Assembly (NCBI RefSeq): GCF_003967355.1
Contig: NZ_BIFH01000032.1
Coordinates: 138,632-202,631 of the forward strand
Reading direction: 5' to 3'
Source of the DNA: Embleya hyalina
GTDB lineage: Bacteria; Actinomycetota; Actinomycetes; Streptomycetales; Streptomycetaceae
Length of the DNA: 64,000 bases
Part shown: positions 1 through 64,000 of the stretch, piece by piece
How the letters are laid out: each line of letters begins with the position of its first letter
Position numbering within the stretch: position 1 is the first letter of the stretch
The notes under the pieces: generated by a model
Seen by the model: only the letters and a program-made list of their open reading frames with translations
Databases searched by the model: none
Told to the model about the DNA's origin: nothing
Translations under genes and position numbers: made by a program

Positions 1-3000
1 CGGGTAGTCGAAGACCAGCGTCGCGGGCAGTTTCAGCCCGGTCTCGGCGGACAGCCGATTGCGCAGTTCCACCGAGGTCAGCGAGTCGAATCCCTGATCC
101 CGGAGGGGCTTTGCCGCATCCACGGCGGCGGGGCTCGCGTGCCCCTGGACGACGGCGGCCTGGGCCCGCACCGCCTCCACGAGGAAGCGCGGACGGTCGG
201 CCGCACCGAGCGCGGCGAGTCGGGCGGCGAAGCCGTCGACGGTCGGGGCGTCGAGCGCGGCCGGGCGGGCACCGGTGCCGCCGCCGGTCGCGTCGAGCAG
301 TTCGCCGACCAGCGGGGCGCGGCGATCGCGGAACAGCACGTCCCAGTCGATGTCGCAGACCGTCAGGTGGCTGTCGCCGGCGTCGAGGACCTGGCCCAGC
401 ACCCGGATGGCGAGTTCGGGATCGAGCATGCGCAATCCCTGGCGCCCGAGCCGTTCCTCCACCTCGGGCGCGGCGATGCCGCCGCCGGCCCAGTGGCCCC
501 ACGAGATCGCCGTCGCGGGCAGTCCCGCGGCCCGACGGCGGGCCGCCAGCGCGTCCAGATGGGCGTTGCCCGGCGCGTAGTTGCCCTGTCCCGGCACACC
601 GCAGATGCCCGCGAGCGAGGAGAACAGCACGAACGCCGACAGGTCGAGATCGCGGGTGAGTTCGTCCAGGTGTCGAGCGCCCTCCACCTTGACCCGCAAC
701 ACGCGGTCGAGTTGATCGAGGGTCAGATCGGCAATCACCGCGTCGTCGAGCACCGCGGCGGTATGCACGACGGCGGTCAGCGGCAGGTCGGCCGGGATGC
801 CGGCGAGTACGTCGGCCAGCGCCGCACGATCGCCGACGTCGCACGCGGCGAAGGAGACCCGGGCACCGAACGCGCCCACCTCGGCCGCGAGCGCCGCCGC
901 TCCCGGGGCGTGCGCCCCGGACCTGCTCACCAACAACACGTGCGGCGCGCCGCGTTCGGCCGCCCAGCGGGCCGCATGCCCGCCCAGCGCCCCGGTGCCG
1001 CCGGTGACGAGCACGGTCCCCGTGGGCTGCCAGGGCGTCGGTTCCGGGCCGGTGGTCGGCGCGGCCCGGACCAGCCTGCGCGCCCAGAGCGCCGTGCCCC
1101 GCAGCGCGATCTCGGTCTCACCGGTGGCCCCGGAGAGCACGGCGACCAGTCGGTCGGCCGCCGCCGCGGTCGGGATCCGCTCCGGGAGGTCGATCAAGCC
1201 GCCCCACAGGTCCGGGAGTTCGGCCGCGGCGATCCCGCCGAAGCCCCATACCTGGGCCTGTTCGGGCACCCGTACCGGGTCCTCGGCACCGATCGACACC
1301 GCACCGTCGGTCACGGCCCACACCGGGGCGACCACACCCGCGTCCCCCAGGCCCTGGACCAGCGCCAGCGTCGCCGCCGCACCCCACGGCACCGCGGCGA
1401 AGCCGGTCACCGGGCCCTCGGCCAGGGCGAGCAACGACACGATCCCGGCGACGGGTCCGTCCGCCGCCGCGACCGCGTCCGTCAGCCGGTCCCGCAACAC
1501 TCCGCGATCCGCGTCCTCCCGCGCCACGGCCAGCGGCAACACCCGGGCACCGGCCGCCGCGAGCGCATCGCCGAACCACGTGGCCCAGGGCGCGGCTTCC
1601 GCGTCGTCCGGCACCGCGAGCAGCCAGATCCCGCCCGGCCGCGACCGCCCGGCATCCGCCACGGGACGCCATACGATCCGGTGTCGCCAGGACCGGGTCA
1701 CCGCGCCGGACCGCCGCCGCTCCCACCAGGACGACAGGGCCGGGAGTACCGCGCCCAACGGCTCGGCGAGATCACCGTCCACGTCTCCGAGAGCGGCGGA
1801 CAGCCCCGCCGGATCGCCACCCTCGACGAGTTCCCAGAAGGCCGAGTCCGCCGCGGCCTCCACCGGTTCGGTGTGCTCGCCGGTGTCCAGCCAGAACCGC
1901 TCGCGCTGGAAGGCGTAGGTGGGCAGCGAAACCCGCGGCAGGGTGCCCTCGGCGAACGCGAACGCCGCCTCCCACGACACCGGCACCCCACGCACGAAGG
2001 CCTCGGCCAGCGAGGTGTGCAGCCGGAGCAGATCGCCCTGCTCCCGGCGCAGCGTGCCGACCACGACCGGGTCGACCGCGCCGGCCGCCTCCAGGGTGTC
2101 CTGGATCGCGGCGGTCAGCACGGGATGCGGGCTCACCTCGACGAACACGCCGTGTCCGGACTCGGCCAGCCCGCGCACCGCGTCCTCGAACCGCACGGTC
2201 TCGCGCAGGTTCGTCGCCCAGTAGTCGGCGTCCATCCCGGCGGTGTCCAACCAGTCCCCGGTCACCGTCGACCACACCGGCACCGACCCCGAAACCGGCA
2301 CGATCCCGGCCAGATCCGCCACGATCCGGCCCCGGATCTCCTCCACCTGCGCCGAATGCGACGCGTAATCCACCGGAATCAACCGCGCCCGACCACCCTC
2401 GTCGGTCACCACGGCCACCAACTCGGCCAACGCATCAGGCTCCCCGGACACCACCACCTGCCCCGGACCGTTCACCGCCGCAACCGAGATCCGCCCACCC
2501 CACGCCGCGATCCGCTCACGCACCACCGGCTCGGACAACGCCACCGACGCCATCCCGCCCCGCCCGGACAGCGCCAGGATCGCCCGGCTGCGCAGGGCGA
2601 CGACCGCGGCGCCGTCCTCCAGGGACAACCCGCCCGCCACCACGGCCGCCGCGATCTCGCCCTGGGAGTGCCCGACGAGCGCGTCCGGAACGACCCCGTA
2701 CGCCCGCCAGACCTCGGCCAACGACACCAACACCGCCCAGAGCACCGGCTGGACCACATCCACCCGATCCAACGACGGCGCACCCGCGACCCCGGTCAGC
2801 ACGTCGACCAACGACCAGTCCAGGTGCGGTTCGACGGCCTTGGCGCACTCGTCGAAGCGGGCCGCGAAGACCGGTGCCTCCGCGTACAGGTCGGCGGCCA
2901 TGCCGGTCCACTGCGAGCCCTGGCCGGGGAAGACGAAGACGGTGCGGCCGGGTGCGCCCGCCGTCCCGGTGACCACGGTCGGGGTCTGCTCGCCGCGCGC

Positions 3001-4617
3001 CAACGCGGCGAGTCCGTCCGCCAGTTCCGCACGATCCGCGCCCAGGACGACGGCGCGCTCGCCGAAGACCGAGCGTGCGGAGACGAGGGAGAGGCCGACC
3101 TCGGCCGCGCCGGGCACATCGATCAGTCGAGCCGCCTGCGCGCGCAGCGCCGGTACCGACTTGGCGGAGAGCACCCACGGAATCGACGGCGCCGACACGG
3201 TCGTCGGCGACTCGGCGACCTCGCGGTCCTCGTCCGGCAGTTCGATGATCACGTGTGCGTTGGTCCCGCTCACCCCGAACGCCGACACCGCCGCCCGCCG
3301 AGGCCGATCCACCTCCGGCCACGGCCGAGCCTCGGTCAACAACCGCACCCCGCCCGACGACCAGTCCACATGCGGCGTCGGCTCGTCCACATGCAGCGTT
3401 CCGGGCAACACGCCGTGGCGCAGCGCCTCGATCATCTTGATCACCCCGGCCACTCCCGCGGCGGCCTGCGCGTGGCCGATGTTGGACTTCAACGAGCCCA
3501 ACCACAACGGCCGTTCCGGCGCCCGGTCCCGGCCGTAGGTGGCCAGCAGGGCCTGGGCCTCGATCGGGTCGCCCAGCCGGGTGCCGGTGCCGTGCGCCTC
3601 GACCGCGTCCACGTCGGCGGGGGTCAGGCCGGCGTTGGCGAGCGCCCTGCGGATCACCCGCTGCTGCGACGGGCCGTTGGGGGCGGTGAGTTGACTGCTG
3701 GTGCCGTCCTGGTTGACCGCGCTGCCCCGAAGGACCGCCAGCACCCGCCGGCCGGCTCGGCGGGCGTCCGAGAGCCGTTCCAGGACGAGCAGGCCGACGC
3801 CCTCCGCCCAGCCGGTGCCGTCGGCGGCGCCGGCGAACGCCTTGCAGCGGCCGTCGGCGGACAGTCCGCGCTGGCGGGCGAACTCGACGAACATCCCGGG
3901 CGAGGCCATCACGGTGGCCCCGCCCGCGAGGGCGAGATCGCACTCCCCGCCGCGCAGCGACTGCGCCGCCAGATGCAGCGCGACCAGCGAGGACGAGCAC
4001 GCGGTGTCCACGGTCACCGCCGGGCCCTCGAAGCCGAAGGTGTACGAGATCCGCCCCGACGCGACACTGGTGGTGCCGCCGGTCAGCACGTAGCCGTCGA
4101 CCCGGTCGGGCGTGGACTTGTACAGGCGCGGCGTGTACTCCTGCGCGATCACGCCGGCGAAGACTCCGGTGGCCGAGCCGCGGACCGCCGCCGGGTCGAT
4201 CCCGGCGTCCTCCAGCGCCTCCCAGGCGGTTTCCAGGAGCAGCCGCTGCTGCGGGTCGGCGGCCAGCGCCTCGCGCGGCGAGACGCCGAAGAAGGCCGCG
4301 TCGAACTCGGCCGCGTCGTAGAGGAATCCGCCCTGTCGGGTGTACGTCCTGCCGACCGCGTCCGGGTCCGCGTCGTAGAGGCCGTCCAGGTCCCAGCCAC
4401 GGTCGGTGGGGAAGCCGCCGATCGCGTCCCGACCCTCGGCCACCAGCCGCCACAGGTCCGCCGCCGAGTGCACGCCCCCGGGCAGTCGGCAGCCGATGCC
4501 GACCACGGCGATCGGCTCGTTCCGGGCTTCCTCGTTCTCCCGCAACCGGCGCCGGGCCTGGTGCAGGTCGGCGGTCACCCGGGTCAGGTAGTCACGCAGC
4601 TTCTCTTCGTTCGCCAT
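1..4617 (-). CDS. Type I modular polyketide synthase, one module KS-AT-KR-ACP (3' end cut by window edge)
   Basis: This is an extender-module synthase, probably module 2 of the line; 1539 codons are visible and the frame is still open at base 1. Residues 1-32 form a charged coiled-coil N-terminal docking segment. KS follows from about residue 33, with active-site Cys207 in DTACSSS. AT (about 560-870) has GHSQGE with Ser651 and the downstream YASH motif, which marks methylmalonyl-CoA specificity. KR (about 1195-1380) has a TGGTGALGG cofactor loop, an LDD motif (B-type) and the catalytic Tyr in [12 protein letters not shown] shows the GFDSL phosphopantetheine site near residue 1510. There is no DH or ER, so a beta-hydroxy group and a methyl branch are expected. 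The ATG at 4617 is preceded by an AAAAAGG purine run. The gene is 131 nt downstream of the loading-module gene and is likely co-transcribed with it. Confidence 0.95.
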
Positions 4618-4748
4618 GGGGTATCAGCCTTTTTCCGTGCGGCGGCTTCGCCGTGATGTGGTACGCGTCGGGGTGCCCTGCGGGCCCGCGTGGATCCACG
4701 CGGGCCCGCTCGGGCCTGCTCGGGCCCGGGCGAGGGTGCTGCGCCGGC

Positions 4749-14351
<9,603 letters not shown>

Positions 14352-14447
14352 CGCGGAGTGTCGCCCCCCATGCCGATCGGTCCGATCCCGAACGGCGACG
14401 TGTGCGCCGAACGACCTCAGGATTCGTCCGGCGCACCCCGCCCGAAT

Positions 14448-14472
14448 ACCCCTGTCGATCCCCTACCGACCC
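14448..14472 (-). promoter_or_regulatory. 25-bp putative activator element upstream of the PKS operon
   Basis: On the minus strand this reads GGGTCGGTAGGGG, then six nucleotides, then AGGGGT. It ends 96 nt before the PKS start codon. The same element, identical at 21 of 25 positions, precedes the transporter operon at 18062-18086. A further 10-bp copy of one half (CGACAGGGGT, minus strand) lies at 14496-14505. A -10-like GACGAAT sits about 20 nt after the element, so the element would lie at about the -35 position, as expected for an activator site. The LAL regulator encoded between the two copies is the obvious candidate ligand; that assignment is inference. Confidence 0.5.
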
Positions 14473-14512
14473 CATAGCGGAGGGGGTCCGGAACGACCCC
14501 TGTCGGGGCATG

Positions 14513-14549
14513 CCGAGGGCCGCCGAACGTGCGGCTCGGCGGCCCTCGG
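14513..14549 (-). terminator. Hairpin terminator after the LuxR-family regulator
   Basis: Perfect 14-bp inverted repeat (CCGAGGGCCGCCGA and its complement) with a 9-nt loop, starting 24 nt beyond the regulator's stop codon. There is no long U-tract, as is common in GC-rich actinomycetes. It separates the regulator transcript from the PKS promoter region. Confidence 0.75.
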
Positions 14550-14573
14550 TCGTGCTCCCCGATCGGGGTCTTC

Positions 14574-17540
14574 TCAGCCCGCGATCTCCTCCTCCAGCCA
14601 GGGCGGCAGGTCCAGTCGGCGGGCCACCCCGAGCTTGCGGTACACCCGGGTCAGGTGTTGTTCGACGGTGCTGACCGTGATGAACAGCCGGCGGGAGATC
14701 TCCCGGTTGGTCTGGCCCTGGGCGGCCAGCGCGGCGACGCGGCGTTCGGCGTCGCTCAGGCCCGCGCCGGGCTGCTCGTCGACGCCCGGGGAGGCGCTCG
14801 GGGACGTGGGCGGGGACGTGGTCGGCAGTGTGATGCGCGCCGTTTCGCGGTGTTCGGGTCGCCCGGGGCGTTCGGCGATCCGGTCCGCCTCGCGGTTCGT
14901 CGCGGGTTCGTGGATCGGCGCCGGTTCGGGGGTCGTGCCGCGCAGGCGCGCTATCGCGCCGTCCCGGTCGGGTACGGCGGCCAGCCGGTCGGTGCGCGGC
15001 AGGGTGTGCGGCAGCTCGGCCCGGCACACCTCGGACAACTGCCGGGCGCGGCGGGCCGCTCGCCGGGCCCGGCCGAAGTCGCCCAGTTCGCGGTAGGCGT
15101 TGCCGAGCTGGGCGAACACCAGGGACAGCTCGAAGCGGTCCCCGCAGGCCTGGAGTTCGCGGATGGACTCCCACAACAGCGCCGGACGGCGCCGCAGTTC
15201 GACCACCGACGCCTGCACGCCGAGCGCCAGCCCCCGGGTGCGCGACGGTTCGTCCGCGAGCCGGTCGAACTGTTCGGCCAACAACTCGCGGGCCGCGTCG
15301 TGGTCGCCGAGGTGCACGTGGGCCCGGGCCGCCTCGACCCGCCAGGGCACCAGGCCGGGCAGGTCGATCCGCCACGCCGTCATCAGCTCGCCGCAGGACA
15401 GGAAGTCGTGCAGCGCCGCGTCGGCGCGGCCGGTGGCCAGGTTGTACCGCCCGCAGGCGTGCAGGTAGTGCAGTCCGGCCGGGGTGTGGAACATCGCGCC
15501 GGGGACGGGGAGTTCGAGGAGCCGGGCGGCCTGGTCGCGGTCGCCGCGCGCGACCGCGGCGACGATCCGGGCGGCCAGCGGAACCCCTACTGCCACCCCC
15601 CAGCCCTCGGGGGCGATCCGGGTCAGCGCGGTCGCGGCACTCTCCTCGGCGCCGAGCAGGTCGCCCTGGCGGACGGTGATCTCGCCGAGCACCGCCGAGA
15701 ACAGCGCGTGGGCGATCGGACTGCGCCGCCCGGCCGCCCGGTCGATCAGCGCGACGCACCACTCCTGGGCCTCGGCGGCCCGGTCCGCGTAGACCAGTGC
15801 GGTCAGCGCGGAGGTGAGCGATTCCACCGTGGCGTCCTCCAGGCGCGAGCCGCGCAGGATGCGCTCGGCCCGGTCGCAGACCCGGTCGGCGTCGAGCCGG
15901 CCGGCCAGGACGTCGGTGAGCAGGTCCAGTCCCTCGATCCGGCCGATGGTCGCGGGCAGCGGGGACACCTCGGCCCCGTATTCGGGCAGGTCCGCGTCGA
16001 CGGCCGGGTACCAGTACTTGAGCCAGACCCGCGCGGCCCGGGTCTCGGCGGCGGTGACCCACTCGGCCGACTCGCCGGGCGAGCAGGACTGCCGGCCCGC
16101 CTCGATCACGGCCCTGGCCTCCTCGAGCCGGCCGTACCAGGCGAGGTAGCGCACGCACGCCAGCGCGTCCCGGCCGCTGAGCCGGCCGTCGCGCACCGCG
16201 GTGGCCAGCCACGGCACGTGTCGCGCGGCGGCGGCCGGGTTGACCAGCCACTCCAGTCCGATCAGGAAGGCCTTGATCGACACCCGGGTGCATTCGTCCG
16301 GCGCGATGCGTTCGGCCAGTTTGAGGTAGTCGACGGCGAGGCGCAGATCACCCTCGGCGACCACCGCCTCGGCCGCCTCGCGCAGCGTGCGCACCGCCCA
16401 CGGCGCGCGGAACTCCCCGGCGCCCGCGAGGTGTTTGGCCACCGCCTCGGACGGCGCGCCGTCGATGTGGCGCAGCGTGGCGGCCCGGCCGTGTCCACGT
16501 TCGCGTTCCGGCCGGGTCATCGTGTCCAGCACGGCCGCGCGGGCACGATCGTCGCGAAATCGTCCGCAGGCGACCAGTCCGGCGTCGTTGAGGGTGCGCG
16601 CCGCGCGGGTGGCGGTGGCGGGTTCGAGGCCGACCAGCTCGGCCAGGCCCTCGCTCGTGCCCGACTCGCCGAGCAGCGCCAACCCGCGCGCGACCTCCAC
16701 GGTGGCCGGGTCCAGGCGGTACAGGCAGCCGACCAGTGCTCGGCAGTAGGCGTCGGCCGCGGTCGCCCGGAGCGGGCGCCGGGCGCTGTCGGAGCGGTGT
16801 CCCGCGCCCATGTCCTCCAGTAAGGCTCGGATCAACAGCGGGTTGCCGCCGCTGAGTTCGAGGACATCGGCGGTCAGCCGGGCGGCGGCGGTCGGGCCGA
16901 CGGCGGGTTCGAGCAGTTCGCCGACCGAGGCGCGGCCGAGCAGGCCGAGCCGGATCCGCCGGTGGTGCGGCTGGCGTTCGACGTCGGCGGAGAAGCCGGC
17001 GAACGCCGCCGAGGCGGCCGCGGCGTACTCGCGTTCGCCGAGCAGGACCAGCACTCGCGCGGTGCGGATCCGCCGGATCAGGTGGGCCAGGAACTGCAAC
17101 GACACCGGATCGGCGTGCTGGATGTCGTCCACGACCACCACGACCGGCCGCGACTCGGCCAACGTCAAGACCACCGCCGACAGTTCGTGCACCGCGCGGA
17201 CCGTGGTGGCGTCCAACGCGTCGGTGCCGCCGAAGGCGGCGGTATGGGCGCCGTCGTCCAGGAGCCGGTCGATCCGGGCCGGGTCCTCGTCGGCGAGCGG
17301 GGCCGACTGGAGCAGTTGGCGCACCACCCCGAGCGGAAAGTCCTGCTCCATCGGGGTGCCGACGGCGCGCAGGAACAGCGCCTCGTCGGCGGCGGGCCGC
17401 TCGGCGAAGGCGTGCAGGAGGGCGGTCTTGCCGACCGCCACGGGCCCGCAGACGGTGGTCGCGCCGCCGACCCCGGTCGCGCAGCGGGCCCGGGCGGTAT
17501 CCAGTCGGCTGAGTTCCTCGGTTCGCCCCACGAAAAACAC
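14574..17540 (-). CDS. LAL-type LuxR-family transcriptional activator (PKS pathway regulator)
   Basis: At 988 aa it has the size and layout of the large ATP-binding LuxR (MalT/PikD-like) regulators found in macrolide clusters. The N-terminus has a P-loop (GPVAVGKT, about residues 32-39) and a Walker B strand (VVVVVDDIQHAD, about 137). A long helical TPR-like middle follows. The C-terminus is a LuxR helix-turn-helix (about 925-975, LSDAERRVAALAAQGQTNREI and STVEQHLTRVYRKLGV). The GTG start has a good GGGGGAG Shine-Dalgarno about 6 nt upstream. Codon 240 is TTA (16821-16823), so translation probably depends on the bldA tRNA, a common way of tying a pathway activator to development. It is transcribed in the same direction as the PKS genes but separated from them by a terminator, and is divergent from the transporter operon. 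Confidence 0.93.
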   Translation of the reverse strand: MFFVGRTEELSRLDTARARCATGVGGATTVCGPVAVGKTALLHAFAERPAADEALFLRAVGTPMEQDFPLGVVRQLLQSAPLADEDPARIDRLLDDGAHTAAFGGTDALDATTVRAVHELSAVVLTLAESRPVVVVVDDIQHADPVSLQFLAHLIRRIRTARVLVLLGEREYAAAASAAFAGFSADVERQPHHRRIRLGLLGRASVGELLEPAVGPTAAARLTADVLELSGGNPLLIRALLEDMGAGHRSDSARRPLRATAADAYCRALVGCLYRLDPATVEVARGLALLGESGTSEGLAELVGLEPATATRAARTLNDAGLVACGRFRDDRARAAVLDTMTRPERERGHGRAATLRHIDGAPSEAVAKHLAGAGEFRAPWAVRTLREAAEAVVAEGDLRLAVDYLKLAERIAPDECTRVSIKAFLIGLEWLVNPAAAARHVPWLATAVRDGRLSGRDALACVRYLAWYGRLEEARAVIEAGRQSCSPGESAEWVTAAETRAARVWLKYWYPAVDADLPEYGAEVSPLPATIGRIEGLDLLTDVLAGRLDADRVCDRAERILRGSRLEDATVESLTSALTALVYADRAAEAQEWCVALIDRAAGRRSPIAHALFSAVLGEITVRQGDLLGAEESAATALTRIAPEGWGVAVGVPLAARIVAAVARGDRDQAARLLELPVPGAMFHTPAGLHYLHACGRYNLATGRADAALHDFLSCGELMTAWRIDLPGLVPWRVEAARAHVHLGDHDAARELLAEQFDRLADEPSRTRGLALGVQASVVELRRRPALLWESIRELQACGDRFELSLVFAQLGNAYRELGDFGRARRAARRARQLSEVCRAELPHTLPRTDRLAAVPDRDGAIARLRGTTPEPAPIHEPATNREADRIAERPGRPEHRETARITLPTTSPPTSPSASPGVDEQPGAGLSDAERRVAALAAQGQTNREISRRLFITVSTVEQHLTRVYRKLGVARRLDLPPWLEEEIAG

Positions 17541-17554
17541 GTGCCACTCCCCCG

Positions 17555-17576
17555 GCGGAAATCCAAGTGTTTCCGC
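17555..17576 (-). promoter_or_regulatory. Inverted repeat in the leader of the LuxR-family gene
   Basis: Perfect 7-bp arms GCGGAAA and TTTCCGC around an 8-nt spacer, 14 nt upstream of the GTG start and immediately before the Shine-Dalgarno sequence. It could be an operator or a leader hairpin that affects translation. Only the symmetry is visible. Confidence 0.3.
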
Positions 17577-18061
17577 TTGTTGAATTAGCTATTGCCTCTG
17601 ATTAACATTTGCGCACGCCGGTGACACATCGGGGCCGCGGCGTCGCGGAATATCCCGGTTCGGCGGCTCGTCGACGCGCGACGGCCGGAACACGCGTTGT
17701 CGGGCCCGATCCGCGGGGGCCGCCGGGCCTGCCGACACGCCGAGGCAACCTCGGACGTCGGGGTGTGATCGATCCGACCCCGGTCGGATCACGGAGGATT
17801 CAGCGACACAGCCCGCTGGACATGCGGGCGAGATCCACGTCGAGGCGGGACACCAGTGCGAGGCGCCAAGCGCTCGCTCCACGGGTCCCCTGCACGGCCG
17901 TCTCCGAAAAAAGAAGTGGAAGAGTCCCGAATCGGTGATTCGGACTTTCGCTCCATAGCTGACCGGCAGTCTAGAAATCCGCCCGCGTCGCGTCAACACG
18001 AAGGTCCCGCGAAAGAAAGGCGACATGCGGGCGCGAGGATCGTCCGGGTCCGCACGCGCAA

Positions 18062-18086
18062 GGGTCGGTAGGGGTCCGCTAGGGGT
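18062..18086 (+). promoter_or_regulatory. 25-bp putative activator element upstream of the ABC transporter operon
   Basis: Reads GGGTCGGTAGGGG, six nucleotides, AGGGGT, and matches the element before the PKS genes at 21 of 25 positions. Two TAGGGGT boxes start 11 bp apart (18069 and 18080), one helical turn, as expected for a dimeric or oligomeric activator on one DNA face. It ends 104 nt before the ATG of the binding-protein gene. Confidence 0.5.
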
Positions 18087-18190
18087 GCTGGGCGTCCCGA
18101 CGGCGCGGCTAGTTTCCTCAGGGCCGGGGCCGGTGTTCGCCCCGCTCTGCGCCGCTTCGTGACATCCCCGACTCTCGACAGGACTCGACC

Positions 18191-19855
18191 ATGCGCGTCA
18201 TCCGACCACGCCTACCCAGAATCGTCGGTGCGGCCCTGGCCGCCGCGTTCGTCCTGTCGGCCTGTTCCTCCACCACGAAGACGGGCCCGAACGCGGCCGA
18301 GCCGGCGGCGGGACCGCCGGTCAAGGGCGGTTCGGTGACGGTGGCGATCAACACCGAGCCCACGTGCTTCGACATCCACGTGAGCCCCCAGGACATCACC
18401 GCGTCCATCCAGCGCAACGTGTTCGACTCGCTGGTCGCCCAGGACGATCAGGGCAACTTCCAGCCGTGGTTGGCCACTTCGTGGGAGGTGACGCCGGACC
18501 TGACCGGCTACACGTTCAAGCTGCGCACCGACGTGAAGTTCACCGACGGCACCCCGTTCGACGCGAACGCGGTCAAGGTCAACTTCGACCGGATCGCGGC
18601 CAAGACCACCAAGTCGCAATACGCGGCGAGTCTGCTCGGCCCCTACGCCGGCACCGAGGTGCTCGACCCGGCGACGGTGAGGATCTCCTTCACCAAGCCG
18701 TTCGCCCCCTTCCTCCAGGCCGCGAGCACCGCCTACCTGGGCTTCTACTCGCCGCAGACGCTCGCCGCCAACGGCGACAAGCTGTGCGCGGGCGGACCGC
18801 AGCTGGTGGGCACCGGCCCGTTCCGCTTCGCCGCGCACACCAAGGGCCAGAGTCTGACCCTGGAGAACAACCCGGCGTACAACTGGGCACCGGCCGGCGC
18901 CAAACACCAGGGCGCCGCCTACCTGGACAAGCTGACGTTCCGGTTCCTGACCGAGGACTCGGTCCGGGTCGGCGCGTTCGCCGGCGGCCAGGTGGACATC
19001 GCCGGGTCCATCCCGCCGGTCAACGTCAAGAGCCTGGAGGGGCGTTCGGACGTTCGCATCCTGCGCCACGACTTCGCGGGCGCGGTCTACAGCCTGTTCC
19101 TGAACACCACCCGGGCGCCCTTCGACGACGAACGGGTGCGGCGGGCGGTACAGCGCGCGATCAACATCGGGCCGAACGTCCAGTCCATCTACTTCGACCA
19201 ATACCGGCGCGCCTGGGGCCCGTTGGGACCGGCCACCCCGGGCTACGACAAGGCGCTGGAGAACACCTGGCCGTACGACCCGGCGCTGGCGGGCCGGTTG
19301 CTGGACGAGGCCGGGTGGACGGGTCGCGACGGCGACGGATACCGGACCCGGGACGGCAAACGTTTGAGCGTGCAGTGGCCCAGCGCTCCCGCCGCCGTGC
19401 GCGAACAGCGCGACATCCTGGCCCAGGCCGTGCAGTCGGATCTGAAGAAGATCGGCGTCGAGGTGCAGCGGCCGGCCCTGGACCTGGGCGCGTTCACCAC
19501 GAACGCCTACGCGGGCCGGTACGACGTGCTGGACATGAGTTGGGCCCGCTTCGAACCGGACGTATTGCGGCTGTACTTCAACTCGGCGAACCTGCCCAGC
19601 GCCGGTGGGCAGAACGCCGCCTGGCTGAGCAATCCGCAGATCGACCAGTGGACCGACGCGGCGGCGGCGACGCTGGACCGGGCCGCCCGCGACCGGCTGT
19701 ACGCGCAGACCCAGGGGTGGGTGATCGAGCACGCGGCGGTGGTCCCGCTCTACGCGGCCACCACGCTCTTCGCCACCGGCAGGCAGATCAACGGACTGCG
19801 TCTGGACCCGAACGCCTGGCCGCTGTTCCACGACGTGTGGAGCACGCGGCGATGA
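18191..19855 (+). CDS. Oligopeptide-type ABC transporter substrate-binding lipoprotein (family 5)
   Basis: This 554-aa protein would capture a peptide or peptide-like ligand outside the membrane and deliver it to the permeases encoded next to it. It has a basic N-terminus, a hydrophobic signal segment and a lipobox (LSAC, Cys about residue 25), so it should be a membrane-anchored lipoprotein. The mature part has SBP_bac_5 features: GGSVTVAINTEPTCFD at the start, LATSWEV, and the NTTRAPFDDERVRRAV block. The length is normal for the family. The stop overlaps the next start (ATGA), so translation is coupled. Position beside the PKS regulator and the shared upstream element suggest a role in the same physiological programme. 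The ligand is unknown, and uptake of a nickel or sugar ligand cannot be excluded. Confidence 0.92.
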   Translation: MRVIRPRLPRIVGAALAAAFVLSACSSTTKTGPNAAEPAAGPPVKGGSVTVAINTEPTCFDIHVSPQDITASIQRNVFDSLVAQDDQGNFQPWLATSWEVTPDLTGYTFKLRTDVKFTDGTPFDANAVKVNFDRIAAKTTKSQYAASLLGPYAGTEVLDPATVRISFTKPFAPFLQAASTAYLGFYSPQTLAANGDKLCAGGPQLVGTGPFRFAAHTKGQSLTLENNPAYNWAPAGAKHQGAAYLDKLTFRFLTEDSVRVGAFAGGQVDIAGSIPPVNVKSLEGRSDVRILRHDFAGAVYSLFLNTTRAPFDDERVRRAVQRAINIGPNVQSIYFDQYRRAWGPLGPATPGYDKALENTWPYDPALAGRLLDEAGWTGRDGDGYRTRDGKRLSVQWPSAPAAVREQRDILAQAVQSDLKKIGVEVQRPALDLGAFTTNAYAGRYDVLDMSWARFEPDVLRLYFNSANLPSAGGQNAAWLSNPQIDQWTDAAAATLDRAARDRLYAQTQGWVIEHAAVVPLYAATTLFATGRQINGLRLDPNAWPLFHDVWSTRR

Positions 19856-20880
19856 GTTCCCCACCGACCATGGCGGACGCGCCGACCCCGGTCGACGCGT
19901 CCGCCCCGGCCGAGGCCGCGCCGTCCGCCGATCCGGGCCCGCGGGCGCCGATGCGGCTGCTGCGCGCGGTCGGCGCCCGACTGGTGGCCGTCGCCTCCGT
20001 GCTGCTCGGCGCGGCGACGCTCGCCTTCGTCGGGCTCAAGCTGCTCCCGGGCGATCCGGTGGCCACGCTCCTGGGCCCGCAGACCACCGCGTCGCCGGCC
20101 GTACGGGCGCAGATCCGCGCCGACTACGGCTTCGACGAACCGGTCTTGCGGCAGTACCTGCACTATCTGGGCGAGTTGCTGCACGGCCGACTCGGCGAGT
20201 CCTATCAGCTCCAGCAACCCGTCTCCGCGCTGATCGGCGAGCAGTTCCGGCCGACCCTCGAACTGGCCTCGGCCGCGCTGGGGTTGGCGGTGGTGATCGC
20301 CGTGGTCTCGGCGATCACCACCGCCGGGCGCCGGTCCGGGCTGCGTTCGGCGTTGAGCGCGTGGGAGTTGGTCGCGGTCTCCACGCCGTCGTTCTGGCTG
20401 GGCATCGTGTTGCTCACCGTGTTCTCGTTCCGGCTCCAGTGGTTCCCGGTGGCCGGCACCGAGGGTGTACAGACCCTGGTGCTGCCGGCCGTGACGCTCG
20501 CGCTGCCGATCGCGGGGGTGCTGGCCCAGGTGTTGCGCGAGGGCTTGGAGACGGCGCTGGCCGAGCCGTTCGTGGTCACCGCACGGGCGCGCGGGCTGAG
20601 CCGGATCGCGGTACGTGTGCGGCACGCGTTCCGGCACGCGGCGATTCCGCTGCTGACCCTCTCGGGCTGGCTGACCGGCACCCTGCTCGGCGGCACGGTC
20701 CTGGTCGAGAAGGTCTTCGCCCGACCCGGGATCGGCGCACTGACCCTGCAGTCGGTGAACACCAAGGACATGCCGGTGGTGATGGGCGTCGTCCTGCTCG
20801 CCGCCCTGGTGTTCGTGGTGATCTCGCAGGTCACCGATCTGCTCTACCTCGTCATCGATCCACGGCTGCGGAAGGGGTGA
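19852..20880 (+). CDS. ABC transporter permease, DppB/OppB type
   Basis: The 342-aa inner-membrane permease is the first of two in this operon. About 35 Ala/Pro-rich residues precede a basic stretch and the first membrane helix (LVAVASVLLGAATLAFVGLK). The family blocks are present: the LLPGDPV motif after helix 1, the LRQYLHYLGELLHGRLGESY loop, and the permease signature region with TARARGLSRIAVRVRHAFRHA (the EAA loop that docks the ATPase). Five to six helices are expected. Start and stop overlap the lipoprotein gene by 4 nt; the second permease begins 4 nt after the stop. Confidence 0.92.
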   Translation: MSSPPTMADAPTPVDASAPAEAAPSADPGPRAPMRLLRAVGARLVAVASVLLGAATLAFVGLKLLPGDPVATLLGPQTTASPAVRAQIRADYGFDEPVLRQYLHYLGELLHGRLGESYQLQQPVSALIGEQFRPTLELASAALGLAVVIAVVSAITTAGRRSGLRSALSAWELVAVSTPSFWLGIVLLTVFSFRLQWFPVAGTEGVQTLVLPAVTLALPIAGVLAQVLREGLETALAEPFVVTARARGLSRIAVRVRHAFRHAAIPLLTLSGWLTGTLLGGTVLVEKVFARPGIGALTLQSVNTKDMPVVMGVVLLAALVFVVISQVTDLLYLVIDPRLRKG

Positions 20881-20884
20881 CCCG

Positions 20885-21745
20885 ATGGCCCAGGCAACGA
20901 TCGACAAGGCCAGGCCGGTACGGATCCGGCGACGCGGGCGGGTCGGCCCCGGGGTGGCGAGCGCATTCGCCGTCCTCGCGCTGTTCGCGCTGATCGGCCT
21001 CGCGCCGGGGTTGTTCACCGACACCTCGCCGATCGAGACCGACCCGCTCGCCGCGCTGCGCGGACCCGGCGCCGGGCACTGGTTCGGCACCGACCAACTC
21101 GGCCGGGACGTGTTCGCGCGAGTGCTGCACGGCGCCCGCCCCTCGCTGCTGCTCGGCCTGGGCGCCACCGTGTTCGCGCTGATCGGCGGCACGCTGTGGG
21201 GACTGGCCTCGGCCCTGGGCGGGCGGGTCGCCGACCAGGTGGGCATGCGGCTGGCCGACATCATGCTCTCGCTGCCCGAGTTGTTGCTCGCGCTGTTCGT
21301 GGTCACCCTGCTCGGGCGCGGCACGGTCGACGTGATGATCGCGGTGGCGGTGGCGGCGATGCCCGGCTACGCGCGGCTGGTCCGGGCGGAGGCGCTGGTG
21401 GTGCGCCGATCGGGCTATGTGGAGGCGGCGGCCGGCCTCGGTCTGCTCCGGGGGGTGCTGATCGTGCGGCATGTGTTGCCGAACGCGATCGGGCCGCTCC
21501 TGGTGCTCGGCACGGTCGGCTTCGGCACCTCGCTGATCTACGCGTCCGGGCTCAGCTTCCTGGGCCTGGGCGCGCAACCGCCGTCCCCCGAGTGGGGCGC
21601 GATGCTCTCCGAGGGGCGCGGCTTCCTGGAGACCGCGTGGTGGATCGGGGTGTTCCCCGGCGCCGCGGTGACCTGCGCGGTGATCGCGGTGAACGTGGCC
21701 GGTCGACACGCCCGCGCCCGCTTCGCCGGAGGGATCGCCCGATGA
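20885..21745 (+). CDS. ABC transporter permease, DppC/OppC type
   Basis: The 286-aa partner permease has the DppC hallmark HWFGTDQLGRDVFARVLHGARPSL near residue 67 and an EAA-type loop (YVEAAAGLGLLRGVLIVRHVLPN), followed by SFLGLGAQPPSPEWGAML near the end. It would form the heterodimeric membrane channel with the preceding protein. Its stop codon overlaps the ATG of the ATPase gene (ATGA), consistent with a single coupled operon of four genes. Confidence 0.92.
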   Translation: MAQATIDKARPVRIRRRGRVGPGVASAFAVLALFALIGLAPGLFTDTSPIETDPLAALRGPGAGHWFGTDQLGRDVFARVLHGARPSLLLGLGATVFALIGGTLWGLASALGGRVADQVGMRLADIMLSLPELLLALFVVTLLGRGTVDVMIAVAVAAMPGYARLVRAEALVVRRSGYVEAAAGLGLLRGVLIVRHVLPNAIGPLLVLGTVGFGTSLIYASGLSFLGLGAQPPSPEWGAMLSEGRGFLETAWWIGVFPGAAVTCAVIAVNVAGRHARARFAGGIAR

Positions 21746-23508
21746 GCACCGACTTCTCCCCCGCTCCCGCCTCGGTCTCGGCCTCGGCCGAGCCCCTCCT
21801 GGTCGTGGACGGACTCGACGTCGCCTTCCCCGGCCGCGAACCCGTGGTGCGGGACGTGTCGTTCACCCTCGACCGGGGCGAATGCCTGGCCGTGGTGGGC
21901 GAATCCGGATCCGGGAAGAGTGTCACCGCCCGCACCCTGGTCGGACTCACCGGCGGCGGCGCCCGGGTGACGGCCCGTCGGCTGGCCTTCGACGGCACCG
22001 ACCTGAGCGCGCTGTCCGAGAAGCGGTGGCGCGCGCTGCGCGGGCGGCGGATCGGTCTGGTGCTCCAGGACGCGCTGGTCTCGCTCGATCCGCTGCGCAC
22101 GGTCGGTGCCGAGGTCGCCGAGGCACTGCGTACGCACGCGGTGTTGCCGCGCGGGCAGGTCGGCGCCCGGGTGCCCGCACTGCTGACCGACGTCGGCATC
22201 CCGGATCCGGCCCGGCGGGCCCGGCAGTATCCGCACCAGCTCTCCGGCGGCCTGCGCCAGCGTGCGCTGATCGCCTCGGCGCTGGCCGCCGGGCCGGAGC
22301 TGCTGCTCGCGGACGAGCCGACCACCGCCCTCGACGTCACGGTGCAGGCCCAGGTCCTCACGCTCCTGGGCCGACTCCGGGACGAGGGCACGTCGGTGCT
22401 GATGATCAGCCACGACCTGGCGGCGGTGGCCCGGCTGGCCGACCGGGTCGCGGTGATGTACGCCGGTCGCGTCGTCGAACACGGGCCCACCGAGCGGGTC
22501 CTGACCGAGCCGGAACACTCGTACACGCGGGCGTTGCTCGCGGCGGCGCCGACCGGGCGGGCCAAGGGCACCCGGCTGTCCGCGCCGGTCGGTCCGGCCC
22601 GGACGGCGACACCGCCCGCGCCCCCGGTCGGCGACGTCCTGCTCGACGTGACCGGCATCGGCAGGAGTTTCCGCGGCCCGGACGGGACCCGGCACCACGC
22701 GGTCCGGGACGTGTCGTTCACCGTACGTGCCGGGGAAACCCTCGGGGTGGTCGGCGAATCCGGCTCAGGCAAGACCACGGCCGCGCGGATCGTGCTCGGC
22801 TGGGAGCGCCCCGATACGGGCACCGTGCGCTTCCGGGACGCCCCGTGGAGCACGCTGCCGGAGTCCGCCCGACGGGCCTCGCGCGGCCGGATCCAGGCGG
22901 TGCAGCAGGATCCGCTCGGCTCGTTCGACCCCCGGTACTCGGTGGCCCGCATCCTCGGCGAAGCGGTCGCCGCCGCCGGTCTGCCGGGCGGGCGACTGCG
23001 CCCCACCCGCGCCGCGCATCGGGCCCGGGTGGCCGAACTGCTCGACCTGGTGGGCCTGTCCGCGGACCTGCTCGAACGTCGGCCCCGCGACATGTCCGGT
23101 GGTCAGCGGCAACGCGTGGCGATCGCACGGGCGTTGGCCCCCTCACCCGATCTGATCGTCTGCGACGAGCCGGTCTCCGCGCTGGACGTGTCCATCCAGG
23201 CGCAGATCCTCGACCTGCTCGCCGACCTGCGGGCCGAACTGGGCCTGGCCCTGCTGTTCATCTCGCACGATCTGGGCGTGATCCGGCACGTCAGCGATCG
23301 CATCCTGGTGATGAAGGACGGCCGGGTGGTGGAGAGCGGGGACGCCGAGCGGGTGTTCACCCGGCCCGAGGCCCCCTATACCCGGGAGTTGCTGGCGGCG
23401 ATACCGCGTGCGCCGACACCGGTCGACGACGGCGCGGGACGCGGCGCCGGGCCGGATTCGGCGGAGCGTACGGCCGGTCGGGTGCTCAGCGGCGGGGTGG
23501 TGCCGTGA
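21742..23508 (+). CDS. Fused tandem ABC ATPase (DppD-DppF type)
   Basis: This 588-aa protein carries two complete nucleotide-binding domains, supplying both ATPases of a peptide-type transporter in one chain. Domain 1 has Walker A GESGSGKS, signature LSGGLRQR and Walker B LLLADEPTTALD. Domain 2 begins near residue 300 with GESGSGKT, signature MSGGQRQR and Walker B LIVCDEPVSALD. Both end with the oligopeptide/dipeptide C-terminal extension (EPEHSYTRALLAA and RPEAPYTRELLAA). Such fusions are common in actinomycetes. The last 23 nt overlap the convergent TetR gene. Confidence 0.93.
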   Translation: MSTDFSPAPASVSASAEPLLVVDGLDVAFPGREPVVRDVSFTLDRGECLAVVGESGSGKSVTARTLVGLTGGGARVTARRLAFDGTDLSALSEKRWRALRGRRIGLVLQDALVSLDPLRTVGAEVAEALRTHAVLPRGQVGARVPALLTDVGIPDPARRARQYPHQLSGGLRQRALIASALAAGPELLLADEPTTALDVTVQAQVLTLLGRLRDEGTSVLMISHDLAAVARLADRVAVMYAGRVVEHGPTERVLTEPEHSYTRALLAAAPTGRAKGTRLSAPVGPARTATPPAPPVGDVLLDVTGIGRSFRGPDGTRHHAVRDVSFTVRAGETLGVVGESGSGKTTAARIVLGWERPDTGTVRFRDAPWSTLPESARRASRGRIQAVQQDPLGSFDPRYSVARILGEAVAAAGLPGGRLRPTRAAHRARVAELLDLVGLSADLLERRPRDMSGGQRQRVAIARALAPSPDLIVCDEPVSALDVSIQAQILDLLADLRAELGLALLFISHDLGVIRHVSDRILVMKDGRVVESGDAERVFTRPEAPYTRELLAAIPRAPTPVDDGAGRGAGPDSAERTAGRVLSGGVVP

Positions 23509-24238
23509 GCGTGCCGGACGCGGGGGCGCCCTCGCCCGTGCCGGGCGCGGGTGGGCCGGCGGATTGCGCGCGCGGGGTGAACGCGCGCAGGAACGTGGTC
23601 ACTCCGGCGGTCACCGCGCGGTGCAGGGCCGCGTCGTCCACGGGCCGGGTGCCGAGCGCGGTGAGCGTGGGCAGGTCGCCGGAGATCAGCGCGAGGAACT
23701 GGTTCGCGGCGGTGACCGGGTCGTCGATGTCCAGGTGTCCGCCGTGCGCGAGCCGGGCCAGCCGACCGGCCAGGGCGTCGACGATCCGGACCGTGCCGCC
23801 CTCGCGGATCGTGTCGTACAGGTCCGGGAAGCGTGCCGCCTCGGCGTACACCAGGCGCTGCAGCGCCCAACCCTTCTCGCCGGCCTGGCACTGCACCACG
23901 CGGTGCGCGATCGCGGTCAGGCGCGGATGCAGTTCCTCGGCGTCGGTCGGGAACACCTCGAGGGCGGCCAGGATCCGGCCGCTGGATTCGATCGCGGCCT
24001 CGACCACGACGGTGCGGAACAGGTTCTCCTTGCCGCCGAGGTGGTTGTAGATGGTCGGCTTGGACACGCCCGCCTCGGCGGCGATCGCGTCGATCCCGGC
24101 GAGTGTGTAGCCCTCGCGCGTGAACACCGCCTCGGCGGCGGCCAGGATCGCCCGCCGCTTGTCGATCCGGCCGCGGGTGGCGGCGGGCGCGGGGGCGGCC
24201 GGCGTCGTCGTCGTCGACCGTTTCGTTTCCTCGACCAT
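23486..24238 (-). CDS. TetR-family transcriptional repressor, likely controlling the adjacent MFS exporter
   Basis: A 250-aa protein with an N-terminal helix-turn-helix (about residues 24-70; RRAILAAAEAVFTREGYTLA, then VSKPTIYNHLGGKENLF), followed by a helical ligand-binding domain with AefR-like features (QRLVYAEAARFPDL). The C-terminal 25 residues are Pro/Ala-rich and disordered. It is divergent from an EmrB/QacA-type exporter, with 80 nt between the two start codons and two palindromes in the gap, the classic layout of a drug-responsive repressor and its pump. The ligand could be the polyketide made by this cluster; that is inference. Confidence 0.9.
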   Translation of the reverse strand: MVEETKRSTTTTPAAPAPAATRGRIDKRRAILAAAEAVFTREGYTLAGIDAIAAEAGVSKPTIYNHLGGKENLFRTVVVEAAIESSGRILAALEVFPTDAEELHPRLTAIAHRVVQCQAGEKGWALQRLVYAEAARFPDLYDTIREGGTVRIVDALAGRLARLAHGGHLDIDDPVTAANQFLALISGDLPTLTALGTRPVDDAALHRAVTAGVTTFLRAFTPRAQSAGPPAPGTGEGAPASGTLTAPPRR

Positions 24239-24271
24239 GTTGCGACGTTACCAGACGTGCTGTTAATTTTT

Positions 24272-24291
24272 ACTCGCGAGTTTAGTTAACT
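24272..24291. promoter_or_regulatory. Palindromic operator candidates between TetR and MFS genes
   Basis: Two perfect palindromes lie side by side in an AT-rich gap: ACTCGCGAGT (24272-24281) and AGTTAACT (24284-24291). They lie between divergent starts, where a TetR dimer would control both promoters. Confidence 0.45.
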
Positions 24292-24318
24292 GATCTCATC
24301 GGTAACTTGGAGGCGTAC

Positions 24319-25800
24319 ATGCCCGCCGCACCCCCCGATCCCGAGACCAAAATCGACGGACCACTCCTGCGCCTGATGCTGGTCATGCTGCTCGGCGGCG
24401 TGATGGGCATCCTCGACACCACGATCGTCAACGTCGGCATCGACACCCTCGGCGCCCACTTCGACGCGCCGCTGGAAACCATCGAATGGGTGGCCACCGG
24501 CTACCTGTTGGCCCTCGCCGCGACCGTGCCGCTGGCCGGTTGGGCGGCCGGCCGCTTCGGCGGCAAAACCGTCTGGCTGACCGGCCTGATCGTCTTCCTG
24601 GTCGGCTCCGCACTGTCCGCGGTCGCCTGGAACGCGGGCAGCCTGATCGCCTTCCGGGTGATCCAGGGTGTCGGCGTCGGCGCCCTGGAGCCGACCCTGC
24701 TGACCATGCTGGCCGTCGCCGCCGGACCCAAGCGGGCCGGGAAGATGATCGGCATCGTCGGCGCGGTGGTCACCCTCGGCCCGATCCTGGGCCCGGTGCT
24801 CGGCGGCGTGCTGCTCGAACACGTCGACTGGCGCTGGATGTTCATCATCAACCTGCCGATCGGCCTGGTCGCCCTGGCACTGGCATACCGGCAGATCCCC
24901 GCCGACCCGCCGCGCGAGGGCGACCCGCCGCCGCTGGACGCCCGGGGCATCTCGCTGCTGTGCCCGGGATTCGCGGTGGTCGTCTACGGCCTCTCCCAGG
25001 CCGCGGGCGACAGCGGCTTCGGGGCACCGCGCGTGCTCGCGGCGCTGATCGCGGGCGTCGCGCTGATCGCCGGCTACGTCCTGCACGCGCTGCGCGTCGA
25101 GCACCCGCTGATCGACGTACGGCTGTTCCGGATCCGCGGCTTCGCCGGCGGCATCGGCGCGGTGTTCCTGACCGGCATCCTGCTCTTCTCGCTGCTGTTC
25201 CTGATCCCGCTCTACTACCAACTGGCCCGGGACCGCGGCGTGATGGCGGCCGGTCTGCTGCTGGTGCCGCAGGGGGTCGGGGTGTGGATCGGCATGCCGA
25301 TCGCGGGGCAGCTGTTCGACAAGGTCGGTGCCCGCGCGCTGATCCCGTTCGGCGGGGTGTTGGCCGCGCTGGGCATCCTGGGCTTCAGTACGGCCGACGG
25401 GGGCACCGACACCGCGCTCCTGGTGGGCTATTCGGTGGTGACGGGAGCCGGACTCGGCTTCGTCGGGGCGCCCGCGATGTCGTCGGTGTTCGGCTCGGTG
25501 GCGCCCGAGTCGGTGCCCAGCGCCACGGCGGCGGTGTACCTGAGCAACCAGATCGGCGGCACGCTCGGCATCGCGATCGCCGCGCTGGTCCTGCAGAACC
25601 GCTCCGAGGCGCACTCGGTCGTCCCGGCCTTCCAGGGCACGTTCGGCTACCTGATCGCGATCGCCCTGGTGGTCGGCGCGGTCGGCCTGGTGCTGCGCCG
25701 CGGTCCGGCGGCGGACGCGCCCGCGCCCGCGCCCGCGCTCGCCGAGGCGGCGGAGGACGGCGACGCGGCCCTGCCCGAACCCGCCCGCCAGGAAGCCTGA
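24319..25800 (+). CDS. MFS drug exporter, DHA2 (EmrB/QacA) family, 14 helices
   Basis: This 493-aa proton-coupled exporter would pump a small hydrophobic compound out of the cell. DHA2 motifs are visible: LDTTIVNVGID in helix 1, a WAAGRFGGKTVWLTGL loop (motif A), and antiporter motif C in GPILGPVLGGVLLEHVDWRW followed by MFIINLPIG. The frame continues upstream to a TTG at 24307, but the TTGGAGG there is the Shine-Dalgarno for the ATG at 24319 (5-nt spacing), which I therefore choose. A strong hairpin follows the stop. It is divergent from its probable repressor and may export the polyketide. Confidence 0.93.
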   Translation: MPAAPPDPETKIDGPLLRLMLVMLLGGVMGILDTTIVNVGIDTLGAHFDAPLETIEWVATGYLLALAATVPLAGWAAGRFGGKTVWLTGLIVFLVGSALSAVAWNAGSLIAFRVIQGVGVGALEPTLLTMLAVAAGPKRAGKMIGIVGAVVTLGPILGPVLGGVLLEHVDWRWMFIINLPIGLVALALAYRQIPADPPREGDPPPLDARGISLLCPGFAVVVYGLSQAAGDSGFGAPRVLAALIAGVALIAGYVLHALRVEHPLIDVRLFRIRGFAGGIGAVFLTGILLFSLLFLIPLYYQLARDRGVMAAGLLLVPQGVGVWIGMPIAGQLFDKVGARALIPFGGVLAALGILGFSTADGGTDTALLVGYSVVTGAGLGFVGAPAMSSVFGSVAPESVPSATAAVYLSNQIGGTLGIAIAALVLQNRSEAHSVVPAFQGTFGYLIAIALVVGAVGLVLRRGPAADAPAPAPALAEAAEDGDAALPEPARQEA

Positions 25801-25810
25801 TCGGCACCGG

Positions 25811-25851
25811 GCCCGGTTCGCGTCCCCACGATCCGGCGACGCGAACCGGGC
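25811..25851 (+). terminator. Hairpin terminator after the MFS exporter
   Basis: Perfect 14-bp arms (GCCCGGTTCGCGTC and its complement) around a 13-nt loop, starting 10 nt after the MFS stop. It lacks a U-tract. Confidence 0.75.
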
Positions 25852-26018
25852 TCAGGCTCCGGTCGGGCACCTCGATCCGGGGCCGGAGTGACGCGGGTCA
25901 CTCGCGCCGATCCGAAAATCTTTGCGAACGAACCGTGAGCACGCGCCGTTCGGCGTGTCCCAAGAGCACGCGACCCGACGGGAGTCGGTGCGTCTCGACG
26001 GTGCACACGGGGGATGCG

Positions 26019-27749
26019 ATGGGCGATGGCAGACAAGCGGAAGCGATCGTTCCGGTCGATCTGCGCAAGGAGCGCCCGGCGGCGGGCGCACGAACGGGCA
26101 CCGATGCGGGGCCGGCCGATCGGCCGGTCGAGCGATCCGGCGATCGGCCTGGAGACCGGGCCGGCGATCGGTCCCGCGATCGATCCGGCGATCGGTCCGG
26201 GAGCGCCACATCGTCGGACGAGCCGACCGGGCTGCTCTACCACCTGATCCGCTGGCCGATCCGTATCGTCGCACTGATCGTGCTGCTGCCCGCGCGCCTG
26301 GCCTGGGAACTGCTGAAGGTGGTCGGGCGCGGGGTCCGGGATTGGGTGCTGATCCCGGCGGGGCGACTGGCCGCGGTGATCGGGCGCGGGTTGCGGTGGT
26401 TGTTGTGGGACCGGCTCGTGGTACCGATCGCACACGCGCTCGCGGCCGTCGGCCGGGGGCTGCGCCGACTGGCCGTGAACGTGGTGTGGCGGGGGCTGAC
26501 GGCGGTCGCCCGCGTGGTGTGGCGTGGGCTGCGCTGGGCCATGGTCGGGCTGTGGCGCGGGGCGACGGCGGTCACCCGCGTGACCTGGCGCGGGCTGCGG
26601 TGGGTCCTGATCGGGCTGTGGCGTGGGCTGCGGCTGCTCGGGAACGGCCTTCGGCGTGGGCTGCGGCTGCTCGGGCGATACGGGATCGTGCTGCCGCTGC
26701 GGTGGGTTCGGGATGCGCTGGCCCGGCCCCTGGCCGGCGGGCTGGTCACGGCCGGTCGGTGGGTCGCCCATGCGCTCGGGCGCACGCTGTACTACCTCGC
26801 GGTGGTGCCCGGACGGTGGTCGTGGCGCGTGGCTCGGGTACTCGCACGGGGCTTCGGGCGGTGGCTGTACTACGTCCTGGTCGTACCGGCGAAGGCGCTG
26901 TGGCGTGGCCTCGTCGCCTGTGGTCGGGTCGCGTCGCGCGGGATGGGCGCCCTGCTTCGAGGTCTGGCGGTGGTGGGGCGCGGTGTCGTCTTCGTCCTTC
27001 GACGGCTGGTGCTGATCCCCGCCCGGTGGGTGTGGCGGGGCGCGGTGGTGGCGACCCGGGCCGTCGGATGGGGCCTGTACCACGGCCTGTTCGTCCCGGC
27101 GCGCCGGCTCGCCCGCGGCTTCCTGCGCGGACTGCGCGCGACCGGGCGCGGATTGCGTGTCGGGTTCGTCGTACTCGTGGCCCGGCCGGTGGCCTGGGCC
27201 TGGCGCCGGGGCGTCCGGCTCGGCCGCGCGACCGGCCGGGGTCTGTACCTCCTGACCGTGCCGCCGGCGCGATGGGCGGCCCGCAAGGTCGTGCTCCTGG
27301 TCCGCTTGCTCGGCCGGGGGCTGTACGTCCTCACCGTGCTCCCCGCGCGATGGGCCGGTCGCAAGGTCGTGCTCCTGGTCCGCCTGCTCGGCCGGGGGCT
27401 GTACGTCCTCACCGTGCTTCCCGCCCGGTGGGCCGGTCGCAAGGTCGTGCTCCTCGGCCGGGGGCTGCGGTTCGTGGTCGTGCGGCCCGCGCTGTGGGGC
27501 GGGCGGCGTGCCCGATCGGGTGCGCGGATGGCCGGTCGCGGACTGCGGGCGACGGTGGTGCGGCCGTCGGCGTGGGTGCGTCGGACGGTTCTGGCGCCCG
27601 CCGGTCGGGCCGCCCGGTACGGCTGGGGGCAGGGCGTCGCCCCGGTCCGGGCCGTGTTCCGCACCGTCTGGGAGCAGACCCGCCTGGCCGGCCGCGACGT
27701 ACGCCGCGCGCTGAGCTTCCGAAGGCGCGGCTCCTCCGACGACAGGTAG
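26019..27749 (+). CDS. Very basic repeat protein with a degenerate 26-residue amphipathic repeat, function unknown
   Basis: This 576-aa protein is not recognised. The first ~65 residues are polar with GDR-type tetrapeptide repeats (GDRPGDRAGDRSRDRSGDRS). The rest, from about residue 70, is an almost continuous series of Arg/Trp/Val/Leu-rich segments with hardly any acidic residues. Several start with G-R-x-L-Y, have a P-A-R-W-type turn at positions 11-14 and a basic-hydrophobic stretch, and are exactly 26 residues long. Two adjacent units near residues 406-457 differ at only a few positions and a third follows in part. The pattern suggests repeated amphipathic or re-entrant helices on an anionic membrane or nucleic acid. 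Third-position GC is high throughout, so it is genuine coding sequence. The ATG at 26019 has CGGGGGA 5 nt upstream. It stands alone between the MFS terminator and the GNAT gene. Confidence 0.75.
   Translation: MGDGRQAEAIVPVDLRKERPAAGARTGTDAGPADRPVERSGDRPGDRAGDRSRDRSGDRSGSATSSDEPTGLLYHLIRWPIRIVALIVLLPARLAWELLKVVGRGVRDWVLIPAGRLAAVIGRGLRWLLWDRLVVPIAHALAAVGRGLRRLAVNVVWRGLTAVARVVWRGLRWAMVGLWRGATAVTRVTWRGLRWVLIGLWRGLRLLGNGLRRGLRLLGRYGIVLPLRWVRDALARPLAGGLVTAGRWVAHALGRTLYYLAVVPGRWSWRVARVLARGFGRWLYYVLVVPAKALWRGLVACGRVASRGMGALLRGLAVVGRGVVFVLRRLVLIPARWVWRGAVVATRAVGWGLYHGLFVPARRLARGFLRGLRATGRGLRVGFVVLVARPVAWAWRRGVRLGRATGRGLYLLTVPPARWAARKVVLLVRLLGRGLYVLTVLPARWAGRKVVLLVRLLGRGLYVLTVLPARWAGRKVVLLGRGLRFVVVRPALWGGRRARSGARMAGRGLRATVVRPSAWVRRTVLAPAGRAARYGWGQGVAPVRAVFRTVWEQTRLAGRDVRRALSFRRRGSSDDR
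27234..27455 (+). repeat. 78-bp in-frame tandem repeat (nearly three copies)
   Basis: Unit 1 is 27234-27311, unit 2 is 27312-27389, and a partial third is 27390-27455. Units 2 and 3 are nearly identical in nucleotides (GGCCGGGGGCTGTACGTCCT at the head of each) and differ only at scattered third positions, so this end of the repeat protein expanded recently by duplication. Older 26-residue units further upstream are much more divergent. Confidence 0.85.
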
Positions 27750-27846
27750 CTCGATACCGCCATTTCGCCCCGTACCATCCCGAGAGATCCCCCAATCATG
27801 GGGTGTCCATTGCCGACTGCGGCTTCTGGAATGGGACCAAATCTCG

Positions 27847-28287
27847 TTGAATGTCGTCGTGGATACGAATGTGGCGTCGATTCGGCGTGTGACGACGGTG
27901 GCCGATGTGCTCGCGGCCGGGGACCTGTTCGACGAACCGGTACGCCCGGACTGGGCCGCCCGCTTCCTGGGCGAGGCGGGCCATCACATCTTGCTCGCCT
28001 ACGTGGCCGCCACCCCGGTCGGGATGGTCACCGGCGTCGAGACGACCCACCCCGACAAGGGCACCGAGATGTTCCTGTACGAACTGGCCGTCGCCGACGG
28101 CCACCGGCGTCTGGGCATCGGCCGCGCCCTCACCGAGGCCCTGGCCGAACTGGCCCGCAAACGCGGCTGCTACGGCATGTGGGTCCTGACCGAACGCGCC
28201 GACGAGCCCGCGATGGCCACCTACCGCTCCACGACCCCCACCACCGAGTCCGACCACACCATGTTCGCCTGGACCTTCGACACCTGA
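27847..28287 (+). CDS. GNAT-family N-acetyltransferase, AAC(3)-I-like
   Basis: The 146-aa protein shows the GNAT core: an N-terminal strand-helix with VLAAGDLFDEPVRPDWAARF, LLAYVAATPVGMVTG, the acceptor-side strand EMFLYELAVADGHRRLGIGRAL with the acetyl-CoA pyrophosphate loop (HRRLGIG), and a final WVLTERADEPAMATYRS segment. The arrangement resembles aminoglycoside 3-N-acetyltransferases of class I, but many chromosomal relatives have other amine substrates, so resistance is not claimed. The TTG at 27847 is the only start that keeps the N-terminal strand and has a GGAATGGGA purine run about 10 nt upstream; a downstream GTG (27859) is possible. Confidence 0.75.
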   Translation: MNVVVDTNVASIRRVTTVADVLAAGDLFDEPVRPDWAARFLGEAGHHILLAYVAATPVGMVTGVETTHPDKGTEMFLYELAVADGHRRLGIGRALTEALAELARKRGCYGMWVLTERADEPAMATYRSTTPTTESDHTMFAWTFDT

Positions 28288-28344
28288 CCCCGCCCGGCTC
28301 GACTCATCCGTGTCGGACCGGCCGATTCGGGCACACGTATCCGC

Positions 28345-28363
28345 GAGCCCGGTCGGCGGGCTC
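28345..28363 (+). terminator. Short hairpin after the GNAT gene
   Basis: GAGCCCG and CGGGCTC arms with a 5-nt loop, 57 nt after the GNAT stop and upstream of the CYTH-CHAD gene. It may be a weak terminator; no U-tract. Confidence 0.35.
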
Positions 28364-28454
28364 CGATCCCGGACGTGCCGACCATCCGCCCCCGAGGATC
28401 GTTCGACCTCACGGTCGAACGCCTCGTGCCGCCCCCAGGAAGCAGGTGCGTGCC

Positions 28455-29972
28455 ATGGCAGAGGTCGTGCGTGAGGTCGAGCGGAAGTATGTGGCGCCGG
28501 ACGGGGTGGGCGTGCCGGACTTCGTCGGGATGGCGGACGGGGTGCGGGTCGAGGTCCGCGAGACCGTCGAGTTGGACGCCATGTACTTCGACACGCCCGG
28601 CCTGGCCCTCGCCGCGCGCGGCATCACGCTGCGCCGGCGGACCGGGGGCGGGGACGCCGGGTGGCATCTGAAGTTGCCCGCCGGGGTGGACGCGCGCGAC
28701 GAGGTACGGGCACCGCTGGGTGCGTCCGAGCGGGTGGTGCCGGACGAACTCGCGGTGCGGATCCGGGCGTACACGCGCGGCGCGGAGCAGGTGCCGGTGG
28801 TGCGCCTGCGGACCGTGCGCGAGGTGCGGATCGCCCGGGCGGACGGGCCCACGCTGGCCGAGATCGCGCACGATACGGTCACCGCGGACGTCTTCCTCGG
28901 GTCGAAGGTGACCACCACCTCCTGGTCCGAACTGGAAGTCGAACTGGTGGACGGCGAACCGGCGTTGTCGGACGCGCTGGAGCGGCGGCTGATCAAGGAG
29001 GGCTGGCGGCGCTCCGAGTCCGCGTCCAAGCTCGGGCAGGCGCTGGCCGAGGCGGGGGCGAAGCCGAAGCGTCGGATCGCGAAGCCGCGGTCGGGCACCG
29101 CCGGGGCGATGGCGCTGGACTACGTCCGGGAGCAGGTCGACACCCTGTTCGCGTACGACCCCCGGGTCCGACTCGACGAGCCCGACGCGGTGCACCGAAT
29201 GCGCGTTGCCACGCGACGTCTGCGCAGCGCGTTCCGGGTGTTCTCACGGGTCCTCGACGAGCGGGTGACCCACATTCTGGGCGCCGAACTCAAGTGGCTG
29301 GCCGCCGAGTTGGGTCGTGCGCGGGATCAGGAGGTATTGGCCGCGCGGTTGCGCGAGCGGGTCGCCGCGCTGCCGGCCGAGGCGGTGCTCGGCCCGGTGG
29401 AGGCCCGCCTGACCGCCTGGGACGCACGGCGGCGCGGCGAGGCCCGGGCCCGGATCCTGGCCGATCTCGACGGCCCCCGCTACTTCGCCCTGCTCGACGC
29501 GCTGGACGCCCTGATCGCGCGGCCGCCGTTCACCGTCAAGGCGAATCGACCGGCCCAGCGACCGGCCGCGGCGGCCCTGCGCCGGGCCGACAACCGTACG
29601 TTCCGGCGCGCCCGCGTCGCACTGCGCACACCCGCCGGCCGGGCCCGGGACACCGCCCTGCACGAGGTGCGCAAGGCCGCCAAGCGGGTCCGCTACGCCG
29701 GCGAGGCCACCGGCCCGGCCCTGGGCAAGCCGGCCAAGCGGCTCACCAAGCGGGCCAAGGCGATGCAGGGCCTGCTCGGCTCGCACCAGGACAGCGTGCA
29801 GACCCGCAAGGCGCTGCGGCGGCTGGCGATCGCCGCGCACGCCGCGGGCGAGAACGCCTTCACGTGGGGCCTGCTCTACGGCGAGGAGGTCGCGCTCGCC
29901 CGGCGGGTCGAGGCCGACTTCCCCGCACACTGGGCGGACTTCGCCCGTTCCCGGCTGCGCCGCGAGCTCTGA
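28455..29972 (+). CDS. CYTH-CHAD domain protein (polyphosphate/triphosphate-binding)
   Basis: The 505-aa protein has an N-terminal CYTH tunnel domain (about residues 1-205) with the signature E-x-E-x-K (VREVERKYV), LRRRTGGGDAGWHLKLP and the SELEVELVDGE strand. A CHAD domain (about 220-505) follows with conserved histidine-arginine helices (AVHRMRVATRRLRSAFRVF, ALHEVRKAAKRVRYAGEA). CYTH domains hydrolyse or bind triphosphates and CHAD domains bind polyphosphate, so a role in inorganic polyphosphate metabolism is likely. The ATG at 28455 was chosen because the homology begins there; AGGAAG lies about 13 nt upstream. It is a single gene with no obvious partner, followed by the GHKL-Z1 cassette after 226 nt. 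Confidence 0.93.
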   Translation: MAEVVREVERKYVAPDGVGVPDFVGMADGVRVEVRETVELDAMYFDTPGLALAARGITLRRRTGGGDAGWHLKLPAGVDARDEVRAPLGASERVVPDELAVRIRAYTRGAEQVPVVRLRTVREVRIARADGPTLAEIAHDTVTADVFLGSKVTTTSWSELEVELVDGEPALSDALERRLIKEGWRRSESASKLGQALAEAGAKPKRRIAKPRSGTAGAMALDYVREQVDTLFAYDPRVRLDEPDAVHRMRVATRRLRSAFRVFSRVLDERVTHILGAELKWLAAELGRARDQEVLAARLRERVAALPAEAVLGPVEARLTAWDARRRGEARARILADLDGPRYFALLDALDALIARPPFTVKANRPAQRPAAAALRRADNRTFRRARVALRTPAGRARDTALHEVRKAAKRVRYAGEATGPALGKPAKRLTKRAKAMQGLLGSHQDSVQTRKALRRLAIAAHAAGENAFTWGLLYGEEVALARRVEADFPAHWADFARSRLRREL

Positions 29973-30013
29973 CGGCGGCCTTTCCGATCACGCCCCTCGG
30001 CCGCGATCTCCGG

Positions 30014-30038
30014 CCGTGTTTTCCGACCGTGTTTTCCG
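30014..30038. repeat. Tandem 12-bp repeat upstream of the GHKL-Z1 cassette
   Basis: CCGTGTTTTCCG occurs at 30014-30025 and again at 30027-30038, a 13-bp period. It lies 160 nt before the GHKL ATPase start in the only noncoding stretch upstream of the cassette, so it could be part of its promoter or an operator. Confidence 0.4.
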
Positions 30039-30198
30039 GCCATGATCCCGGCCCGCACATCTCCGCTCGGGAACCACCCGGTCACGACTCGGGGGTTCCG
30101 CTTTCGGCGCGTCGGTCCAACCGCTACGGTCGGTCCGGCGCAAGTGGGGGCGGGCGCGTGACAGCGCGCACCGAAGGTGTGGGGATCCAGGGGTGGGC

Positions 30199-31728
30199 AT
30201 GGACGACTGGCGTATCGACGTACCTACGAGCGGCAGCAAGCACCTGCCTCCGGATCCCGGGTACATCAAGGGACTCGCCAGTCAGGGCTATCGCTTCGAG
30301 GAGGCGGTGGCCGACCTCGTGGACAACTCGATCGACGCCGGCGCGTCCGAGGTCGTGGTGCATTTCCGGCGTACCGGCGACCTGTTGACCTCGCTGGTCG
30401 TGGTGGACAACGGACGCGGCATGACCGAGGCCGAGTTGGACACCGCGATGACCGTCGGCAAGCGGCGGGCGTACGGCGACACGGCTCTCGGCATGTTCGG
30501 CATGGGCCTGAAGGCCGCGTCCTTCAGCCACGCCGACAGCGTCACGGTGATCAGCCGGGCCAAGCGCGCCGGCACCGTCGGCCGGCGCTGGCGGACCGAG
30601 TCGGCGCAGGAGAGCTTCCAGTGCGACATCGTCGAGGTGGAGTTCGCCAAACGTTTCCTCGACCTGTACGACGAGTACGTGGTGTGGAACGGCACGGCGG
30701 TGCGGTGGGACGGCGTCCGTGACTTCCCGGCGCGCGGTGACGCCGGCCAGACCGACATCTACGTGACCAAGACGATGCGTTCGTTGGCCGATCACCTCGG
30801 TCTGCACCTGCACCGGTTCCTGGCCGACGGGCGGATCCGGATCACCATCGCGGTCTCCGGTACCGACGCCGAGGTGCCGCCGATGACCTGGCAGGTCCAG
30901 GCCGTGGACCCGTTCGGCTACGCCGTGTCCGGACTGCCGGGCTACCCGCGCGTGTTCACCACCACGCTGGACGGCGTCGGTCCGCTCACGCTGACCGCGC
31001 ACATCTGGACACCGCGCTCGAACGCCGAGCAATTCCGCCTGCCCGGCGGGATCCTGGCCCGTCAGGGCCTGTACGCGTACCGCCACGACCGGCTCGTCCA
31101 GGCCGGTGGCTGGTACGGCCTGCGCCAGAGCGAGCAGCACCTGTCGCTGGCCCGGGTCGCGTTCGACCTGCCGGCCGACTCCGAGCACGCGTTCGGGCTG
31201 ACCGTGAAGAAGGCCGAACTCCAGCCCGTACCGGGCTTCGTGGACGCGGTCGAGCGGGCCGTGGACGCCGACGGGCACAGCTTCCTCGACTACCTCAAGG
31301 ACGCCGAGGGCGCCTATCGGCAGGCCCGAACCACCACGCGAGAGCGCAAGGCGGTGCTGCCGCCCGGGAAGGGGTTCGCGCCGGAGCTGCGCGCGGCGAT
31401 CGAGGAGGAACTGCCTTTCGTCCCGGGCGAGGAGCCGATCGAGGTGCGCTGGGTGCCACTCGGCGGGGACGTGTTCTTCTCGATCGACCGGGACGAGCGC
31501 CGACTGCTGCTGAACAAGCAGTTCCGCGCCGCGCTGCTCGGCGGCCGACGCGGCGGGCTCAACGACGTGCCGGTGATCAAGACGCTGCTGTACCTGCTGA
31601 TGAACGAGGCGTTCACCGGCGAGCGCATCGGCCCCCGGGTCAAGGACAACCTCGACCTGTGGCAGTCGTTGCTGCTCACCGCGGTCAAGAGCGAGACGGC
31701 GAAGTACGGTTCGGAGGGCGGCGCGTGA
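30199..31728 (+). CDS. GHKL ATPase, MORC/MutL-like (HSP90-type ATPase fold), first gene of a restriction-like cassette
   Basis: This 509-aa protein carries the Bergerat ATP-binding fold. The N box is EAVADLVDNSIDAGA (about residue 36), the G1 box VVDNGRGM (about 69) and the G2 lid GMFGMGLKAASFS (about 98). A transducer-like region follows, with a Lys-containing FGLTVKKAEL segment (about 333) of the type that contacts the ATP gamma-phosphate. Such MutL/MORC-like ATPases act as ATP-gated DNA clamps and recur in predicted restriction systems with Z1 and DUF4420-type proteins, exactly the next two genes here. The ATG at 30199 is favoured over the GTG at 30193 because AGGGG lies 5 nt before it. 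The stop overlaps the next GTG (GTGA), indicating coupled translation. Confidence 0.88.
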   Translation: MDDWRIDVPTSGSKHLPPDPGYIKGLASQGYRFEEAVADLVDNSIDAGASEVVVHFRRTGDLLTSLVVVDNGRGMTEAELDTAMTVGKRRAYGDTALGMFGMGLKAASFSHADSVTVISRAKRAGTVGRRWRTESAQESFQCDIVEVEFAKRFLDLYDEYVVWNGTAVRWDGVRDFPARGDAGQTDIYVTKTMRSLADHLGLHLHRFLADGRIRITIAVSGTDAEVPPMTWQVQAVDPFGYAVSGLPGYPRVFTTTLDGVGPLTLTAHIWTPRSNAEQFRLPGGILARQGLYAYRHDRLVQAGGWYGLRQSEQHLSLARVAFDLPADSEHAFGLTVKKAELQPVPGFVDAVERAVDADGHSFLDYLKDAEGAYRQARTTTRERKAVLPPGKGFAPELRAAIEEELPFVPGEEPIEVRWVPLGGDVFFSIDRDERRLLLNKQFRAALLGGRRGGLNDVPVIKTLLYLLMNEAFTGERIGPRVKDNLDLWQSLLLTAVKSETAKYGSEGGA

Positions 31729-32783
31729 CCGGCGCGGACGGGCGGAGCCGACACCTGGGCTGCGAGGCGCTGCGCGACCATCTCGACAACGGGGCACCGA
31801 TGTTGATCCCGGTCGAGGGCGACCCGCCGCTGTACTGGCACCTGGAGGCGGGCGGTCGGCGACCCGCCCTGCGCATCCCGGTCCCGGCCGGCACGAAGGC
31901 ACCCCGGCTGGGCATGCAGGGCGTGCGGGCGGTGTGCGTCCTGGACGGCGGCGAGCAGTTCATGCATGTGTACACCGAACGGATCGAGCTGTTACGCGAG
32001 TTCCACATCGTGTGCTGCGAGATCGCGGATCGCGTGCAACTGGAGAGGACGGCGCCGGTCCAGGCGGTGCAAAGCACCGTGCTGGCGTGGCGCAAGCTGC
32101 TGGCCCGAGGACGACGCATGTCCCTGGAGGCGGAGATCGGCCTGTTCGGCGAACTGCTCACGCTGATCGGCCTGGCCGACACCCGAGGATGGCATGCGGC
32201 CGTCGACGCCTGGCAACACCCGGACTGCGCGGACCACGACTTCACCGTCGGGCCCTACGACATCGAGGTCAAGACCGTCACCGGACGCGCCCGCGTGCAC
32301 ACGGTCCACGGGCTCGGCCAACTCGCGCCCCACTCGGACCGACCATTGTGGTTCGTCTCGCACATCCTGGACGAGAGCGACACCGGCCGGTCGGTGCTCG
32401 GCCTGATCGAGGGCATTCGCTCGACGATCCGGGTGCACGCGCCGGGCGTGCTGGACGACTTCGACACCCGACTCCAGCTGGGGACCGACAACGAGGCCGC
32501 GATCCCCCGCGAGCGTCGGTGGACGTCGGCCGGGGACCCGTTGGCTTTTCCCGTCGACATCGGATTTCCCCGGCTGACCGGGAGCATCCTCGCGCCGCTG
32601 CCGGAGGCACTCGCACTGCGCATCGTCGACATCGACTACCGCATCGACGTCGCCGACCTGGTCCCGTCGATCGCGCCGGCCCCGGACGGAATCGACCACG
32701 CCGTCGACCTCGCCCGGGTGCTCCCACCCGACGTCGCGTCGGACCTGTCCGAGTCGTACCAGTCCAAGGACGGCGCCTTGTGA
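31725..32783 (+). CDS. PD-(D/E)XK family protein, DUF4420-type, second gene of the GHKL-Z1 cassette
   Basis: The 352-aa protein shows a nuclease-like core: a helix with acidic residues (SLEAEIGLFGEL, about 133-144), then Asp172 in HDF and E181-V-K183 in YDIEVKT, which is the D...ExK catalytic pattern of the PD-(D/E)XK fold. A glutamine/histidine segment follows (VHTVHGLGQLAPHSD). Relatives annotated as PD-(D/E)XK motif proteins occur beside Z1 ATPases and MORC-like ATPases, so it is the probable DNA-cleaving part. It starts with a GTG overlapping the previous stop and ends overlapping the next GTG. Codon 90 is TTA (31992-31994), the only such codon seen in the cassette, making its expression potentially bldA-dependent. 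Confidence 0.8.
   Translation: MTGADGRSRHLGCEALRDHLDNGAPMLIPVEGDPPLYWHLEAGGRRPALRIPVPAGTKAPRLGMQGVRAVCVLDGGEQFMHVYTERIELLREFHIVCCEIADRVQLERTAPVQAVQSTVLAWRKLLARGRRMSLEAEIGLFGELLTLIGLADTRGWHAAVDAWQHPDCADHDFTVGPYDIEVKTVTGRARVHTVHGLGQLAPHSDRPLWFVSHILDESDTGRSVLGLIEGIRSTIRVHAPGVLDDFDTRLQLGTDNEAAIPRERRWTSAGDPLAFPVDIGFPRLTGSILAPLPEALALRIVDIDYRIDVADLVPSIAPAPDGIDHAVDLARVLPPDVASDLSESYQSKDGAL
31992..31994 (+). other. TTA (bldA-dependent) leucine codon in the PD-(D/E)XK gene
   Basis: In-frame TTA at codon 90 (GAG CTG TTA CGC). TTA is the rarest codon in these genomes and its tRNA is made mainly late in development, so the middle gene of the cassette may be translated only in older mycelium. Confidence 0.8.
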
Positions 32784-35701
32784 CCGACGAACTCGCACTT
32801 CTCGCGCTGCACCGCGCGGCGTTCGGCGGGATGTCCGCCGGCCCCAGGAATCTGGCCAAGGCGCTCGCCTACCATGCCGACGAGCACCCCGGCCCGCTGC
32901 CCGACCTCGGCGAGACCGCATTGCGTCGGCGACTGCACCACGCGCACCCGGACGACGCGCTGCTCATCCTGTGGCGCGATCGACTCAGCCGCTGGGACTT
33001 CGCCGACGGCGACATCCCGCCCAACACCGACGCCCGCCGCGCGTCGACCTACGACGCCCTCGGCCTGGAGCGGGTCACACGTGACCTCCTGGATCGACGC
33101 GCGCCGTTCGCACGCGCCTCGGGTGCGGTGGTGATCACCGACGAGGGCTGGGATCCCTGGTACACGGAGGAAGTCGCCCGACACCACAGCCACTACTGGG
33201 ACGCCTACCGGAACACCCTGCTCGGCAAACGATGGGCACCCGAGGCAGTCGCCGCGCTGGACCGAAACACCACCCGAGTCGTGGAACGCCTGGCCGATCC
33301 CACCTGCGAACAGCCCTACCAAGCCAAGGGGTTGGTGGTCGGCTACGTACAAAGCGGCAAGACCGCCAACTTCACCGGCGTCGCCGCGAAGGCGATCGAC
33401 GCGGGATACCGCATGGTCATCGTGCTCACCGGCACCATCGAGGCGCTGCGCGCGCAGACCCAGCGCCGCCTGGACATGGAACTCGTCGGCGTCGAGAACA
33501 TCTACTACGGCCAGGACCCGGACTCGGGCACCCTCGCCTTCCGCGACTACGACTATCTCGACGACCGGGACCGGCTGGACGGCAGGTTCCTGCGCCACGG
33601 AGCACTGCCGTCCCGACTCGGCGGGTTCGACATCGTGCGGCTGACCCGGCATCAGGACGACTATCAGGCGCTGCGTCAGGGGCTCAGCGCGCTGGAGTTC
33701 GAGAAGGCGGACCGGTTCACGCCGCTGTACGCACCGGAGAACCTGCATCGCAGTTCGGCCCGACTGATGGTGGTCAAGAAGAACGCGTCGGTGCTGAAGA
33801 AGCTGGTCAAGGACCTGGCCCGGATCAAGACCGAGCGCGGTGAGATCCCCGCGCTGATCATCGACGACGAGTCCGATCAGGCGTCGGTCAACACCTCCGA
33901 CCCGAAGAAGTGGGCGCAGGACCAGGTCCAGCGCACGGCGATCAACGGGATCATCTCGGAACTGCTCGGCATGCTGCCGCGCGCCCAGTACATCGGTTAC
34001 ACCGCGACCCCGTTCGCGAACGTGTTCATCGATCCGGCCGACTCCGAGGACATCTTCCCGAAGGACTTCGTCATCTCGCTGGACCGCCCGGAAGGTTACA
34101 TGGGCGTCGCCGACTTCCACGACATCGACTCCACGATCCCCTCGGCCGAGCGCACGGTGGCGAACTCGGCCGGGCTCGCGCACGTACGCTCGGTGCGGCC
34201 GGCGCATGACGACGACGACAGCGATCTGCGCGCCGCGATCGACATGTTCGTGCTGACCGGCGCGATCAAGCTGTTCCGCGAGGACCACGGGCTGGGCGCG
34301 GACCACTTCCGGCACCACACGATGCTCGTGCACGAATCGGTGCGCACCCACGTGCACCGGGACCAGGCCGAGCTGATCAACGGGATCTGGCGTCGTGCGG
34401 GGTATCTCGGCGCGGGGGCACAAAAGCGCCTGCGCGCGCTGTACGACGAGGACGTGTACCCGGTCAGCGAGGCGCACGCGGCGGGTGCCTCCATCCCCGA
34501 CTCGTTCGCCGACATCGCCCCCTACATCGGCATCGCGGCGATGCGGATCGAGGACTCGAACGGCAGTCCCGTCGTGGTGGTCAACGGCGACAAGGAGATC
34601 GAGCAGCGCGCCGCCGACTTCGATCGCGACAAGGTCTGGCGGATCCTGGTCGGCGGTGCCAAGCTCTCGCGCGGCTTCACCATCGAGGGCCTGACCGTCT
34701 CCTACTACCGCCGCAAGACGCTGACGGCGGACACGCTCATGCAGATGGGCCGCTGGTTCGGCTTCCGCAAGAACTACCGGGATCTGGTCCGGCTCTACAT
34801 CGGCCGCGACGAGGGTGGTCGCAACGGGGACCTGTACGAGGCGTTCGAGGCGATCTGCCGGGACGAGGAGGAGTTCCGCGACCAGCTCCGGTTGTACGCC
34901 GAACTCGTGGACGGCGCACCGCAGGTGACACCGGCTCAGATTCCGCCCCTGGTCACCCAGCGACTGCCGTGGCTCAAGCCGACGGCGCGCAACAAGATGT
35001 TCAACGCGGAACTCGTGGAGACCCGATCGCCGGGCCGCTGGGTGGAGCGTTCGGCCTATCCGAGCAAACCGGCGGAGCTGCGCCACAATGTGGAGCGGTT
35101 CGAGCCGGTGATCCGGTCGCTGGCGGCGGAGCGCACCGAACTGGCCTATCCCGTGGAGGATCGGCTGCTGCGCTTCCCCGCCTACATCGGGCGCATCGCG
35201 CACGCTCCGCTGTTGTCGGTGCTGCGCGAGCTGCGCTGGGCCGAACCCGCCCAGTTCCGGCCGGATCTGGCCTATCTGGAGAACCCGGAGATCGCCGCGA
35301 AGATCGACGACTGGGTGGTGATCGCCCCGCAGTTGCAGAGCCCCAATCTCGACCCCGTGACACTGCACGGCTTCGGTCCGCTCGACGTGGTGAGTCGACG
35401 TCGACGCGAGGGGGGACTGTTCGACCAGGTCAGCTTCGGTACCCATCGATTCGCGGCGCGGCGGATCGTCGGCACCGACACCTCGATCGGCGACCGGGTC
35501 GCGGACGGCCTGGCCGGACCCCGGCGGGGTTGCCTGCTGGTCTACCCGACCATGGAGCCGGAGAAGAACGACCTCGTGATGGCGTTCGCGCTCGTGCCTC
35601 CGGTCACCGCGGTCGGTCGGGATCGGCGGCTCGTGGCCTTTCGGGCCAAGGACTCCTCCCGGGGCGCGGCCGCGATCGTGGCGGCGCCGGCGGCGGTGTG
35701 A
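32780..35701 (+). CDS. Z1-domain superfamily II ATPase/helicase-like protein, third gene of the cassette
   Basis: The 973-aa protein is a SF2-type motor. Walker A is GYVQSGKTANF (about residues 188-198), motif II IIDDESDQ (about 360), motif III GYTATPFANVF (about 405), and the Z1 C-terminal motor lobe shows GGAKLSRGFTIEGL (about 624) and QMGRWFGFR (about 654, motif VI). Z1 proteins are known mainly from predicted restriction or defence operons, where they are thought to translocate on DNA with a MORC-like ATPase and a nuclease. The GTG start overlaps the previous stop by 4 nt, and a 19-bp perfect hairpin ends the transcript. The length is typical. No methyltransferase or Vsr gene accompanies it. 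Confidence 0.9.
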   Translation: MTDELALLALHRAAFGGMSAGPRNLAKALAYHADEHPGPLPDLGETALRRRLHHAHPDDALLILWRDRLSRWDFADGDIPPNTDARRASTYDALGLERVTRDLLDRRAPFARASGAVVITDEGWDPWYTEEVARHHSHYWDAYRNTLLGKRWAPEAVAALDRNTTRVVERLADPTCEQPYQAKGLVVGYVQSGKTANFTGVAAKAIDAGYRMVIVLTGTIEALRAQTQRRLDMELVGVENIYYGQDPDSGTLAFRDYDYLDDRDRLDGRFLRHGALPSRLGGFDIVRLTRHQDDYQALRQGLSALEFEKADRFTPLYAPENLHRSSARLMVVKKNASVLKKLVKDLARIKTERGEIPALIIDDESDQASVNTSDPKKWAQDQVQRTAINGIISELLGMLPRAQYIGYTATPFANVFIDPADSEDIFPKDFVISLDRPEGYMGVADFHDIDSTIPSAERTVANSAGLAHVRSVRPAHDDDDSDLRAAIDMFVLTGAIKLFREDHGLGADHFRHHTMLVHESVRTHVHRDQAELINGIWRRAGYLGAGAQKRLRALYDEDVYPVSEAHAAGASIPDSFADIAPYIGIAAMRIEDSNGSPVVVVNGDKEIEQRAADFDRDKVWRILVGGAKLSRGFTIEGLTVSYYRRKTLTADTLMQMGRWFGFRKNYRDLVRLYIGRDEGGRNGDLYEAFEAICRDEEEFRDQLRLYAELVDGAPQVTPAQIPPLVTQRLPWLKPTARNKMFNAELVETRSPGRWVERSAYPSKPAELRHNVERFEPVIRSLAAERTELAYPVEDRLLRFPAYIGRIAHAPLLSVLRELRWAEPAQFRPDLAYLENPEIAAKIDDWVVIAPQLQSPNLDPVTLHGFGPLDVVSRRRREGGLFDQVSFGTHRFAARRIVGTDTSIGDRVADGLAGPRRGCLLVYPTMEPEKNDLVMAFALVPPVTAVGRDRRLVAFRAKDSSRGAAAIVAAPAAV

Positions 35702-35704
35702 CGC

Positions 35705-35752
35705 CGTCGGGCGGGGCGGCGTCGTCGTGCGATGACGCCGCCCCGCCCGACG
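35705..35752 (+). terminator. Strong hairpin ending the GHKL-Z1 cassette
   Basis: Perfect 19-bp arms (left arm 35705-35723, right arm 35734-35752) around a 10-nt loop, beginning 4 nt after the Z1 stop codon. It cleanly bounds the three-gene unit on the right. Confidence 0.85.
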
Positions 35753-35760
35753 AGGCGGTG

Positions 35761-35780
35761 GGTAGCCGTCCCTGGCTACC
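35761..35780 (-). terminator. Hairpin after the small secreted protein gene
   Basis: GGTAGCC and GGCTACC arms with a 6-nt loop, 7 nt beyond the stop of the convergent minus-strand gene. Together with the larger hairpin it insulates the two converging transcripts. Confidence 0.6.
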
Positions 35781-35786
35781 GATCCG

Positions 35787-36008
35787 TCAGTGCACCCAGA
35801 GGGCGTAGACGGTGCCGCCGTTGTTCAGACACAGGTACACCGGTCCATGCGCCGGGACCGTGGCCTTGCCCGCCGCGTCGCACGACTCGGCGTTCGGGTA
35901 GTAACCCCAGAGGTAGAAGCCGCTCGGATCCGCCATCGCGGGTTGCGCGGCAACCCCCACGCCCAACATTGCCGCGGCCAACGCGATACCCGCCATAGCC
36001 TTGCGCAT
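35787..36008 (-). CDS. Small secreted protein, function unknown
   Basis: A 73-aa protein with a Sec signal peptide: basic MRK, a hydrophobic Ala-rich core, and a probable cleavage site after AQPAMA (about residue 26). The mature part is about 47 residues, begins DPSGFYLWGYYPN, contains two cysteines (NAESCDAAG and PVYLCLNNG) that could form a disulfide, and ends YALWVH. It is rich in Tyr/Trp/Gly. No family is recognised. GGAG lies 9 nt before the ATG. It is preceded by a long leader region with a DasR-like palindrome about 130 nt upstream, which might link it to chitin or amino-sugar metabolism. Confidence 0.75.
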   Translation of the reverse strand: MRKAMAGIALAAAMLGVGVAAQPAMADPSGFYLWGYYPNAESCDAAGKATVPAHGPVYLCLNNGGTVYALWVH

Positions 36009-36138
36009 GTGCTCGACTCCGTTCTCGACCCGAGGGCGACTCGGGGCGTTGGAAAGGTCGTTCGGGGCAGTACATGTGGAACATGTGGTGCCGGCGCGCA
36101 CGCGGAAAACGCTAGCCGGTGCCCTCGACGCGAGCAAT

Positions 36139-36150
36139 AGGTCTATACCA
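36139..36150. promoter_or_regulatory. DasR-like (dre) palindrome between the small secreted gene and the DUF427 gene
   Basis: AGGTCTATACCA matches the recalled consensus for DasR responsive elements (TGGTCTAGACCA and variants) at all but two positions. It lies about 130 nt upstream of each of the two divergent genes. Assignment rests on pattern similarity only. Confidence 0.3.
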
Positions 36151-36275
36151 ATTGAATCGATCCATACAGCTATCCACACGTTGCTCACACGTTCGGCCCG
36201 CGAACGGCCGGAATGCATCCCGGGTTCGGGCGGTTGTGCCGACGAAGGACACCCCCGCCCACCGGAGGAGACCCC

Positions 36276-36662
36276 GTGCCGACGTCCACACCCGGCCACG
36301 TCGTGACCACCGTGCACAGCACCCAGACCGTGACCGTCGAGATCGACGGCGAGGTGGTGGCCCGGTCCACCCGCCCCGTCGTGCTCTACGAGACGGGTCT
36401 GCCCATCCGCTACTACCTGCCGCCGGACGACGTCGACCTGACCCGTTTCGAGCCCACCGACACGCACACCACGTGTCCGTTCAAGGGTGAGGCGTCCTAC
36501 TGGACCTACCTGGGCGGCGCCGACTCCGCCCCGCGCCCCGACGTGGCCTGGGAGTACCCCGAGCCCATCGCGTCGGTGCCCGACATCGCCGGCCACCTGT
36601 GCTTCTACGACTCGGTCGCGCGCGTCACGATAGAAGGCGAACCCCCGGCTCCGCCCGCCTGA
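36276..36662 (+). CDS. DUF427 family protein
   Basis: A 128-aa protein with the typical DUF427 beta-barrel pattern: VTVEIDGEVVARSTRPVVLYETGLPIRYYLP near the N-terminus, THTTCPFKGEASYW in the middle and VAWEYPEPIASVPDIAGHLCFYDS near the end. The family is widespread in actinobacteria and its function is not established. The GTG at 36276 was chosen because GGAGGAG lies 5 nt upstream. Its last 38 nt overlap the convergent ACMS-decarboxylase gene, so the two transcripts could interfere. Confidence 0.88.
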   Translation: MPTSTPGHVVTTVHSTQTVTVEIDGEVVARSTRPVVLYETGLPIRYYLPPDDVDLTRFEPTDTHTTCPFKGEASYWTYLGGADSAPRPDVAWEYPEPIASVPDIAGHLCFYDSVARVTIEGEPPAPPA

Positions 36663-37668
36663 TCGCGGCCGGGTCGGCGAGTGCGAAGAAGCGTGCCGCG
36701 TTGCCGCCGAGGATCAGCGCCCGCTCGTCGGGGCTCAGCTCCGGACAGTCCCGGACCACCCCGCCGGGGTCCGACTCGCCCAGCGGGAACGGGAAATCGG
36801 TGCCGAGCATGACCCGGTCCGCGCCCATCACCTCGACCAGCAACCGCAGCGCGCGCGGGTCGAACACGGCCGAGTCGACGTAGAACCTGCGCACGTACTC
36901 CGACGGCGGCCTGGGCGAGTCGGCCCGCACCAGATCCCGGTTGTGCCACGCGTTGTCGGCCCGCCCGAGCAGGAACGCGAAGCTGCCGCCGCCGTGGCAG
37001 AAGCACAACTTCAACGACGCGGGCAGCCGTTCGAACGCGCCCCGCAGGATCATCCCCAGGATGCTCAACTGGGTCTCCGCGGGCATCCCGACCAGCCACG
37101 GCAACATGTGGTCGCGCATCCGGTCGCCGCCGAGCATGTCCCACGGGTGGACCAGGACCGGGATGCCCGCGTCCCCGCAGTGCGCCAGGAACTCGACGAT
37201 GCCGTCGTCACCGAGGTAGCGCTCGCCGACGTGGTTGCCGATGTGTACGCCGCGATGCCCGGCCGCGACCGCCCGCGACACCGTCTCCCGCGCCGCGCCG
37301 AGGTCCTGCAACGGCACCTGGCACAGCGGCAGCAGCCGCCGCGGGTCGGCCGAGCAGTAGTCGAGGATGCGGTCGTTGACCAGGTCGCACCACTCGACCG
37401 CGCGCGCCGTCTCGGCCGCGTAGCCGAACATCAGCGGCGTCGAGGAGATCGCCTGGACGTCCACGCCGAGCGTGTCCATCTCGGCCAACCGACTTTCCGC
37501 GTCCCACAGCGGCGCGCGCACCGGGCGGTACTCGTCCGGGCCGCTCATCATCATCCCGGTGCCGTCCCCGCGCACCCGCAGCCACGGCTCGCCCGCGCCC
37601 GTCAGCACGCGGCTCTCGGCCCGCGAGATCCTGGGGAAAACGTGCGCGTGGACGTCGATGACAGTCAC
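36625..37668 (-). CDS. 2-amino-3-carboxymuconate-6-semialdehyde decarboxylase (ACMSD), amidohydrolase family 2
   Basis: The 347-aa metal-dependent decarboxylase removes the carboxylate from ACMS, the ring-cleavage product of 3-hydroxyanthranilate, giving 2-aminomuconic semialdehyde. The amidohydrolase metal ligands are visible: HAH in VIDVHAHVFP (residues 4-13), His in VLVHPWDMLGG, His in FCHGGGSFAF, and Asp in VMLGTDFPFPLG. The ACMSD-specific WDAESRLAEMDTLGVD and HIGNHV segments are present. The start is the GTG at 37668 with GGAGG 5 nt upstream, rather than the GTG six codons earlier. It is the last gene of the minus-strand pathway operon, 79 nt after the dioxygenase gene. Confidence 0.92.
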   Translation of the reverse strand: MTVIDVHAHVFPRISRAESRVLTGAGEPWLRVRGDGTGMMMSGPDEYRPVRAPLWDAESRLAEMDTLGVDVQAISSTPLMFGYAAETARAVEWCDLVNDRILDYCSADPRRLLPLCQVPLQDLGAARETVSRAVAAGHRGVHIGNHVGERYLGDDGIVEFLAHCGDAGIPVLVHPWDMLGGDRMRDHMLPWLVGMPAETQLSILGMILRGAFERLPASLKLCFCHGGGSFAFLLGRADNAWHNRDLVRADSPRPPSEYVRRFYVDSAVFDPRALRLLVEVMGADRVMLGTDFPFPLGESDPGGVVRDCPELSPDERALILGGNAARFFALADPAAIRRAEPGVRLLS

Positions 37669-37747
37669 GGAACCTCCGTGGTGCACCGCCGGGCTCGGCC
37701 GGCGGTCGGGGCGTGGTGGCGGGAGCGGGCGGCGTCGCGGTCGGGGC

Positions 37748-40478
<2,731 letters not shown>

Positions 40479-40526
40479 TGTTCCGGACCCTCCAGAGCCT
40501 TCGGTGTCTCGGCGTCCTCGACGCCT

Positions 40527-41990
40527 TCAGATCGCGATGCAGATGTTGACCGGCTCGGAGAAGAAGTCCAGCGAGTATTCGCCGCCCTCTCGACCGATGC
40601 CCGACGCCTTGATCCCGCCGAACGGGGTGCGCAGGTCGCGCAGGTTCCAGCAGTTGACCCAGACGATCCCGGCCGCGACGCGCGGGGCCACCCGATGCGC
40701 GCGGGACAGGTCGCGGGTCCAGACCGTCGCCGCGAGGCCGTACGGACTGTCGTTGGCCAGCGCGACCGCCTCGTCCTCGGTGTCGAACGGCGCCACGTGG
40801 CAGATCGGCCCGAAGACCTCCTCCCGCACGGTGCGCGCGCCCTGCGACAGGCCGGTCAGCACCGTCGGCTCCACGTGGAAGCCCCGATCGCGCTCGTCGC
40901 CGAAGGCCGGCACCCCGCCGCCGGCGACCACCGTGGCGCCCTCCTCGACCGCGAGCCGGTAGTAGGACAACACCTTGTCCCGGTGCGCGGCCGAGATCAT
41001 CGGCCCGTATCCGGTCAAGGCACGTGCCCCGCGACCCAGTTCGGCGACGAAGTCGGCGTGGATCGAGCGCTCGACGTAGACCCGTTCGGTGCACAGGCAG
41101 ATCTGCCCGGAGTGGGTGAAGGCGGAGCGCAGGGTGCCCGCCACGGCCTGCTCGAAGTCGGCGTCGGCGAACACGATCGCCGGGTTCTTGCCGCCGAGTT
41201 CGAAGGAGACCGGGGTGATGTGCTCGGCGGCCACCCGCATGATCGCGGTACCGGTGGCCGACTCGCCGGTGAACGCGATCGCGTCGACGTCCGGATGCGC
41301 GGTCAGGAACTCCCCGGCGGCGCCCGCGCCGTGACCGTGGATCAGGTTGAACGTGCCGACCGGCAGGCCGACCTCGTGGATCACCTCGGCGAGCAGCGTC
41401 GCGGTGGACGGCGTCTCCTCGGACGGCTTGGCCACCACGGTGTTGCCGGCCGCGAGCGCGGGCGCCACCTTCCAGGTGAGCAGCAGCAGTGGGAGGTTCC
41501 ACGGCGAGACGATCGCGACCACGCCGAGCGGCCGGCGCACGCTGTAGTTGAGCGCCTGCCCGGTGCCGCCGCTCCAGCCGGGCACGGCGGTCGAGTGGGC
41601 CCGCTCGGGGCGGCCGTACAGCAGGTCGGCGTAGGCCCGGAAGTTGCCGATCGCACGCGGGATGTCCACGCTCGCGGCCAGGTCGCGCGGCTTGCCCGTG
41701 TCCGCGACCTCGGCGTCGACGAACTCGTCGAAGCGGGCCTCGACGCCGTCCGCGATCCGCCGCAGCGCCGCGGCCCGCACCTCGACGGAGGAGCCGCCCC
41801 ACGCGGCCAGCGCCGCCCGGGCCGCCGCCACGGCCGCGTCCACCGTCTCCCGGTCGGCCTCGGGCACCTCGCCCACCACCGCCCCGTCCACCGGGTTCAC
41901 CAGTGGGAACCGCGCGGCGCCGACGGACCGGAACTCCCCCGCCACGTAGTGCGCGGGCCGGACCGCCTTCCCGACCACCGAACGTGCCAT
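40527..41990 (-). CDS. 2-aminomuconic 6-semialdehyde dehydrogenase (aldehyde dehydrogenase family)
   Basis: This 487-aa NAD-dependent dehydrogenase would oxidise 2-aminomuconic semialdehyde to 2-aminomuconate. The family features are IVSPWNLPLLLLTWKVAPAL, the cofactor loop AFTGESATGTAI, catalytic Glu in SFELGGKNPA and catalytic Cys in HSGQICLCTERVYVE, the type seen in hydroxymuconic and aminomuconic semialdehyde dehydrogenases. The ATG at 41990 has AAGGGAT 6 nt upstream; the frame stays open further upstream but without support. It is the first gene of the five-gene minus-strand operon, and its promoter must lie in the 271-nt gap shared with the divergent hydrolase. Confidence 0.88.
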   Translation of the reverse strand: MARSVVGKAVRPAHYVAGEFRSVGAARFPLVNPVDGAVVGEVPEADRETVDAAVAAARAALAAWGGSSVEVRAAALRRIADGVEARFDEFVDAEVADTGKPRDLAASVDIPRAIGNFRAYADLLYGRPERAHSTAVPGWSGGTGQALNYSVRRPLGVVAIVSPWNLPLLLLTWKVAPALAAGNTVVAKPSEETPSTATLLAEVIHEVGLPVGTFNLIHGHGAGAAGEFLTAHPDVDAIAFTGESATGTAIMRVAAEHITPVSFELGGKNPAIVFADADFEQAVAGTLRSAFTHSGQICLCTERVYVERSIHADFVAELGRGARALTGYGPMISAAHRDKVLSYYRLAVEEGATVVAGGGVPAFGDERDRGFHVEPTVLTGLSQGARTVREEVFGPICHVAPFDTEDEAVALANDSPYGLAATVWTRDLSRAHRVAPRVAAGIVWVNCWNLRDLRTPFGGIKASGIGREGGEYSLDFFSEPVNICIAI

Positions 41991-42171
41991 CGCCGATCCC
42001 TTCGCCGCGGTGACGGTCGCCGTCGCCACCATCGTCCTCGTCGTTGTCCACCATCCATGCCCGGGTTTGTCACCTCGGGCGTTCCCACCCCGAGCCTCCC
42101 GCGCCGCGACATGTCCGTCCAATGCCTGTTGGAGGCTCCCGTATATCGCTTCGGGTATGCAACGCGAGCGA

Positions 42172-42215
42172 AGATCAAACTAATGCTTCACATCTCATTG
42201 ACTCATTAGATCAAA
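42172..42215. promoter_or_regulatory. Repeat-rich AT-rich operator candidate between the aminomuconate operon and the hydrolase gene
   Basis: AGATCAAA occurs as a direct repeat (42172-42179 and 42208-42215), and CTAATG/CATTAG form an inverted repeat (42180-42185 and 42204-42209). The stretch is clearly AT-rich against its surroundings and sits between divergent genes, where a regulator would control both. No regulator gene is adjacent, so its identity is unknown. Confidence 0.4.
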
Positions 42216-42261
42216 GCTCGATAGAACTGACCCACCAGCCCGACGACGAAGGCAGAAGATC

Positions 42262-43131
42262 ATGAACATCGCCGTGATTCCGCAGGTGGCGCACCGGTTC
42301 GTGGAGGTCGACGGGGTTCGGGTCTTCTATCGGGAGGCCGGGCCCGCGGATGCGCCCACGCTGCTCCTGCTGCACGGGTTCCCGTCGGCCTCGCATCAGT
42401 TCCGTCGGCTGATGGACGTGCTCGGCAACGACTTCCACCTGGTCGCGCCGGACTACCCCGGCTTCGGGCACACCGAGGCGCCGGACGGGTTCACCTACTC
42501 GTTCGAGCGGCTGGCCGACGTGGTCGAGGGATTCGTGGACGCGCTCGGGCTGGATCGCTACGTGCTCTACACCTTCGACTTCGGCGGGCCGGTCGGCATG
42601 CGGCTGGCCGAGCGGCGGCCGGCGGCGGTGGCCGGGCTGATCGTGCAGAACGCGAACGCGTACGCCGAGGGCCTGTCCGAGTCGGCCCGCGACTTCGTCG
42701 CGCTCACCCCCGAGGTCGCCGGTGCACGGGACCGGGCCGCCGAGTTGCTGGTCCTGCCGGTCACGCGCGGCCAGTACGAGGGCGGTACGGCCGACCCGAC
42801 GCTGGTGGCCCCCGACGGCTGGACGCTGGACCAGCACTTCCTGGACCTGCCGGGGCGCAAGGAGGCCCAGGTCGACCTGGCCCTGAACTACCACACCAAC
42901 GTCGCGCTGTACCCGAGGTGGCAGGCCTGGTTGGCCGAGCACCGCCCGCCGACGCTGATCGTCTGGGGCCGCAACGACATGTTCTTCCCCGAGGCCGGCG
43001 CGCACGCCTACCTCGCCGACCTGCCCGACGCCGAGGTGCACGTCCTGGACACCGGCCACTTCGCCCTGGAGGACAAGCTCGCGGAGGTGGCTCCGCTGAT
43101 CGCCGACTTCCTGGGCCGAATCCCGCGCTGA
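42262..43131 (+). CDS. Alpha/beta hydrolase with aspartate nucleophile (epoxide hydrolase/dehalogenase-like)
   Basis: A 289-aa alpha/beta hydrolase. The oxyanion loop is LLLHGFPSASHQF (about residues 36-48), the nucleophile elbow reads YTFDFGGPVG, which places Asp rather than Ser at the nucleophile position, and the acid and base are in IVWGRNDMFF and LDTGHFALED. An Asp nucleophile is typical of haloalkane dehalogenases and soluble epoxide hydrolases, not of esterases. The substrate is not evident. It is divergent from the aminomuconate operon and 59 nt upstream of a P450 gene, so a P450-epoxide hydrolase pair acting on one compound is possible. Confidence 0.82.
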   Translation: MNIAVIPQVAHRFVEVDGVRVFYREAGPADAPTLLLLHGFPSASHQFRRLMDVLGNDFHLVAPDYPGFGHTEAPDGFTYSFERLADVVEGFVDALGLDRYVLYTFDFGGPVGMRLAERRPAAVAGLIVQNANAYAEGLSESARDFVALTPEVAGARDRAAELLVLPVTRGQYEGGTADPTLVAPDGWTLDQHFLDLPGRKEAQVDLALNYHTNVALYPRWQAWLAEHRPPTLIVWGRNDMFFPEAGAHAYLADLPDAEVHVLDTGHFALEDKLAEVAPLIADFLGRIPR

Positions 43132-43190
43132 CGCGGGCCCGGGCGGAGCGGGTTTGGCTTCGCCCGGCGGCGTCGATAGGTTGGCGAAAC

Positions 43191-44390
43191 GTGTTGTCGC
43201 CGATCGAAAAGCGGTTCCCGGTGGATGTCGCCCGCGCCATGGCCCACGATCCGCACGGCGTCTTCGCCCGCATGCGCGAGGCCGGTCCCGTACACACGAT
43301 CGTCGCGCCCGACGGCAGCCCGGCGTGGCTGGTCACCCGGCACGCCGACGTGCAGGCGGCGCTCGGCGACCCCCGGTTCTCGCTGGACAAGTCCCGGGCC
43401 AAACCGGGTGGTTACAAGGGGTTCGAACTGCCGCCCGCCCTGGACGCCAACCTGCTGAACATGGATCCGCCGGACCACACCCGGCTGCGTCGGCTCGCCG
43501 GCCGGGCGTTCACCGCGCGACACACCGCGAACCTGCGCCCCGAACTGGAGCGTGCGGCCGCGGCGTTGGCCGACGATCTCGCCGCCCGCGAACGGGTGGA
43601 TCTGGCCCGGGATTTCGCCACCCCGTTCGCGGTCGGCGCGATCTCCGAACTGCTCGGCGTACCGGCCGAGTCCCGGACCGACTTCCGCACCTGGACCAAC
43701 GCGGTGCTCGGCGCCGACGCCACGCGCGAGGGCATCCGCTCGACCGTGCGCGAGATGTACGCGTTCTTCGTCGCGCTGCTTGCGGCCAAACGGGCGAATC
43801 CCGGTCCGGACCTGCTGTCCGCGCTGATCGCCGCGCGGGACGCCGACGATCGGCTGAGCGAGGACGAACTCACCTCGCTCGCCTTCCTGCTGTTGTTCGC
43901 CGGCTATGAGAACTCGGCCAATCTGATGGCCGGCGCGCTGTACGCGATGGTGGACGACGAGGTGTTGCGCGACGCGTTGCGGGCCGACCCGGAGGCGGTG
44001 CCGACCCTGGTCGAGGAGGTGGCCCGGCACATGTCGCCGGCGCTGCTCGCGATCCGGCGATTCCCGCTGGAGGACCTGGAGTTGGGCGGGGTGACCATCC
44101 CGGCGGGGGACACGGTGTTCCTGTCCATCGCGGCCGCCAACCGCGATCCGCGCCGCTATCCGCACGCGGACCGCATCCGGCTCGATCGGCCCGACCCGGC
44201 CCGCCACCTGAGCTTCGGCCAGGGCATCCACTACTGCATCGGCGCACCGTTGGCCCGCCTGGAGGGCGAGATCGCGGTCCGTACCGTCCTGACCCGCTTC
44301 CCGAAGGTCCGACGGCACGGGCCGATCTCCTGGCAACCCTCGGTCCGGGTGCGCGGACTGAGCAGCCTGCCGGTCGAACTCGGCGGCTGA
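43191..44390 (+). CDS. Cytochrome P450
   Basis: A 399-aa bacterial class I P450 monooxygenase. The heme-binding loop is FGQGIHYCIGAPLAR (Cys ligand), the K-helix ExxR is in EEVARHM, and RFPLEDLELGGVTIPAG precedes the meander. The I-helix reads LLFAGYENSANL: the acid (Glu) is present but the usual Thr of AGxET is Asn, which may alter oxygen activation or substrate choice. The start is uncertain (GTG at 43191 with AGGTTGG about 10 nt upstream). The gene lies 59 nt after the hydrolase on the same strand, so the two are likely co-transcribed. No ferredoxin gene is adjacent. Confidence 0.92.
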   Translation: MLSPIEKRFPVDVARAMAHDPHGVFARMREAGPVHTIVAPDGSPAWLVTRHADVQAALGDPRFSLDKSRAKPGGYKGFELPPALDANLLNMDPPDHTRLRRLAGRAFTARHTANLRPELERAAAALADDLAARERVDLARDFATPFAVGAISELLGVPAESRTDFRTWTNAVLGADATREGIRSTVREMYAFFVALLAAKRANPGPDLLSALIAARDADDRLSEDELTSLAFLLLFAGYENSANLMAGALYAMVDDEVLRDALRADPEAVPTLVEEVARHMSPALLAIRRFPLEDLELGGVTIPAGDTVFLSIAAANRDPRRYPHADRIRLDRPDPARHLSFGQGIHYCIGAPLARLEGEIAVRTVLTRFPKVRRHGPISWQPSVRVRGLSSLPVELGG

Positions 44391-44406
44391 CCCGCCGGAT
44401 CCGCCG

Positions 44407-44433
44407 CCCGCCGCGTGCCGTTCCCGCGGCGGG
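44407..44433 (+). terminator. Hairpin terminator after the P450 gene
   Basis: CCCGCCGCG and CGCGGCGGG arms (9 bp) with a 9-nt loop, 16 nt after the P450 stop. No U-tract. Confidence 0.6.
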
Positions 44434-44621
44434 AATCCCCATGGTCGGTGTTGCCGGGACCAATGGACTGTCACAACTCTGTGAGAACCCTGTGCGGAGG
44501 GGTTCGCGCCCCGTGACGTCCGGGCCGAAAAGGACGAGAGTGGAGGCAGCACGGCAGGGGATCGACGGCGCGGGGCCACAACCGTCGAAGAGCGGCGTGC
44601 GATGGATGGGGAGTCGGAGAG

Positions 44622-44873
44622 ATGGCTGTTCGTCGAGCGGTGGCAACGCGAACGCGCAACGACAACGAGCGGGCACCCGGCCGGGCGGCGGGCGTGCGCT
44701 GGTGGACCCGGCGGACCACACAGGCCGCCGCGATGCTCGCTCTGATGGTGGTGGCACTGGCGGTCGGGCCCTCGCTCGGCGTGCTGCCGTCGCTGTCCGA
44801 GCGGGTGCACGGGGTCAGCCGGATCACCGACGTGGTGCACGACTCCGATTCGCGGGGCCACAACCGGCACTGA
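44622..44873 (+). CDS. Small single-span membrane protein, unknown
   Basis: A possible 83-aa protein: a basic N-terminus (RRAVATRTRNDNE, then WWTRR), one hydrophobic segment (AAAMLALMVVALAVGPSLGVL, about residues 36-56) and a short His/Asp/Arg tail. GGAGAG precedes the ATG directly. A small palindrome (TCACA-N4-TGTGA, 44471-44484) in the 230-nt gap upstream may be part of its promoter. No family is recognised, and the gene could be spurious. Confidence 0.4.
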   Translation: MAVRRAVATRTRNDNERAPGRAAGVRWWTRRTTQAAAMLALMVVALAVGPSLGVLPSLSERVHGVSRITDVVHDSDSRGHNRH

Positions 44874-44945
44874 TCGTCGCACGGCTTCGGCGCCGGCTCG
44901 CGAGGCCGGCCCGTCGCGGGGCTCGACGCGCCCGCCCCCGGCGTC

Positions 44946-45560
44946 TCAGTACCGCACCGACTCGATCGCCCGGCGCAGGCCGACCTCCAGGATCTCCGGG
45001 TCCTCCCAGTCGCGGGTGACGTGGTCGAACAGCAGGCCCTGGAGCAGGGCGAGCAGGACGTGCCCGTCCAGGCGCGCGTTCGTCGATCCCAGAGCCAGTG
45101 CGACCAGTTCGGCGAAGCCGCGGAACTCGGCCTGGCAGCGGATCATCTCCTCGCGGATCAACGGCTCGCGCGCGCCCGCGAGTTCCAGCTCCAGCCGGGC
45201 CAACTGCACCTCGCGGCCGTCGTTCCACCAATCACGCACGAACCCGGCGATCCGCGGGTAGTCGATGGCGATCGGGCGCACCGCCGTCATCCGCATCAGC
45301 TCGTGGGTGATCTCGTTGGCGTACATCTTGTCCCGCGTGGCCATCCGGTCGATCACGGCCAGGATCAGCTGATCGCGCGTCTTGAAGTAGTACGTCACCG
45401 AGCCGTTGGGCAGCCCCGCCTCCTCCTGCACCGCGCGATGGGTCAGCCCGCGCAACCCCTGTGAGGCGAGCACCCGGATCGACGCGTCGAGCATCAGCGT
45501 GCGGCGGTCGGCCCGTGCGGGGGGCGGGGACGACGTGGCGGGTTCGTTGTCGTGCGGCAT
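44946..45560 (-). CDS. TetR-family repressor of the adjacent MFS exporter
   Basis: The 204-aa protein has a TetR helix-turn-helix at about residues 18-65 (LMLDASIRVLASQGLRGLTH, then LPNGSVTYYFKTRDQLI) and a helical effector domain. It is divergent from an EmrB/QacA-type exporter; the 83-nt gap holds two 19-bp near-palindromes in tandem, the probable operators. The 5'-part of the family motif (SVTYYFKTRDQL) is typical of repressors with aromatic or drug ligands; the ligand here is unknown. Confidence 0.9.
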   Translation of the reverse strand: MPHDNEPATSSPPPARADRRTLMLDASIRVLASQGLRGLTHRAVQEEAGLPNGSVTYYFKTRDQLILAVIDRMATRDKMYANEITHELMRMTAVRPIAIDYPRIAGFVRDWWNDGREVQLARLELELAGAREPLIREEMIRCQAEFRGFAELVALALGSTNARLDGHVLLALLQGLLFDHVTRDWEDPEILEVGLRRAIESVRY

Positions 45561-45587
45561 GGGTCCATTATCCCTGAGCTTGACGCT

Positions 45588-45627
45588 TGTAGAAATTTTC
45601 TCTACAACTATAGAAATTGCTTCTACG
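45588..45627. promoter_or_regulatory. Two tandem 19-bp operators between TetR and MFS genes
   Basis: TGTAGAAATTTTCTCTACA (45588-45606) and TATAGAAATTGCTTCTACG (45609-45627) share TAGAAATT and CTAC at the same positions and are each partly palindromic. Their starts are 21 bp apart, two helical turns, so two repressor dimers could bind the same DNA face and shut both promoters. Confidence 0.65.
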
Positions 45628-45643
45628 AACGTAGGAATGGCCG

Positions 45644-47125
45644 ATGGCTGCCTCAGGGATACCCGTCACCGCCGCGCCACGGGGGATCGACACTTCCGCG
45701 TCCGGACGTGCCGGCCGCCCGACGAACCCCAGGCTGGTGCTGCTCCTGGTGTGCGTCGCCCAGTTCGTCCTGCTGGTCGACGACACGATCGTCAACGTCG
45801 CCCTGCCGACCATCGGCGACGACCTCGAATTCGGCGAGAGCTCGCTCTCCTGGGTCACCAACGCCTACTTCCTCACCTTCGGCGGCTTCCTGCTGATCGG
45901 CGGCGGGCTGGCCGACCTGCTCGGCCGGCGCCGGCTGTTCGGGATCAGCCTGACGATGTTCGTCCTGGCCTCGGCGGTCTGCGGGCTGGCCCCGAACGCC
46001 GGGGTGCTGATCGGCGCCCGCGCGGCGCAGGGCGTCGCCGGCGCGCTGCTCTCCCCCGCCGCGTTGTCGATCCTGCTGGCCACCTTCCGCGACCCGGCCG
46101 AACGGGCCCGCGCGCTCGGCACGTGGGCCGCGCTCACCGGACTCGGCGCGGCCACCGGGCTGCTCCTGGGCGGTGCGCTCGTCGAATGGACCCACTGGCG
46201 CTGGATCTTCCTGATCAACCTGCCGATCGGCGCGCTCGCGCTGTTCGCGCTGCCCCGGACGATCGGCCCGGACGACCGGGACGCGCCGCGCCGGGTACCG
46301 GACTTCGCCGGCGCGGCGCTCGGCACCGCCGCCGTACTGACCCTGGTGTACACGGTGGTCGAAACCGACAAGCACCCGTGGGGTTCGACCCGGACGCTGC
46401 TCGGCCTGGGCGTGGCCGTCGTCCTCGCCCTCGGCTTCACCGTGCGTCAACGGGCCGCTGCCGAACCGCTGTTGCCCCGGGCGCTGTTGCGGATGCGGCA
46501 CGTGGTGCTCGCCGACGTCCTGGTCCTGGTCGCGGCCGGCGGGCTGTTCGCGATGTTCTTCTTCCTGACCCTGTACATGCAGCGCATCCAGGGCTGGTCG
46601 CCGATGCGCACCGGTCTGTCGTTCCTGCCGTTCAGCGTCGGCATGGGCGCCGGCGCGGCGGTGTCCACCAAACTGCTCGCGCGCCGGGGACCGCTGCTGC
46701 CGGTCAGCCTGGGTCCGGCGGTCGCGGCCGGCGGCATGTGGTCGCTCAGCCGACTGGACGCGCACAGCTCGTTCACCGCGCACCTGCTGCCCGCGCTGGT
46801 GATCACCGGACTGGGTCTGGGGGTGGCGTTCGTCGCGATCATCAACACCGCGACCGGCGGCGCGGACGAGGCCGAGGGCGGGGTCGCGTCGGCCATGGTG
46901 ACGACGTGCCAGCAGATCGGCGCGGCGATCGGCATCGCGGTGCTCGTCACGGTCGCCACCGATCACACCAGGAACCGGGTCGCGTCGGGCGTGGAACAGG
47001 GCCGGGCGGCGATCGACGGATTCGCCCGGGCCTTCGAGATCCAGGCGGGCCTGATGGCCGCCGCGGCGGTGATGGGCGTCGTGGTCGGACTGGCCGCCGA
47101 GCGGCACCGGGCCGCGCGGGAGTAG
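45644..47125 (+). CDS. MFS drug exporter, DHA2 (EmrB/QacA) family
   Basis: The 493-aa transporter has the DHA2 motifs LVDDTIVNVALPTIG in helix 1, the LADLLGRRRLFGISL motif A loop, and GLGAATGLLLGGALVEWTHW with RWIFLINLPIG following (motif C region). Fourteen helices are expected. It would expel a hydrophobic toxic compound in exchange for protons. The ATG at 45644 has AGGA about 8 nt upstream. Control by the divergent TetR is indicated by the tandem operators. It is a second, separate repressor/pump pair from the one near the PKS genes, and its substrate is unknown. Confidence 0.92.
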   Translation: MAASGIPVTAAPRGIDTSASGRAGRPTNPRLVLLLVCVAQFVLLVDDTIVNVALPTIGDDLEFGESSLSWVTNAYFLTFGGFLLIGGGLADLLGRRRLFGISLTMFVLASAVCGLAPNAGVLIGARAAQGVAGALLSPAALSILLATFRDPAERARALGTWAALTGLGAATGLLLGGALVEWTHWRWIFLINLPIGALALFALPRTIGPDDRDAPRRVPDFAGAALGTAAVLTLVYTVVETDKHPWGSTRTLLGLGVAVVLALGFTVRQRAAAEPLLPRALLRMRHVVLADVLVLVAAGGLFAMFFFLTLYMQRIQGWSPMRTGLSFLPFSVGMGAGAAVSTKLLARRGPLLPVSLGPAVAAGGMWSLSRLDAHSSFTAHLLPALVITGLGLGVAFVAIINTATGGADEAEGGVASAMVTTCQQIGAAIGIAVLVTVATDHTRNRVASGVEQGRAAIDGFARAFEIQAGLMAAAAVMGVVVGLAAERHRAARE

Positions 47126-47137
47126 GCCGCGCGGGTG

Positions 47138-47170
47138 ACGCCGGCTCGGGTGGACCACCCGGGCCGGCGT
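47138..47170 (+). terminator. Hairpin terminator after the second MFS exporter
   Basis: Nearly perfect 15-16-bp inverted repeat (ACGCCGGCTCGGGTGG and its complement with one G-U pair) with a minimal loop, 13 nt after the MFS stop. Confidence 0.7.
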
Positions 47171-47176
47171 CGGGAT

Positions 47177-47217
47177 GGTGGGCCGGCCTCGGGGGGTGGT
47201 GGGCCGGCCTCGGGGGG
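47177..47217. repeat. Tandem 20-bp GC-rich repeat
   Basis: The 20-bp unit GGTGGGCCGGCCTCGGGGGG occurs twice (47177-47196 and 47198-47217), separated by one base. It follows the MFS terminator and precedes the deacetylase gene. It looks like a recent slippage duplication. Confidence 0.7.
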
Positions 47218-47328
47218 TTCGGCGGGGCGATCCGCGCCGGTGTGATCATGTGCTCCGAACCGGTGAACTCCGCCCGACTCGCGCGTGTCCGCACCGAAGT
47301 GACCACGGACGTATGCCAGATACACGAC

Positions 47329-48057
47329 ATGGACACCACTTCCGCCACGTCGTCGCGCCGCACGTTGCTGATGGGCGCCGCCGCGGCCACCACCCTCGGT
47401 CTCTTCGCCGCCGCTCCGTCCGCCTCCGCCACGGACAAGCAGCCCGCCCCCCGCCCCGCCTTCGTCCCGGAACCGGTGCGCACGGTCGACGCCGGCCCCC
47501 GACGCGTCGCGGTGACCTTCGACGACGGGCCACATCCCGACTACACCCCCGGGGTGCTCCGGGTACTGCGCCGCCATCGGGTGCGCGCGACGTTCTGCGT
47601 CGTGGGGAGCGAGGTCGAGAAACATCCCCAGTTGGTGCGCGCGATCCACGACGCCGGACACATGATCGCCGGCCACTCGTGGTCCCACCCGGACCTTCGG
47701 CGCCTGAACCCGGACGAGGTGGCCGAGCAGGTCGACCGCAATCTCGCCGCGATCGCGAAGGTGTTGCCCCGCTATCGGGTCGAGTGGTTCCGCGCCCCGT
47801 ACGGCGGCTGGTCGGCGGAGGTGATGGGTGCGCTGAGCGCCTCCGGCCTGCGTCCGCTGGGCTGGTCGGTCGATCCGCGGGACTGGTCGCGCCCGGGTGC
47901 GGACGTGATCGCCGAGCGGGTGCGCGGCGCCCTCACGACCGGCTCGATCGTGCTCAACCACGACGGCGGCGGGGAGCGCGACCAGACGATCGCCGCGCTG
48001 GAGGTATGGCTGCCCGAGGCGCTGTCCGACGGGTACCGCTTCGTCCACCCGGCCTGA
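47329..48057 (+). CDS. Polysaccharide deacetylase (NodB domain), Tat-exported
   Basis: The 242-aa protein has a twin-arginine signal (SSRRTLLMG, hydrophobic stretch, cleavage probably after SASA near residue 30) and a complete NodB catalytic domain: VAVTFDDGPHPD (catalytic Asp and metal Asp), AGHSWSHPDL (two metal His), RAPYGGWS, WSVDPRDW and IVLNHDGGG. It would remove acetyl groups from an exported polymer such as peptidoglycan or a chitin-like glycan. The frame is open upstream to another ATG (47248), but the Tat signal begins at 47329, which is preferred although its Shine-Dalgarno is weak. Confidence 0.88.
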   Translation: MDTTSATSSRRTLLMGAAAATTLGLFAAAPSASATDKQPAPRPAFVPEPVRTVDAGPRRVAVTFDDGPHPDYTPGVLRVLRRHRVRATFCVVGSEVEKHPQLVRAIHDAGHMIAGHSWSHPDLRRLNPDEVAEQVDRNLAAIAKVLPRYRVEWFRAPYGGWSAEVMGALSASGLRPLGWSVDPRDWSRPGADVIAERVRGALTTGSIVLNHDGGGERDQTIAALEVWLPEALSDGYRFVHPA

Positions 48058-48157
48058 CCCGCCCCGGTGCGGGCCGCCGCTGCCGCCGCCGGCCCCCGGG
48101 CCCCGACCGCCACCCGCACGCGGCCGACCGGGCCCGGATCCGGCCGGGCCGAGAACG

Positions 48158-48622
48158 CTAGGTCGGCGTGGCGCAGCGTGCGCAGCGGCCGGTCAGGGCC
48201 ACGGCGGTCGGGTCGAGGGCGAAGCCCTGCTCCGCGGCCAGCCGGAACGCCACGTCGTCCAGCAGGTCGCCCGGGGCGTGGCCGACCGTGCCGCAGACCC
48301 GGCAGCGTACGTACACCCGCGCGCCGCCGACGAGATGGCCCGCCAGGTGGTAGGTGGCCGCGTCGTGCCGGAGCCGGGTGAAGGCGACCAGGTCGAGGCG
48401 TTCGAGGGCGTCGAGCGCTCGGTAGATCGTGGTCCGGTGCACCCCCGGCGCCGCACGGGAGACGGCGGCGAAGATCGCGTCGGCGCTCAGGTGTTCGTCG
48501 GCGTCGGCGAGGACCCGCAACACCGCCGTCCGCGCCACCGTGACCCGCTCGCCGTGCGCGCGGATCTGCCGCACCGCCTCGGCCACGGGGTCGGGGGTGG
48601 GGTGCTGCACACCGTCGTCCAT
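48158..48622 (-). CDS. Fur-family metalloregulator, divergent from the cobalamin operon
   Basis: The 154-aa protein has the Fur winged helix (ARTAVLRVLADADEHLSADA, then VHRTTIYRALDALERLDLV) and the structural zinc cysteines CRVC and CARC. The HxH-type metal ligands that separate Fur, Zur and Nur cannot be assigned with certainty here (DAATYHLAGHLVGG contains two His). It faces cobG, 100 nt away, and a 17-bp palindrome directly precedes its ATG, so it probably represses itself and perhaps cobG. Cobalt, zinc or nickel could be the effector. There is no visible Shine-Dalgarno, suggesting a leaderless mRNA. Confidence 0.88.
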   Translation of the reverse strand: MDDGVQHPTPDPVAEAVRQIRAHGERVTVARTAVLRVLADADEHLSADAIFAAVSRAAPGVHRTTIYRALDALERLDLVAFTRLRHDAATYHLAGHLVGGARVYVRCRVCGTVGHAPGDLLDDVAFRLAAEQGFALDPTAVALTGRCARCATPT

Positions 48623-48639
48623 ATGCAACAGTGTCGCAT
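48623..48639. promoter_or_regulatory. 17-bp palindrome abutting the Fur-family start codon
   Basis: ATGCAACAGTGTCGCAT is symmetric around its central G with a single mismatch. It lies directly against the Fur-family start codon and 83 nt upstream of cobG. Size, symmetry and position fit a Fur-family operator for autoregulation. Confidence 0.5.
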
Positions 48640-48722
48640 CTGGCCGGTGCACGATCCGGCCCGGGGCGACCGACCGGACACCCCGACGCAGGCCGGCGAG
48701 GCGGCACGAAGGGGGTGGGGCG

Positions 48723-50042
48723 GTGCCGATCCGAGACCGCGACGACGCCTGTCCCGGGGTCGTGGACACGTCCCCCGCCGACGACGGACTGATCGCGCGC
48801 GTACGCCTGCCGGGCGGCCGGCTCGGGCCCCGCCAGGTACGTGAACTCGCCGCCCTGGCACGGCGGTTCGGCACGGGATCGGTGGACCTGACGGCCCGCG
48901 CCAACATCCAGCTGCGCGGCCTGGCCGAGGCCGACCTGCCCGCCTTCGCCGACGCCGTCGCGGCGGCCGGCCTGATGCCCTCGCGCAGCCACGAGCGGGT
49001 GCGCAACATCCTGGCGAGCCCGCTGGCGGGTCGCGATCCGCGGGCCCTGCTCGACGCCGACCCGATCCTGGCCGCCGTGGACGAGGCCGTGTGCGCGGCG
49101 CCGGACCTGACCGCGCTGTCCGGCCGCTTCCTGATCGGCGTCGACGACGGCGGCCTCCCGATCGCCTCCGCCCGCCACGACCTGGACCTGGTGGCCCGGT
49201 CCGCGCACACCGTCGCGCTGTACGCCGCCGGCCACGACACGGGGTGGCGCTTCGCCCCGGCCGACGCGGCGACCGCGATCGTCCGCGCGGCCCGCGCGTT
49301 CCTGACCGCCCGCGCCGACAGCGGCGCCTGGCACGTCCGCGAACTCCCGCTCGGCGCGGTCGCGTTCGCCACCGCACTGGGCGCGGATCCGGGACGCCCC
49401 GGGCAGCCCGACCCGGCCCCCGACGACGCGGCGACGCACCCGGATTCGCGGCGACGCGACGCGGGGCCGCCGATCGGGGTGCTGCGTCAGGGTGACGGCC
49501 GCTACGCCGTCGGGGTCTCGGTGCCGCTCGGCCGATTGACGCCGGAACACATGCACGCGCTGGTCGCGACGGGGGCCGAGGTACGGATCACCGGCTCCCG
49601 GGGCCTGGTCGTCCGGGATCTGTCCGACCCGGCGGGCGTGTCGGCGGGATTGGCGGCGGCCGGCCTGTCCGCCGATCCCGCGTCGCCGTGGCGCGGGGTG
49701 AGCGCGTGCAGCGGCCTGGGGGCGTGCCGCCGGGCCCTGGCCGACGTCCGCGCCGAGGCGACCCGCCACGCACTGGGCCGCTCCCGGGCCGCCGCACTCG
49801 TCCTCGACGAGAACCCCGACGCGACGCTCGACGGCGACCCCCACGGCGACGCCGGTCCGGCCTCCCCGGGTCGGGTCGCCACGCACTGGGTCGGTTGTGC
49901 TCGCGCCTGTGGCACGCCCGCCGGGGCGACCGTGCTGGTGGCCCGGGAGGACGGTGGCTACCTGGCCCTGCGGCCGGGTGCCGCCGGCCCACCGGGTGCC
50001 GAGGGGGCGACCGCGCCGACCGGGCCGCCGAGTCGGACATGA
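48723..50042 (+). CDS. cobG: Precorrin-3B synthase
   Basis: A 439-aa member of the nitrite/sulfite-reductase fold that hydroxylates precorrin-3A in the oxygen-dependent cobalamin route. Two ferredoxin-like half-domains are seen ([20 protein letters not shown] at the start, [19 protein letters not shown] later). The 4Fe-4S/siroheme-type cysteines are in [13 protein letters not shown] and GCARACGTP. The GTG at 48723 has an AAGGGGGTGGGG run upstream. A Gly/Pro-rich loop of about 30 residues (around 222-245) and a Pro-rich tail are species-specific padding. It is the first gene of the plus-strand cob operon. Confidence 0.9.
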
Positions 50043-50152
50043 GCGTCGGCGCGCGCCCCACGACCCGCCCCCGCCGTGGCCGGCCGCCACGTACCCCGAT
50101 CACCATCACCCCGACCACCATCACCCCGCTCGCGGGCGAAGGAGCAGCCGAC

Positions 50153-50779
50153 GTGGACGACTGGATCAAGGACGGCCCCGAGATCTATCGGCGTTCGTTC
50201 GCGACCATCCGGGCCGAGGCGGACCTGTCCCGCTTCCCCGAGGACGTCTCGCGCGTCGTCGTCCGGATGATCCACGCCTGTGGCATGACCGACCTGCCGC
50301 AGGACGTCGGCTTCCATCCCGACGTGGCCCGCGCCGGCTCGGCCGCGCTGCGCGACGGGGCGCCGATCCTGTGCGACGCGAACATGGTCGCGTCCGGGGT
50401 GACCCGCAAGCGGCTGCCCCGGGACAACGACGTGCGCTGCCTGCTCGCCGATCCGCGCACCCCCGTGCTCGCCGCCGAGCAGGGCACCACCCGCAGTGCC
50501 GCCGCCGTGGACCTGTGGGTGGACGACCTGGGCGGCGCCGTGGTGGCCGTCGGGAACGCGCCCACCGCGCTGTTCCGGCTGCTCGAACTGATCGACCTGG
50601 GTGCCCCGCGCCCCGCCGCGATCATCGGCATCCCGGTCGGCTTCATCGGCGCGGCGGAGTCCAAGCAGGCCCTCGCCGAGCACCCCGCCGGCATCCCCTA
50701 CCTCGTCGTGCACGGCCGCCGCGGCGGCAGCGCGATGACCGCCGCCGCGCTGAACGCGCTCGCGAGCGAGCAGGAATAG
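50153..50779 (+). CDS. cobH: Precorrin-8X methylmutase
   Basis: CobH moves the C11 methyl to C12, giving hydrogenobyrinate. The family features are [19 protein letters not shown], catalytic His in [14 protein letters not shown] (about residue 42), DANMVASGV, and [14 protein letters not shown] near the end. The GTG at 50153 gives 208 aa, the usual length, and has a strong GAAGGAG 8 nt upstream. The frame is also open from an ATG at 50039 overlapping the cobG stop, which would add a Pro/Thr/Arg-rich 38-residue extension; the overlap is typical of this operon, so the longer form cannot be excluded. Confidence 0.9.
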
Positions 50780-50847
50780 CCGATGCCCCGCACAAACGAC
50801 CCGCGGACCGGCGGCACCACCCCCACACCCACCCCCAGGAGCACAGC

Positions 50848-52392
50848 GTGACCACCACCGGCCGCCTGTACGGCATCGGCCTCGGCCCGGGCGACCCCGA
50901 GCTGATCACCCTCAAGGCGCATCGCCTGATCACCTCGGCCGACGTGGTCGCGTACCCGGTCAAGAAGGGCGCCCGCGGCGTCGCGATCACCATCGCCGAG
51001 CCGTACCTGACCGAGGCCCAGCTGCGCCTGCCGCTGGAGTACCCGGTGACCACCGAGAGCACGGATCATCCCGGCGGCTACGACGGCGCGCTCGCCGACT
51101 ACTACGACACGACCGCCGCCGAGCTCGCCGCGCACCTGGACGCCGGTCGCGACGTCGCGGTGTTGTGCGAGGGCGACCCGTTCTTCTACGGCTCGTACAT
51201 GTACTGGCACGAACGGCTCGCCGACCGCTATCCCGTCGAGGTGGTCCCCGGGGTGACCTCGGTCAGCGGCGCGGCGGCGGTGCTGGGCCGCCCGCTCGTC
51301 CAGCACGACGAGGTGCTGACGATCCTGCCCGGCACACTCCCGCCCGACGTGCTCGCGGCGCGGCTGCGCACCGCCGACTCGGCCGCGGTGATCAAGCTCG
51401 GCAAGCGGCATTTCCCGGCCGTCCGGGGCGCGTTCGAGCGGGCCGGCCTCGCCGATCGCACCTGGTACGTGGAGCGCGCCACCACCGAGCGGCAGCGGGT
51501 GCGGCCGCTCGCCGAGGTCGACCCGGCCGAAGTCCCGTACTTCTCCCTGGTGATCACTCCCTCCACCGCGCCGGGCGGCGAGTTCGCCACGAACCGCACC
51601 CCGCGCGAGCCGGAGCCGGACTACACGATCCCCGAACCCACCGGCGAACTCGGCTCGATCGACGTGGTCGGCCTGGGCCCGGCCGGCCCCGAATGGCTCA
51701 CCCCCGACGCGCACGCCGCGCTCGCCGCCGCGGATCACGTGGTCGGCTACGGGCCGTACGTCGACCGCGTCCAGCCCCGCCCGGGCCAGAAGCGGCACCG
51801 CACCGACAACCGGGTCGAGGCCGAACGCGCCCGCCACGCCATCGCGTTGGCCGAGGCGGGCGGTCGGGTCGCGGTGGTCTCCTCCGGCGACGCGGGCGTG
51901 TTCGCGATGGCCTCGGCCGTGCTGGAGGCCGCGCACGAGACGGCCACCGAGGTTCCGGTCCGGGTGGTCGCGGGGCTGTCCGCGATGCAGGCCGTGGCGG
52001 CGCGCGCGGGCGCGCCGTTGGGCCACGACTTCTGTGTGATCAGCCTGTCCGCGATCCTCAAGCCGTGGGACGTGATCGAGCGCCGGTTGACCGCCGCCGC
52101 CGAGGCGGACCTCGCGGTGGCGATCTACAACCCGGCCTCGAAGACCCGGCGGACCCAGGTCGCCGAGGCCCGGGACCTGTTCCTGAAGCACCGCTCGCCG
52201 GACACCCCGGTGGTGGTCGGCCGCGACGTCGGCGGTCCGACCGAGTCGGTACGGGTGGTGCGCCTGGCCGACCTGGACCCGGACGTGGTCGACATGCGCA
52301 CGCTGCTGATCATCGGCTCGTCCCGAACCCGCGCCTACCCGCGCCCCGACGGCGGCACCGGCGTGTACACGCCGCGTCGCTACCCGGCCTGA
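50848..52392 (+). CDS. cobIJ: Fused precorrin-2 C20-methyltransferase / precorrin-3B C17-methyltransferase
   Basis: The 514-aa bifunctional enzyme performs two SAM-dependent ring methylations, C20 and, after CobG, C17 with ring contraction. Both halves have the tetrapyrrole methylase fold: CobI (1-240; GIGLGPGDPELITLKA, LCEGDPFFYGSYMYWHERL, VPGVTSVSGAAAVLGRPL) and CobJ (about 265-514; VVGLGPAGPEWLTPDA, SSGDAGVFAMASAVLE, VAGLSAMQAVAARAGAPLGHD and IYNPASKTRRTQ). This fusion is characteristic of actinobacteria. The GTG start has AGGAG 6 nt upstream. It ends the plus-strand operon and converges with cobK. Confidence 0.94.
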   Translation: MTTTGRLYGIGLGPGDPELITLKAHRLITSADVVAYPVKKGARGVAITIAEPYLTEAQLRLPLEYPVTTESTDHPGGYDGALADYYDTTAAELAAHLDAGRDVAVLCEGDPFFYGSYMYWHERLADRYPVEVVPGVTSVSGAAAVLGRPLVQHDEVLTILPGTLPPDVLAARLRTADSAAVIKLGKRHFPAVRGAFERAGLADRTWYVERATTERQRVRPLAEVDPAEVPYFSLVITPSTAPGGEFATNRTPREPEPDYTIPEPTGELGSIDVVGLGPAGPEWLTPDAHAALAAADHVVGYGPYVDRVQPRPGQKRHRTDNRVEAERARHAIALAEAGGRVAVVSSGDAGVFAMASAVLEAAHETATEVPVRVVAGLSAMQAVAARAGAPLGHDFCVISLSAILKPWDVIERRLTAAAEADLAVAIYNPASKTRRTQVAEARDLFLKHRSPDTPVVVGRDVGGPTESVRVVRLADLDPDVVDMRTLLIIGSSRTRAYPRPDGGTGVYTPRRYPA

Positions 52393-52448
52393 GCGTCCGG
52401 GGCGGGATCGGCATGTGGGTTTGTGTCACAGTGACTGATATGTACGAC

Positions 52449-53249
52449 TCACGCCCCGCCCGCCGCTCCGTCGGCGGCCGCCCTGGCCAGGACCCAGCGC
52501 GCGGCGCTCGCCGCGTCGGCGACCTGTTCCGGCGCGGTCGCCTCGGGACGGCGGATCAGCACCACGGGCAGGCCGAGTTCACGCGCCGCGGTGAGCTTGG
52601 CCGCCGTCTGGGTGCCGCCGCTGTCCTTGGTGACGATCGCCTCGACGCGGCGGTCGCGCATCAGCGCGATCTCGTCCTCGACCGTGAACGGGCCTCGGGC
52701 CAGCAGCACTTCGCAGGCGCGGGGCAGTGCGCCGGTGGGCGGCTCGACGCTGCGCAGCAGGAACCACAGCCGGTCCAGACGCGCGTACGGCGCGGTCTCC
52801 AGGCGCCCGGTGGTCAGGAACACCCGGCGGGCCAGAGCCGGCAACACCCGCGCGGCGTGCTCGGCCGAGTCGACCGGGTGCCAGTCGTCGCCGGGCACCG
52901 CCGTCCAGCCCGGCCGTTGCAGCCGCAGGAGCGGTACGCCTGCCTCGGCGCAGGCGGCGACCGCGTGCGCCGAGATGCGGGCCGCGAACGGGTGCGTGGC
53001 GTCGACGACGCCCGCCACGTCCCGGGCCCGCAGCCACGCCACCAGGCCGGGTACACCGCCGAAGCCGCCCACCCGGGACTCGCCGACCGGCAACACCGGC
53101 GCCCGGGTCCGCCCCGCCAGCGACGACACCACCCGCAGTCCGGGCGTGTCCGCGACGAGTGCGGCCAGGGCCCGGGCGTCGGAGGTGCCGCCGAGCACCA
53201 GGAGCACGCGACCGTCGGCCGGCCGGTCGGATGGTGTGGTCCCGCTCAC
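52449..53249 (-). CDS. cobK: Precorrin-6A reductase
   Basis: The 266-aa NADPH-dependent reductase acts on precorrin-6A. The cofactor-binding start VLLVLGGTSDARALAALV, the middle GVVDATHPFAARISAHAVAA and the C-terminal IVTKDSGGTQTAAKLTAARELGLPVVLIRRP are characteristic of CobK/CbiJ. It lies alone on the minus strand between cobIJ and cbiD. Its ATG is only 17 nt from the cbiD start on the other strand, so the two promoters must overlap coding sequence. The last 15 residues are Ala/Gly-rich. Confidence 0.93.
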   Translation of the reverse strand: MSGTTPSDRPADGRVLLVLGGTSDARALAALVADTPGLRVVSSLAGRTRAPVLPVGESRVGGFGGVPGLVAWLRARDVAGVVDATHPFAARISAHAVAACAEAGVPLLRLQRPGWTAVPGDDWHPVDSAEHAARVLPALARRVFLTTGRLETAPYARLDRLWFLLRSVEPPTGALPRACEVLLARGPFTVEDEIALMRDRRVEAIVTKDSGGTQTAAKLTAARELGLPVVLIRRPEATAPEQVADAASAARWVLARAAADGAAGGA

Positions 53250-53266
53250 GACCGGCTCCCGCTCCG

Positions 53267-54361
53267 ATGACGCGCCCCGATCGCCCGCTGCGTCGCGGCT
53301 GGACCACCGGGGCGTGTGCCACGGCGGCCACGACGGCCGCCTATCAGGCCCTGCTGACCGGCGAGTTCCCCGATCCGGTGACCGTGTACCTGCCCGGCGG
53401 GCAGACGCCGGCGTTCGCCCTCGCCGTCGAGGAGCGCGGCACCGACGCGGCGATGGCGGGTGTGGTCAAGGACGCCGGGGACGATCCGGACGCCACCCAC
53501 GGCGCGCTGATCCGGGCCATCGTGCGGCACGCGGCCGTCGGCTCCGGGGTGACGTTCCGGGCCGGGCCCGGGGTCGGCACCGTGACGCTGCCCGGCCTGC
53601 CGCTGCCCGTCGGCGAACCGGCGGTCAATCCGGTCCCGCGCATGCTGATGCGCGAGGCGGTGGCCCGGGTGGCCGGAGCGTACGGCGGCACCGGTGACGT
53701 CACGGTCGAGTTGTCCGTGGACGACGGCGAGCGCATCGCCGAGCGGACCTGGAATCCGCGCCTGGGCATCCTCGGCGGCCTGTCCATCCTGGGCACCACC
53801 GGCATCGTGATCCCGTACTCGTGCTCGGCCTGGATCGACTCGATCCGCCGGGGCATCGACGTCGCGGCGGCCACCGGCGAGACGCACGTGCTCGGCGCCA
53901 CCGGCACCACGTCCGAGCGGGTCGGCGCCGAGGTGCACGGGTTGTCCGGCACGGCCCTGCTGGACATGGGCGACTTCGCCGGTGCGCTGCTGAAGTACCT
54001 GCGCCGGCACCCGATTCCGCGGTTGACCATCGCGGGCGGCTTCGCCAAGCTCTCCAAACTCGCCGACGGCCATCTCGACCTGCACTCCGGCCGCTCGCAG
54101 GTGAACCTGGACCACCTCGCCGACCGGGCCGAGGCGGTGGGCGGCGACGCGGACCTGGCCGCGAGCATCCGCGCCGCGAACACCGCGCTGCACGCCCTGC
54201 AACTGGCCCGCGCCGCCGACGTCCCGCTCGGCGACGCGGTGGCCGAGGCCGCCCGGGACGCCGCGCGCGACCTCCTGCGCGGCAGCGAGGTCCCGATCAC
54301 CGTGGACGTGATCGCGATCGACCGCGGCGGCACGATCGTCGGCCGGGCCGATCCGGCCTGA
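53267..54361 (+). CDS. cbiD: CbiD-type C1-methyltransferase of corrin synthesis
   Basis: The 364-aa protein is a CbiD homologue, the C1-methylating enzyme of the anaerobic route (cobalt-precorrin-5B C1-methyltransferase). The family features are LRRGWTTGACATAATTAAYQ at the start, VVKDAGDDPDATHGA, ERTWNPRLGILGGLSILGTTGIV, and TIAGGFAKLSKLADGHLDLHS. It stands in for CobF, which performs the equivalent step in the classical aerobic pathway and is absent from this window. A second in-frame ATG (53231) lies inside the opposite cobK gene; neither start has a clear Shine-Dalgarno. Confidence 0.92.
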   Translation: MTRPDRPLRRGWTTGACATAATTAAYQALLTGEFPDPVTVYLPGGQTPAFALAVEERGTDAAMAGVVKDAGDDPDATHGALIRAIVRHAAVGSGVTFRAGPGVGTVTLPGLPLPVGEPAVNPVPRMLMREAVARVAGAYGGTGDVTVELSVDDGERIAERTWNPRLGILGGLSILGTTGIVIPYSCSAWIDSIRRGIDVAAATGETHVLGATGTTSERVGAEVHGLSGTALLDMGDFAGALLKYLRRHPIPRLTIAGGFAKLSKLADGHLDLHSGRSQVNLDHLADRAEAVGGDADLAASIRAANTALHALQLARAADVPLGDAVAEAARDAARDLLRGSEVPITVDVIAIDRGGTIVGRADPA

Positions 54362-54372
54362 CGCCACGCCGC

Positions 54373-55137
54373 TCATCCGGCCGACGACGCTTCGACCGCC
54401 CGATCCCGCGCCTCGCTGTACAGGTGGCTGTCGCAGAAGCCCGGTTCGCCCAGCACGCGGCCGACCATGATGACCGCCACCGCCCTGATCCCGTTGTCGC
54501 GCACCAGCGATACCAGGTCGGCGAGTTCGCCGCGCACGATCGACTCGTCGGCACGCGACGCGCGGGCGACCACCGCGACCGGGCAGTCCGGGCCGTACAG
54601 CGGGGTCAACTCGGCCACCACGCGCTCGACTTGGCCGATCGCCAGGTGCAGCACGAGCAGCGCGCCGGAGCGGCCGAGGGTGGCCAGGTCCTCGCCGGGC
54701 GGCATCGCCGTCGCGTTGCCCGCGACCCGGGTCAGGATCACCGTCTGACCCACGGTCGGCAGCGTCAACTCCCGGCCCATGGCCGCCGCCGCGGCGGCGA
54801 ACGCCGGTACGCCCGGGGTGATGTCCCACGGGATGCCGAGCGCGTCGAGCCGGCGCTGCTGCTCGGCCACCGCGCTGAAGAACGAGGTGTCCCCCGACTG
54901 GAGGCGGGCCACGTCGTGCCCGGCCGCGTGCGCCGCCCGCAGTTCCTCGACGATCTGATCCAGGTTCAGGTCGGCGGTGTCCACGAGGCGGGCCCCGGGC
55001 GGTGCGGCCTCGACCAGTTCGCGCGGTACGAGAGCGCCCGCGTACAGGCACACCGGCGACGCGGCGATGATGCGCAGCCCCCGCACCGTGATCAGGTCGG
55101 CCGCGCCGGGGCCGGCGCCGATGAAGTGGACGGTCAT
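54373..55137 (-). CDS. cobM: Precorrin-4 C11-methyltransferase
   Basis: The 254-aa SAM-dependent tetrapyrrole methylase has the N-terminal loop HFIGAGPGAADLITVRGLR, the SAM-site strand RLQSGDTSFFSAVAEQQRRL, DITPGVPAFAAAAAAMGREL and TLPTVGQTVILTR, all diagnostic for CobM/CbiF. It would methylate C11 of precorrin-4. The start overlaps the cobL stop (ATGA), so it is coupled to cobL as the last gene of cobN-cobL-cobM. The gene converges with cbiD, with 11 nt between the stops. Confidence 0.94.
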   Translation of the reverse strand: MTVHFIGAGPGAADLITVRGLRIIAASPVCLYAGALVPRELVEAAPPGARLVDTADLNLDQIVEELRAAHAAGHDVARLQSGDTSFFSAVAEQQRRLDALGIPWDITPGVPAFAAAAAAMGRELTLPTVGQTVILTRVAGNATAMPPGEDLATLGRSGALLVLHLAIGQVERVVAELTPLYGPDCPVAVVARASRADESIVRGELADLVSLVRDNGIRAVAVIMVGRVLGEPGFCDSHLYSEARDRAVEASSAG

Positions 55138-56441
55138 GGGCGGGACTGCTCCTCGTCGGAGGGGAAAACGGACACGGGCTTCACGGCCACCCACTGGGTG
55201 ACCGGCATCGCCGGCCGCCACCCGGTGAACGAGCCCACCGGGCCGGACCGGGTGACCTGAAGGCGGGTCAACTCGCCGCCGAACACCGCGCGTTGCCGCA
55301 CCAATTCGGCCTCGGACTCGGCGACCACGGCGTTGGCCACCAAACGTCCGCCCGGGCGCAGCGCGTGCCAGCAGCGCTCGACCACGCCCGGCACCGTCAG
55401 CCCGCCGCCGATGAAGACCGCGTCGGGCGTCTCCCCGTACAGCGCCTCCGGCGCCCGCGCGACCACGATCCGCAGATCCGGCACGCCGAGCACGATCGCG
55501 TTCGCCGCCGCCCGCTCGGCCCGATCCGCGCGCGCCTCGAACGCCGTGGCCCGGCAGTGCGGATGGGCGCGCATCCACTCGATCCCGATGCTGCCGCTGC
55601 CCGCGCCGACATCCCAGAGCAGTTCCCCGGGGCGCGGCCCGAGGGCGGCCAGCGTGACCGCCCGGATCTCGCGCTTGGTCAACTGCCCGTCGTGCGCGTA
55701 TACGTCGTCCGGCAGACCGGCCAACCGGCTCAGTCCCGGCCCCGGCCCACACGCGACCGCGACCACGTTCAGGTCCGCGAACCGCCGCTCCGGGGCCGCC
55801 GCGAGCGCGTCGGCCGTGCCGCGCCACACCGACTCGGCCGGGCCGCCGAGGTGTTCGAGCACGGTGACCTCGCTCGTCCCGAACCCGCGCGCCACCAGCA
55901 GCGCCGCCGCCCGACCCGGCGTCAGCCCATTCGCACTGAGCACCAAAACCCGCCGGTCCACGGCCAGTTCGGCGGCCAAGGTGTCGAGTGGTCGGCCCAC
56001 CGCGCTGACCACCGCCACGGTCTGCGTGGACCAGCCGAGCCGCGCGCACGCCAACGACGCCGACGAGGCCACCGGCAGCACCGTGACCCGGTCCGCGCCC
56101 AGGCTCCGGACCAGCGTGGCCCCGACGCCGTGGAACATCGGGTCACCACTGGCCAGCACGCACACCCGCCGGGAAGCGGCCAGGTGGGCGACGAAGCCCA
56201 CCCGGAACGGCGACGGCCACGCGACCCGCTCGGCCCCGGTGTCGTCCACCATCGCCAAGTGCCGCGCGCCGCCGACCAACACCTCGGCCTCGCGCACCAA
56301 CGCCCGGGCCGCCTCGGACAGTCCGGCCCAGCCGTCGTCCCCGATCCCGACCACGGCCACCGGGCCGGTGCCGGTGAACGGCGCCCCCATCAGGGACACC
56401 GCCTCCGACACCGGCCCGGTCCCGGCCTCCCGCTCAGCCAT
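55134..56441 (-). CDS. cobL: Precorrin-6B C5,15-methyltransferase (decarboxylating), CbiE-CbiT fusion
   Basis: The 435-aa enzyme methylates C5 and C15 and removes the C12 acetate carboxylate. The N-terminal CbiE half has VAVVGIGDDGWAGLSEAARALV, VLASGDPMFHGVGATLV and VLSANGLTPGRAAALLVARG. The C-terminal CbiT half is a Rossmann methyltransferase (GQLTKREIRAVTLAALGPRP, LLWDVGAGSGSIGIEWMRAH and AVFIGGGLTVPG). The ATG at 56441 overlaps the end of cobN by 8 nt and has GAGGA about 8 nt upstream. The frame extends 13 codons further up without support. Confidence 0.94.
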   Translation of the reverse strand: MAEREAGTGPVSEAVSLMGAPFTGTGPVAVVGIGDDGWAGLSEAARALVREAEVLVGGARHLAMVDDTGAERVAWPSPFRVGFVAHLAASRRVCVLASGDPMFHGVGATLVRSLGADRVTVLPVASSASLACARLGWSTQTVAVVSAVGRPLDTLAAELAVDRRVLVLSANGLTPGRAAALLVARGFGTSEVTVLEHLGGPAESVWRGTADALAAAPERRFADLNVVAVACGPGPGLSRLAGLPDDVYAHDGQLTKREIRAVTLAALGPRPGELLWDVGAGSGSIGIEWMRAHPHCRATAFEARADRAERAAANAIVLGVPDLRIVVARAPEALYGETPDAVFIGGGLTVPGVVERCWHALRPGGRLVANAVVAESEAELVRQRAVFGGELTRLQVTRSGPVGSFTGWRPAMPVTQWVAVKPVSVFPSDEEQSRP

Positions 56442-59400
56442 CCCCCGCGTCCTCGCCGCCTTCGAGATCGCCCTCGACATCCAGGTACACCTCGCGCAGC
56501 CCGTCGAGCGTGGCCGCCTCCGGCTTCTCCCACATGCCCCGGTCGGCCGCCTCGAGCAGCCGCTCGGCGATCCCGCGCAGCGCCCACGGGTTGGACGTGC
56601 GCATGAACTCGCGGTTCGTCTCGTCCAGGACGTATTCGCCCGCGAGCTTCTCGTACATCCAGTCCGCCACCACGCCGGTGGTGGCGTCGTAGCCGAACAG
56701 GTAGTCCACGGTGGCCGCCAGTTCGAACGCGCCCTTGTAACCGTGCTTGCGCATCGCCTCGATCCAGCGCGGGTTGACCACCCGGGCGCGGAACACCCGG
56801 GCGGTCTCCTGCCGGAGGGTGCGGGTGCGGACCGCGTCGGGCATGGTCGAGTCGCCGATGTAGGCGGCCGGCGCGGTCCCGGTCAGCGCCCGCACGGCGG
56901 CGACCATGCCGCCGTGGTACTGGAAGTAGTCGTCCGAGTCGGCGATGTCGTGCTCGCGCGTGTCGGTGTTCTTCGCCGCGACCGCGATCCTGCGGTACGC
57001 GTCCTCCATGTCCTCGCGCGCGAACACCCCGTCCAGGCCGCGCCCGTAGGCGTAGCCGCCCCAGGTCGCGTACACCTCGGCCAGGTCCGCGTCGTCGCGC
57101 CAGGTGCGCGCGTCGATCAGCGGCAGCAGACCCGCGCCGTACGCGCCCGGCCGCGAACCGAACACGCGCGTGGTGGCGCGCCGCGCGTCGCCGTGCCGCG
57201 CGACGTCCGCCCGGACGTGGGCCCGGACGTAGTTGTCCTCGTCCGGCTCGTCCGCCTCCGCGGCCAGCCGCACCGCGTCGTCGAGCAGCAGCACCACGTG
57301 CGGGAAGGCGTCCCGGAAGAAGCCGGAGATACGCACCGTGACGTCCACGCGCGGACGGCCCAGTTCGGCGAGCGGGATGGTCTCGATCCCGGTCACCCGG
57401 CGTGACGCGTCGTCCCAGATCGGCCGCACACCGAGCAGCGCCAGCACCTCGGCGATGTCGTCGCCGCTGGTCCGCATCGCGCTGGTGCCCCAGACCGAAA
57501 GGCCGACCGAACGCGGCCAGTCGCCGTCGTTGTCCGCGCGGTAGCGGGCCAACAGCGAGTCGGCGAGCGCCTGTCCGGTCTCCCAGGCCAGTCGGCTGGG
57601 GATCGCCTTCGGGTCCACGGTGTAGAAGTTGCGGCCGGTCGGCAACACGTTGACCAGCCCGCGCAGCGGCGAACCGCTGGGCCCGGCCGCGACGTAGCCG
57701 CCCTCCAGGGCGTGCAGCACCGCGCCGATCTCGTCCCCGGTGCGGTCCAGGCGCGGCACGATCTCGGTCGCCGCGAACGCCAACACCTCTGCGACGGCGG
57801 GCGATTCGCCGCCCAGCACCTCGGCGGTGACGGCCGTCGCCCGGGTCGGGTCCCAGCCGGCCGCCTCCATCGCCGCGACCAGCCGGTGCGCCCGGTCCTC
57901 GGCGTCGTCGGTCTCGGTGCGCGAGGCACTGCCGCCCTCGACCAGGCCGAGCGATTCGCGCAACCCCGGCAGCGCGGCGGCCCGTCCGCCCCACACCTGG
58001 CGCGCCCGCAACATCGCGGTGACCAGGTTGATCCGGCCCTCGCCGGTGGGCGCGTCGCCCAGGATGTGCAGGCCCTCGCGGATCTGCGCGTCCTTGACCT
58101 CGCAGAGCCACCCGTCCAGGTGCAGGATCAGGTCGTCGAACTCGGCCTCGTGCGGCCGGTCGGTGATGCCGAGGTCGTGGTCCAGCTTGGTGGCCTGGAT
58201 CAGCGTCCAGATCTGGCTCTGCAGGGCCGGGCCCTTGGCCGGGTCCAGCGCCTGCACGTTGGCGTATTCGTCGAGCAGTTGCTCCAGCCGGGTCAGGTCG
58301 CCGTACGTCTCGGCGCGCGCCATCGGCGGCACGAGGTGGTCGACGATGATCGCGTGCGCGCGCCGCTTGGCCTGCGCGCCCTCGCCCGGGTCGTTGACCA
58401 GGAACGGGTACACCAGCGGCAGGTCGCCCAGCACCGCGTCGGGACCGCACTCCGCGGACAGCCCCAGGTTCTTGCCCGGCAACCACTCCAGCGTGCCGTG
58501 CTTGCCCAGGTGGACGAGGGCGTGCGCGCCGAACCCGCCCGGCCCGGCGGGCGCGTCCAGCCACCAGTAGGCGGCCAGGTAGTGGTGGCTCGGCGGCAGG
58601 TCCGGGTCGTGGTAGATGGCGACCGGGTTCTCGCCGAAGCCGCGCGGCGGCTGGATGATCAGGATGATGTTGCCCGCGCGCAGCGCGGCGAGCACGATCT
58701 CGCCCTCCGGGTCGCGCGAGTGGTCCACGTACAGCTCGCCGGGCGGCGGGCCCCAGTGCTCCTCGATGTTCGCGCGCAGTCCGAGCGGCAGGGTGGCGTA
58801 GCGCTCGCGGTAGGCGGCGGCGGAGATCCGGACCGGGTTGCCTTCGAGCTGACCCTCCGTCAACCACTCGGGGTCCTGGCCGCCGGCCGCGATCAGCGCG
58901 TGGATCAGCGCGTCGCCGTCCGGGGGTTCCAGGCCGGGCAGCGCGTCGGCGCCGTCGCGCGCGCCGACGTCGTAGCCGGCCGCGCGCATCGCGCGCAGCA
59001 GCGCGACGGCCGAGGCGGGGGTGTCCAGGCCGACGGCGTTGCCGATCCGGGAGTGTTTGGTCGGATACGCGGAGAGCACCACGCCGACCCGGCGCTCCGT
59101 GGCCGGTACGTGCCGGAGCAGGGCGTGTCGTACCGCGATCCCGGCCACCCGGGCGGCCCGTTCGGGGTCGGCGGCGTAGTGGGTGAGGCCGTCCGCGCCG
59201 GTCTCCTTGAACGAGAACGGGACGGTGATCAGCCGGCCGTCGAACTCCGGTACCGCCACCTGGGTGGCCGCGTCCAGCGGCGACAGGCCCGCGTCGCCGG
59301 CCTCCCATTCGGCCCGGCTGGTGGTCAGGTTGAGCGCCTGGAGGATGGTGATGTCGAGTCCGGCCAGCGCCCCGACGTCCCACTGCTCGTCGTCGCCGCC

Positions 59401-60081
59401 GGCGGACACCTCGGCGGGCCTGGCCCCACCGGCACCGCCCGCGGCGAGCACGGTGACCAGGAGCGCGTCCAACTCGCCGAGCGCGGCGAACAACGACTCG
59501 TCGGCGCCGCGCAGCGAGGCGCACCAGATCGGTACCGGCCGCCCGCCCGCGTTCTCGATCGCCGTGCACAGGTCGGCCACGAACGCGGTGTTCCCGGCCA
59601 GGTGGTGGGCGCGGTAGTACAGCACGCCCACCGCCGGACCGTCGCCGCCGGACGCCGTGCGGTCGAGCCGCCCCCAGGAGGGCACCTCGACGGGCGGCTC
59701 GAAGCCGAAGCCGGTGAGCAGCAGCGTGTCGGACAGGAAGCGGTACAGCTGGGTCAGGTTGGCCGGGCCGCCCTGGGCGAGGTAGGCGTGCGCCTGCGCG
59801 CTCACCCCGGCGGGCACCGTGGCCAGTTCCATCAGCGCCGCGTCGGCCGCGAGTTCGCCGCTGACCACGACCACCGGGCGCGGTCCGGCGAGCAGCGCGT
59901 CCAGGCCCGCCTCCCAGGCGCGCCGGCCGCCGAGCAGGCGGACCACGACGAGGTCGGTGCCGTCGAGGAGCGCGGGGAGGTCGGCCACGTCGACCCGGGA
60001 GGGATTGGCCAGGCGCCAGTCGCCCTCGCTCGCCTTGGCGCTGAGCAGGTCGGTGTCGGAGGTGGAGAGAAGGAGGATCAC
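56434..60081 (-). CDS. cobN: Cobaltochelatase large subunit
   Basis: The 1215-aa ATP-dependent cobalt chelatase subunit inserts cobalt into hydrogenobyrinate a,c-diamide in the aerobic pathway, together with two AAA/VWA partners (CobS/CobT or ChlI/ChlD-like) that are not in this window. It has characteristic CobN/ChlH blocks: VVLSAYPTKHSRIGNAVGLDTPAS, YVDHSRDPEGEIVL, LVHLGKHGTLEWLPGK, NDPGEGAQAKRRAHAIIVDH, NVLPTGRNFYTVDPKAIPS and RFMRTSNPWAL-like ending. The GTG at 60081 (first residues VILLLSTSDTDLL) has GGAGG 6 nt upstream and is preferred to open-frame extension into the riboswitch leader. It heads the cobN-cobL-cobM operon. Confidence 0.95.
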   Translation of the reverse strand: MILLLSTSDTDLLSAKASEGDWRLANPSRVDVADLPALLDGTDLVVVRLLGGRRAWEAGLDALLAGPRPVVVVSGELAADAALMELATVPAGVSAQAHAYLAQGGPANLTQLYRFLSDTLLLTGFGFEPPVEVPSWGRLDRTASGGDGPAVGVLYYRAHHLAGNTAFVADLCTAIENAGGRPVPIWCASLRGADESLFAALGELDALLVTVLAAGGAGGARPAEVSAGGDDEQWDVGALAGLDITILQALNLTTSRAEWEAGDAGLSPLDAATQVAVPEFDGRLITVPFSFKETGADGLTHYAADPERAARVAGIAVRHALLRHVPATERRVGVVLSAYPTKHSRIGNAVGLDTPASAVALLRAMRAAGYDVGARDGADALPGLEPPDGDALIHALIAAGGQDPEWLTEGQLEGNPVRISAAAYRERYATLPLGLRANIEEHWGPPPGELYVDHSRDPEGEIVLAALRAGNIILIIQPPRGFGENPVAIYHDPDLPPSHHYLAAYWWLDAPAGPGGFGAHALVHLGKHGTLEWLPGKNLGLSAECGPDAVLGDLPLVYPFLVNDPGEGAQAKRRAHAIIVDHLVPPMARAETYGDLTRLEQLLDEYANVQALDPAKGPALQSQIWTLIQATKLDHDLGITDRPHEAEFDDLILHLDGWLCEVKDAQIREGLHILGDAPTGEGRINLVTAMLRARQVWGGRAAALPGLRESLGLVEGGSASRTETDDAEDRAHRLVAAMEAAGWDPTRATAVTAEVLGGESPAVAEVLAFAATEIVPRLDRTGDEIGAVLHALEGGYVAAGPSGSPLRGLVNVLPTGRNFYTVDPKAIPSRLAWETGQALADSLLARYRADNDGDWPRSVGLSVWGTSAMRTSGDDIAEVLALLGVRPIWDDASRRVTGIETIPLAELGRPRVDVTVRISGFFRDAFPHVVLLLDDAVRLAAEADEPDEDNYVRAHVRADVARHGDARRATTRVFGSRPGAYGAGLLPLIDARTWRDDADLAEVYATWGGYAYGRGLDGVFAREDMEDAYRRIAVAAKNTDTREHDIADSDDYFQYHGGMVAAVRALTGTAPAAYIGDSTMPDAVRTRTLRQETARVFRARVVNPRWIEAMRKHGYKGAFELAATVDYLFGYDATTGVVADWMYEKLAGEYVLDETNREFMRTSNPWALRGIAERLLEAADRGMWEKPEAATLDGLREVYLDVEGDLEGGEDAGDG

Positions 60082-60520
60082 CGGGAGCCTCCGACGGGGA
60101 CGATGCCGCGGGCCGACCGGCCCGGCGTGTGGCCGCCGGGCGTGTGGTGGACGGCCGTACGTCGGCCGAGCGTACGTCGGCTGGGTGTGCAAGAACGCCG
60201 GCAGGACGAAATCGTCACCTGGAAGCGCCTCTCCGGGGTCCGCGCCCCATCGGACTCGGGGTGAGACGCGCAGTTCCTGACTCCCGGTCGCGCCGTGGTC
60301 GACGTCGGACGACGTCGTACGGCGGAGCCGGTCACAGTGGCGGGACCGTCCCGGGATCACACCGGGTTCCTGCCACGCCCTCCCCGCGCCGGTAGGGCCG
60401 GCGCGGGGCCAGCATCGCTCAGTGGCCCGCCTTGACGCAACATGCCCGGATCGGCGTGGGCGGTGGGGGTGATACTTGTCACCGCCGGCCGCCGGTCGCC
60501 CGCGCCCGCCTCCCCCGCGC
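60082..60520 (-). other. 439-nt leader and intergenic region before cobN
   Basis: No gene is seen here. It contains the cobalamin riboswitch (60265-60412) and a 180-nt GC-rich segment between riboswitch and cobN, including a direct repeat of CGTACGTCGG (about 60155 and 60172) that may belong to an expression platform or anti-terminator. The right end (60413-60520) should contain the cobN promoter, upstream of which the threonine-aldolase gene ends. Confidence 0.6.
60265..60412 (-). ncRNA. Cobalamin riboswitch upstream of cobN
   Basis: Read on the minus strand the leader shows the conserved core: a long GC hairpin (P2-like, CCCCGCGCCGG paired with its complement, about 60381-60407), then GGAACCCGGTGTGATCCCGG, GACGGTCCCGCCACTGTGAC and, after a variable stem, the B12-box-like AGTCAGGAACTGC (about 60268-60284). 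The CCACTG core is at 60335-60340. It ends about 185 nt before the cobN GTG, so excess cobalamin should turn off cobN-cobL-cobM. The exact ends are approximate. No copy was found in front of the plus-strand cobG operon. Confidence 0.85.
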
Positions 60521-61648
60521 TCAGCCGCTCTCGCGGACCCGCTCCACGAACGCGCCGAACTCGTCGGCGACCTCGTCCTCGGTCCACTCCAGGGCGGGTT
60601 CGGCGACGGTGATCTCCGTGTACGACAAGCCGGGCAGCCCGGGCTCGACCCAACGACCGCCGAGCCACACCCCGTGCTCGACGGCGTACTCGACGCTCAC
60701 CCGGTTGAGCAGCTCGGCCGGGTACGGCAGCCATGCCTGGAACTGGTGGGTGTGCGGGACCGCCGGGAACACCCGCGTCAGCGGCACCCGGGCCAGGCCG
60801 GCCGCCACCGTCGCGGCATGTCCGACGCAGGTCGCCAGCCGCGGCAGTGTCTCGGTCAGCGCGACCAGCGCCTCCAGCGCCATCGGCCACGCCTGGAACG
60901 GTCGCCCGCCGTACCGGTGGCGCCACGCGTGCGCCTCCTCGATCAGCTCGGCGTCGCCCGCGAGGGCCGCCCCGGCGCTCGCGCCGAGACCCTTGTAGTA
61001 GGACACGTACACCGAGTCGAACAGGTCGACGATCTCGGTCAGCCCGTGTCCGAGCCCCGTGGTGCTCTCCCACAGCCGGGCGCCGTCCAGGTGCAGCGCG
61101 GCGTCCCGATCCCGGGCGGCCTGCACGACGGCGATCAGGTCGTCCCAGGCGGGCAGGACGAAACCGTGGTCGCGCAGCGGGAGTTCGTAGAAGAGCGTGC
61201 CGAACCGCTCGGCGCTGCCGCGGACGTCGTCGGCGGTGATCTGACCCGGCCCCTGGGCGAGTACGAGCGGCCGGAGCCCGGACAGGACCGAGATCGCGTC
61301 GCGCTCGTAGGTCAGCGGGTGGGCGCGGGGGTGGATGCCGACCACGTCGGATCCGGTGGCCCCGGCGTGGATGCGCAGCGCGACCTGCTGGGCCATCGTG
61401 CCGGTGGGGAAGAGCAGCGCCGCCTCGGTGCCGAGCAGCTCGGCGGTCCGGGCCTCCAGGCGGGCGACCGCGCCGCCGTCACCGTAGGTGTCCGGCCATT
61501 CGTCGGGGTCGACGTGCTCGCGCGCGTAGGCGTCGAGCCGGGCCAGCCGCTCGGCGACCGTGGCGGGCCGTACCCCGGACAGGATCCGGCCGCATGCACG
61601 GATCACGCGCATGCGGCCGGCGTGCTCGTCGTTGCCGATGTATGCCAT
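60521..61648 (-). CDS. PLP-dependent low-specificity threonine aldolase / beta-eliminating lyase family enzyme
   Basis: The 375-aa fold-type I PLP enzyme would cleave threonine or a related beta-hydroxy amino acid to glycine and an aldehyde. The family blocks are GDGGAVARLEARTAELLGTE, ALLFPTGTMAQQVALR, HLDGARLWES (Asp that binds the pyridine nitrogen) and DSVYVSYYKGLGASAGAALAG, where the Lys forms the Schiff base. AHAWRHRYGGRPFQAWPMA is a typical tetramer-contact segment. The ATG at 61648 is chosen; a TTG at 61663 in frame is possible, and neither has a strong Shine-Dalgarno. It is monocistronic, between the cob locus and the cold-shock gene. Confidence 0.88.
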   Translation of the reverse strand: MAYIGNDEHAGRMRVIRACGRILSGVRPATVAERLARLDAYAREHVDPDEWPDTYGDGGAVARLEARTAELLGTEAALLFPTGTMAQQVALRIHAGATGSDVVGIHPRAHPLTYERDAISVLSGLRPLVLAQGPGQITADDVRGSAERFGTLFYELPLRDHGFVLPAWDDLIAVVQAARDRDAALHLDGARLWESTTGLGHGLTEIVDLFDSVYVSYYKGLGASAGAALAGDAELIEEAHAWRHRYGGRPFQAWPMALEALVALTETLPRLATCVGHAATVAAGLARVPLTRVFPAVPHTHQFQAWLPYPAELLNRVSVEYAVEHGVWLGGRWVEPGLPGLSYTEITVAEPALEWTEDEVADEFGAFVERVRESG

Positions 61649-61687
61649 GGGGGCATCATGCAACGCGCGGGATCACTCCGGTACGCG

Positions 61688-61724
61688 CACACGGCCCGCC
61701 CCCGGAAGGGGGACGGGCCGTGTG
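61688..61724 (-). terminator. Hairpin terminator after the cold-shock gene
   Basis: Perfect CACACGGCCCG and CGGGCCGTGTG arms extended by a C5/G5 pairing with a GGAA loop and one bulged A, 22 nt beyond the cspA stop. Confidence 0.8.
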
Positions 61725-61745
61725 GGTGGTGCGAGGTGCCGCGGC

Positions 61746-61946
61746 TCAGATGGTGATGTTCTCCGCCTGCGGGCCCTTCTGGCCCTGAACGGCGTCGTAG
61801 GTGACCTTCTGACCTTCGGTCAGCTCACGGAAGCCCTGCGACTGGATCGCCGAGTAGTGCGCGAAGACATCCGGGCCGCCGTCGTCCGCCTGGATGAAGC
61901 CGAAGCCCTTTTCCGCGTTGAACCACTTCACGGTTCCAGTAGCCAT
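61746..61946 (-). CDS. cspA: Cold-shock protein (CspA family)
   Basis: A 66-aa single OB-fold RNA/DNA chaperone with RNP1 KGFGFIQ and RNP2 VFAHYSAI, starting [17 protein letters not shown]. It binds single-stranded nucleic acid and prevents mRNA secondary structure. AAGGAG lies 6 nt before the ATG, a strong site for a highly expressed gene. It has a long upstream leader and its own strong terminator, consistent with monocistronic expression. Confidence 0.97.
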
Positions 61947-62051
61947 ACAAATCTCCTTCGTGGTGCCGAATGCGGACGTGCACACATGCACATCCACAGG
62001 CCGCAACAGCAATTCACTCGTCACACGAATCCGGTTCTGGGACAAACAAAA

Positions 62052-62081
62052 AGCGCCCGACGGTCACGACCGTAAGGCGCT
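62052..62081 (-). terminator. Intrinsic terminator after the CoA-transferase gene
   Basis: Nested hairpin on the minus strand: outer arms AGCGCC/GGCGCT and inner arms ACGGT/ACCGT with a CGTG loop, followed by TTTTTGTTTG. It is one of the few hairpins in the window with a true U-tract, and separates the CoA-transferase transcript from cspA. Confidence 0.85.
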
Positions 62082-62187
62082 CACAAAATTCATGGGAACC
62101 ACTACTGCAACTGCCCCGAGGCTAGCACGGAAATGTCGCGGGGCCCGGAAGGCGGAGAAATATTTCCGGTCGAGGGTCGCGGGCCGC

Positions 62188-63363
62188 CTACTCGCGGATC
62201 GTCTTCGGCTCCGGTCCCGGTTCGGTGAATCCCAGCTCCGCGAGGATCGCCGCCGTGTGCTCGCCGGCCGCCGGGATCGGGCCCATCGCCGGCTCGCGGC
62301 CGGCCACCGTGACCGGCGGCAGCAGCGCGCGCAGCGGGCCGGCCGGGGAGTCGACGGTGCGCAGGCGATCCCGGGCGGCGAGTTGCGGGTGGTCGGCGAA
62401 TTCGGCGACGGTCCGCATCCGGGCGTTGGCGATGCCGACCGCGTCCAGGCTCGCCACGATCTCGTCGGCCGTACGGTCGGCGAAGGCCGCCTCGATCAGC
62501 CCGGTCAGCCGCTCGTTGGCGGCCACCCGCAGCGAATTGGTCAGAAAATCCGGATCCTCGACCAACTCCGGCCGCCCGAGCACCCGTTCGCAGAGCGCGG
62601 CCCACTCCCGATCGTTCTGCACGCCCACGAACACCTGCCCGCCGCCGGCCACGCGGTACGGCCCGTAGGGCGCGATCGCCGCATGCCGGGCCCCGGTTCG
62701 CGGCGGGGGTGTGCCGCCGTAGGTCGCGAAGTAGTACGGGAACCCCATCCACTCGCCGAGCGCGTCGAGCATGGAGACCTCGAACGAGCTGCCCTCGCCG
62801 GTGAGTTGCCGCTCGTAGAGCGCGGTGAGCAATCCGGTGAAGGCGTACATCGCGGCGGCGATGTCGGCGATCGGAATCCCCGCCTTGGCCGGCTCCTCGG
62901 CCGTACCGGTGACCGACAGCAGTCCCGCCTCGCACTGCACGAGCAGGTCGTACGCCTTCTTGTCCCGATAGGGTCCCGCGGTCCCATAACCCGATATTCC
63001 ACAAACGATCAGCCGGGGAAATCTGGCCCGCAATTCCGCCGCGCCGAGCCCGAGCCGATCGGCCGCGCCCGGGGCCAGGTTCTGGACGAACACATCGGCC
63101 CGGGCCAGCAGTCGATCCAAAATCTCCGGCGCCCGCTCGTCCTTCACATCGAGAGTCAGACTTTCCTTCCCCCGATTGGCCCAGACGAAGTGGCTGGACA
63201 AACCCTCGACGGTCTCGTCGTACGCCCGGGCGAAATCCCCCGCGCCGGGCCGCTCGATCTTGATCACCCGGGCGCCGAGATCCGCCAGTTGACGCGTGGC
63301 GTAGGGCGCGGCGATGGCCTGTTCGAGCGAAACGACGGTGACACCCGTGAGCGGTAGGAACAC
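62188..63363 (-). CDS. CaiB/BaiF (class III) CoA-transferase
   Basis: The 391-aa enzyme would move CoA between carboxylic acids (formyl-CoA transferase-like fold). It starts with PLTGVTVVSLEQAIAAPYATRQLADLGARV, has FVWANRGKESLTLDVKD, and carries the catalytic Asp in KKAYDLLVQCEAGLLSVTG. The GIPIADIAAAMYAFTGLLTAL and GEWMGFPYYFATYGG blocks are typical. The GTG at 63363 is preceded by GGATGGGG. The substrates are unknown. It is divergent from the ArsR-family gene (95-nt gap), which may control it. Confidence 0.92.
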   Translation of the reverse strand: MFLPLTGVTVVSLEQAIAAPYATRQLADLGARVIKIERPGAGDFARAYDETVEGLSSHFVWANRGKESLTLDVKDERAPEILDRLLARADVFVQNLAPGAADRLGLGAAELRARFPRLIVCGISGYGTAGPYRDKKAYDLLVQCEAGLLSVTGTAEEPAKAGIPIADIAAAMYAFTGLLTALYERQLTGEGSSFEVSMLDALGEWMGFPYYFATYGGTPPPRTGARHAAIAPYGPYRVAGGGQVFVGVQNDREWAALCERVLGRPELVEDPDFLTNSLRVAANERLTGLIEAAFADRTADEIVASLDAVGIANARMRTVAEFADHPQLAARDRLRTVDSPAGPLRALLPPVTVAGREPAMGPIPAAGEHTAAILAELGFTEPGPEPKTIRE

Positions 63364-63458
63364 GTCCCCATCCTGACAGAGCCGGGCGCGCGCACGGCCG
63401 CTCGGCGGCGGCGAACCCTTCGGTCCGGGCCGAAGCGTCCCGGGGCGATGATGGCGGC

Positions 63459-64000
63459 ATGGACTCGATCGCGCGTGCCTCCGATCCGGATTCGGTGCCT
63501 CGCCTCGCCGCGCTCGCCGCGTTGCTCGCGGACGAGACGCGGGCGGGGGTGTGCCTGGCCCTGCTGGATCGGCGGGCCTGGACCGCCGGCGAGTTGGCCC
63601 GGCACTGCGGGGTCGCGCCGTCCACGATCAGCGAGCACCTGACCCGCCTCGTCGAGGGTGGCCTGCTGGTCGGGGAGCGGCAGGGGCGGCACCGGTATGT
63701 GCGGTTGGCCGACGCGGGGGTGGCGCGGATGGTCGAGGACCTGGCCGCGTACACGACGCCGGCGGCCCCTCGGCCGGCGGCGTCGCTGCGGGCCCACTCG
63801 GCCGGTGCGGCCCTGGCCCGGGGGCGTACCTGCTACGACCACCTGGCCGGCCGCCTCGGCGTGGCGATCACCGACGCGCTCACCGCCCGGGACCTGCTCC
63901 GCCAGGACGCCGGCTTCGCGATCACCGACGCGGGCCTGGCCTGGCTCACCGACCTGGGCGCCGACCTCACCACCGCCGGCAAACGTCCCCTGGCCCGCCC
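63459..64000 (+). CDS. ArsR-family transcriptional regulator (3' end cut by window edge)
   Basis: About 180 residues are visible and the frame is open at the right edge. An ArsR winged helix is clear at about residues 15-90 (ALLADETRAGVCLALLDRRA, WTAGELARHCGVAPSTISEHL, GRHRYVRLADAG). The following CYDHLAGRLGVAI segment is common in a subclass of actinobacterial ArsR regulators. The N-terminal Cys motif of arsenic sensors (ELCVC) is absent, so metal sensing is unlikely. It is divergent from the CoA-transferase gene and may be its repressor. Confidence 0.85.
   Translation, partial: MDSIARASDPDSVPRLAALAALLADETRAGVCLALLDRRAWTAGELARHCGVAPSTISEHLTRLVEGGLLVGERQGRHRYVRLADAGVARMVEDLAAYTTPAAPRPAASLRAHSAGAALARGRTCYDHLAGRLGVAITDALTARDLLRQDAGFAITDAGLAWLTDLGADLTTAGKRPLAR

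Follow-up and report, generated by a model that had tools for sequence, protein, structure and literature searches.

Can a restriction-type gene cassette work without a methylase of its own? The question is raised by three overlapping genes, for a MORC-type GHKL ATPase, a DUF4420 protein and an ATPase with a Z1 domain, in 64,000 nucleotides of Embleya hyalina DNA (the whole stretch analysed, called the window below). A sequence-only reading of the window had inferred that this core acts without a linked methylase, and that it may recognise something other than unmethylated host sites or be an abortive or clamp-type defence. We examined the cassette itself, the neighbourhoods of its relatives and the rest of the genome.

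Three overlapping genes and their protein families

The cassette spans C32:168824-174332 in contig coordinates (Table 1). The reading frame of gene 1 is open from GTG 30193; in our reading, ATG 30199 suits the N-termini of the homologues better. The start codon of gene 2 (GTG 31725) overlaps the stop codon of gene 1, and that of gene 3 (GTG 32780) the stop codon of gene 2, which gives GTGA overlaps at 31725-31728 and 32780-32783, with coordinates, frames and overlaps as previously described. After gene 3, 25 base pairs interrupted by a single 2-base bulge form a hairpin of -57.8 kcal/mol (z -7.8), a value reached by none of 200 shuffles, with no T-run behind it. The strong closing hairpin noted earlier is present and begins directly after the stop; its former dimensions, 19 bp at 4 nt after the stop, were close. 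Judged from frames and substitution rates, the three genes are intact, overlapping and under purifying selection, with dN/dS among four genus genomes of 0.09–0.19 for gene 1, 0.19–0.27 for gene 2 and 0.09–0.17 for gene 3. Elsewhere in the window (24486-27749), an ORF for a putative protein holds, in its latter half, repeats rich in R/W/G (WRGLRW-like) and hydrophobic stretches.

Table 1. Features of the cassette and of the methylase and Vsr genes in the same genome. Bare positions refer to the window; C32, C34 and C14 are contigs.
Feature	Position	Strand	Detail
Gene 1: MORC-type GHKL ATPase, MzaB-like	30199..31728	+	509 aa from ATG 30199; 511 aa from GTG 30193
MORC family motif GhXhhpXXRhl = GLYAYRHDRLV	31066..31098	+	residues 292-302 from GTG 30193
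Gene 2: DUF4420 predicted PD-(D/E)XK nuclease, MzaD-like	31725..32783	+	352 aa
Predicted catalytic set E143, D172, E181-x-K183	32151..32273	+	alignment of homologues
Gene 3: SF2 ATPase with Z1 domain, MzaC-like	32780..35701	+	973 aa
Walker A VQSGKT of gene 3	33347..33364	+	residues 190-195
Gene 3 motifs DDESD and TATPFAN		+	residues 362-366 and 408-414, downstream of Walker A
Z1 motif DThhQXuRhFG = DTLMQMGRWFG	34730..34762	+	residues 651-661
Hairpin directly 3' of last stop	35702..35757	+	folding and shuffles
Divergent tract vs sister species G395	31950..33300		most of DUF4420 gene and start of gene 3
Displaced Vsr and C5-methylase pair	C32:208963-210528	same orientation as cassette	34.6 kb downstream of cassette, about 6 kb past window
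PF00145 matches, own genome	C32:209440-210504; C34:55351-56436; C32:80980-82215 (two pieces); fragment on C14		
Vsr matches, own genome	C32:209017-209211; C32:80343-80528		

Pfam searches bore out the three family calls already made, MORC-type ATPase, DUF4420 nuclease and Z1 ATPase, with bit scores of 86 for HATPase_c_3 in gene 1 (cut-off 25), 141 for DUF4420 (PF14390) in gene 2 (cut-off 27) and 181 for Z1 (PF10593) in gene 3 (cut-off 25). In gene 1, the N-box reads ADLVDNSIDA. Among 127 close GHKL ORFs, pooled from two overlapping locus sets, 124 have Asp as the acidic residue of this box (window:30313-30315, residue 41 from the GTG); MutL has Glu at the corresponding position. With Asp there, the gene 1 ATPase may be slow, or switch-like. 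Eukaryotic MORC ATPases are chromatin compactors and of interest as such. A sequence search of solved structures matched gene 1 weakly to MORC2 and MutL and returned none for genes 2 and 3. The MORC family motif lies after the GHKL domain, is present in 125 of the 127 pooled ORFs and follows the pattern printed in PMC2292703, in the part accessible to us.

Gene 3 carries the Walker A sequence and the DDESD and TATPFAN motifs, each found in 45/45 aligned Z1 homologues. The exact Z1 pattern, taken from the same accessible text of PMC2292703, occurred in 30 of these 45, with Q655 and G657-G661 invariant in all. The structure model of this protein (pLDDT 83.9) resembled DEAD-box helicases and the HsdR motor of EcoR124I (E about 1e-6), at TM-scores that were low over the whole length. 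In gene 2, the residues D172, E181 and K183, singled out beforehand as catalytic, were invariant in 42/42 aligned DUF4420 proteins, as was E143. The gene 2 model was confident (pLDDT 88.1); Foldseek gave no match at E <= 0.001 either to the PDB or to the viral models of BFVD, where the best hit was a bunyavirus protein (E 5.5e-3), and Pfam gave no PLD match. Because a confident model found no match at this threshold, the PD-(D/E)XK fold of the middle protein is a prediction from motif and family: the earlier assignment agrees with the E-D-ExK motif and the DUF4420 family and drew no backing from the structure comparison.

By its motifs, the cassette is of a known kind, the operons of MORC, Z1 helicase and E-D-ExK genes of Iyer, Abhiman and Aravind 2008 (PMC2292703), and both motif patterns printed there fit, which upholds the link to that work drawn earlier. 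The accessible text describes them as MORC type-3 predicted restriction operons, in which a methylase and a Vsr are frequent and not required. The MORC motif ATPase, the SF2 helicase with the Z1 motif and a gene with the E-D-ExK set of the predicted restriction-endonuclease fold are shared; here, in contrast, methylase and Vsr lie outside the operon, and in some of the relatives DUF4420 is missing and a NaeI- or NgoMIV-family gene is present.

The cassette also shares MzaB-, MzaD- and MzaC-like proteins with MZA (mzaABCDE), an anti-phage system reportedly described by Gao in 2020. PADLOC and NCBIfam models scored 116–123 bits for MzaB in gene 1, 34–57 for MzaD in gene 2 and 225–287 for MzaC in gene 3. 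We rejected the cassette as MZA proper, since its NCBIfam scores were 123 of the 850 bits needed (MzaB), 57 of 420 (MzaD) and 287 of 1500 (MzaC). No AIPR (MzaE) gene was found at the locus, the one AIPR match of the genome being on C34. A second, more MZA-like set lies there at C34:45456-56460 (L046:7457-18461), with two GHKL genes, Z1, DUF4420, AIPR and a C5 methylase (MzaC 417 bits of 1500 needed, MzaE 365 of 1050), and near it an Mrr-type nuclease gene (L046:4411-5391). Literature matches listed for MZA by name were unrelated by title. A system predicted by natural-language processing (NLP) in PMC9523054, as far as its accessible text goes, consists of Z1, PD-(D/E)XK and C5 methylase genes in types I and II and is related to mzaABCDE; its 'DUF4220' we take to be DUF4420. 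The Z1 and PD-(D/E)XK core is shared and its type I goes with repair endonucleases, whereas the methylase, its third core gene, is unlinked here. The only Z1-protein biochemistry met in our literature search was that of PMC4267653, whose accessible part describes ATP-dependent cleavage by CglI and NgoAVII with the Z1 protein N.CglI. These systems likewise pair an SF2 and Z1 ATPase (the N protein) with a separate nuclease and include a DNA methyltransferase, but the nuclease there, R.CglI, is of the PLD type and carries a B3 domain, in place of the DUF4420 protein and MORC ATPase found here. A Corynebacterium island with Z1, DUF4420 and Dcm-like genes together appears in the accessible part of PMC5379612.

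Methylase and Vsr genes near relatives and in the host genome

We counted neighbours in two locus sets that share species and are not independent. The first comprised 56 loci, window included, of which 45 had 7.9 kb or more on both sides; the second comprised the best 80 of 579 named loci, 56 of them with at least 9.5 kb on both sides. Loci ending at contig or fetched-stretch ends (11/56 and 24/80, respectively) were left out of full-flank counts. Seeds for the profile HMMs came from L033 and L037, and the profiles were then refined by iteration over the very loci that were counted. Pfam named the seeds for methylase, NaeI, DUF6339 and one NgoMIV seed, and the Vsr seed was recognised by eye; family models bore out the Vsr call in nine genomes and for the gene of this genome.

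Among the 56 full-flank relatives from the best 80 of 579, a C5 methylase lay within 10 kb in 48, a Vsr in 46 and both in 45. For those bearing DUF4420, the figures were 26/30, 25/30 and 24/30, which leaves 8/56 and 4/30 with no methylase within that distance. In the first set, methylase and Vsr were each present at 38 of the 45 loci. The other seven were the window, the sister-species loci L063 and L064, and L034, L040, L083 and L099. In L040, a Vsr-methylase pair sits about 9 kb from Z1, just past the end of the stretch examined; in L038, out of the count for its short flanks, the distance is about 11 kb. Three loci were true exceptions: L034 (G182), with methylases only at least 0.5 Mb away and no Vsr; L083 (G654), with a pair 0.86 Mb away that adjoins another MZA-like set; and L099 (G534), a two-gene form whose genome has no PF00145 match and a lone Vsr on another contig. 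As sampled here from sequence neighbourhoods, most members of the family are accompanied by a C5 methylase and by Vsr.

Two observations stand beside these counts. In two-gene loci such as L154, L158 and L162, where no DUF4420, NaeI or NgoMIV was seen, a Vsr directly follows Z1 and might itself be the effector. In L143:5876-12132 (G279), HEPN_Swt1/DUF499 and DUF1156 genes, perhaps another defence system, stand between the three-gene cassette and its methylase-Vsr pair.

As stated at the outset, the window itself contains no C5 methylase and no Vsr: all five PF00145 matches and both Vsr matches of the genome fall outside it. The genome search for an unlinked Dcm-type methylase with Vsr, suggested with that statement, did turn up such a pair on the same contig. 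We took the neighbours of the displaced pair for a molybdate-transporter operon on one side and a TPR gene on the other; no restriction gene was recognised beside it, and the next gene, the one neighbour scanned with Pfam, gave no match. Its methylase, P0004, matched TIGR00675 at 186 bits and has a dN/dS of 0.11–0.15. Two methylases that accompany cassettes with DUF4420, those of L091 and L104, are 74% and 72% identical to it, and nine further cassette-linked ones 43–48%. The sister species G395 has the orthologous pair 35 kb downstream of its cassette (methylase 98% identical) and G394 has it 49 kb downstream in reverse orientation (95%). G396 has the cassette and no such pair in its assembly; because the genes flanking its cassette end at contig ends, it cannot tell on pair or empty site. 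Arithmetic on two such pairs in 12.05 Mb puts the chance of finding one within 35 kb near 1%, and the three species share ancestry, so the pair near the cassette counts as one event, not three.

We infer the tie between displaced pair and cassette from the methylase family, from position and from the fact that no NaeI or NgoMIV partner was detected. With 48 of 56 relatives methylase-bearing and this pair 34.6 kb downstream, the idea that the core acts without a linked methylase is weakened, and a picture in which homologues carry a methylase that is displaced here holds largely, not fully. We regard it as improbable that the cassette needs no methylase at all and responds to phage DNA structure, replication intermediates or modified bases, or serves as an abortive or clamp-type defence. 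All four genus genomes keep the cassette with no linked methylase in the stretches read, and this agrees with such a role, as do the empty window, the four methylase-free DUF4420 loci and the genome of G534. Set against these are the methylases and Vsr genes beside most DUF4420 relatives, the keeping of the pair 35–49 kb away in three of the four genus genomes and the lack of an AIPR gene at the locus.

The explanation we prefer, at slightly better than an even chance, is an ATP-dependent restriction module whose host is spared by the displaced C5 methylase. The Z1 protein would be the motor on DNA through which recognition of the site is passed on to the nuclease, as has been proposed for N.CglI, the MORC protein an ATP-gated DNA clamp, and the DUF4420 protein would cut DNA. 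Host DNA would be protected by the displaced methylase, probably at GCCGGC, and Vsr would repair the T:G mismatches left by deamination. If so, a 'methylase-less' restriction cassette can be an artefact of the window read, with the likely partner tens of kilobases off, and the idea, predicted long ago, that restriction is driven by MORC and Z1 ATPases in bacteria can be put to a concrete test with a named site and a named methylase.

GCCGGC cutters and the nuclease position

The candidate site comes from the relatives of the displaced methylase. In the tree, it fell in a 100/100 clade of 12, made up of two cassette-linked methylases, seven from cassette-free genomes and three from genus members. 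Nine genomes outside the genus held relatives at 73–77% identity, two with the cassette and seven without close-clade Z1, so methylases of the displaced type have other partners elsewhere. Six of the seven cassette-free genomes had a NaeI-family gene (three) or an NgoMIV-cluster gene (five) nearby, and in the seventh the stretch starts at a contig end; the NgoMIV family was Pfam-confirmed in two of two genes tested, of the five. NaeI cuts GCCGGC, the same sequence as NgoMIV. Since close relatives of the methylase thus lie near genes of two GCCGGC-cutter families, we predict a mark at this site. Cleavage by NgoMIV at G|CCGGC is given in PMC4081073, whose accessible part prints the NaeI site string differently from GCCGGC and describes DNA looping by NaeI and its link to topoisomerases.

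These neighbours can also be taken to mean that the displaced pair is a solitary methylation unit, a remnant of NaeI/NgoMIV type, and that the cassette is spared by another methylase, at C32:80151-82236 or on C34, or by none. We think this unlikely. Genome profile searches for restriction partners covered NaeI and NgoMIV and found neither in this genome, G394 or G395; the NgoMIV absence is the weaker evidence, because its model matched in 0 of 14 control genomes (it scored 80–89 bits on genes of L133 and L134), and G396 does have a NaeI match. The methylase relatives are mostly without the cassette, as a solitary unit would have it, yet their clade has the two cassette-linked members. As for the other methylases, the pair at C32:80151-82236, 87 kb upstream, is a candidate, its methylase and Vsr each being 58% identical to the pair linked to the three-gene cassette of L039, while the one on C34 adjoins the separate MZA-like set. 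A solitary C5 methylase has a precedent in Caulobacter, where the accessible text of PMC12907096 reports one acting at YGCCGGCR with an unlinked Vsr-like partner.

We looked for GCCGGC depletion in 112,771 bases of own DNA (the window and three stretches of C34 and C32) and found none, with 265 sites seen and 269 expected (ratio 0.98), a result neutral on the methylation reading. In the same DNA, CTCGAG was strongly depleted (14 seen, 61 expected), and AGGCCT and AGCGCT were depleted to a lesser extent.

The nuclease position of the cassette itself appears to vary among relatives. DUF4420 was present in about half of the loci, 41/80 in the best 80 of 579 and 27/56 in the first set. Of the 26 full-flank loci without it (best 80 of 579), six had a NaeI-family gene, three an NgoMIV-family gene and seven either one within 10 kb; the remaining 19 had neither at that distance. 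In the first set, 12 of 56 loci had a NaeI-family gene, nine of them with the gene directly downstream of Z1 on the same strand; one of these nine, L067, has DUF4420 too, and the NaeI assignment in L037 was confirmed by Pfam at 392 bits. The nucleases appear interchangeable; some of them are related to NaeI and NgoMIV, two biochemically well-characterised enzymes. They may also have come to lie beside MORC and Z1 by chance, through clustering in defence islands. As a tentative and on balance doubtful generalisation, MORC-Z1 would be an all-purpose chassis, driven by ATP, whose nuclease slot can take DUF4420 or a NaeI- or NgoMIV-family enzyme and which serves GCCGGC-type C5 methylation and Vsr repair, and the genus methylase would have drifted out of the operon while still functionally tied to it. 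NaeI, a classic restriction family, would then work with a MORC motor complex in these loci. Literature searches gave no report of NaeI or NgoMIV together with MORC and Z1 among the matches listed, and what may be new here is the interchangeability of the nuclease.

We also asked whether the Z1 N-terminus co-varies with nuclease type and rejected this: at core identities of 0.62–0.68, comparing loci with DUF4420 to those lacking it gave an N-terminal identity of 0.389, close to the 0.403 within the first group and the 0.398 within the second.

Distribution and a divergent tract

Close-clade Z1 (E <= 2.8e-125) occurred in 13/394 genomes of a class sample, own included, in which 34/394 had any Z1 match at 1e-30; in a family sample, 49/394 genomes, own included, had Z1 at 1e-100. 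Within the genus, all four genomes examined carry the cassette, the others at 85–97% identity. Its retention there under purifying selection would suit a domesticated housekeeping role in DNA repair or chromosome maintenance, not defence. We consider such a role very improbable, given the patchy occurrence elsewhere, the restriction-type partners in relatives and, over the nuclease gene, a tract that is divergent and may have been exchanged.

That tract (Table 1) is 79–95% identical to G395 per 150-base bin, with eight of nine bins at 79–91%; the bins around it are at 91–100%, except one 88% bin at 36600, and the locus is mostly at 95–97%. Likewise, dS against G395 was 0.355 for the DUF4420 gene vs 0.090 for gene 1 and 0.161 for gene 3. 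The divergence at 31950-33300 fits a swap of the nuclease gene together with the first part of gene 3, by which the nuclease or the specificity may have been replaced, or faster divergence there.

Outside Actinomycetota, a close-clade three-gene cassette with Vsr and methylase was seen in Hyphomicrobium (L209). In the Streptomyces-like genomes of L033, L034, L037, L133 and L139, cassettes, or methylases with NaeI/NgoMIV genes, lie near a similar MRPDTPA-holding gene, which perhaps marks an integration hot spot.
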